In this document: in pieces, positions 1-33,641 of the stretch
How positions within the stretch are numbered: position 1 is the stretch's first letter
Layout of the letters: each line of letters begins with the position of its first letter
The notes under the pieces: model-generated
What the model was told of the DNA's origin: nothing
Databases searched by the model: none
Seen by the model: only the letters and a program-made list of their open reading frames with translations
Position numbers and translations under genes: made by a program
NCBI GenBank assembly: GCA_017472665.1
Contig: JAFUOS010000017.1
Coordinates: forward strand, 1-33,641
Source: Tyzzerella sp.
GTDB lineage: Bacteria; Bacillota; Clostridia; Lachnospirales; Lachnospiraceae
Length of the DNA stretch: 33,641 nucleotides
Direction of reading: 5' to 3'

Positions 1-32
1 GTTCTGAATTATTTCTCTTAGAAATTTTCAGG
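1..32 (-). other. small hairpin in putative stable-RNA leader
   Basis: The first 32 bases form a near-perfect hairpin: CTGAA and ATTTCT on one side, AGAAAT and TTCAG on the other, with a CTT loop. It lies downstream of the tandem promoters at 97-219 when read on the minus strand. The layout (strong promoters, about 90 nt of leader, small hairpin) resembles the leader just before 16S rRNA in Clostridia. The RNA gene itself would lie outside the window, so this assignment is inference. Confidence 0.4.
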
Positions 33-96
33 TTCGTTATTGTCATCTATTGTTTAATTATCAATGTTCTTTGTTGTCTCGCGACAGCTCATTTAG

Positions 97-124
97 ATTA
101 TCACATCTCGACTGTCTTTGTCAA
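97..124 (-). promoter_or_regulatory. sigma-A promoter P2 pointing left out of the window
   Basis: On the minus strand a perfect -35 TTGACA (119-124) is followed 16 nt later by an extended -10 TGTGATAAT (GATAAT at 97-102). No gene is encoded between it and the window edge. With P1 upstream it forms a tandem promoter pair typical of rRNA operons. Confidence 0.65.
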
Positions 125-190
125 CAACTTTTTTTAATTTTTTTCAAGTTCTTTTTGAACTCTCTGTTGCTTTGTTTTGCAACGAAATAG

Positions 191-219
191 ATAATACCAC
201 GGGTACCTCAAAGTGTCAA
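191..219 (-). promoter_or_regulatory. sigma-A promoter P1 pointing left out of the window
   Basis: On the minus strand TTGACA (214-219) is separated by exactly 17 nt from TATTAT (191-196), a near-consensus sigma-A promoter. It lies about 95 bp upstream of P2 and fires in the same direction. The interval is A/T-rich with A/T runs (130-145, 223-240), like UP elements of strong stable-RNA promoters. Confidence 0.65.
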
Positions 220-290
220 CACCTTTTTTCAAATTTTTTGAAACAATTTGTACGATTTTAAATACAAAGCTTTCATACTCTAAAGAGCAA

Positions 291-329
291 AAAATGGATT
301 CTATTTTATAGTAAAAACAGAATCCATTC
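291..329 (-). terminator. Rho-independent terminator after cvpA
   Basis: Read on the minus strand, AATGGATTCTGTTTT pairs with AAAATAGAATCCATT around a short loop and is followed by a T run at 291-295. It starts a few bases after the cvpA stop codon and separates the envelope genes from the leftward promoters at 97-219. Confidence 0.8.
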
Positions 330-332
330 CTA

Positions 333-1049
333 TTATCCCCTAAACTTCGTAATATAATTCATCAGAATGTTATTATTATATAAACTTGTAAGAAATTCAT
401 TCGCCGCAATGTTCTCAAAACACATCTTTCCGATTTCTGTGTTGTATAATAAAGTAATGATAATAAATACCACCCACACAACCACAAGTCCTGTGCCAAG
501 TCCAAGAACCGCTCCTGCTATCCGGTTCAGCCCACCGATTACCGGAAGTTTCCCTATAATTCCAAGTGCTCCTATTATCACGCGGCCTATAATCAAAACA
601 ACAATCAATGTCAGCAGAAAGCCGATGATATTGGCAATTAACTTTGCAAGATAGCTTCCTACATAACCAGTGAATGTGGTTACCCCTAATGTTTCATAGA
701 TTTCGTCGTTGTTGTTTTCCAGTAATAATTGTTGGAACATTTCCGGCAGCTTCGCATTTTCTATCAGGGTAATCTGTGTCTCCCTTGAGGTTTCTGCCCC
801 CTCTGGAAGCACTGCCCCCGTCTCTTCCCGTTCTGAAAGTAGGATTTCCATACATTTTTCCTGCATCGCTTCTTCAATAGGGAAAATCTTTAAAATCGCA
901 TTGCTCACATACGGCGTCAAAAGCACCACCAATACAATCATAGCCAGTGTCGCCGCAAGAGAAGCCACAATCTTAATGAATCCTTGTTTATATCCTACAA
1001 ATACGCAAATCAAAAAAATAATTCCAACTACAATTAATAATCCATTCAT
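333..1049 (-). CDS. CvpA family integral membrane protein
   Basis: A 238-residue protein with about four hydrophobic segments (roughly residues 3-20, 27-50, 130-162 and 173-200) and a polar extracytoplasmic loop between the second and third. This pattern, and the glycine-rich run around residues 158-185, match the CvpA/colicin V production family, whose biochemical role in Firmicutes is unclear; links to cell envelope stress and division have been proposed. The start is supported by TAGGAGAAAG 5 nt upstream of the ATG. The TAG in that ribosome site is also the stop of the preceding gene, so the two are translationally coupled. It is last in its run and is followed by the terminator at 291-329. 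Confidence 0.75.
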   Translation of the reverse strand: MNGLLIVVGIIFLICVFVGYKQGFIKIVASLAATLAMIVLVVLLTPYVSNAILKIFPIEEAMQEKCMEILLSEREETGAVLPEGAETSRETQITLIENAKLPEMFQQLLLENNNDEIYETLGVTTFTGYVGSYLAKLIANIIGFLLTLIVVLIIGRVIIGALGIIGKLPVIGGLNRIAGAVLGLGTGLVVVWVVFIIITLLYNTEIGKMCFENIAANEFLTSLYNNNILMNYITKFRG

Positions 1050-1061
1050 ATCTACTTTCTC

Positions 1062-2177
1062 CTATTTTGCAAGCTGGATTTCCTGAAATCCATTTGCACT
1101 TATCACCATGTATTTACTTAATCCTGTTACCGGGAACATGTCCATAATATGCATTTCCAAGGTCCCTTCAAATTTACAAACACCCGCATCATTAAATATG
1201 ATACATTTATTCCCATTATATAAAAGGACTTGTTCTTTTGCAATCTTTATACTGGTATACTCCCCTTCAAATTCTGCAGCCATGACTTGTTTGCCATTTG
1301 CCCGATATAACCGTAGTTCGTATTCACTGCCGCTTGAATTTTTCAGCACGAGTGCAACGTATTTTTCATCGTATGCAATGCTTTTAATCTCTTTATCCAA
1401 TTCCACTACCTCAGATTCTTTTGGTTCATCTAAACCTTCATAAAAAATCAAGGCTCTATCCGATACCAGCAGTGAGGTATCCTTGTCCAAAAACACCGCT
1501 GTCGGTGCAATTGTATCTGTGTATTCTTTCTGCGCAACCAAATGGTCTTCTTTTTCTTGGCCGGCCTCTCCAAAATGATAGAAAGAAGCTTTCGTCACAA
1601 CGCCTGTTCCCCTTGTATATAGATAAGAAACAAGGAGCACATTTCCATCTTGGGAAAGGGCCAAATCAACCGGGTATCCCGTATTTGTTAAAGATGCCTT
1701 GTGTTCTACCAGAACGTTTCCTTTTGCGTCATAGCACATTACCCACGGCGTCTCTTCATCTTGCAGAATAGCTGCCACAATGCCCTGCGCCGAAACCGTT
1801 ATTTTTTCGATTGGCTTTGTCGTCTGAATCTCACCTTTCAGACCATTCTTTTGAAAAACATAAATGCTTGTCCCACCTTTATCTGCGACAGTGGCAATAT
1901 CTCTGCAGATTTTTACAACTGGATTGCTCATCTGGCAAGGTTGGTTCCAAATCTCTTTTCCTTCCTTCGACAGCAACGCAATCCCATCTTTACTGTATTC
2001 TAAGATTCCATCTGCATACTGGATATAACTTCCATTGCTTGTGCTGTCATTTTCATAGGTTTTCACAATTTCTGTATACTCATATGTACTGTATCTCAGA
2101 ACAAAATATCCAGTTACCAGCACTATAATGATCAAAAGCACTGCCACTAGTATTGGTTTCCAATAACGTTTCTTCAT
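1062..2177 (-). CDS. DUF5711-like membrane-anchored protein, probable beta-propeller ectodomain
   Basis: A 371-residue protein with a short basic N-terminus (MKKRYWK) and one membrane helix at about residues 9-28, so an N-in/C-out anchor is expected. The rest is a series of short beta-strand segments with repeated patterns such as GIALLSKEGKEIWNQP, NGLKGEIQTTKPIEKI and DAKGNVLVEH, which read like WD40/PQQ-type propeller blades. It resembles proteins annotated DUF5711 in Lachnospiraceae; no enzymatic motif is visible. It lies 58 nt after the LysM gene and 12 nt before cvpA on the same strand, and an envelope role is inferred from this. The start has AAAGGG upstream of the ATG. Confidence 0.65.
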   Translation of the reverse strand: MKKRYWKPILVAVLLIIIVLVTGYFVLRYSTYEYTEIVKTYENDSTSNGSYIQYADGILEYSKDGIALLSKEGKEIWNQPCQMSNPVVKICRDIATVADKGGTSIYVFQKNGLKGEIQTTKPIEKITVSAQGIVAAILQDEETPWVMCYDAKGNVLVEHKASLTNTGYPVDLALSQDGNVLLVSYLYTRGTGVVTKASFYHFGEAGQEKEDHLVAQKEYTDTIAPTAVFLDKDTSLLVSDRALIFYEGLDEPKESEVVELDKEIKSIAYDEKYVALVLKNSSGSEYELRLYRANGKQVMAAEFEGEYTSIKIAKEQVLLYNGNKCIIFNDAGVCKFEGTLEMHIMDMFPVTGLSKYMVISANGFQEIQLAK

Positions 2178-2235
2178 ATTTATACAACCCTTTTGTCTTC
2201 CTTTTTCTTGTGTACTAGTATATCACACTTTTCCA

Positions 2236-3444
2236 TTATGGTAATAATAATTTTTGTCCAATGAAAATAAGATTGCCATCTTCCAGGCCATTCATCTTGC
2301 AAATAGCTTCTACATGTGAAATATCACCATAAATCTTTTTGCTGATTGTTGCCAACGTATCTCCTTTTTGCACCGTATAAATATCGCCTTCCTCGACTCC
2401 TGAAGCTTCTACTTTTTCCCCACCTTGTCCTTCTGGAGTTGTTGTCTCGCCTTGTGTAGTCTCGCCCTGTGTGGTTTCGCTCTGTGTGGTTTCCCCCTGT
2501 GTATCTTCACCCTGTGTTGTTTCACCCTGTGTTGTTTCACCTTGCGTAGTTCCAGTGGTTCCTTCCGTTGTGTCTCCTTGCATCTCTTGTTCTTTATCTT
2601 TGTCTTCACCTTCTGCCGAAACAATTGTGCCAATCGTCTCTACAACCTTTTCATTTTCTTGTTTTGAAACACTTTCATTAAGTTGCTCCAAAGAATTTTG
2701 AACGCCTTTCATTTTATCATAATTATTAATCATCGTAATCCCAATCACCAGAACCACCAATACCAGAAATGTGCTTAATCCATAGACAAAACGAGAGTGG
2801 CTCTTCTGCTCGCTTTTATCCATTTTATCCCGAATCACGCTTCTAAAATTTTTTGTAACTGTGTCTTCAATAACTTCACTGGGTGTCATTCCCGTTTTCT
2901 TACGGGTTGCAATCATGTAATCCTGCATCTCCACATTTTTCTCATAATAAATATAATGCCCGCCGCACTCCATTAGGTCGCGGAATTTGTGTATGAAATA
3001 TTTTTCTTCCTTTTCTCTTGCTTCTTTTACAACGAAGATGCTTTTCTCCCTGGAGAAAAATTTTTGATGAACCTTCGTTATGTTATGATTCACCTCCAAT
3101 GCTTGTCCTGCCGAAGTCAAAAACCACCCCAATATCTCTGCATCCCCGAAATATTGTTTACATGTTTCGCATGCATTCTTCCAGGTACCATCATTTATAA
3201 AAACATCTCTGCCTTTCTGCAAGATTTCTTTCATTCGTATCGCACCATATACATATATGTAATCTTCTTCCTCTTCTTGTACTATTTCCCCGATCAAAAA
3301 TGCTCCTACCGGATTTTGGTCTGCTTTCTCACAAAGTTGATTGAAAAATGTATCTACGTAATCTTCTATGTAAATTTTCGAACTATCACTTACATTCCCG
3401 ATTTGTCGAACATTTTTTGGAAGCTGTCTTTTCACTCTTATCAC
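2236..3444 (-). CDS. membrane-anchored LysM protein with N-terminal MPN-like domain
   Basis: A 402-residue type II membrane protein. Residues 1 to about 215 look like a degenerate JAB/MPN fold: VGAFLIGEIVQ followed by EILGWFLTSAGQ and a KFFSREKSIFVV strand, in the order of the JAMM consensus GWYHSHP...SFF. However, the metal-binding HxH is replaced by LTS, so it would be inactive. A single membrane helix follows (about 220-240), then a short coiled coil, an acidic Thr/Glu/Gln linker with seven TTQGE-like pentapeptides, and a C-terminal LysM domain (YTVQKGDTLATISKKIYGD to the end) that should bind peptidoglycan outside the cell. LysM and the membrane helix are clear. The MPN reading is inference from motif order. 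Confidence 0.75.
   Translation of the reverse strand: MIRVKRQLPKNVRQIGNVSDSSKIYIEDYVDTFFNQLCEKADQNPVGAFLIGEIVQEEEEDYIYVYGAIRMKEILQKGRDVFINDGTWKNACETCKQYFGDAEILGWFLTSAGQALEVNHNITKVHQKFFSREKSIFVVKEAREKEEKYFIHKFRDLMECGGHYIYYEKNVEMQDYMIATRKKTGMTPSEVIEDTVTKNFRSVIRDKMDKSEQKSHSRFVYGLSTFLVLVVLVIGITMINNYDKMKGVQNSLEQLNESVSKQENEKVVETIGTIVSAEGEDKDKEQEMQGDTTEGTTGTTQGETTQGETTQGEDTQGETTQSETTQGETTQGETTTPEGQGGEKVEASGVEEGDIYTVQKGDTLATISKKIYGDISHVEAICKMNGLEDGNLIFIGQKLLLP
2446..2550 (-). repeat. in-frame 15-bp tandem repeat (TTQGE units) in the LysM gene
   Basis: Seven consecutive 15-bp units encode TTQGE, TTQGE, TTQGE, DTQGE, TTQSE, TTQGE and TTQGE. Because the unit is a multiple of three, copy-number change by slippage would lengthen or shorten the wall-spanning linker without breaking the frame. 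Confidence 0.85.
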
Positions 3445-3570
3445 CTCATCTGCATATTTTTTTCACACCCCATCCATGCTTCATGGCTGAACTATTTCTT
3501 TGCACCATCCTAGCATAATTAATATGCCAAATTTATCATTTATTGTCGGGTGTTCCAAGAAAAGTTCGAC

Positions 3571-3603
3571 AAAAAATGGGTAGAGATTGTGTTTCTCTAC
3601 CCA
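3571..3603 (-). terminator. Rho-independent terminator after the transketolase genes
   Basis: On the minus strand TGGGTAGAGA (3594-3603) pairs perfectly with TCTCTACCCA (3577-3586) around a 7-nt loop, followed by six T residues (3571-3576). It closes the pfkA-to-transketolase gene run. Confidence 0.9.
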
Positions 3604-3624
3604 ATGTTCCACATTATTTCATTT

Positions 3625-4563
3625 TTATACAAATGCTTTCACTTTTTCGTAAATGCCGTCTGCATCTAATCCGTACTTTTTAATCAATTCTAATGCCGGT
3701 CCAGATTCACCAAACACATCATTCACACCGATTTTAAGAACTTTTGTAGGTGCTTCTTCTGATAATACATCACAGATTGCACTTCCTAGTCCACCGATTA
3801 CAGAGTGTTCTTCTACTGTAACCACTTTACCTGTTTCTTTTGCTGCTGCAATTACAAGTTCTCTGTCGATTGGTTTAATGGTATGGATGTTGATTACTTT
3901 TGCATCGATGCCATCTGCTGCCAATTTTTCGGCTGCTCCTAATGTTTCAGCAACTTCCAAACCTGTTGCAAAAATCGTCACATCTTTTCCTTCTCGAAGC
4001 ACGACACCTTTTCCGATTTGGAATTCGTAATCTTCACGGTCGTTAATTACTGGTACTGCAAGTCTACCGAAACGAAGATATACAGGTCCCTGGTGTTCAT
4101 AAGCTGCTTTTACAGCTGCTCTTGCTTCTACATCATCGGATGGATTGATAACAACCATTCCCGGAATCATTCTCATAAGTCCAATATCCTCTAAACATTG
4201 ATGTGTAGCACCATCTTCACCCACTGAAATACCAGCATGTGTAGCACCAATCTTTACATTTAAGTGTGGATATCCGATGGAATTACGAACTTGTTCGTAT
4301 GCACGTCCTGCTGCAAACATTGCAAAAGAACTTGCAAACGGAACCTTTCCCGTGGCTGCGATACCCGCTGCAACTGTCATCATATTGCCTTCTGCAATAC
4401 CGCAGTCAATATGGCGTTCTGGGAACACCTTTTTGAAAATACCTGTTTTTGTAGCACCTGCTAAGTCCGCATCTAAGACAACAAGGTCTTCATGCTGTGC
4501 ACCTAATTCTGCCAGTGCGTTACCATAACTTTCGCGAGTAGCAATTTTCTTTACATCTGACAT
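3625..4563 (-). CDS. transketolase, C-terminal subunit
   Basis: A 312-residue protein equal to the pyrimidine-binding and C-terminal domains of transketolase. It contains a catalytic-type glutamate in CGIAEGNMMTVAAG, followed by FASSFAMFAAGRAYEQVRNS and the C-terminal VEEHSVIGGLGSAICDVL. It works with the separate N-terminal subunit to move two-carbon ketol units in the pentose phosphate pathway, using thiamine diphosphate; the split form is common in Clostridia. Its ATG overlaps the end of the upstream subunit gene by 13 nt, so equal translation is likely. The neighbouring terminator at 3571-3603 ends the transcript. Confidence 0.92.
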   Translation of the reverse strand: MSDVKKIATRESYGNALAELGAQHEDLVVLDADLAGATKTGIFKKVFPERHIDCGIAEGNMMTVAAGIAATGKVPFASSFAMFAAGRAYEQVRNSIGYPHLNVKIGATHAGISVGEDGATHQCLEDIGLMRMIPGMVVINPSDDVEARAAVKAAYEHQGPVYLRFGRLAVPVINDREDYEFQIGKGVVLREGKDVTIFATGLEVAETLGAAEKLAADGIDAKVINIHTIKPIDRELVIAAAKETGKVVTVEEHSVIGGLGSAICDVLSEEAPTKVLKIGVNDVFGESGPALELIKKYGLDADGIYEKVKAFV

Positions 4564-5387
4564 AGTGCTTCACCTACTTCCTCTAATTCTTGCATAGCCT
4601 GTGCGTATTGCTCTTCATTTGGAGCAACCCCATGCCATGATACTTGATTTTCCATAAACGATACATTTTTGCCTTTGATTGTTTTTGCAATAATTGCTGT
4701 TGGCTGTCCTTTTGTTGCTTTTGCTTCTTTAAAAGCAGCATCTAATGCATCAAAGTCATGTCCATCCACGTTAATTACATGGAAATTGAATGCTTCAAAT
4801 TTCTTGTCGATTGGGTATGGGGAACATACTTCTTCCACTGAGCCATCGATCTGAAGTCCGTTATTATCTACGATTACAACTAAATTATCTAATTTTCTGT
4901 GTCCGGCGAGCATTGCTGCTTCCCAAACCTGACCTTCCTGAATCTCACCATCTCCAAGTACGGTATAAACTCTGTAATCATCATCTGAGAGTTTTGCTGA
5001 GATAGCCATACCTACTGCAGCTGAAATACCTTGTCCGAGGGAACCACTTGACATGTCAACTCCTGGAATGTGTTTCATATCTGGATGTCCTTGCAGATAA
5101 GACCCTGTCTTACGTAATGTTTTCAAGTCTTCTACTGGGAAAAATCCTCTATTTGCCAATGCTGCATAATACCCCGGAGCTGTATGTCCTTTCGATAATA
5201 CGAAACGATCTCTGTCTGCCTTCTTTGGGTCTTTTGGGTCAATGTTCATTTCTTCAAAGAACAGATATGTGAAAATATCTGCTGCCGAAAGTGAACCACC
5301 CGGATGTCCTGCTTTCGCATGGTATGTGCCTACAATGACACCTTTGCGAACTTCATTTGCCATTTTCATTAATTCTAATTTGTTCAT
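4551..5387 (-). CDS. transketolase, N-terminal subunit
   Basis: A 278-residue thiamine diphosphate-binding half of transketolase. Visible motifs are the histidine-bearing GTYHAKAGHPGGSLS near residue 20, SKGHTAPGYYAAL, and the GDGEIQEGQVWEAA...VDNN motif that binds diphosphate and magnesium. It is about half the length of a one-chain transketolase because the other half is the next gene. The ATG is preceded by TAGGAGGAAC. It begins only 42 nt after the recR stop with no terminator between, so it may be cotranscribed with the DNA-repair genes upstream. Confidence 0.92.
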   Translation of the reverse strand: MNKLELMKMANEVRKGVIVGTYHAKAGHPGGSLSAADIFTYLFFEEMNIDPKDPKKADRDRFVLSKGHTAPGYYAALANRGFFPVEDLKTLRKTGSYLQGHPDMKHIPGVDMSSGSLGQGISAAVGMAISAKLSDDDYRVYTVLGDGEIQEGQVWEAAMLAGHRKLDNLVVIVDNNGLQIDGSVEEVCSPYPIDKKFEAFNFHVINVDGHDFDALDAAFKEAKATKGQPTAIIAKTIKGKNVSFMENQVSWHGVAPNEEQYAQAMQELEEVGEALCQM

Positions 5388-5429
5388 GGCTGTTCCTCCT
5401 ATGGTTTTATAGTATTACTCTTTAAAACT

Positions 5430-6026
5430 TTATATGATTGTACGGCCTTCTAAGGCACGTAACAATGTTACCTCATCAATATATTCCAAATCGCCGCCAA
5501 CTGGGACGCCGCTTGCAATTCTGCTCACTTTAATACCAGTCGGTTTAATTAATTTGCTGATATACATTGCAGTTGTTTCCCCTTCCAGGCTGGAATTTGT
5601 CGCAATGATAACTTCATCTACATCTTCCCGCAAACGTTCCATCAATTCTTTTAGTTTGATGTCATTCGGGCCAATCCCAAGCATTGGGGAAATTGCACCG
5701 TGAAGCACATGATACACTCCGTTGTATTTTCCGGTTTTTTCATACGCTGCTAAATCTCTGGTCGTTTCCACTACCATGATGGTCTTTGGGTCACGGTTAT
5801 CGCTGCTGCAGATTGGACAAAGCTCCTGGTCTGTCAATGTAAAACATTTCTTACAATAACGAATGTTATTGCGTGCTTCCGTCATCGTATGGGCAAGCTG
5901 CTGCACCTGCTCTGTCGGCATATTAATAATATGAAATGCCAGACGCTGTGCTGATTTGGCACCAATCCCCGGAAGTCTTGATAATTCTTCTATTAATTTA
6001 CTTATCTGACTACTATAGTAATCCAT
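5430..6026 (-). CDS. recR: recombination mediator RecR
   Basis: A 198-residue protein of standard family length. It shows the N-terminal helix-hairpin-helix ([16 protein letters not shown], residues 18-33), the four-cysteine zinc finger (C58, C61, C70, C73) and a Toprim domain beginning at [13 protein letters not shown]. RecR with RecO loads RecA on single-stranded gaps. The order dnaX-ybaB-recR is widely conserved in bacteria and is intact here. The gap to ybaB is 29 nt. Confidence 0.97.
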
Positions 6027-6055
6027 TTGTTATACGCTCCTGATGTTTCCCTAAA

Positions 6056-6409
6056 TTAGAACATACCTGGCATTCCGCCGCCTAAGCCGCCTGTCAATTT
6101 TGACATAGCCGATGCTGATGCATCTTCCACTTTGCGAAGTGCTTCATTTGTTGCGGCTACGATTAAGTCTTCTAACATTTCTACGTCATCTGGATCTACT
6201 ACTTCTTGATCTAATTTTACTTTTAATACTTCTCTTTTTCCAGAAACAGTCACTTCAACGGCACCACCGCCTACTGTAGCAGTAAACTCTTTCGTTTCCA
6301 TCTCTTTTGCCTGTTCTTCCATCTGTCTCTGCATTTTTTGAGCCTGTTTCATTAAATTGGCCATGTTGCCCGGCATTCCGCCTCCTGGGAATCCTCCACG
6401 TTTTGCCAT
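6056..6409 (-). CDS. YbaB/EbfC family nucleoid-associated protein
   Basis: A 117-residue protein starting MAKRGGFPGGGMPGNM, with a central helical segment (MKQAQKMQRQMEEQAKEMET), the conserved VEVTVSGKREVLKVKLD strand region and a glycine/methionine-rich C-terminus. The family binds DNA as dimers. An upstream ATG at 6433 is open in frame, but the start at 6409 is preferred because AGGAGG lies 9 nt before it and because the family starts here. The dnaX stop (6423-6425) lies in that ribosome-site region. Confidence 0.93.
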   Translation of the reverse strand: MAKRGGFPGGGMPGNMANLMKQAQKMQRQMEEQAKEMETKEFTATVGGGAVEVTVSGKREVLKVKLDQEVVDPDDVEMLEDLIVAATNEALRKVEDASASAMSKLTGGLGGGMPGMF

Positions 6410-6422
6410 GCTGCAATACCTC

Positions 6423-7985
6423 CTAGTCTTCAATCGTAAGGTCCATGTGGACCACTTTTTCTATATCTACAAAACTGTCTTCGAAACGACGCCCTTCTTC
6501 CACATGGCGTACTTCCACTGTAACTGTTTTGCCGATTTTTTCTTCTATTAAATGTTGAATCTCTTCTTTATGTCCATCTGTGCCAACCACACCTGCACTC
6601 ACTTCATCCGGCAATACAATGAGCAGCTGATCTTGATTTCCAACGCTTAATTTAGCGAGTTTTAAGTAACTGCGAATCATCGGCGATGCCTGATTTGCAA
6701 TCGCGCGAAAACTCTTCGCTACTGCCTGCACATCCTCGTGGAGTGCTTTCTCAAGTTCTATCTTTGGAGCTGGCTGCCCTGCCGGTTCTTCACGATTGAC
6801 ATACACAACTTCCGGTACCTGGACTGCCACTCCTTTTTCGAGTTTTTCTTCCACTGCACGGATTCTGTCCAAAAGGCTGTCTTGATTTACTTCCATGGCT
6901 GGCTTGCATAATTTGATCAAAGCTACTTCCAATAAAACTCTTTTTTGCGTCGCATATTTTAACTGATTCGACAGTTCTGAAAAAATACGAATGTAACGAA
7001 TCAGCGTGTCATTTTCAATCATCTGTGCTTCTTCTTTTAATTGTGCAAGATTTTCACTGGAAACATCTAACACATCTTCCATATTATCAGAACTTTTGGC
7101 AAGAAGCAAGTTTCTTAAATACCAAGTAAAGTCTGTCGCCAGTTGCCCGAGCTCGCGTCCCTGCATGACGAGTTCTTCCACACTCTTTAATACTTTGACC
7201 ACATCACGGCTGATAATTTCTCGAAGAAGCCTGCTGAACACTTCTGTATCCACCGCTCCGAGCACCTCCAATACATGGTCGTAGGTAAGCTTTTGTCCTA
7301 TATAAAATGCGATACACTGGTCAAGGAGACTTAATGCGTCTCTCATCGAACCATCTGCCGCTTTCGCGATATAACGAATCGCTCTTTCTTCCACTTCCAC
7401 CTGTTCACGTTCCATCAAATCCATGAGTCTCTCTGAAATCGTGTCAATGGAGATACGTTTAAAATCATATCGCTGACATCTCGACAAAATGGTAATCGGA
7501 ATCTTATGCGCCTCCGTCGTCGCCAAAATAAATATAACATATTCCGGCGGTTCTTCCAACGTTTTTAATAATGCGTTGAATGCTCCGATGGAAAGCATAT
7601 GAACTTCGTCGATGATATATACTTTGTATTTTCCTTCGGTTGGACGGTATGCCACTTCCTCACGGATTTCACGAATGTTATCCACACCGTTATTGGATGC
7701 GGCGTCGATTTCAATCACGTTCATAGAACGGCCTTCGCTGATGGCGCGGCACATCTCACATTCTCCACATGGGCTGCCGTTTACCGGATGCTGACAGTTT
7801 ACTGCTTTTGCAAAAATTTTGGCAACGGAAGTCTTTCCAGTTCCTCTTGTACCGCAGAAAAGATATGCATGTCCAATACGATTTGCCTTTATTTGATTTT
7901 GTAATGTTTGGCTGATGTGGTCCTGTCCTTTTACGTCTTCAAACTCGCCTGGACGGAACTTTCGGTATAATGCCATGTACGACAT
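6423..7985 (-). CDS. dnaX: DNA polymerase III subunit gamma/tau
   Basis: The 520-residue clamp-loader ATPase. It has Walker A GTRGTGKT (residues 45-52), a zinc module with C64, C73, C76 and C79, Walker B IIDEVHML (about 124-131), the sensor ILATTEAHKIP, and the arginine-finger SRC motif near residue 169. A domain III collar follows, then a tau-like C-terminal part from about residue 365. It is preceded by AAAGGATAGC and starts 44 nt after the pfkA stop. A chance-level DnaA-box match (TTATCCACA) occurs inside the gene at 7678-7686. Confidence 0.97.
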   Translation of the reverse strand: MSYMALYRKFRPGEFEDVKGQDHISQTLQNQIKANRIGHAYLFCGTRGTGKTSVAKIFAKAVNCQHPVNGSPCGECEMCRAISEGRSMNVIEIDAASNNGVDNIREIREEVAYRPTEGKYKVYIIDEVHMLSIGAFNALLKTLEEPPEYVIFILATTEAHKIPITILSRCQRYDFKRISIDTISERLMDLMEREQVEVEERAIRYIAKAADGSMRDALSLLDQCIAFYIGQKLTYDHVLEVLGAVDTEVFSRLLREIISRDVVKVLKSVEELVMQGRELGQLATDFTWYLRNLLLAKSSDNMEDVLDVSSENLAQLKEEAQMIENDTLIRYIRIFSELSNQLKYATQKRVLLEVALIKLCKPAMEVNQDSLLDRIRAVEEKLEKGVAVQVPEVVYVNREEPAGQPAPKIELEKALHEDVQAVAKSFRAIANQASPMIRSYLKLAKLSVGNQDQLLIVLPDEVSAGVVGTDGHKEEIQHLIEEKIGKTVTVEVRHVEEGRRFEDSFVDIEKVVHMDLTIED

Positions 7986-8029
7986 AACGCTGCTATCCTT
8001 TCTTACTTACAATTGTTTTTCATTTTAAA

Positions 8030-9106
8030 CTATTTATTTCCGAAACTGATTCCGGTTAATTTTGCCTCTTTGATAATCTGGGCGTCTGGGTCTACCATTT
8101 TTAGTTTGCCTGCAACTTCTTCTAATGGTACTTTCACGATTTCCCCATTTTGGATTCCAACCATGTAGCCATATTCTTCGTTTAGAATCAATTCAGCAGC
8201 TGCCGCACCAAATCTGGTCGAAAGCACCCTATCATATGGGCATGGAGAGCCGCCACGCTGCATGTGTCCCGGAACAGTAATACGCACTTCCTGATCTGTC
8301 TTTTCCTGAATCTGTTCTGCCAGTTCGTATGCAATCGAAGGGTATTTTCTCTTCTTTAGTTTCTCTTTATATTCTTTTTTCGAGAGTTTTGCATCTTCTT
8401 TGGAAATCGCACCTTCTGCCACTGCGATAATCGTAAAATGTTTTCCTGCATTTGTTCGATTTTGAATCGCTTCTGAAATCACGTCCAAATCGTACGGAAT
8501 CTCTGGGAGAAGAATGATATCTGCTCCGCCGGCAATCCCTGCGTGAAGTGCTACCCAGCCAACTCTGTGTCCCATGATTTCTACAATGAATACGCGGCTG
8601 TGTGAAGTCGCTGTTGTGTGAATGCAGTCAATCGTGTTTGTCGCAATATCAACCGCACTCTGGAATCCGAATGTCATATCTGTTCCCCAAAGGTCATTAT
8701 CGATGGTCTTTGGAAGGGTGATGACATTGAGTCCTTCTTCGCGGAGCAGGTTCGCTGTCTTATGTGTCCCATTTCCACCTAATACAACAAGGCAATCTAA
8801 ATTCAGCTTGTGGTAAGTGTGTTTCATCGCTTCTACTTTATCTAAACCATTTTTATCAGGTTCTCTCATCAATTTAAATGGTTGTCTGGAGGTTCCTAAG
8901 ATAGTTCCACCGACCGTCAAAATACCAGAGAAATCTTTTGATGTCAACATCGAGAAATTGCTGTAAATTAATCCTTTGTATCCGTCTTTAAAACCGTAAA
9001 TCTCAACATCATTATTTTTTGCGGTGAGTCCTTTTGCAACACCTCGCATCGCTGCATTGAGTGCTTGGCAGTCGCCGCCGCTTGTCAACATTCCAATTCT
9101 TAACAT
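8030..9106 (-). CDS. pfkA: 6-phosphofructokinase
   Basis: A 358-residue member of the phosphofructokinase family, which phosphorylates fructose 6-phosphate in glycolysis. Motifs are the nucleotide-loop LTSGGDCQALNAAMRG at the N-terminus, GGNGTHKTAN (about residues 110-119), the catalytic PKTIDND (132-138) and the substrate motif GHRVGW. The phosphate-donor signature is mixed. Glycine at the E. coli Gly104 position suggests ATP, but lysine at the Gly124 position is the PPi-type residue, and the usual Asp103 is Asn. The start at 9106 is chosen over the ATG at 9112 because GGAGG lies 8 nt before it, against only 2-3 nt for the other. Confidence 0.93.
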   Translation of the reverse strand: MLRIGMLTSGGDCQALNAAMRGVAKGLTAKNNDVEIYGFKDGYKGLIYSNFSMLTSKDFSGILTVGGTILGTSRQPFKLMREPDKNGLDKVEAMKHTYHKLNLDCLVVLGGNGTHKTANLLREEGLNVITLPKTIDNDLWGTDMTFGFQSAVDIATNTIDCIHTTATSHSRVFIVEIMGHRVGWVALHAGIAGGADIILLPEIPYDLDVISEAIQNRTNAGKHFTIIAVAEGAISKEDAKLSKKEYKEKLKKRKYPSIAYELAEQIQEKTDQEVRITVPGHMQRGGSPCPYDRVLSTRFGAAAAELILNEEYGYMVGIQNGEIVKVPLEEVAGKLKMVDPDAQIIKEAKLTGISFGNK

Positions 9107-9137
9107 GCTCATTTCCTCCTAACAATCTTATTTATCT

Positions 9138-9208
9138 AGTATAACTCATTTTTGAGATGCTAACAACAGAAAAATAAGTTATACTGTATAGGAAAAATGC
9201 GTTATACT
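9138..9208. promoter_or_regulatory. divergent pfkA/map promoter region with three copies of a 16-bp motif
   Basis: Three copies of AAAAATRMGTTATACT lie between pfkA and map: one on the minus strand (9138-9153) and two on the plus strand (9170-9185 and 9193-9208). The first two form an inverted repeat with a 16-bp spacer. Each ends in TATACT, a good -10. For pfkA a -35 TTGTTA (9161-9166) lies 17 nt from the -10 (9138-9143). For map no good -35 is visible, so it may depend on an activator or use an extended element. The motif may be an operator as well as a promoter part. Confidence 0.55.
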
Positions 9209-9245
9209 ATATAAAAACAAAATTTCAAAAAGGAGATTTTTTATA

Positions 9246-10058
9246 ATGAAGACATCGATTGAGCATAAACTGTGGCTCTTAGCAATGCAAGGACACATTA
9301 CTCCGGATAAGAGTCTTTTGAAAACACCAGAGCAGATTGAAGGCATTCGCAAGAGTGCAGAATTAAATACTGCTGTTTTGGATCATGTAGCAAAACACAT
9401 CAAGGCAGGCATGAGTACTGCTGACATTGATAAGCTTGTATACGATTACACAACAGAACATGGTGGAATTCCAGCACCTCTCGGATACGAAGGATTCCCA
9501 AAAAGTGTGTGTACATCTTTAAATAATGAAGTTTGTCACGGAATTCCTGATGAAAATATTATCCTTGAAGAAGGGGATATTATTAATGTAGATGTTTCTA
9601 CTATTTTAAATGGATATTATTCTGATGCATCCCGTATGTTTGCGATTGGGAAGATTTCAAAGCGGGCGCAGCGACTTTTGAAGGTTACAGAGGAATGTGT
9701 GAAACGCGGGCTTGCTGCAGCGAAGCCTTGGGGACATCTGGGTGATATCGCAGATGCGATTAATAGTCATGCGCAGGCAAATGGGTACTCTGTGGTGGAA
9801 GATATCGGTGGTCATGGAATTGGACTTGAATTTCACGAGGAACCTTATGTGAGTTATGTGGCACCGAAGGGGACGGAGATGGTGCTGGCTCCTGGGTTGA
9901 CGTTTACGATTGAGCCTATGATTAATGAGGGAAGTCCGGATTTTTTTGTTGATGAGGATAATGGGTGGACGGTTTATACGGAAGATGATGGGTTGTCGGC
10001 GCAGATTGAGTATATGGTGCTGGTGACGGAGGATGATGTGGAAGTGTTGACGAAGTGA
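9246..10058 (+). CDS. map: type I methionine aminopeptidase
   Basis: A 270-residue dinuclear metallopeptidase that removes N-terminal methionine from new proteins. All five metal ligands and the conserved substrate histidine are visible: H98 (EVCHGIP), D116 (INVDVS), D127 (YYSDASR), H190 (GGHGIG), E223 (TIEPMI) and E255 (AQIEYMV). An N-terminal extension of about 25 residues precedes the catalytic domain; it has no SEC-C cysteines. The start follows AAAGGAG by about 8 nt. The last third of the gene uses many G-ending codons, unlike the first part. Confidence 0.95.
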   Translation: MKTSIEHKLWLLAMQGHITPDKSLLKTPEQIEGIRKSAELNTAVLDHVAKHIKAGMSTADIDKLVYDYTTEHGGIPAPLGYEGFPKSVCTSLNNEVCHGIPDENIILEEGDIINVDVSTILNGYYSDASRMFAIGKISKRAQRLLKVTEECVKRGLAAAKPWGHLGDIADAINSHAQANGYSVVEDIGGHGIGLEFHEEPYVSYVAPKGTEMVLAPGLTFTIEPMINEGSPDFFVDEDNGWTVYTEDDGLSAQIEYMVLVTEDDVEVLTK

Positions 10059-10095
10059 ATTCTAAACATATTTGCTGAATCGTTTTAAAACTCAC

Positions 10096-10272
10096 GAAAG
10101 AATGTCTACCTATGACAAGTCTCGAAGCTCCGCTTTACCTTAGCTCATCCACGAATATGTAAGCCTCTGAGAGAGTCGCCGTGAGAGGCTCGTCTCTCAC
10201 AGACTAACATCTTCGGGATGTATCTTCGGAACGCTCCACTTACCTCGTCTTATCATAGGTAGACATTCTTTC
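10096..10272 (+). repeat. 177-bp structured element E1 downstream of map
   Basis: Two perfect 20-nt inverted arms (10096-10115 and 10253-10272) enclose 137 bp. Inside, GTGAGAG (10181-10187) pairs with CTCTCAC (10194-10200). The 50-bp core 10159-10208 matches the core of E2 on the other strand at 37 of 50 positions without gaps, and TCCACTTA at 10235-10242 is also shared at the same distance. The arms differ in sequence from those of E2. The element starts 38 nt after the map stop and is read in the same direction as map. It may be a structured 3'-end RNA, a complex terminator or a small mobile repeat. Confidence 0.8.
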
Positions 10273-10313
10273 TGAATCTTGTAAAACCGTTCAACAGATA
10301 AATTTACTAGTTC

Positions 10314-10344
10314 AACTTTGCCCTGAACCCCACTTAGCAAAGTT
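10314..10344. other. 8-bp hairpin between E1 and E2
   Basis: AACTTTGC (10314-10321) pairs perfectly with GCAAAGTT (10337-10344) around a 15-nt loop. It lies in the 92-bp spacer between the two larger elements. There is no T run, and its role is unknown. Confidence 0.5.
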
Positions 10345-10364
10345 CTTGAATTTATATACGCACA

Positions 10365-10540
10365 GAAGAAATAAATCTATATCCGAAGCGGAAGTTAAGT
10401 GGAATTGACGGAGAATCCGTCGTGTAGCCGTTAGAGTGTGGGATAGGAGTCCCTCACGACGACTATTCCAGACTCTTACGGATACTAGACTAGTCGAAGT
10501 CAATGGAGCATTGGAGTGAAGGATATAGATTTATTTCTTC
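10365..10540 (-). repeat. 176-bp structured element E2 downstream of cca
   Basis: Perfect 20-nt inverted arms (10365-10384 and 10521-10540) enclose 136 bp. Read on the minus strand, its 50-bp core (10430-10479) aligns with that of E1, and TCCACTTA (10396-10403) lies 26 nt from the core exactly as in E1. It begins 9-10 nt after the cca stop and is oriented with cca, so each element follows its own upstream gene. Shared outer motifs are AACnnACGAA before the first arm and TTCTG at the far end. No believable coding frame exists inside. Confidence 0.8.
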
Positions 10541-10549
10541 GTACGTTTA

Positions 10550-11884
10550 TCAATTCGAATTTATTGTTTTTCTTAAACGCAGCAACGTTTCTTTCGTATT
10601 CAATTCCGGATTTTCAATGACCATTTCTAGCAAGGTGTTCAGCACATAACCGATTTCCTTGCCCGGCTTCATACCATCAGCAATTAAGTCACTTCCGGAA
10701 ATCGCCAAATCTTTCAGTGATACACACTCTTTTTTCTCCAAAATTTCTCGATAACATTCTTCTATGTCGCGAATATTCTGTAGTTTTTCTTCGCGCATAT
10801 ACTCGCTCTGAGCCAGCGTATCGGCCGTGCGCACTTCCAAATAATACGGAAATAAATCTTCCCCAATCTTATTCATCGCTTTCCGCACACGCTTTGGCTC
10901 TGCCGGAATCCGGTAATCGTGATATTGGACAAGCTTTGTCACCTTTCCAAGTGTGTCGTTATCGAATTTCAGTCTTCGCAGGATAGATTTTGTTATTTCT
11001 ACACCTTTGACATCATGCATTTTAAAATGTGCAACTCCATTCGCATCAATGGTTTTCATCATTGGCTTTGCAATGTCGTGGAACAGCATCGTCAGACGCA
11101 ATACTTTATCCGGGCGGATTGTTTCAATTGCCTTGAGTGTATGCTCGCCCACAGAATAAATGTGGTGCGGTGTTTCCTGTTCTGTCTTCATCATCTCGTC
11201 AAACTCTGGCAAAATAACTTTGGTGATTCCCAGTTCATATGCTGTCCGAAGTAATGATGGATTCGGCGAAACTAGCATTTTAATCAGTTCTACTTGAATT
11301 CGTTCTGCGCTGATATTTGCCAAGGTTGGCGCCAATTTCACAATGCCTTTTCGGGTTTCTTCTTCAATTTCGAATCCTAATTGGGCTGCAAAACGCACTG
11401 CTCGCAGGATACGAAGGGCATCTTCACCGAAGCGTGCTTCTGCGTTGCCCACACATCGAATTGTCCTGTTGTTCAAGTCTTCGATTCCGCCAAAGATATC
11501 TACCAGACCTTCTTCATCGTTGTATGCCATCGCATTAATGGTAAAATCACGGCGCAGCAAATCCTCCTGTAAACATCTGGTGAATGTCACCTCTGATGGG
11601 TGTCTGCTGTCTTCATATTTTCCGTCTACGCGATAAGTGGTTACTTCAAATGCATCTTTATCGATAAGGACTGTGATGGTTCCATGCTCGATCCCGGTAT
11701 CAAAAGTTCGTGGAAATAATGCCTTTGTCTCTAGCGGTGTGGCAGAGGTTGTGATGTCCCAGTCGTCCGGAGTCCTGTCCAAAATAGAATCGCGGACGCA
11801 GCCACCCACAGCATAGGCTTCGTAACCATTTTTCTGTAGTGTATGAATGATTTGACTTACTTTTTGTGGTAAATTTATCTTCAT
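10550..11884 (-). CDS. cca: CCA tRNA nucleotidyltransferase with HD domain
   Basis: A 444-residue class II tRNA nucleotidyltransferase that builds or repairs the 3' CCA of tRNAs. It has GGCVRD (residues 27-32), the two metal-binding aspartates in DDWDITT (D41, D43), RRDFTINAMAYN (about 111-122), the ERIQVEL motif and a C-terminal HD domain (H269, D270 in LTMLFHDIAKP). An ATG at 11938 is open in frame, but the start at 11884 is chosen because AAAGGAGG lies about 10 nt upstream and the family begins here. It follows proS by 83 nt with no visible terminator, so it is probably under the proline T-box. Confidence 0.94.
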   Translation of the reverse strand: MKINLPQKVSQIIHTLQKNGYEAYAVGGCVRDSILDRTPDDWDITTSATPLETKALFPRTFDTGIEHGTITVLIDKDAFEVTTYRVDGKYEDSRHPSEVTFTRCLQEDLLRRDFTINAMAYNDEEGLVDIFGGIEDLNNRTIRCVGNAEARFGEDALRILRAVRFAAQLGFEIEEETRKGIVKLAPTLANISAERIQVELIKMLVSPNPSLLRTAYELGITKVILPEFDEMMKTEQETPHHIYSVGEHTLKAIETIRPDKVLRLTMLFHDIAKPMMKTIDANGVAHFKMHDVKGVEITKSILRRLKFDNDTLGKVTKLVQYHDYRIPAEPKRVRKAMNKIGEDLFPYYLEVRTADTLAQSEYMREEKLQNIRDIEECYREILEKKECVSLKDLAISGSDLIADGMKPGKEIGYVLNTLLEMVIENPELNTKETLLRLRKTINSN

Positions 11885-11967
11885 TTTGATGCATCCTCCT
11901 TTCCATTTTATCAGGCTTCTCTTTATGAGACGTTCCATAGAAAACTCTTCATGCAGAATTTTAAGTT

Positions 11968-13710
11968 TTACGCGTGTGGTTCTACTTTTGCATTAATTTC
12001 TGCAAACAAAGCAGCTTTTAATTCCTGAATTTCAGAAACCGCTTGATCTAAATCCACTAATTTTGAAACACTCTTATCTCTTGTAGCTAACTCTACTTGA
12101 TTATTTTTCAAATTCTTTGGTCCAACAACGACACGAATCGGCACTCCAAGTAAGTCTGCATCCGCAAACATTGCACCTGCGCGTACTTCACGATCATCAT
12201 AGATTACTTCTACGCCAGCATTTTGCAATTTTGCATACAAATCGTCTGCAGCCTGTTTGCATTCTTCTTGGTCTGCACGCATACAGCACAGATGTACTTC
12301 CCAAGGTGCGATAGAAATTGGCCAGATCGGACCATTGTCATCATGTCTTGCTTCACAAACAGATGCTGCCAAACGGCCAACACCGATTCCGTAGCAGCCC
12401 ATAATTGGAGTCTGTGCATTTCCTTCTGCGTCTGTATATGTCATGCCCATAGAAGCAGAATATTTTGTTCCTAATTGGAAAATGTTACCCACTTCGATAC
12501 CACGTTTTACCTGGATGGTCTTCTTACCACATTTTGGACAAATTCCACCTGTTTTAATCTTAGATACATCTACATATTCCACTTCGCCGCAATCACGGGC
12601 AAGGTTTAAACCTTTGTAATGGTAGTCAACTTCATTGGCACCAGCCACCATATTTTCCATGCCTTTCAGTGACACGTCGTAAATGACTGTGCAGTCTGCT
12701 TTCATATCGTATGGACCTGTGAAGCCGGCAACAATGCCACTTTCTTCTGTTACTTCTGCTGGATGTACTTTTTCTCCAAGGTAATTGGTCAGTTTTGTCT
12801 CGTTTACTTCATAATCTCCACGTACAAATACGATTACATATTCGTCAGTCATGTTCTTCTGATACATTACCGCTTTACAAGAGTTTTCCACAGAAGCTCC
12901 AAGATAATTTGTCACTTCTTCAATTGTCTTGCAGTTTGGTGTGTATACTTTTTCTAATTCAGCCATTGGAAGAGTACCTGCATTGTCTACGCAGTTTTCT
13001 GCTGCTTCCATGTTTGCACGATAACCACATTCATCACAGATAACGATAGAATCTTCGCCTGCGTCAGCTAACAACATGTATTCGTGTGAGATGCTTCCGC
13101 CCATCATACCTGAGTCGGATTGTACTGCAATCACTTCCGGCACACCAGCACGTTGGAAAATACGGTTATATGCCTTGTAACATACATCATAGTATTGTTC
13201 CAAGTCTTCCTGTGAAGTATGGAAAGAGTACGCATCTTTCATTGTAAATTCTCTTACACGAATAAGGCCGGCACGTGGTCTTGCTTCGTCGCGAAATTTG
13301 GTCTGAATCTGGTAAATCATAAATGGATATTTTGTGTATGTCTGTCCGTATTCTCTTACGAGATGCACTGCTGCTTCTTCGTGAGTCATACCGAGTACCA
13401 TCTGGCTGTCGTTTCTGTCTTTGAAACGGAGTAATTCTTCGCCAACGCTTTCGAAACGGCCTGATTCTTCCCACAGGCTTCCCGGGAGTGCTACTGGGAA
13501 CAATACTTCCTGTCCGTCAATTGCATCCATTTCTTCGCGGATGATTTGTTCAATTTTCTTTGTGATTCTTTTCATTGGCGGGTATAAAGAATAGATACCA
13601 TTTGCTACATATTTGATGTAGCCGCCACGTACGCTGAATGCATGACTGTCGATCACGCAGTCGGAAGGACGTTCTTTAAAACGATCGCCAACAAGATTTC
13701 TTAACTTCAT
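11968..13710 (-). CDS. proS: prolyl-tRNA synthetase, bacterial type with editing insert
   Basis: A 580-residue class II synthetase that charges tRNA-Pro. Motif 2 is seen in FRDEARPRAGLIRVREFTMKDAYSFH (around residues 138-163). Motif 3 is in GCYGIGVGRLAASV. Between them is the roughly 180-residue INS editing domain typical of the bacterial form, and the anticodon-binding domain follows at about 470-570. The start is preceded by AAGGAG. Expression is predicted to be controlled by the T-box leader at 13816-14058, which senses uncharged tRNA-Pro. Confidence 0.96.
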   Translation of the reverse strand: MKLRNLVGDRFKERPSDCVIDSHAFSVRGGYIKYVANGIYSLYPPMKRITKKIEQIIREEMDAIDGQEVLFPVALPGSLWEESGRFESVGEELLRFKDRNDSQMVLGMTHEEAAVHLVREYGQTYTKYPFMIYQIQTKFRDEARPRAGLIRVREFTMKDAYSFHTSQEDLEQYYDVCYKAYNRIFQRAGVPEVIAVQSDSGMMGGSISHEYMLLADAGEDSIVICDECGYRANMEAAENCVDNAGTLPMAELEKVYTPNCKTIEEVTNYLGASVENSCKAVMYQKNMTDEYVIVFVRGDYEVNETKLTNYLGEKVHPAEVTEESGIVAGFTGPYDMKADCTVIYDVSLKGMENMVAGANEVDYHYKGLNLARDCGEVEYVDVSKIKTGGICPKCGKKTIQVKRGIEVGNIFQLGTKYSASMGMTYTDAEGNAQTPIMGCYGIGVGRLAASVCEARHDDNGPIWPISIAPWEVHLCCMRADQEECKQAADDLYAKLQNAGVEVIYDDREVRAGAMFADADLLGVPIRVVVGPKNLKNNQVELATRDKSVSKLVDLDQAVSEIQELKAALFAEINAKVEPHA

Positions 13711-13815
13711 AATTTTTCTCTCCTTTTTCTCTGTATTTTCTTTCCGGGACGAGGGCGCCTGCTGCGTTCTCCACGGAGTATTTCATTTATAAAACTTCAA
13801 ATTTCTTTATAAATC

Positions 13816-13870
13816 AAAAAACGCCGGGCCTTTCCATCCCTCTAAAAAGGGACCGAAAAGCTCGGCGGTA
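13816..13870 (-). terminator. conditional terminator of the proS T-box
   Basis: The CGCCGAGC/GCCCGGCG stem has one mismatch, an inner CCCTTTTTAGAGGG hairpin and a following T run. Its 5' arm overlaps the T-box antiterminator sequence, as required for a switch. Confidence 0.85.
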
Positions 13871-14058
13871 CCACCCTAATTAATTATAGAAGCAAGTTCT
13901 ACAATTCTCTTTCTCATCATTAACGCTGATGTGACGCTGCGTTTTCACACAGGGGCTCCAAGGTAGGTTCCATACATTTCTTGCAAGAATCTCACACCAA
14001 ATGATTCTCTCTCTGGGGCGCGTCCTGTGTGTACTAGTCCTTTTCATAGCCTTGTTTG
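13816..14058 (-). promoter_or_regulatory. T-box riboswitch, proline specificity
   Basis: On the minus strand the T-box core AGGGTGGTACC (13867-13877) is present, with the UGGN bulge reading UGGU, compatible with the A discriminator of tRNA-Pro. Upstream is a Stem I region with a long helix (AGAGAATC with GATTCTT). The specifier loop GAA-CCT-A places the proline codon CCT at 13965-13967. Downstream, CGCCGAGC and GCCCGGCG form the alternative terminator with a T run at 13816-13821. Uncharged tRNA-Pro should favour the antiterminator and switch on proS. Confidence 0.93.
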
Positions 14059-14074
14059 TCAATAATTCCACTTA

Positions 14075-14103
14075 ATTTTATTGGATTTTTTTGTGGTTGT
14101 CAA
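14075..14103 (-). promoter_or_regulatory. proS T-box promoter
   Basis: A perfect -35 TTGACA (14098-14103), a 17-nt spacer and -10 TAAAAT (14075-14080) read on the minus strand, ending just before the T-box leader. Confidence 0.8.
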
Positions 14104-14116
14104 GACGAGAAATCAA

Positions 14117-14806
14117 CTATGGTAATGGGAAATTTTCGGGTTCTATCTCAAATGTCATTTGTTTTTTCGTCTTCGGATGAATAAATTCCAACCGATAAGC
14201 ACAAAGAGCTATCTTCTGCCAAGCCCCCTTTGAAGTCGTCATTCCATCTTGCACTCCATATTTCGTATCGCCCCAAATCGGACATCCCATGTTCGCCATC
14301 TGGACACGAATCTGGTGATGACGGCCTGTATCCAGCTTGACACGTACAAGACTTCTGGTTTGTCCATCTGACTCAAATGTGCCCAACACTTCATATGAAA
14401 GCAACGCTTTCTTGGCATCTTTTTCGGAAGCCAAAGCAATTCTGGAAGTATTTGTTTTACCATCCTTCACTAGGTAATTCTCTAAAACACCTTCTTTTTC
14501 ACGAGGCATGCCACAAAGTACCGCCTTATAATATTTCCCAAATCCAGCACCTTGTTGCATTTGCTTATTTAATTCCTTTGCTGCAAATGGTGTTTTTGCA
14601 AATACAAGGATTCCTTCAACTGGCTGGTCCAAGCGGTGAATCACTGCCACGTAAGGTTCCTTTTTCTCTTTTTGATTTTTATATAAATAATTCTTCAGAA
14701 GGCTTACCATATCTACTGCACCTAATTTTGCAGTCTGAGTTGGAAGTCCTGAGGGTTTGTAGCATACGATTACGTGTGCATCTTCAAATAATATACGTAA
14801 ATTCAT
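14117..14806 (-). CDS. RluA-family RNA pseudouridine synthase
   Basis: A 229-residue protein that isomerises uridine to pseudouridine in rRNA or tRNA; the exact target cannot be read from sequence. It has the catalytic aspartate in VIHRLD (D60), the DAHVIVCYKPSGLPTQ motif near the N-terminus, and RHHQIRVQMANMGCPIWGD, characteristic of RluA. There is no S4 domain. The frame is open up to 14920, but ATG 14806 is preferred: it is where family similarity begins, and it lies 4 nt after the stop of the small antitoxin-like gene. The ribosome site is weak (GGGAA), which suggests coupling to that gene. Confidence 0.88.
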   Translation of the reverse strand: MNLRILFEDAHVIVCYKPSGLPTQTAKLGAVDMVSLLKNYLYKNQKEKKEPYVAVIHRLDQPVEGILVFAKTPFAAKELNKQMQQGAGFGKYYKAVLCGMPREKEGVLENYLVKDGKTNTSRIALASEKDAKKALLSYEVLGTFESDGQTRSLVRVKLDTGRHHQIRVQMANMGCPIWGDTKYGVQDGMTTSKGAWQKIALCAYRLEFIHPKTKKQMTFEIEPENFPLP

Positions 14807-14810
14807 ATTT

Positions 14811-15002
14811 CTATTCCCAATTAACATCTTCGTGGGCAACAGTCCCAAATGTTTTGATGCTTTCATTCGCTCTTGTAATTGCCATAATTTCATCTGGTAA
14901 TGGAGTATCTTCTGGCACAAAACGAATTAACACACGAAAAATTGTTTCTGTGTCCTGTTCATCAATCAAATCAATTAAATTTTTTAATATTTCTTTTTTC
15001 AT
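14811..15002 (-). CDS. small antitoxin-like protein
   Basis: A 63-residue acidic, helix-rich protein (MKKEILKNLIDLIDEQDTET...). I do not recognise the family from sequence alone. It is called an antitoxin because it lies 12 nt downstream of a RelE/ParE-like toxin gene on the same strand, is small and acidic, and has its own GGAGGAGAAC ribosome site. The order toxin then antitoxin is the reverse of relBE and like higBA. The rluA-type gene starts 4 nt after it. Confidence 0.6.
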   Translation of the reverse strand: MKKEILKNLIDLIDEQDTETIFRVLIRFVPEDTPLPDEIMAITRANESIKTFGTVAHEDVNWE

Positions 15003-15014
15003 GATGTTCTCCTC

Positions 15015-15254
15015 CTATAAACGTTTGTATGCCTGTCCTCGTGGCAATACATCTTTGATTGTTATTATATCATTTTCCATTGAAAATAGCACTTTAAAAT
15101 TTCCAACTCGAAGACGGTAGTCATTTTGATAACCTTTGAGTTTTCTTATATCTCCAAATGGTAACTTTTCAATAGCTATTTTCAAACGTTGTTTAGTAGG
15201 TTTATCTAATATCTCAATGTGTTTTGCAGCTATTTTTTCATATCTTATGTACAA
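15015..15254 (-). CDS. RelE/ParE-family toxin
   Basis: A 79-residue basic protein with the family pattern: N-terminal helices ending ALEKL-like (AIEKLPFGDIRKLKG), then YRLRVGNFKVLFSMEN, matching the RelE core YRLRVGdYRvlf, and the C-terminal VLPRGQAYKR. RelE-type toxins cleave mRNA on the ribosome; ParE-type toxins attack gyrase, and sequence alone does not decide between them. The start codon is TTG, supported by AAAGGAGG 7 nt upstream, so translation may be limited. Confidence 0.8.
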   Translation of the reverse strand: MYIRYEKIAAKHIEILDKPTKQRLKIAIEKLPFGDIRKLKGYQNDYRLRVGNFKVLFSMENDIITIKDVLPRGQAYKRL

Positions 15255-15365
15255 TATAAAACCTCCTTTTATGAACTTGTACTGGAATTGTTAAGCGATT
15301 TGTTTTTGAAATTTTGAATATATATTATGGTATAGAAATCCTAAATAGATTTTTAGAACGAATTC

Positions 15366-15371
15366 ATTATA
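15366..15371 (-). promoter_or_regulatory. possible -10 for the toxin-antitoxin operon
   Basis: A perfect TATAAT on the minus strand about 110 nt upstream of the toxin start; a weak -35 (TTTTCA) lies 17 nt further. The region is A/T-rich and other promoters are possible. Confidence 0.4.
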
Positions 15372-15410
15372 ACACATAATTCAATTTATGAAAACGCTGA
15401 AAGAAAACAC

Positions 15411-15452
15411 AATCAGAAAGAACGTCCATCTATGTCAAACGGACGTTCTTTC
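15411..15452 (-). terminator. spoVG terminator, short relative of element E1
   Basis: Perfect 12-bp stem (15416-15427 with 15441-15452) around a 13-nt loop, 12-13 nt after the spoVG stop. Read with spoVG, the ends AACTCACGAAAGAACGTCC and ATAGATGGACGTTCTTTC match the two ends of E1 (AACTCACGAAAGAATGTCT and ATAGGTAGACATTCTTTC), including the non-palindromic AACTCAC flank and the TGA that follows. It looks like E1 without its 137-bp interior. Confidence 0.75.
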
Positions 15453-15464
15453 GTGAGTTAGAAA

Positions 15465-15743
15465 CTATTCAATTACTTCCTCTTCTTCCTCGAGCGCCTC
15501 TTCATACTTCTTCAAAATCAACGTCTGAATCCGCTCTCTCGTTCCCGAATTAATCGGATGCGCAATATCGCGATACTCTCCATCCAACGCCTTCTTACTC
15601 GGCATCGCAATAAAGAGTCCCTTTTCGCCCTCGATCACCTTAATATCATGTACTACAAACTCTTCATCCATAGTAATCGATACCACTGCTTTCAATTTTC
15701 CTTCCTTTGCAACTTTACGTACACGTACATCTGTGATTTGCAT
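15465..15743 (-). CDS. spoVG: SpoVG regulator
   Basis: A 92-residue protein beginning [11 protein letters not shown], with [20 protein letters not shown] and [14 protein letters not shown], the family signature. SpoVG is a small site-specific nucleic-acid-binding regulator tied to sporulation, septation and envelope genes. The start at 15743 is preferred over the open frame up to 15785 because the family begins MxITDVR and AAAGGGG lies 8 nt before it. Its acidic Glu-rich tail is common in the family. It is 51 nt downstream of glgD, so it may share the glycogen transcript. Confidence 0.96.
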
Positions 15744-15794
15744 AAATCCTGCCCCTTTCTCGATACGGTCATTCTCTGCTGGCAACGCAGGAAC

Positions 15795-16913
15795 TTACAT
15801 TCCGTATCTTTCACCTTTCTCTAATACTACTTTAATTCCGTCTTCCCCGACATGTCTTGTATTTGCGCGGATCGTACCTCGACTTTCCACAATACAATTT
15901 TCAATATATGTGTTGTCTCCCAAATAAACATCATTTAGAATGATCGAATTTCGAATTACACAATTATTTCCAACAAATACTTTCTTAAAAAGAATGGAGT
16001 TCTCCACAGTTCCGTTAATAATGCTTCCGCTCGCAACCAGACTGTTTTTCACTACCGCACCCGGATTATATTTCGCAGGCGGCAAATCGCTCACCTTAGA
16101 ATGAATCTCCGGATATTCTTTGAAGAAATGATTTCTTACCTCTGCCTTTAAGAAATCCATATTTGTTTTATAATAAGAGTCTATCGTGGCTATATTGCTC
16201 CAATATTCATCTGTGATATAGCCGTAAATCTTTTTCAGATTTTTGTAACGAATCAAGATATCTTTTACAAAATCGTATCTTTCATCTTCCACACACTCTT
16301 CTACCAAATCAATCAGAAGACGTCTGCGGATGATATAGATACCAGTGGAAATAATATTTGATTTTGCAAACATTGGTTTTTCTTCAAATTCATGGATACG
16401 CATGTCGTCATCCATCTTGACTGTACCAAATCTTCTGGCATCTTCACCTTCTTTTAAAGTCTTGCAGACAACAGTAATATCTGCCTTCTTTTCCTCGTGA
16501 TAATCCAGCACTTTTTCATAATCCATCTTATAAACAGCATCCCCAGATGTAATGATTACATACGGTTCATGGCTCTTCTTTAGAAAATCCAGATTCTGGT
16601 AAATGGCATCTGCTGTTCCTCTAAACCAGAAGCTGTTATCTGCCGTAATCGTCGGAGTGAATACATATAATCCGCCATGTTTTCGTCCAAAATCCCACCA
16701 TTTTGAAGAATTCAAATGTTCATTCAAGGATCTCGAATTATACTGTGTCAATACGGCAACCTTCGGCACATGAGAATTTGACATATTGCTCAAAGCAAAA
16801 TCAATCGCACGATAGCTGCCGGCGATTGGCATCGCAGCGGCTGCACGTTTTCTTGTTAGTTCTTTCATCTTGTTGCTGCTTCCGCCCGCTAAAATAATTC
16901 CTACTGCTTTCAT
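15795..16913 (-). CDS. glgD: glucose-1-phosphate adenylyltransferase subunit GlgD
   Basis: A 372-residue GlgC paralogue. It starts [20 protein letters not shown], where the catalytic GlgC motif GGQGSRL is altered, and keeps [11 protein letters not shown] and a C-terminal left-handed beta-helix (hexapeptide repeats from about residue 280). In Firmicutes GlgD is a non-catalytic partner that activates GlgC in ADP-glucose synthesis for glycogen. The gene overlaps the glgC stop by 4 nt (ATGA). Confidence 0.93.
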
Positions 16914-18184
16914 GCCTGTCCACCTGCCTTTATCAACGTTTCTCCGCTACCCAGAACATTTCCGACATAATCCTCGGATGCAGTCACACCGCTAATTGCT
17001 GTGTTCTTTCCAATCTGCACGTTAGATGGAATGACTGAGTTCTCTCCAATTGTTACAAGACCAAATGAATAAATATTCGGCTTTGATTTATTAGGAATAT
17101 CTGCTCCGATTCCAAGAGTAACGCCATCTCCAATCTTAACGTTTTCTGCGATAATTGCTTTATCAACCACGCAGCTTTCACCAATCTGCGAATCCTGCAT
17201 GATAATCGAATCACGCACTACCGTTCCTTTTCCAATTGTAACCCCGGCACCAATGACCGAATTTCGGACCTCGCCGTAAATTTCGGCTCCGTTACAAATG
17301 ATACTTCTGTCAACCACGGCGCTTTCTGCTATGTACTGTGGCGGCAGTCCTCCACCGTTCGTGTAAATCTTCCAATATTCTTCGTAAAGGTTAAACTCTG
17401 GAACAATATCAATGAGTTCCATGTTGGCTTCCCAATAGGAGCCTAAGGTTCCAACGTCTTTCCAGTATCCGCTGTACTCATATGCATACATGCGTTTTTC
17501 CTGTTCAAAGCAATATGGAATCACATGTTTTCCAAAATCACATGCAGGCTCGTCTTTCTTCTTAATCAGCGCATCCCGAAGCACCGGCCATCTGAAGATA
17601 TAGATTCCCATAGAAGCCAGATTACTTCTTGGATTTTCTGGTTTTTCTTCAAATGCTGTGATTCTGTTTTCTCCGTCCGTAACTACAATCCCAAAACGAT
17701 TTGCCTCTTCCATAGGAACTGGCATTGCTGCAATCGTAACATCTGCATTCTTTTCTTTGTGAAAATCCAACATCACTTCGTAATCCATCTTGTAAATGTG
17801 GTCTCCCGACAAAATCAATACATAATCTGGATTGTAGCTTTCCATAAATTCCAGGTTCTGATAAATTGCATTCGCTGTACCGGTATACCATTCGCTGTTC
17901 GAACTTTTTTCATATGGCGGCAATACGGTCACGCCTCCAATGTTACGGTCCAAATCCCACGGAATTCCGATTCCAATATGAGCATTCAAACGTAATGGCT
18001 GGTACTGAGTCAATACTCCGACAGTATCAACTCCTGAATTAATACAGTTACTGAGTGGAAAATCGATGATGCGGTATTTCCCCCCAAATGACACCGCTGG
18101 TTTAGCAACTTTCGCAGTGAGGACTCCAAGTCTGCTGCCTTGTCCGCCTGCCAAAAGCATCGCTATCATTTCCTTTTTTCTCAT
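16910..18184 (-). CDS. glgC: glucose-1-phosphate adenylyltransferase GlgC
   Basis: The 424-residue catalytic subunit that makes ADP-glucose from ATP and glucose 1-phosphate. The active-site loop [33 protein letters not shown] and FEEKP are all intact, and a C-terminal beta-helix follows. It is first in a glgC-glgD-spoVG run from a good promoter at 18217-18245. The glycogen synthase and branching genes are not in the window. Confidence 0.95.
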
Positions 18185-18216
18185 GCCTTCACCTCTTCTC
18201 AGTATTTAATAGTAAT

Positions 18217-18245
18217 ATTATAGCACACACCAGTGATTCCGTGAA
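18217..18245 (-). promoter_or_regulatory. glgC promoter
   Basis: On the minus strand -35 TTCACG (18240-18245), 17-nt spacer and perfect -10 TATAAT (18217-18222), about 33 nt before the glgC start. Confidence 0.7.
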
Positions 18246-18309
18246 CGTATTTTACAAATTTTTTCCAAAAATTACGAACTTTTTGTAAAATTGTCACAAA
18301 ATAAACTAC

Positions 18310-18338
18310 TTGGTTTTTTTCGTATATCTGTATATAAT
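18310..18338 (+). promoter_or_regulatory. murC promoter
   Basis: -35 TTGGTT (18310-18315), 17-nt spacer, -10 TATAAT (18333-18338). The same -35 and -10 with the same spacing recur before the dnaD-like gene. Confidence 0.7.
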
Positions 18339-18404
18339 ATATAGAAGAGAGAGTAAAAATATGACTCATTATTATGACTCATGATTAAAAGAGGATGTGT
18401 AGTT

Positions 18405-19781
18405 ATGTATAAAATTGACTTTAATAAACCCCTTCATGTACATTTCATCGGAATCGGCGGAATCAGCATGAGCGGACTTGCAGAAATCTTACTAAAAGAA
18501 CATTTTACAATTTCAGGCTCGGACTCCAAACGTTCTGCACTGACAGACCATTTGACAAGTTTGGGAGCCACTGTTTTCTATCCTCAAAAAGCAGAAAACA
18601 TTATTGATGGAATTGATGTAGTTGTATATACTGCTGCAATTCATGCAGACAATCCAGAATTTGCAGAAGCGAAAAAGCAAGAACTTCCGATGCTGTCGCG
18701 TGCAGAATTACTGGGGCAATTGATGACAAATTATGACACTCCAATCGCCATTTCCGGAACACATGGAAAGACTACGACAACTTCCATGTTGTCACACATT
18801 TTACTAGAAGCAGAAAAAGACCCAACCATTTCCGTTGGCGGCATTTTAAATGCCATTGGCGGCAATATCCGCGTTGGAAATTCCGATATATTTGTGACAG
18901 AAGCTTGTGAATACACCAATAGCTTCTTACATTTCTTTCCGAAAATTAGTGTTATTTTAAATGTAGAAGAAGACCACATGGATTTCTTTAAAGACATCGA
19001 TGACATCCGCTCTTCTTTTCATAAATTCTCCGGCCTTCTTCCTAAGGACGGCACACTGGTAATTAACAAAAACATTAAGAATATCGAGTCTATCACTGAT
19101 GGTTTAGACTGTAACATCATTACTTATTCAGAATCACAGGAGGCTGATTATTCGGCTGCTAATATTACGTTTGATGAAGTAGGAAATGCATCATTTGACC
19201 TCGTTAAAGATGGTACATTTGTTGATCGCATTACACTTGCTGTTGCAGGAAATCATAATGTTTCCAATGCACTTTCTGCGATTGCAGTTGCTGATTTATT
19301 GGAAATTCCGTTAGAAACCATTAAGAGAGGACTCCTTTCCTTTACTGGAACGGTACGTCGTTTTGAGTACAAAGGACAGCGGAATGGATTTACAATTATT
19401 GATGACTATGCGCATCATCCAACCGAAATCCGTGCGACGCTTGTCTCGGCACAGAATTATCCGCACAAGGACATCTGGTGCATCTTCCAGCCGCACACTT
19501 ACACGAGAACAAAAGCATTCTTCCATGAATTTGCTGAGGCACTGTCACTGGCAGACCATGTAATTCTTGCCGACATCTATGCCGCACGAGAAACGGATAC
19601 CTTAGGAATGTCTTCGAAAGCTTTGGCAGAAGAAATCAAAAAATTAGGTACTGATGCACACTATTTGTCAAGCTTTGAAGCCATTGAAAATTTTGTGCTA
19701 GAAAAAGTTATCCACGGTGATGTGTTGATAACTATGGGAGCTGGAGACGTTGTAAACATTGGGGAATCGCTTCTAAAATAG
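18405..19781 (+). CDS. murC: UDP-N-acetylmuramate--L-alanine ligase
   Basis: A 458-residue cytoplasmic ligase that adds L-alanine to UDP-MurNAc in peptidoglycan synthesis. It has the N-terminal HFIGIGGISMSGLAEIL Rossmann motif, the ATP loop SGTHGKTTTTSML, EACEYTNSFL, NVEEDHMDFF, and the C-terminal DDYAHHPTEIRATL. The start at 18405 (MYKIDFNK) is preferred over an ATG at 18381 because AGAGG lies about 10 nt before it and the earlier ATG has no ribosome site. The 3' end contains a DnaA-box match (19708-19716) close to the DnaA-box cluster. Confidence 0.96.
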   Translation: MYKIDFNKPLHVHFIGIGGISMSGLAEILLKEHFTISGSDSKRSALTDHLTSLGATVFYPQKAENIIDGIDVVVYTAAIHADNPEFAEAKKQELPMLSRAELLGQLMTNYDTPIAISGTHGKTTTTSMLSHILLEAEKDPTISVGGILNAIGGNIRVGNSDIFVTEACEYTNSFLHFFPKISVILNVEEDHMDFFKDIDDIRSSFHKFSGLLPKDGTLVINKNIKNIESITDGLDCNIITYSESQEADYSAANITFDEVGNASFDLVKDGTFVDRITLAVAGNHNVSNALSAIAVADLLEIPLETIKRGLLSFTGTVRRFEYKGQRNGFTIIDDYAHHPTEIRATLVSAQNYPHKDIWCIFQPHTYTRTKAFFHEFAEALSLADHVILADIYAARETDTLGMSSKALAEEIKKLGTDAHYLSSFEAIENFVLEKVIHGDVLITMGAGDVVNIGESLLK

Positions 19782-19784
19782 AAG

Positions 19785-19846
19785 TTATCCACGTTATCCA
19801 CATTATCCACATTTATGTTATCCACAAAAAAGTCGAGATATCCACG
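19785..19846 (+). promoter_or_regulatory. DnaA-box cluster upstream of the dnaD-like operon
   Basis: Four DnaA-box matches lie on one strand: TTATCCACG at 19785-19793, then TTATCCACA at 19794-19802, 19803-19811 and 19818-19826. The first three are head to tail with no spacer. A weaker ATATCCACG follows at 19838-19846, and TTATCCACG also occurs at 19708-19716 inside murC. The cluster ends about 30 bp before the -35 of the next promoter. It probably lets DnaA regulate the helicase-loader genes; a minor origin or a DnaA-titration site is possible. Confidence 0.8.
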
Positions 19847-19856
19847 CGAAAGTGCT

Positions 19857-19885
19857 TTGGTTCTCTTTCTATATAATGCTATAAT
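19857..19885 (+). promoter_or_regulatory. promoter of the dnaD-like/dnaC-like/prs genes
   Basis: -35 TTGGTT (19857-19862), 17-nt spacer, -10 TATAAT (19880-19885), about 32 nt before the start codon. Confidence 0.7.
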
Positions 19886-19923
19886 ACCTCTACCAATGGG
19901 ATTAAAAAAGGCGGTAAGATACA

Positions 19924-21054
19924 ATGAGGACATTAACACTTCGAAATCGTTTTCAAGGGAACAGCACTATCGTGGAAAACGACTTTATTGATAATTATAT
20001 GGTAAAGGCAAATGGGGAATATGTAAAAGTATACCTTTTACTTCTGCGTCATTTAAATGCACAGGACGATTCCCTGACTATTTCGAATCTGGCAGACTGC
20101 CTGGAATGCACAGAAAAGGATATTCTTCGTGCACTCAAGCATTGGTCCAAAGTAGGATTACTTAAGATTGATTATGATGAAGCTGGGACGATATGCGGGC
20201 TGGCTATCGGAAAGGCTTCTACAGGTGGTGTGAAATCTGCAGACGCAGGGCAGACCTGGGAGAGAGAAAATATTTTGACTATGAAGAAACCTTCTGACAT
20301 AGTTCAAATTTCAGACTCCGAGAATGCATTAGGTACAGAAGAAATTTCTGATATCACAAAGATTTCTGATATAGCAAAGCCGAAAAAGCGAGGCACACGC
20401 AGCACTGCTTCCAAAAATCAGGACAAGCTCAGACAGTTATATTTTGTAGCAGAACAATATATGGGCAAACCTTTATCCGTTACAGAGATTCAAAAGATTA
20501 ATTATTTCTTTGACACTCTGAATTTTTCGACAGATTTAATCGAATACTTAATAGAGTACTGTGTAGAAACAGGCCACAAGAGCATGCATTACATAGAAAC
20601 CGTAGCACTTGCCTGGGCAGACAAAAAAATCACAACTGTAACAGAAGCAAGGGAAAACACCTCCCTCTATCATAAAAATTGCTTCGCAGTAATGAAGGCA
20701 TTTGGCATCACGGGCAGAAATCCTGCCCCGATAGAAGTAAACTATATAAAAAAATGGACAGACGAATACGGCTTTACTCTGGATATTGTATTAGAAGCAT
20801 GTAATCGTACAATTACCAATACTTCTAAGCCTGATTTCAAATATGCAGACTCCATATTAACGAACTGGCTGTCGAAGGATGTACATCATTTGGCAGATAT
20901 TACACGATTGGATTTTGCACACCAGCAAGAACGAACTTCAAGAAGAAAGGCAGCCGCAAAGCCGGTTTCTGTTTCTAACAATCGTTTCAACAACTTTGAA
21001 AGTCGTTCTTATGATATTACCTCGCTGGAGCAGCAACTTTTAAATACACAATAG
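19924..21054 (+). CDS. DnaD-domain replication initiation protein
   Basis: A 376-residue DnaD/DnaB-like protein. Residues about 15-95 form a winged-helix N-terminal domain (YVKVYLLLLRHLNAQ, LADCLECTEKDILRALKHW). A charged linker follows. Two DnaD C-terminal domains are then visible (about 168-235 and 250-325), each ending in the family's YxxxxxxxW motif: YIETVALAW and YADSILTNW. Such proteins remodel DNA and help load the replicative helicase at the origin or at restart sites. It is followed 16 nt later by the helicase-loader ATPase, and DnaA boxes precede its promoter, which support the role. Two tandem DnaD domains are more than the single domain of B. subtilis DnaD. Confidence 0.88.
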   Translation: MRTLTLRNRFQGNSTIVENDFIDNYMVKANGEYVKVYLLLLRHLNAQDDSLTISNLADCLECTEKDILRALKHWSKVGLLKIDYDEAGTICGLAIGKASTGGVKSADAGQTWERENILTMKKPSDIVQISDSENALGTEEISDITKISDIAKPKKRGTRSTASKNQDKLRQLYFVAEQYMGKPLSVTEIQKINYFFDTLNFSTDLIEYLIEYCVETGHKSMHYIETVALAWADKKITTVTEARENTSLYHKNCFAVMKAFGITGRNPAPIEVNYIKKWTDEYGFTLDIVLEACNRTITNTSKPDFKYADSILTNWLSKDVHHLADITRLDFAHQQERTSRRKAAAKPVSVSNNRFNNFESRSYDITSLEQQLLNTQ

Positions 21055-21070
21055 TTAAAGGAGTATCATC

Positions 21071-22066
21071 GTGGCTTTAAATAACTCCCAGTACGATACA
21101 ATTCTTCGTACATATGAACAAAAACAAATACAGAATCGCGATTTATTAGACAAACGCCGCAAAACAGTGTATAATCAAGTACCAGAACTGGAAAAAATTC
21201 ACAATTCCATTTCATTGCTTGGTGTCAGTCAGGCGCGCAAGCTTTTAAATGGCGATGAAAATGCATTGCAGGAATTAAAAGAAGAGATGAAGAAATTAAC
21301 CGACAGAAAGACAGAGCTACTCGTCTCTGCCGGATTTCCATCTGACTATCTGGAGCCAGTTTATGAATGTGCAGATTGTAAGGATACCGGATACATTGGC
21401 CGCCAAAAGTGCCATTGTTTTCAAAAAGCAGCGATTGATTTGCTTTATACCCAGTCCAATCTGAAAAGCATTCTTGCAAAAGAGAATTTTAATACATTTT
21501 CTTTCGCATACTATTCAGATAACCACATTGACCCCGTAACCGGTCGTTCTTCCTTGGCGACGATGAGGAATGCCCACTTGATCGCACATGAATTTGTCGA
21601 TACATTTACGGATGATTTTCGCAATTTATTCCTTTACGGCGATACCGGTGTTGGAAAGACATTTTTGTCCAACTGCATCGCGAAGGAATTGATTGATAGA
21701 GCTTTTTCAGTCATTTACCTTACTGCTTTCGAGTTGTTCGATACGCTTGCAAAAAGTAAATTTGAAAAAGACGACGCAGCCGAAACGATGTGTGAACACA
21801 TCTTTGACTGTGATTTACTAATTATCGATGATTTGGGAACGGAGCTTGCGAACTCTTTCACAGTCTCCCAATTTTTCCTCTGTCTGAATGAACGACTATT
21901 GAGAAGAAAATCGACGATTATTTCTACCAATCTTTCGTTGGAATCTCTCGTTGATATTTATTCAGAGCGAACTTTTTCTCGAATCACAAGTAATTACACC
22001 ATGCTAAAGTTGACTGGTGATGATATTCGCATTAAAAAGAAACTAATGAACAGGGAGGAAAATTAA
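21071..22066 (+). CDS. DnaC/DnaI-type helicase loader ATPase
   Basis: A 331-residue AAA+ protein. The N-terminal half is helical with a four-cysteine zinc site (C100, C103, C114, C116), as in DnaI. Walker A GDTGVGKT is at 190-197 and Walker B LLIIDDLG at 249-256, and sensor STNLS and an arginine-finger ERTFSRI follow. It should deliver the replicative helicase to DNA. The start codon is GTG, 7 nt after AAAGGAG. Its stop TAA shares its last A with the ATG of the prs gene, so translation is coupled. Confidence 0.9.
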   Translation: MALNNSQYDTILRTYEQKQIQNRDLLDKRRKTVYNQVPELEKIHNSISLLGVSQARKLLNGDENALQELKEEMKKLTDRKTELLVSAGFPSDYLEPVYECADCKDTGYIGRQKCHCFQKAAIDLLYTQSNLKSILAKENFNTFSFAYYSDNHIDPVTGRSSLATMRNAHLIAHEFVDTFTDDFRNLFLYGDTGVGKTFLSNCIAKELIDRAFSVIYLTAFELFDTLAKSKFEKDDAAETMCEHIFDCDLLIIDDLGTELANSFTVSQFFLCLNERLLRRKSTIISTNLSLESLVDIYSERTFSRITSNYTMLKLTGDDIRIKKKLMNREEN

Positions 22067-23256
22067 TGTTACACCGCACAGAACGTACTTTAGAAAATAT
22101 ACCAGTAGGACCACTTGGATTTATTCCGATCGCCGGATGCCAAGAATTAGGAAAGAAAGTTGACGACTACCTTGTAGAATGGCGTAAAGAAAACGCGCAA
22201 AACGTGAAAGAGGATGCCGTTTTCGTTGACTATGTAAAAGATTCTTATATTGTAGATGCAAAAGTTCCTCGTTTTGGCTCTGGTGAAGCCAAAGGAATTA
22301 TTAATGAATCTGTACGAGGAAAGGACATTTACCTTATGGTAGATGTATGTAACTACAGTTTGACATATAAATTATCCGGACATATCAATCATATGTCCCC
22401 AGATGATCATTTCCAAAACTTAAAGAGAGTGATTGCTGCTATCGGCGGAAAGGCACGTAGAATTAACGTCATCATGCCATTCCTTTATGAAAGCAGACAA
22501 CATAAGAGAAGTTCCAGAGAATCTCTTGACTGTGCACTCGCACTTCAGGAACTGGTTCGCATGGGTGTTGACAACATCATTACATTTGATGCACATGACC
22601 CACGCGTGCAGAATGCAATTCCGCTTAACGGATTTGAAACGGTACGTCCAACATACCAGTTTGTAAAAGCACTGTTAAACAAATATGATGATTTAAAGAT
22701 TGACAGCGACCACATGATGGCAATCAGCCCAGATGAAGGTGCTACAGAACGTGCGATTTATTTTGCAAACGTACTTGGCCTTGATATGGGTATGTTCTAC
22801 AAACGTCGTGATTATACAAAAATTGTTGATGGACGTAACCCTATCGTTGCTCACGAATTCTTAGGTTCTTCTGTAGAAGGAAAAGATGTAGTGATTATTG
22901 ATGATATGATTTCTTCTGGTGAAAGTATGCTGGATGTTGCAAAACAGTTGAAGGACCGAAAGGCTAACCGTATTTTTGCAGCTTCTACATTTGGTCTCTT
23001 CACAAATGGTTTGGACAAGTTTGATAAGGCTTATGAGGATGGTATTTTGACTGGCGTATTGACTACGAATTTGGTTTACCAGACACCAGAATTGTTATCA
23101 AGACCTTGGTATATTAACTGCGATTTGAGTAAGTATATCGCTTTGATGATTGATACTTTAAATCATGATGGTTCTATTAGCAGTATTTTGGATCCAAGTC
23201 AGAGAATTCAGGATGTTGTTAGAAGATATAAGGCTGGAGAGAAAATCGAGCAGTAA
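22066..23256 (+). CDS. prs: ribose-phosphate pyrophosphokinase (PRPP synthetase), long form
   Basis: A 396-residue PRPP synthetase, longer than the usual 310-320 residues; long forms like this are seen in Lachnospiraceae. Motifs are FDAHDPRVQNAIP (the ribose 5-phosphate/ATP region) and the PRPP loop VVIIDDMISSGESMLD, with a flag-like SRQHKRSSRESLD segment. It makes PRPP for purine, pyrimidine, histidine and NAD synthesis. It overlaps the helicase-loader gene by one base and has GGGAGG upstream. The link to replication-initiation genes may tie nucleotide supply to initiation, but that is inference. Confidence 0.9.
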   Translation: MLHRTERTLENIPVGPLGFIPIAGCQELGKKVDDYLVEWRKENAQNVKEDAVFVDYVKDSYIVDAKVPRFGSGEAKGIINESVRGKDIYLMVDVCNYSLTYKLSGHINHMSPDDHFQNLKRVIAAIGGKARRINVIMPFLYESRQHKRSSRESLDCALALQELVRMGVDNIITFDAHDPRVQNAIPLNGFETVRPTYQFVKALLNKYDDLKIDSDHMMAISPDEGATERAIYFANVLGLDMGMFYKRRDYTKIVDGRNPIVAHEFLGSSVEGKDVVIIDDMISSGESMLDVAKQLKDRKANRIFAASTFGLFTNGLDKFDKAYEDGILTGVLTTNLVYQTPELLSRPWYINCDLSKYIALMIDTLNHDGSISSILDPSQRIQDVVRRYKAGEKIEQ

Positions 23257-23283
23257 AACTCTTTAGAAAATAATTTTATGAGT

Positions 23284-23314
23284 AAAGCCCAACACAACAT
23301 GTGCTGGGCTTTTT
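23284..23314 (+). terminator. terminator after prs
   Basis: AAAGCCCA and TGGGCTTT with inner CAC/GTG pairs form a stem followed by T residues (23310-23314). The stem base is A-rich on the other side, so it may also serve the convergent gene at 23344. Confidence 0.85.
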
Positions 23315-23343
23315 AGCGAATTTCTATATACTCCAAAACCTTT

Positions 23344-24819
23344 CTATTGGATTTTATCGATAATTTCCTGCTCTCGCTTCTGACAAGTGAAAATCAATAC
23401 TTGCTTTTTGTTCTTCAGAAGCCATCTCAATGTATTTTCCAAACGTTTCTCATCATAAAAAACAAACGTATCATCCAAAATCACTGGGTATTCCTCTTCA
23501 TGTAAGATTTCACTTGCCGCCATGCGGAGTGCAAAGTAAATCTGTTCGATGGTACCTCGGCTGACCTGCTCAATACAAATCTTGCGGCCTTCCGTGTAAA
23601 GACTCATCTTCAGCTTTTCATCCACCAGAAGCATCTCATATTTTCCGCCAGTGATTTCTTTTAAAATCGCAGAGGCCTTTTCATTCAAACTGACGCTGAG
23701 TTCTTGATGAACGTCTTTTGACAATTCCATGAGACGCTGAGCCGCCAGTTCCAATGCGCGCTTGGTGCTTTCCTGCCGTTTATAATCATCTCCGACTTCA
23801 TCCAACTCGTCCAACTGTTCCTGCACATTTCCATACATGGTATGCTTTTCTTTCAATTCACTCTGCAAATGTTCCCTTTGCCACAACAGTTTGTCCAAAG
23901 AAGACTGTACCTCCTGAAGTACCTCCTCCTGTGTTTTTTTCTTTCCATCTTTGAGACGATTCCAGACAAATATCCCTTCTGCAAGTGCCAGAACAATCGC
24001 TACCAGATAGCTCCACGGCTTATCAAGTAAGATAATAAGCAGAATAACGCCGATTAAGACTCCCACGATTTCTCCTGGATGCACACGCCATTTCTTTTCT
24101 TCCTGTGCTTCTGCTTCTTCGTGTGTTTCCTCTTGCTCATCAATCTGTTTATCCAGTTCTTCCATCTCCTGCTCTAATTTGTGGATGTCTCTCCAAATAT
24201 AATTTTTTTCCTGCTCAATTTCGGAACGTTTCTGTTGCTTTTCCTGCAAAAATTCGCGAATCTCTTTTTCTACTTCTTTTTTCTGCTTATTTAGCTGCGT
24301 CAAAGCACCGTCTAGATTAATATCACTGTTTCCGGTAGAATAGTAATTGGTCGCATAATTCTGCAATTCTACCGCCAGACTTTGGTTCGTCTCAATCTTC
24401 ATCTGACCAACGGCCACTGTATTCTCGTAATTGGAGCTGCTAAGACCATTTAAAATCATTTCCAAATCTCCGTGCTCCAATGAAAATTCTTCTCCGTCAT
24501 CCTCGCAAACAAGACTTACACTTTTTCCATATTTGTCAAAATTTCTCGTCAGACAAAAGTTTTTGCCACCGCTTTCAAACCGAAGCACACCTGCATAGTA
24601 ATTCGGATTTTCCCATGGTTCATAAAGGCTAAACGTGTCATTGATAGATGCACGACCTCTTCCACGTTCCAATCCAAACAGCATACTTTTGATGAAGGTA
24701 TGAATCGTCGTTTTCCCAGATTCATTTTCCCCATAAAACAGATTAATGCCATCTTTTAGAACAATTCTTTTGTCTGAGAACTTCCCAAAGTTTTTTAAAT
24801 AAAGCTCCCTTATCTTCAT
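23344..24819 (-). CDS. short SbcC/YhaN-like ATPase with a membrane hairpin
   Basis: A 491-residue ABC/Rad50-type ATPase. It begins MKIRELYLKNFGKFSD with Walker A GENESGKTT (30-38). The C-terminal half has the signature SRGTIEQIYFALRMAASE and Walker B YPVILDDTFVFYDEKRLE. Between them are two coiled-coil arms of only about 60-75 residues each. At their tip are two hydrophobic helices (about 251-266 and 269-286) in place of a zinc hook. It is about half the size of YhaN or SbcC and is probably membrane-tethered. It is paired with an SbcD/YhaO-like nuclease gene that ends 2 nt before it. A role in DNA end processing is inferred from this pairing. Confidence 0.82.
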   Translation of the reverse strand: MKIRELYLKNFGKFSDKRIVLKDGINLFYGENESGKTTIHTFIKSMLFGLERGRGRASINDTFSLYEPWENPNYYAGVLRFESGGKNFCLTRNFDKYGKSVSLVCEDDGEEFSLEHGDLEMILNGLSSSNYENTVAVGQMKIETNQSLAVELQNYATNYYSTGNSDINLDGALTQLNKQKKEVEKEIREFLQEKQQKRSEIEQEKNYIWRDIHKLEQEMEELDKQIDEQEETHEEAEAQEEKKWRVHPGEIVGVLIGVILLIILLDKPWSYLVAIVLALAEGIFVWNRLKDGKKKTQEEVLQEVQSSLDKLLWQREHLQSELKEKHTMYGNVQEQLDELDEVGDDYKRQESTKRALELAAQRLMELSKDVHQELSVSLNEKASAILKEITGGKYEMLLVDEKLKMSLYTEGRKICIEQVSRGTIEQIYFALRMAASEILHEEEYPVILDDTFVFYDEKRLENTLRWLLKNKKQVLIFTCQKREQEIIDKIQ

Positions 24820-24821
24820 TG

Positions 24822-25877
24822 TTAACCCCTTTTCGTCTCCATAAGCGCCTGCACACCGAGATGCAGTGCTTGATACTCTACACTTCCCTTGTCGTAGTCT
24901 TTCAGACTTTCAATATATCTGCCTAGCAGGTTTCCCTGGTTCTTTTCCAATATTTTTTCAAAATCATAAGATGGGTTTGTCTCATCTACGACCTCAAACA
25001 CATTGCCAAAGCTTTTAGCACTTTCCAAATCAAACTGAACGTCGGCATCACGAAATCCCTGCAAAATAAATTTATACATATTCTCCAGACCATGTTCCCC
25101 AATATAATTTCGAATCCAATCCTTGAGTGCGCCGCCAGTCATGCCTTCTTCTATCGGTACAACCGCATGAATATATTCTCGTTTTGCACATGGAATAAAC
25201 TCCGTTCCAACGCCCTGCTCTGTAATATCGCCACGCACATAACCATGTTTTCCAATGTCATTTTTATCTGTTGGTTCCAAGGAACCTGCGTAGACTGCCT
25301 TATTTTCAATCAATACTTGCGGTTTATGAATATGCCCTAACGCAATATAATCATATCCCAGCGTTTCCAAAACCTCTTTTTTCACAGGGATATGTTTTTC
25401 ATCGCCCCCGTGCGCCAGCAAAATTTCGTATTTCTGCTTCTTCGGCGCAAACATTCTGTCATATAAGCCCTCCGTAATCTCTCTCTGATGATAACTGAGT
25501 CCATATACATTTGTCTGCAAATCTGGAAATTCAATGCCGCCCATATGTCCGTTTAGCAATGGATACACATTTTCATTCCACTGAAATGTATGATAGTAGG
25601 AATCTGGTTTCAAATAGTCATGGTTCCCCACAATAAACACGACTCTTGTCTTCGAAAGCTTGGAAAACAGGAAATTGACTTCCTTTAATTCCCGCATGAG
25701 CGGCTGTCTGTGAAACAAATCTCCTGCAATGAGAAGCAAATCGATCTCTTCCCATTCGCAGATATTCACAATCTGCTCCAGCGCATCCCATATTTCTTTT
25801 CCTCTATTTTTGCCTCCAGCCTTTAGTCCTTCTGGTTCTGCCCCCAGATGGACGTCTGCTATGTGAATAAATTTCAT
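24822..25877 (-). CDS. SbcD/YhaO-like metallophosphoesterase nuclease
   Basis: A 351-residue calcineurin-type phosphoesterase. The metal-binding motifs are in order: MKFIHIADVHLG (D8, H10), LLIAGDLFHRQP, VFIVGNHDY, LLAHGGDE and ALGHIHKPQ. It resembles B. subtilis YhaO and Mre11/SbcD exonucleases. The start has AAAGGGG within the end of the histidine kinase gene, with which it shares 74 nt in another frame. With the ATPase downstream it should form an SbcCD-like complex. Confidence 0.88.
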   Translation of the reverse strand: MKFIHIADVHLGAEPEGLKAGGKNRGKEIWDALEQIVNICEWEEIDLLLIAGDLFHRQPLMRELKEVNFLFSKLSKTRVVFIVGNHDYLKPDSYYHTFQWNENVYPLLNGHMGGIEFPDLQTNVYGLSYHQREITEGLYDRMFAPKKQKYEILLAHGGDEKHIPVKKEVLETLGYDYIALGHIHKPQVLIENKAVYAGSLEPTDKNDIGKHGYVRGDITEQGVGTEFIPCAKREYIHAVVPIEEGMTGGALKDWIRNYIGEHGLENMYKFILQGFRDADVQFDLESAKSFGNVFEVVDETNPSYDFEKILEKNQGNLLGRYIESLKDYDKGSVEYQALHLGVQALMETKRG

Positions 25878-26997
25878 CTTTTTTCCCCTTTTCTTTGTCC
25901 GGCAAAGTTACGATAAATCGTGTAGATTCTACATCACTTTCCGCACGAATCGTTCCCCCATGTAATTCCACAATCTCTTTTGCAATCGCAAGTCCAAGCC
26001 CTGCGCCGCCCGTCTTGCTGCGACGTGCCTCGTCCAGTCGGTAAAACTTCTCAAAAATTGTATCGAGTTTTTCCGCCGGAATCTGCTTGCCGCGATTTGA
26101 AAATGTAATGACATTTCCAGCTTCTGTCTTTTCTGCAAAGATGCGAATTGGGGTATGAGAATCGCAATAAGAGACTGCATTTCTTAATATATTGTCAAAT
26201 ACTCTCGCGAGCTTATCGGCATCGCCATAGACCATCAGATTTTCCTCTGCATCCACCTCACAGGTCAAATTTTTCTCCTGAAGCACACCGTAGAACTCGT
26301 CTGCCACCTGCTCTAACATCATAGTGAGATTAAGGTCAACTGGCTCCAGAACAATGTCCTGGAGATTGAATTTGGTAATCTCAAAGAACTCATTAATCAA
26401 CTCTCCAAGACGAATGGATTTTTCCAATGCAATATGTGTATAGCGTTCCCGTTCTTCTTCCGGCATATCCTGATAGTTGTCCAGCATCGTCAAATATGCC
26501 ACAACGGAAGTAAGCGGTGTCTTCAAGTCGTGGGCCAGAAATAACACTAAATCATTCTTCTTTTTTTCTGCTTCCTGTGCTTCCTGTTCCCGCTTTTTTA
26601 ATGTACTTTTAATTTCGGTAAGCCGGGTTTCTATCGGCTTTAATTCCGTAATCATATGAATGGATTCTTCGGAGTCTGACGCAATATTATCGATGCCGTC
26701 TTCTACCTGCCTCAAGTATCCAACCATTTTCGACAGAGATACATAGAAGAAAAGCGAAAACAGCCCCAAAAAGCCCACTACCAAAACAGCATCTTTATTA
26801 TTTCCAAGAAATCTCCAATACCATGACCTTGCCTGTTCCTCGCTGATGTGAATCGAGGTCAGCATTTTTACAAACTCATTCGAAGAATCCTCCAGAAAAT
26901 ATTCTAGAATCAGTCCGCCAACCAGCAGGGTCAGCGCCGTTACAAATACGGTCTGCAATAAAATGCTCAGTTTTAACTTTCGATAATTATTCTTCAA
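25804..26997 (-). CDS. VanS-like sensor histidine kinase
   Basis: A 397-residue membrane kinase. Two membrane helices (about 10-32 and 70-88) flank a short extracellular loop of roughly 35 residues, then a HAMP-like linker, the phosphoacceptor H156 in LFLAHDLKTPLTS, and an ATPase domain with NAVSYC, FSNRGKQIP and GGAGLGLAIAKEIVELHGG. The AHDLKTPLTSVVAYL motif is close to VanS kinases. No van ligase genes are nearby, so vancomycin resistance is not implied. The last 25 or so residues are read from the start of the next gene in another frame. Confidence 0.88.
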   Translation of the reverse strand: MKNNYRKLKLSILLQTVFVTALTLLVGGLILEYFLEDSSNEFVKMLTSIHISEEQARSWYWRFLGNNKDAVLVVGFLGLFSLFFYVSLSKMVGYLRQVEDGIDNIASDSEESIHMITELKPIETRLTEIKSTLKKREQEAQEAEKKKNDLVLFLAHDLKTPLTSVVAYLTMLDNYQDMPEEERERYTHIALEKSIRLGELINEFFEITKFNLQDIVLEPVDLNLTMMLEQVADEFYGVLQEKNLTCEVDAEENLMVYGDADKLARVFDNILRNAVSYCDSHTPIRIFAEKTEAGNVITFSNRGKQIPAEKLDTIFEKFYRLDEARRSKTGGAGLGLAIAKEIVELHGGTIRAESDVESTRFIVTLPDKEKGKKDEIYSHSRRPSGGRTRRTKGWRQK

Positions 26998-27676
26998 CTT
27001 TGTATCCCACTCCCCAAACCGTCTTGATAAAATCTGATTTTCCAGTCGGGCCGCTCATTTTTTCGCGGAGATGACGGATGTGGACCATGACGGTGTTGTT
27101 GCTGTTTTTGTAATATTCTTCCTTCCAAACCTGACGGAATAGTTCCTCAGAGCTGATGACTTTTCCGCGGTTTTCACAGAGAAGCCAAAGAATATCAAAT
27201 TCAAGTGGCGTTAAGGTCAGCTCTCGTTCATTGTAAATGCATTCGTGTGAAGTGCGGTTTAATACGAGCCCTGCAAAGTCGATCACTTCTCCTGCATTTC
27301 TTGTTCCTTCATTGTATTGTGTATAGCGGCGAAGCTGTGCTTTCACTCTTGCTACCAGTTCCATTGGGTTAAATGGTTTTGCAATGTAATCGTCTGCGCC
27401 AAGTGTCAATCCGGTTATCTTGTCTGTCGCATCTACTTTTGCGGTCAGCATAATGACTGGAAATGTGTATTTTTTACGGATGGTTCGCAGGATTTCGAAA
27501 CCATCGATGTCTGGAAGCATGACGTCCAGAATGGCCAGGTCGAGTTTAGTTGATTCGATGCATTTTAATGCGTCTTCGCCATTGTAGAATTTGTATACTT
27601 TGTATTCATCACTTTGCAGATAGAGTGCGATGACGTCGGCGATTTCGCGTTCGTCGTCTACGACTAAGATGTTCAT
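26987..27676 (-). CDS. VanR-like OmpR-family response regulator
   Basis: A 229-residue regulator with a receiver domain (MNILVVDDEREIADVI; phosphorylation site D51 in LAILDVMLPD; conserved K in YIAKPF) and a C-terminal winged-helix DNA-binding domain (LTPLEFDILWLLCENRGKVIS, SNNTVMVHIRHLREK). It resembles VanR. It overlaps the kinase start by 11 nt and leads the four-gene run regulator-kinase-nuclease-ATPase. A palindrome and an inverted repeat upstream are candidate operators. Confidence 0.92.
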   Translation of the reverse strand: MNILVVDDEREIADVIALYLQSDEYKVYKFYNGEDALKCIESTKLDLAILDVMLPDIDGFEILRTIRKKYTFPVIMLTAKVDATDKITGLTLGADDYIAKPFNPMELVARVKAQLRRYTQYNEGTRNAGEVIDFAGLVLNRTSHECIYNERELTLTPLEFDILWLLCENRGKVISSEELFRQVWKEEYYKNSNNTVMVHIRHLREKMSGPTGKSDFIKTVWGVGYKVEE

Positions 27677-27723
27677 GTGTGTTTCCCTCTTTCTATTATA
27701 TTAATTATTTTGTCCCCTTTATA

Positions 27724-27736
27724 TTTCGTTACGAAA
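27724..27736. promoter_or_regulatory. palindrome upstream of the response regulator
   Basis: TTTCGTTACGAAA is a perfect 6-bp palindrome around one base, 48 bp upstream of the regulator start. A second inverted repeat, TTCTGTTACGTAGA (27757-27770) against TCTTACATAACAGAA (27800-27814), lies further up. Either could be an autoregulatory site. No convincing -35 was found. Confidence 0.4.
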
Positions 27737-27812
27737 TCTTCAAAAATCATATTACCTTCTGTTACGTAGATAAAATTAAACTTTATCATTTTTCTGCACT
27801 CTTACATAACAG

Positions 27813-27847
27813 AAAAAAGGGCATGGAAACTTTCAGTTCCCACGCCC
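27813..27847 (-). terminator. asnS terminator
   Basis: On the minus strand GGGCGTGGGAACT pairs with AGTTTCCATGCCC over 13 bp (two G-T pairs) around a 3-nt loop, followed by six T (27813-27818). Confidence 0.92.
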
Positions 27848-27855
27848 CATACATC

Positions 27856-29247
27856 CTATAATTCGCAGTTATTTACTGTTCTTGGGAATGGGATAACATC
27901 ACGGATGTTAGACATTCCTGTCAAGTACATAACGCAGCGTTCGAAACCAAGTCCGAAGCCTGCATGTCTTGTTGAACCGTATTTTCTAAGGTCTAAGTAG
28001 AACTGGTAATCTTCTGGATTTAAGCCCATTTCGTTCATACGAGCTAATAATTTCTCGTAGTCATCTTCTCTCTGGCTTCCACCGATGATTTCTCCAATTC
28101 CCGGTACCAAACAGTCTACTGCTGCAACTGTCTTATTGTCATCGTTCATCTTCATGTAGAATGCTTTGATGTCCTTTGGATAATCTGTTACGAATACTGG
28201 ACGTTTGTAAACCTGTTCTGTCAGGTAACGTTCGTGTTCTGTCTGAAGGTCGCATCCCCATGATACTTTGAATTCGAAATTGTCATTGTTCTTTTCTAAG
28301 ATTTCAATGGCTTCTGTGTATGTTACACGAGCGAAATCAGAATTTGCAACGTTGTGTAAACGTTCTAATAATCCTTTGTCAACGAAGGAGTTAAAGAAGT
28401 TCATTTCTTCTGGTGCGTTTTCCAATACATAATTGATTATATATTTTAACATCGCCTCTGCAAGATTCATGTCGTCTTCCAAATCTGCAAATGCAATTTC
28501 CGGTTCGATCATCCAAAACTCAGCTGCATGACGTTGTGTATTTGAATTTTCTGCACGGAATGTTGGTCCAAATGTATAAATGCTGCGGAATGCCTGCGCA
28601 TATGTTTCGCCATTTAATTGACCACTTACTGTAAGGCTTGTCTCTTTTCCAAAGAAATCCTGTGAGTAGTCAACAGTGCCATCTTCGTTCTTCGGAAGAT
28701 TTTCCATGTCTAATGTGGTCACGCGGAACATTTCGCCTGCACCTTCGCAGTCGCTTCCTGTAATGAGTGGTGTATTTACATAAACGAATCCTCTGTCCTG
28801 GAAGAACTTATGAATCGCATATGCTGCCAGAGAACGTACACGGAAGACTGCCTGGAATGTATTTGTTCTAGGACGTAAATGTGAAATCGTTCTTAAGTAT
28901 TCGATGCTGTGACGTTTCTTTTGCAGCGGATAGTCTGGAGTCGATGCTCCTTCCACTACTACTTCTGTTGCCTGAATTTCAAATGGCTGTTTCGCCTGTG
29001 GTGTTGCAACTAATGTACCTTTTACGATAATCGCTGCTCCTACGTTTAATTTTGTAATTTCTGCAAAGTTGTCCATGGTGTCATGGTACACTACCTGCAA
29101 TGTTTCAAAATAGGAACCATCATTTACAACGATAAATCCAAATGCTTTTGAATCACGATTGCTTCGTACCCAGCCGCCTACTGTGACTTCTTTGTCGAAA
29201 TATTGTTCACGGTTTTTGTATAACTCTTTTACGGTTACTAAATCCAT
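27856..29247 (-). CDS. asnS: asparaginyl-tRNA synthetase
   Basis: A 463-residue class IIb synthetase. It has an N-terminal OB-fold anticodon-binding domain ([19 protein letters not shown]), motif 1 in the [20 protein letters not shown] region, motif 2 in [21 protein letters not shown] and motif 3 in [15 protein letters not shown]. The [11 protein letters not shown] ending marks AsnRS rather than AspRS. The start at 29247 is preferred over a GTG at 29256 because AAAGGAG lies 8 nt before the ATG and abuts the GTG. No T-box is seen; the leader is only about 60 nt. Confidence 0.96.
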
Positions 29248-29312
29248 GTCTCTCACTCCTTTGTTCTATAATAAATCCGTCTTTTGCGGACGATTATGCT
29301 CGTTATCTTTAT

Positions 29313-29341
29313 AGTATACCCTATTTTGCGGTTTGTCGCAA
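29313..29341 (-). promoter_or_regulatory. asnS promoter
   Basis: On the minus strand -35 TTGCGA (29336-29341), 17-nt spacer, -10 TATACT (29313-29318), about 65 nt before the asnS start. Confidence 0.65.
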
Positions 29342-29393
29342 TCTCGAATTGAAGGAATTACCAAATACTATAGCAATCCTTATTTTTGCGCTC

Positions 29394-29422
29394 TTGACAA
29401 AATTTAAAATTCCTTATACGCT
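29394..29422 (+). promoter_or_regulatory. probable promoter of the ECF S component gene
   Basis: Perfect -35 TTGACA (from about 29394) with a poorer -10 (TACGCT) 17 nt downstream. It lies 60 nt before the chosen start. No known vitamin riboswitch fold was recognised in this leader. Confidence 0.45.
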
Positions 29423-29480
29423 AAATTCAACCGCTTTACGTAACCGACATTTTATTCTCAAATGTCAGAAAGAGGCACTC

Positions 29481-30011
29481 ATGAAAAGTATGAAAAAAAT
29501 GGTCTGGTCTGCATTTTTCCTTGCATTAGGATTGATCCTGCCATTTCTCACAGGACAAATTCAAGGAATTGGAAATAAATTACTGCCTATGCACATCCCC
29601 ATTCTAATATGTGGATTTGTATGCGGTTGGAAATATGGACTGCTAGTCGGATTTATTACGCCGCTGCTTCGAAGCTTTTTATTCTCCATGCCAGTGCCAA
29701 CTATAGCCATTGCAATGGCGTTTGAGCTGGCCACATATGGTACAGTTGTTGGAATTCTCTATCAAAAATTTCAAAAACATTGGGCCCGAATTTACATAAG
29801 CTTATTCACCGCAATGATAGCCGGGCGTTTCGTATGGGGCGTGGCAAGCATTATCATCTACGGAATTACTCAAACAGCATTTACGTGGCAAATGTTCATT
29901 GGCGGAGCATTGCTAAATGCCATTCCTGGCGTTATACTGCAGATAGTGTTAATTCCCATATTAATGCTGGCACTTGAAAAATCAGGAGTGATGGAAAATG
30001 CAGATAGATGA
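29481..30011 (+). CDS. ECF transporter substrate-binding (S) component
   Basis: A 176-residue, very hydrophobic protein with about five to six membrane helices and the pattern LPMHIPILICGFVCGWKYG followed by LLRSFLFSMPVPTIAIAMAFELATYG. This matches S components of energy-coupling-factor vitamin transporters (PF12822 type). The substrate is unknown. It needs the shared EcfT and EcfA subunits, which are not in the window. The frame is open from 29349, but the start at 29481 is preferred: AAAGAGG lies 5 nt before it and the earlier part is not family-like. It overlaps the kinase gene by 14 nt. Confidence 0.83.
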   Translation: MKSMKKMVWSAFFLALGLILPFLTGQIQGIGNKLLPMHIPILICGFVCGWKYGLLVGFITPLLRSFLFSMPVPTIAIAMAFELATYGTVVGILYQKFQKHWARIYISLFTAMIAGRFVWGVASIIIYGITQTAFTWQMFIGGALLNAIPGVILQIVLIPILMLALEKSGVMENADR

Positions 30012-30564
30012 TATCATTCAACAAATTAAACAAGGACTGAAATCTCAAAACGCAGACGCCCCATATGTGGTTGCTATCGACGGTATGAGCGGAAGTGGAA
30101 AAACAACACTGGGACATTTGCTACAAGAAACTTTTACCGAATCCAATCTATTTCATATGGATGATTATTTTTTGCAGCCACATCAGAGGACACCTGAGCG
30201 GCTTGCAGAAGTGGGCGGAAACGTTGATTATGAGAGATTTAAAAGCGAGATTATTCTTCATCTTACAGACCGAAACGGACTAGTGTACCATAAATACGAC
30301 TGTTGTACTCAAACTTTGGACGCCGGAATATGGACTCCTTGGAAACCGCTAGTCATTATCGAAGGTGCTTACAGTCAGCATCCGTATTTGGGAGACATCT
30401 ACGCTCTTCGCTTGTTCTGTGAAATCACAAAAGAAGAACAACGACGTCGTATTTTGAAACGTAATGGGGCCGATATGCTGAAACGGTTTGAAAGCGAATG
30501 GATACCGAAAGAAAATCAGTATTTTGAACGCTATGGAATTAAAGGAAAGAGTGGACTACAGTAA
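29998..30564 (+). CDS. uridine-kinase-like P-loop kinase
   Basis: A 188-residue kinase of the uridine kinase/phosphoribulokinase superfamily. Walker A is GMSGSGKTT (29-37), followed by the FHMDDYFLQPHQRTPERL substrate segment and VIIEGAYSQHPYL, and an arginine-rich lid (EEQRRRILKRNG). The substrate is not defined; nucleoside or vitamin-precursor kinases share this fold. Its overlap with the S component gene suggests that it phosphorylates and so traps the imported compound. Confidence 0.8.
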   Translation: MQIDDIIQQIKQGLKSQNADAPYVVAIDGMSGSGKTTLGHLLQETFTESNLFHMDDYFLQPHQRTPERLAEVGGNVDYERFKSEIILHLTDRNGLVYHKYDCCTQTLDAGIWTPWKPLVIIEGAYSQHPYLGDIYALRLFCEITKEEQRRRILKRNGADMLKRFESEWIPKENQYFERYGIKGKSGLQ

Positions 30565-30572
30565 GAGTCCAC

Positions 30573-31493
30573 TTAATATTCCACCGTCAATATAATATCC
30601 TGTTCGTAATCCCCAAACGTCTTCCCAAACAAATTAAAACCACCCATATACCTTGCATCGGGTTTGTTGCCAACGCGAACGTCAATAAACGAATGCTCCG
30701 GCAAATTCAGCTCCTCCACCGTCACATTCGAAACCTTCTCCCCGTTCACAAAACTTCCTTCTTGGTTTGTCTTCCAAACAACCTGCATTCCATATTGAGT
30801 ATCACCGCTTAACCACCACGATGGATTCAAACGTCCCCTGCGATTTCCAAAATCACCAGGGCTGGTCCATGTCGCACATTCGATGTCGTTAATCCACAAA
30901 GTAATATCGGATTTCCAATCATCACGGTGTCTCGGTGCTTCTGAACATATTTCCATGGAAATTGAAATCTGTTTTGCCGTTCTCTTTTTCGGTACACCAT
31001 TGGCAAATTTATATTCCACATATCCGGAAGAACTCCATAAAATTCCTGCATGCATTCTTTCTGGATAATAAAAACTATATTCTGCATCCTCAATTCCAAT
31101 TTGTCCGTCTGCCGTACACAATCCACAAGTCGGTGTCACACGGCAGCTACTGTAAGCACCAATCGGCATTTCTGCACTAAAAATCTCATCTGTTTCTGAA
31201 AAGTGCCCAACTAATTCGATATTAATGTAGTCGGCTTTGCTAGTGCATAGTTTTGTATTACCTCTGGTTCCAGGCTGGGGTTCGATCGTAATCAATCCCG
31301 CTTGTTCTAAAATCTTCAAATGAAAAACGGTGCTGGAAACAGGAAGCTTCAGCGTTTTTGCAATTTCTCCGATAATCAGGCTGTTATTGTAGAGTAATTG
31401 CAATATTTCCACCCGTTCTGGTGAGGCTAATGCTTTGCCAAGCTCACACAGTTTCTCTTTTTCTTTTATTTCATACGTGATAAATGTTGCCAC
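30573..31493 (-). CDS. ArsR-type transcriptional regulator with large C-terminal domain
   Basis: A 306-residue protein. Residues about 12-85 are an ArsR winged helix (LGKALASPERVEILQLLYNNSLIIGEIAKTL, then VFHLKILEQAGLI). The remaining 220 or so residues are rich in Trp, Tyr, Gly and beta-strand patterns (DITLWINDIECATWTSPGDFG, SWWLSGDTQYGMQVVWK) and look like a beta-sandwich, possibly a sugar sensor; I do not know a named family for it. The start is GTG at 31493, 7 nt after AGGAGG; an upstream frame to 31526 is less likely. It is divergent from the GH2 gene and probably controls it. Its stop lies 8 nt from the convergent kinase stop. Confidence 0.82.
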   Translation of the reverse strand: MATFITYEIKEKEKLCELGKALASPERVEILQLLYNNSLIIGEIAKTLKLPVSSTVFHLKILEQAGLITIEPQPGTRGNTKLCTSKADYINIELVGHFSETDEIFSAEMPIGAYSSCRVTPTCGLCTADGQIGIEDAEYSFYYPERMHAGILWSSSGYVEYKFANGVPKKRTAKQISISMEICSEAPRHRDDWKSDITLWINDIECATWTSPGDFGNRRGRLNPSWWLSGDTQYGMQVVWKTNQEGSFVNGEKVSNVTVEELNLPEHSFIDVRVGNKPDARYMGGFNLFGKTFGDYEQDIILTVEY

Positions 31494-31556
31494 GAAAACT
31501 CCTCCTATTCTTCCTTTCAACAGCATGCATGGTGAAATAAGGCTTGTCTTCTTTAT

Positions 31557-31585
31557 TTATACACCAATACTGTTCAAATAGCAAG
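31557..31585 (-). promoter_or_regulatory. promoter of the ArsR-type gene
   Basis: On the minus strand -35 TTGCTA (31580-31585), 17-nt spacer, -10 TATAAA (31557-31562). Confidence 0.6.
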
Positions 31586-31624
31586 AATAATTTAAAAATG
31601 TCTATATTTCCATGCTTTTTTTGC

Positions 31625-31653
31625 TTGAAAAACTTTCTTTTTTCGTTTATAGT
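31625..31653 (+). promoter_or_regulatory. promoter of the GH2 gene
   Basis: -35 TTGAAA (31625-31630), 17-nt spacer, -10 TATAGT (31648-31653). An inverted repeat ACAG-N5-CTGT lies just downstream and could be an ArsR-type operator placed to block transcription. Confidence 0.7.
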
Positions 31654-31700
31654 AACAGCATAACTGTATATTTAAACATTTCTAATGGAGGAATAAAAAA

Positions 31701-33494
31701 ATGAAGTGCTACATAAAAGACTATCCAAGACCACAGTTCGTGCGAAATCAATGGGAAAACTTAAATGGAACATGGGACTTTGGATTTGATGATCAAAACG
31801 TAGGCGAAACAGAAAAATGGTACGAAAACTTTAAAGGGGACCTTGCAATTCAAGTACCTTTTACCTTTGAAACAAAACTTAGCGGTATTCAGGACGAGTC
31901 ACGTCATGACAACATCTGGTATCACAAAACAATACAGGTGGACGCAGCTAAATTAGAAGATCATAATTATATCATTCATTTTGAAGGTTCTGATTTTGTA
32001 ACGAAGTTATGGGTAAACGGACAGTATGCCGGAAGCCACAGAGGTGGATATTCAAGATTTTCTTTTGACATTACAAATCTTGTAAAAGACGGAGAAAATG
32101 AGCTGACAGTAAAAGTGGAGGACTCTTTTGATTTACAGCAGCCTCGCGGAAAGCAGCGCTGGATGGATGAAGTTTACTTATGTTGGTATATTCCAACTAC
32201 AGGTATCTGGAAAACAGTCTGGACAGAGTACGTTCCAAAGATTAGTCTTTCTTCTGTTAAAATGACTCCAAATATTAGTGATTTCACTCTGGAATTAGAA
32301 TATAATGCCATTGCACCAGAGAGCCGTCTGAATGGAGATTTATTAGTGGAAGCTGCAATCTCATATGAAGGGAAATTAGTCAGCAGAACATTTACTGCAT
32401 TAACCTCTAATCATGTTTGTGCAAAGGTAGATGTAGCTATGAAAAGCACTATGACGTATAAAAATCCGGGATTTCTCTGGACTCCAAGTACACCGTATTT
32501 GTATGATATTGAATTCCGCCTGTTAGATGGTCAGACCGTGTTAGATGAGATTGGTTCTTACTTTGCAATGCGTGAAATCCGAATTGATGGTTCCAAAGTT
32601 TTATTAAACGAAAAACCTCTTTATCAAAGATTGATTCTGGACCAAGGATACTGGAAAGACTCTCATTTGACACCTCCAAGTGAAGAAGCCCTCATTGAAG
32701 ATATCGATAAAATCCATGCACTCGGATACAATGGACTTCGTAAGCATCAAAAAACAGAAGATGAACGTTTCTTGTATTGGTGCGATGTAAAGGGAATGCT
32801 TGTATGGTGTGAATCTCCTTCTACTTATCAGTTTTCTGATTATGCAGTTACAGAATTCATTACAGAATGGCTGGAGATTGTGAAACAAAACTATAACCAT
32901 CCTTCTATTATTACTTGGACACCAGTGAATGAATCATGGGGCGTAACAGAGATTCAAACGAGACGTGACCAGCAGCATTTTACAGAAGCAATTTATCATT
33001 TAACAAAGAGCATCGACAAACAACGCCCTGTTATCGTAAACGATGGATGGGTACATACGATTTCAGACATTATTACGCTTCACGACTATGTGGCTGAGGG
33101 AGCCAAACTGAAAGAACGCTATACACAATATCAGGATGAATTGTTAAATAACGATATTGCTTTCAACAATTCCAGATTAGCTTTTGCTGATGGATATGAA
33201 TACAAAGGACAGCCGGTTATCATAAGTGAATTTGGCGGAATTGCTTTCAACAATGATGATTCTGGATGGGGCTACGGCGGTAAGGTAAATTCTAAAGAAG
33301 ATTTCCTTAAGCGTTTTGATGGTGTTGTAACTGCTGTGAAGGAGCTTCCTTATGCATGTGGTTTCTGCTATACACAGGTAACGGATGTGCAGCAGGAAAT
33401 TAATGGATTGATGGATATTGATCGTAACTTTAAGATTGAACCGGAGATTATTAAAGAAATTAATGAGCGTAAAGTTAGCTGCTTGAATAAATAG
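31701..33494 (+). CDS. cytoplasmic GH2-family beta-glycosidase
   Basis: A 597-residue glycoside hydrolase family 2 enzyme. It has an N-terminal jelly roll (YPRPQFVRNQWENLNGTWDFG), an immunoglobulin-like domain and a TIM barrel. The acid/base is E411 in TPVNESWG and the nucleophile is E510 in VIISEFGG. Beta-galactosidase, glucuronidase and mannosidase activities all occur in GH2, and the exact sugar is not readable. There is no signal peptide, so it acts on imported oligosaccharide or glycoside. A strong AATGGAGGAATA ribosome site precedes the ATG. No transporter gene is adjacent in the window. Confidence 0.9.
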   Translation: MKCYIKDYPRPQFVRNQWENLNGTWDFGFDDQNVGETEKWYENFKGDLAIQVPFTFETKLSGIQDESRHDNIWYHKTIQVDAAKLEDHNYIIHFEGSDFVTKLWVNGQYAGSHRGGYSRFSFDITNLVKDGENELTVKVEDSFDLQQPRGKQRWMDEVYLCWYIPTTGIWKTVWTEYVPKISLSSVKMTPNISDFTLELEYNAIAPESRLNGDLLVEAAISYEGKLVSRTFTALTSNHVCAKVDVAMKSTMTYKNPGFLWTPSTPYLYDIEFRLLDGQTVLDEIGSYFAMREIRIDGSKVLLNEKPLYQRLILDQGYWKDSHLTPPSEEALIEDIDKIHALGYNGLRKHQKTEDERFLYWCDVKGMLVWCESPSTYQFSDYAVTEFITEWLEIVKQNYNHPSIITWTPVNESWGVTEIQTRRDQQHFTEAIYHLTKSIDKQRPVIVNDGWVHTISDIITLHDYVAEGAKLKERYTQYQDELLNNDIAFNNSRLAFADGYEYKGQPVIISEFGGIAFNNDDSGWGYGGKVNSKEDFLKRFDGVVTAVKELPYACGFCYTQVTDVQQEINGLMDIDRNFKIEPEIIKEINERKVSCLNK

Positions 33495-33641
33495 GACTCA
33501 TGAGGGTGTAAAAAATTCTGTGTCTGAGAATTTATGAATCCTTTTGGATTTGAACTAGATATGTAATAACACTTGTCGAATACTGATGAAAAAGCATTGT
33601 CGATTCACGTTTCGTATTTATAGTATTACCGATTTTATTTA
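33495..33641. other. right-edge noncoding stretch
   Basis: Nothing convincing is seen in these 147 bases apart from a weak AATCC/GGATT hairpin near 33538. No clear terminator follows the GH2 gene inside the window. Confidence 0.4.

Follow-up and report, generated by a model that had tools for sequence, protein, structure and literature searches.

The region between the converging genes map and cca of a Lachnospiraceae bacterium (Tyzzerella sp.) holds two large, unlike hairpins placed head to head, which raises the question of whether such a pair is a structured RNA, a terminator, or part of a mobile repeat. The window, i.e., the whole stretch of DNA that was analyzed (33,641 nt), comes from a MAG of 1.66 Mb in 29 contigs with a completeness of 65% (G000). 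In this window, map, a Peptidase_M24 gene (9246-10058, plus strand), converges across the composite formed by hairpins E1 and E2 on cca (10550-11938, minus strand), whose product has a PolyA_pol head and RNA-binding domains. Based on the comparative analyses described here, our preferred reading, with a probability of about 0.6, is that E1, the spacer, and E2 together make up a single copy of a REPIN/BOX-like mobile heterodimer, which is non-autonomous and whose structured hairpins are unusually large.

Re-measurement exactly reproduced the lengths, arms, core likeness, motif spacing, and arm-to-core distances given in an earlier sequence-only reading. E1 (10096-10272) is 177 nt and E2 (10365-10540) 176 nt long, and each is closed by perfect 20-nt inverted repeats that differ in sequence between the two hairpins, those of E1 extending to 24 nt with one mismatch. 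The cores agree at 37 of 50 positions in the best ungapped 50-mer (E1 from 10159; E2 minus strand from 10479), as against at most 27 of 50 in the best match to E1 of shuffled E2 sequences (n = 40). In both hairpins TCCACTTA lies 26 nt past the core, and the distance from arm to core is 43 nt in E1 and 41 nt in E2. The same reading had treated E1 and E2 as two elements; they turned out to be the outward-facing halves of one composite (approximately 10064-10570) with terminal repeats of its own. Its left terminal repeat (10064-10095), a degenerate AATTTGGATTTGTTGAGTTC...TTCACGAA, was aligned with 13 other left ends of the same genome, several of which are likewise degenerate, and its limit was set by eye to within a few bases. 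The spacer (10273-10364; 92 nt) contains a small inverted repeat, AACTTTGC/GCAAAGTT, recognized by eye, and the right terminal repeat (10541-10570), also degenerate and delimited by eye, includes the cca stop codon (10550-10552, minus strand). The stop codon of map precedes the left repeat by approximately 5-7 nt. A probable E1 relic, consisting of two arms without a core, lies at 15414-15454 (BLAST match C10:15442-15471, E 0.17; sequence inspected by eye).

Folded with short flanks, both hairpins are far from chance on either strand (z -8.0 to -11.9). The structured direction had been read as plus for E1 and minus for E2, and folding energies point the other way: -95.2 kcal/mol on the minus strand versus -74.6 on the plus strand for E1, and -80.9 on the plus strand versus -72.5 on the minus strand for E2. 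This type of strand (E1 minus, E2 plus) was the better-folding one in 22 of 22 folded complete copies of the window's genome. A covariance model, R1, which was built from 22 copies of that genome and gave E1 192.5 bits on the minus strand and 52.4 on the plus strand and E2 192.8 bits on the plus strand, does not provide independent scores for the two window copies, since they were among those used to build it. What does not hold is the idea that each structured strand faces the same way as its gene; because E1 minus and E2 plus fold better, both hairpins lie antisense to the genes that adjoin them.

The composite is a repeat in its own genome, which contains, besides shorter pieces, 14 long matches to E1 (139 nt or more) and 15 to E2 (150 nt or more); several contigs end inside such matches, as repeats would cause. 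Copies are often arranged as E1-spacer-E2 within common terminal inverted repeats, complete units running from one terminal repeat through E1, whose folded strand points leftward, the spacer, and E2, whose folded strand points rightward, to the other terminal repeat. Likeness among the copies runs past the hairpins into a common terminal repeat, AATTTGGATTTGTTGA, and a longer form of its consensus occurs with up to three mismatches at 26 places (0 for the reversed control), at least two of which (C4:25239 and C22:39343) are not element ends. Four other composites of this genome have spacers of 186-447 nt. Some copies (C8, C20, C20s, C4b, and C4f) lack a core or a hairpin or are products of recombination, and cores lost in the way that palindromes would give are seen in C8 and C20s as well as in L232 and L234 of a second carrier genome, G179. 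Inspection by eye also revealed short repeated motifs (TTCTTACCAT, TTACCTGCT, and AAAAAGTCATTACAATTC) in the spacers of C4a, C1, C20, C3, and C7a of G000 and of L128-L132 of G179, which vary between genomes and even between copies. At one end (G000:C20:118852, L086), a possible insertion sequence starts within the terminal repeat, and the beginning of its predicted product presumably resembles IS256-type transposases.

Homologues in other genomes, for which the earlier reading had proposed a covariance-model search, were found in eight further genomes of the family sample. R1 matched 10 of 299 genomes at E <= 0.1, including G299 (E 0.065), whose match was absent on a repeat search at E 0.01; the confirmed genomes besides G000 have 46, 24, 8, 7, 5, 4, 1, and 1 matches. 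A wider model, R2, matched one of 391 genomes of a class-wide sample, namely G000 itself, and none of the 390 others; absences in the R1 and R2 searches of more than 40 genomes are soft, as strict filters were used and 7-9 candidates were scored per genome. The lowest E value in a DNA search of 40 relatives was 0.013. Among genomes of 84,980 species, the exact core pattern occurs in 26 stretches, the carriers being Lactonifactor longoviformis DSM 17459 (G157), an uncultured Dorea MAG (G255), and one further bacterium MAG, and it was not found in viral contigs. G157 is a culturable strain with 24 R1 matches.

The genome with 46 matches, G179 (99% complete), has a like plan built from other sequences, with outward pairs inside terminal repeats GGAATTTAGTATAGTAAG and hairpins 235-452 nt apart in the five pairs measured. 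All 12 pairs less than 1 kb apart, six in G000 and six in G179 (tallied by eye, in part from an analysis of 71 loci; a contig end truncates one pair in either genome), are outward (-,+), and so is a weaker thirteenth pair in G059 (L093). Identity between the arms of partners is 0.50-0.71 in G000 and 0.38-0.58 in G179 (five composites each), whereas random 24-mers reach 0.50 and arms of the same side 0.58-0.83; partners may differ since two equal hairpins would form one huge unstable palindrome. The 25 G179 composites with both ends in hand measure 365-853 nt. Such units resemble MITEs in having terminal inverted repeats, many copies, and a length too short for a transposase, and they resemble REPINs in having two inverted palindromes as the unit; there are also numerous hairpins that have no R1 partner.

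Several other structures were noticed at these loci. A second, larger type of long-armed hairpin (approximately 320 nt, with GGCTTAAG...CTTAAGCC arms; by eye) was seen in L157, L154, and other G157 loci, where it lies upstream of the R1 hairpin, on its inner side, and apparently occurs twice in tandem in L154. In mixed composites of G179 (L127, L136, and L232-L235), which end in GGAATTTGGTTCAGTGATTTT, the R1 hairpin has as its partner a third type of hairpin module (around GGAACTCATCAGGAGTTCC). In addition, five G179 loci (L112, L130, L134, L138, and L140) hold members of one protein family, which we take to resemble Rpn/YhgA-like nucleases, and the element adjoins what we assume to be the same gene, for a branched-chain aminotransferase, at L080 of G000 and L232 of G179, by chance or as a hot spot.

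With regard to genomic position, a converging open reading frame (ORF) stop lies within 60 nt of the outer edge in 37 of the 43 G179 hairpins tested (out of 46 matches), compared to 1 of 43 on the inner side and 530 of 4000 random positions, ORFs being defined from stop to stop with at least 80 codons and not as verified genes. A converging stop is present on both sides of 18 of the 25 complete G179 composites and on one side of the other 7, and in G255 it lies at 12-27 nt in 3 of 3 copies tested. These placement counts in G179 make the suggestion of a non-autonomous element landing at gene ends the best reading of those originally offered. Stop offsets from the repeat start in G179 cluster at -3, +5, +10, and +13, and also at -6 to -8; the first four correspond to stops provided by the repeat itself in three frames, which indicates that numerous ORFs stay open as far as the element. 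When the A-type repeat was shuffled over its first 16 bases, stops in all three frames appeared in 4.3% of cases. Contact is looser in G000, where 36 end-like sites (some of them due to chance) have a converging stop in the range -20 to +40 at 6 sites and -150 to +60 at 21. Insertion behind gene ends may have been followed by loss of the intervening DNA. A longer C-terminus of cca was also considered as proof of insertion at the stop and was dropped, because the ends of relatives vary by the same few codons.

The expectation that pairing would be kept while sequence changes was borne out at two levels. In an alignment of 22 copies from one genome (A2), 30 of 48 pairs show double changes. In an alignment of 27 copies from eight genera (A6; input of 24 loci, picked to keep out antisense matches of G000 copies), 96.1% of cells are paired versus 55.5% in shuffled and at most 40.7% in slid controls; A6 was also fitted to R1. 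Cells with a double change number 528 versus 148.6 in shuffled controls, and the covariation score is 0.973 versus 0.229 (shuffled) and 0.100-0.164 (slid); each of these three values was reached in 0 of 500 shuffles, and, since copies of the family are related, the changes and pairs counted are not independent of one another. Little can be drawn from the tally of doubly changed pairs (46 of 48 versus 41.6, reached in 1 of 500 shuffles) or from that of pair types (131 versus 126.7, reached in 91 of 500). RNAalifold on A6 predicted 49 pairs, much as in the R1-based structure. Common features across genera, judged by eye, include one-by-one mismatches at fixed positions and a purine-rich internal loop of the core, in which GAGGTTAAGYGGAG..CCGAAGATCC faces TAGCTGAGG...GCGGAACCTCG.

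The pairs also reveal a preferred strand. In a strand-symmetric self-fold of 87 copies, 190 G-U were counted versus 71 A-C, with 70 copies favoring G-U and 11 favoring A-C, and the mismatches are similarly uneven (A.G 258 vs C.T 17; U.U 91 vs A.A 23; G.G 59 vs C.C 6); the counts are unweighted and come from related copies. The bias is carried by G000 (37:6), G179 (113:51), G157 (28:2), and G187 (5:1), and is absent from genomes with few copies (G255 5:5, G059 1:2, G251 1:3, and G106 0:1; seven copies, 7:11). A2 gives 39 G-U versus 1 A-C with the predicted structure, a count biased by the prediction of that structure on the same strand. The strand favored by wobbles and mismatches is the one antisense to the adjacent gene. 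From this bias, one hairpin strand is probably under selection, as RNA or as single-stranded DNA.

This strand preference bears on the view that the copies are neutral palindromes, in which arm identity and covariation would come from template-switch repair without any selected structure. Such homogenization has been described, at least in the portions of the literature available to us (PMC8794818, PMC8604942). The arms of 14 of the 24 G157 matches agree with it: they span 41-66 bp, are 94-100% self-complementary, and are only 78% alike between copies, the cores being 91% alike. Each arm is one ungapped block despite this divergence, which means that length changes are mirrored in both arms, and the 13 mispairs left are 8 G-T, 2 A-C, 2 C-T, and 1 G-G; template switching between arms, selection, or both would give such arms. 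However, template switching would remove mismatches and ignore strand, whereas the core keeps fixed mismatches and its purine-rich loop across genera (by eye) and wobbles and mismatches favor one strand, and we therefore regard purely neutral palindromes as highly improbable. A host-owned 3′-end module is a less remote alternative, albeit still an unlikely one. It would act as a barrier between convergent genes (through end formation, protection from 3′ exonucleases, or a block on antisense read-through), with copies kept alike by gene conversion rather than transposition. The tight placement at stop codons in G179 would suit it, as would the location of each folded strand at the far end of a read-through transcript, the stem and T-run that follow cca in three of six relatives (by eye), and the lack of an intrinsic terminator in the window composite and in two scanned G179 composites. 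Against it stand the many copies, the terminal inverted repeats, and the patchy distribution (8 of the 298 family-sample genomes besides G000). Furthermore, of the 27 TIR-like ends of G000, 6 have terminator-like stems within 80 nt (1 of 27 on the other strand; 59 of approximately 3000 random stretches); aimed at the element and placed 7-47 nt before it, they look like insertion behind a terminator and not like a needed terminator. The earlier suggestion of a complex bidirectional terminator is not supported, as far as a terminator in the usual sense is concerned: the window composite has no stem with a T-run and one promoter-like site (1.0 in shuffles), and in five other composites promoters and terminators are at chance level, with 0, 0, 0, 1, and 0 terminator-like matches, the single weak one being in L059. 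A doubtful further reading makes the folded outward strand a functional RNA of a new class, with a purine-rich loop, that would aid its own spread, either by copying through RNA or by a host enzyme reading the fold, and would form the 3′ ends of the facing genes, whose stop codons it may supply at a new site. In line with the earlier reading, no Rfam family matched the element above the gathering threshold in 10 loci and the window, and a search at E <= 1 returned a single hit, due to chance, to a microRNA family of plant type. The only hit above the gathering threshold in the window is elsewhere, an ordinary T-box leader (RF00230, 112 bits; 13845-14056, minus strand) upstream of an aminoacyl-tRNA synthetase gene at 11968-13710.

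Two further alternatives name the enzyme. The plan of two inverted palindromes and a spacer is that of a REPIN, as given in the accessible part of its description (PMC3116915), and the strand bias would fit recognition of hairpins in single-stranded DNA by a RAYT (Y1) transposase. Y1_Tnp matches occur in seven of nine hairpin genomes; however, they are missing from G000 (65% complete) and G251 and present in seven of the eight genomes searched that have no hairpin, and the RAYT link is not supported. A cognate RAYT flanked by the hairpin was likewise not found, there being no R1 match in seven Y1 loci, six of them from hairpin genomes, and it is short palindromes of the GGGACG type that adjoin the four long Y1 genes examined. 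We know of no REPIN plan that includes terminal repeats outside the hairpins. GTAG or CGTC adjoins some hairpins and not all (by eye). Taken as a REPIN proper, the element is thus very unlikely. With their GGGACG-type palindromes, the Y1-transposase genes (L225-L228) form another REP-like system of these bacteria, distinct from the element. We also regard a MITE derived from an IS630/Tc1-type transposon with a TA target as very unlikely: 47 of 70 ends in G179, and about half of those in G000, have TA in front of the repeat, but TG takes its place at 16 of 70 G179 ends, and the DDE_3 domain (PF13358) was found in none of nine hairpin genomes and in three of six others, so that this candidate is not supported either. 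No clear target duplication was seen at G179 or G000 ends. No empty site was found, map and cca not being side by side in any of eight same-genus relatives of G000 that have both (some pairs lie on separate contigs; the genus of G179 is represented by G179 alone). Searches by end motif in G000 and G179 and by recurring ORFs beside hairpins detected no autonomous copy and no transposase with these ends; the A-type end has 45 sites in the 99%-complete G179, of which a subset was opened, and the genome-wide search covered the A-type only. Among the 14 largest clusters of recurring ORFs, most read as frames of the repeat itself, and others are presumably related to ABC-transporter, S1-like, MATE, and nuclease-like proteins.

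In the reading of a non-autonomous mobile heterodimer, the mobile unit would consist of two non-identical, very large hairpins in inverted order inside short terminal inverted repeats. The G179 composites (365-853 nt) do not have the length that a usual transposase would need. The likeliest mechanism is that an enzyme encoded elsewhere copies the unit in trans. The composite would settle in the 3′ regions of genes, where it is found between facing genes, and in G179 a gene running into the element would still be ended by the stops that the outer ends carry in all three frames. The folded strand (E1 minus, E2 plus) would be kept by one-strand selection, as RNA or single-stranded DNA. Owing to the outward orientation of the two partners, RNA read through from either gene would have the folded form at its far end, immediately ahead of the opposite gene, and a fence between facing genes is a plausible use of this arrangement. 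The mobility of the composite is an inference, as would be any use to its host.

Compared to known systems, the composite is closest in plan to REPINs, which, as far as the accessible text of the sources goes, are mobile, gene-less extragenic units of two palindromes in inverted order, dimers of unlike palindromes being known as well (PMC3116915, PMC3733652). Like REPINs and BIMEs, it is an inverted palindrome doublet without a gene; it differs in the size of its hairpins (approximately 177 nt and more, versus 20-40 bp for REPs with a GTAG or CGTC tag), its conserved internal core, its outer terminal repeats, its contact with gene ends, and the lack of any RAYT link found. Most of what is known of repeat doublets in bacteria concerns tiny palindromes with a link to RAYT enzymes. 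ERIC/IRU sequences of enterobacteria are also large intergenic (imperfect) palindromes, of more than 100 bp, but single ones and not doublets, a separation made by description and not by sequence. The pneumococcal BOX, RUP, and SPRITE repeats are MITE-like (BOX being modular), have predicted RNA folds, and are over-represented between convergent genes, in all of which the composite resembles them; SPRITE lies close to gene 3′ ends and ends in a uridine-rich tract, which the window composite lacks, and the available parts of the source describe no head-to-head double hairpin, the comparison being one of descriptions and not of sequences (PMC3049150). A description of the present family was not found among titles and abstracts of the open literature, which is no proof of absence.

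Given a REPIN-like plan that differs in size, core, ends, and the missing enzyme, the family appears to be a variant beyond known REPINs, with hairpin doublets of far greater size that retain their pairing as the sequence changes and for which no enzyme was found. As the carrier Lactonifactor longoviformis DSM 17459 is culturable, whether the family spreads as DNA or by way of its folded strand is directly testable, and the family bears on how facing genes fare without ordinary terminators.
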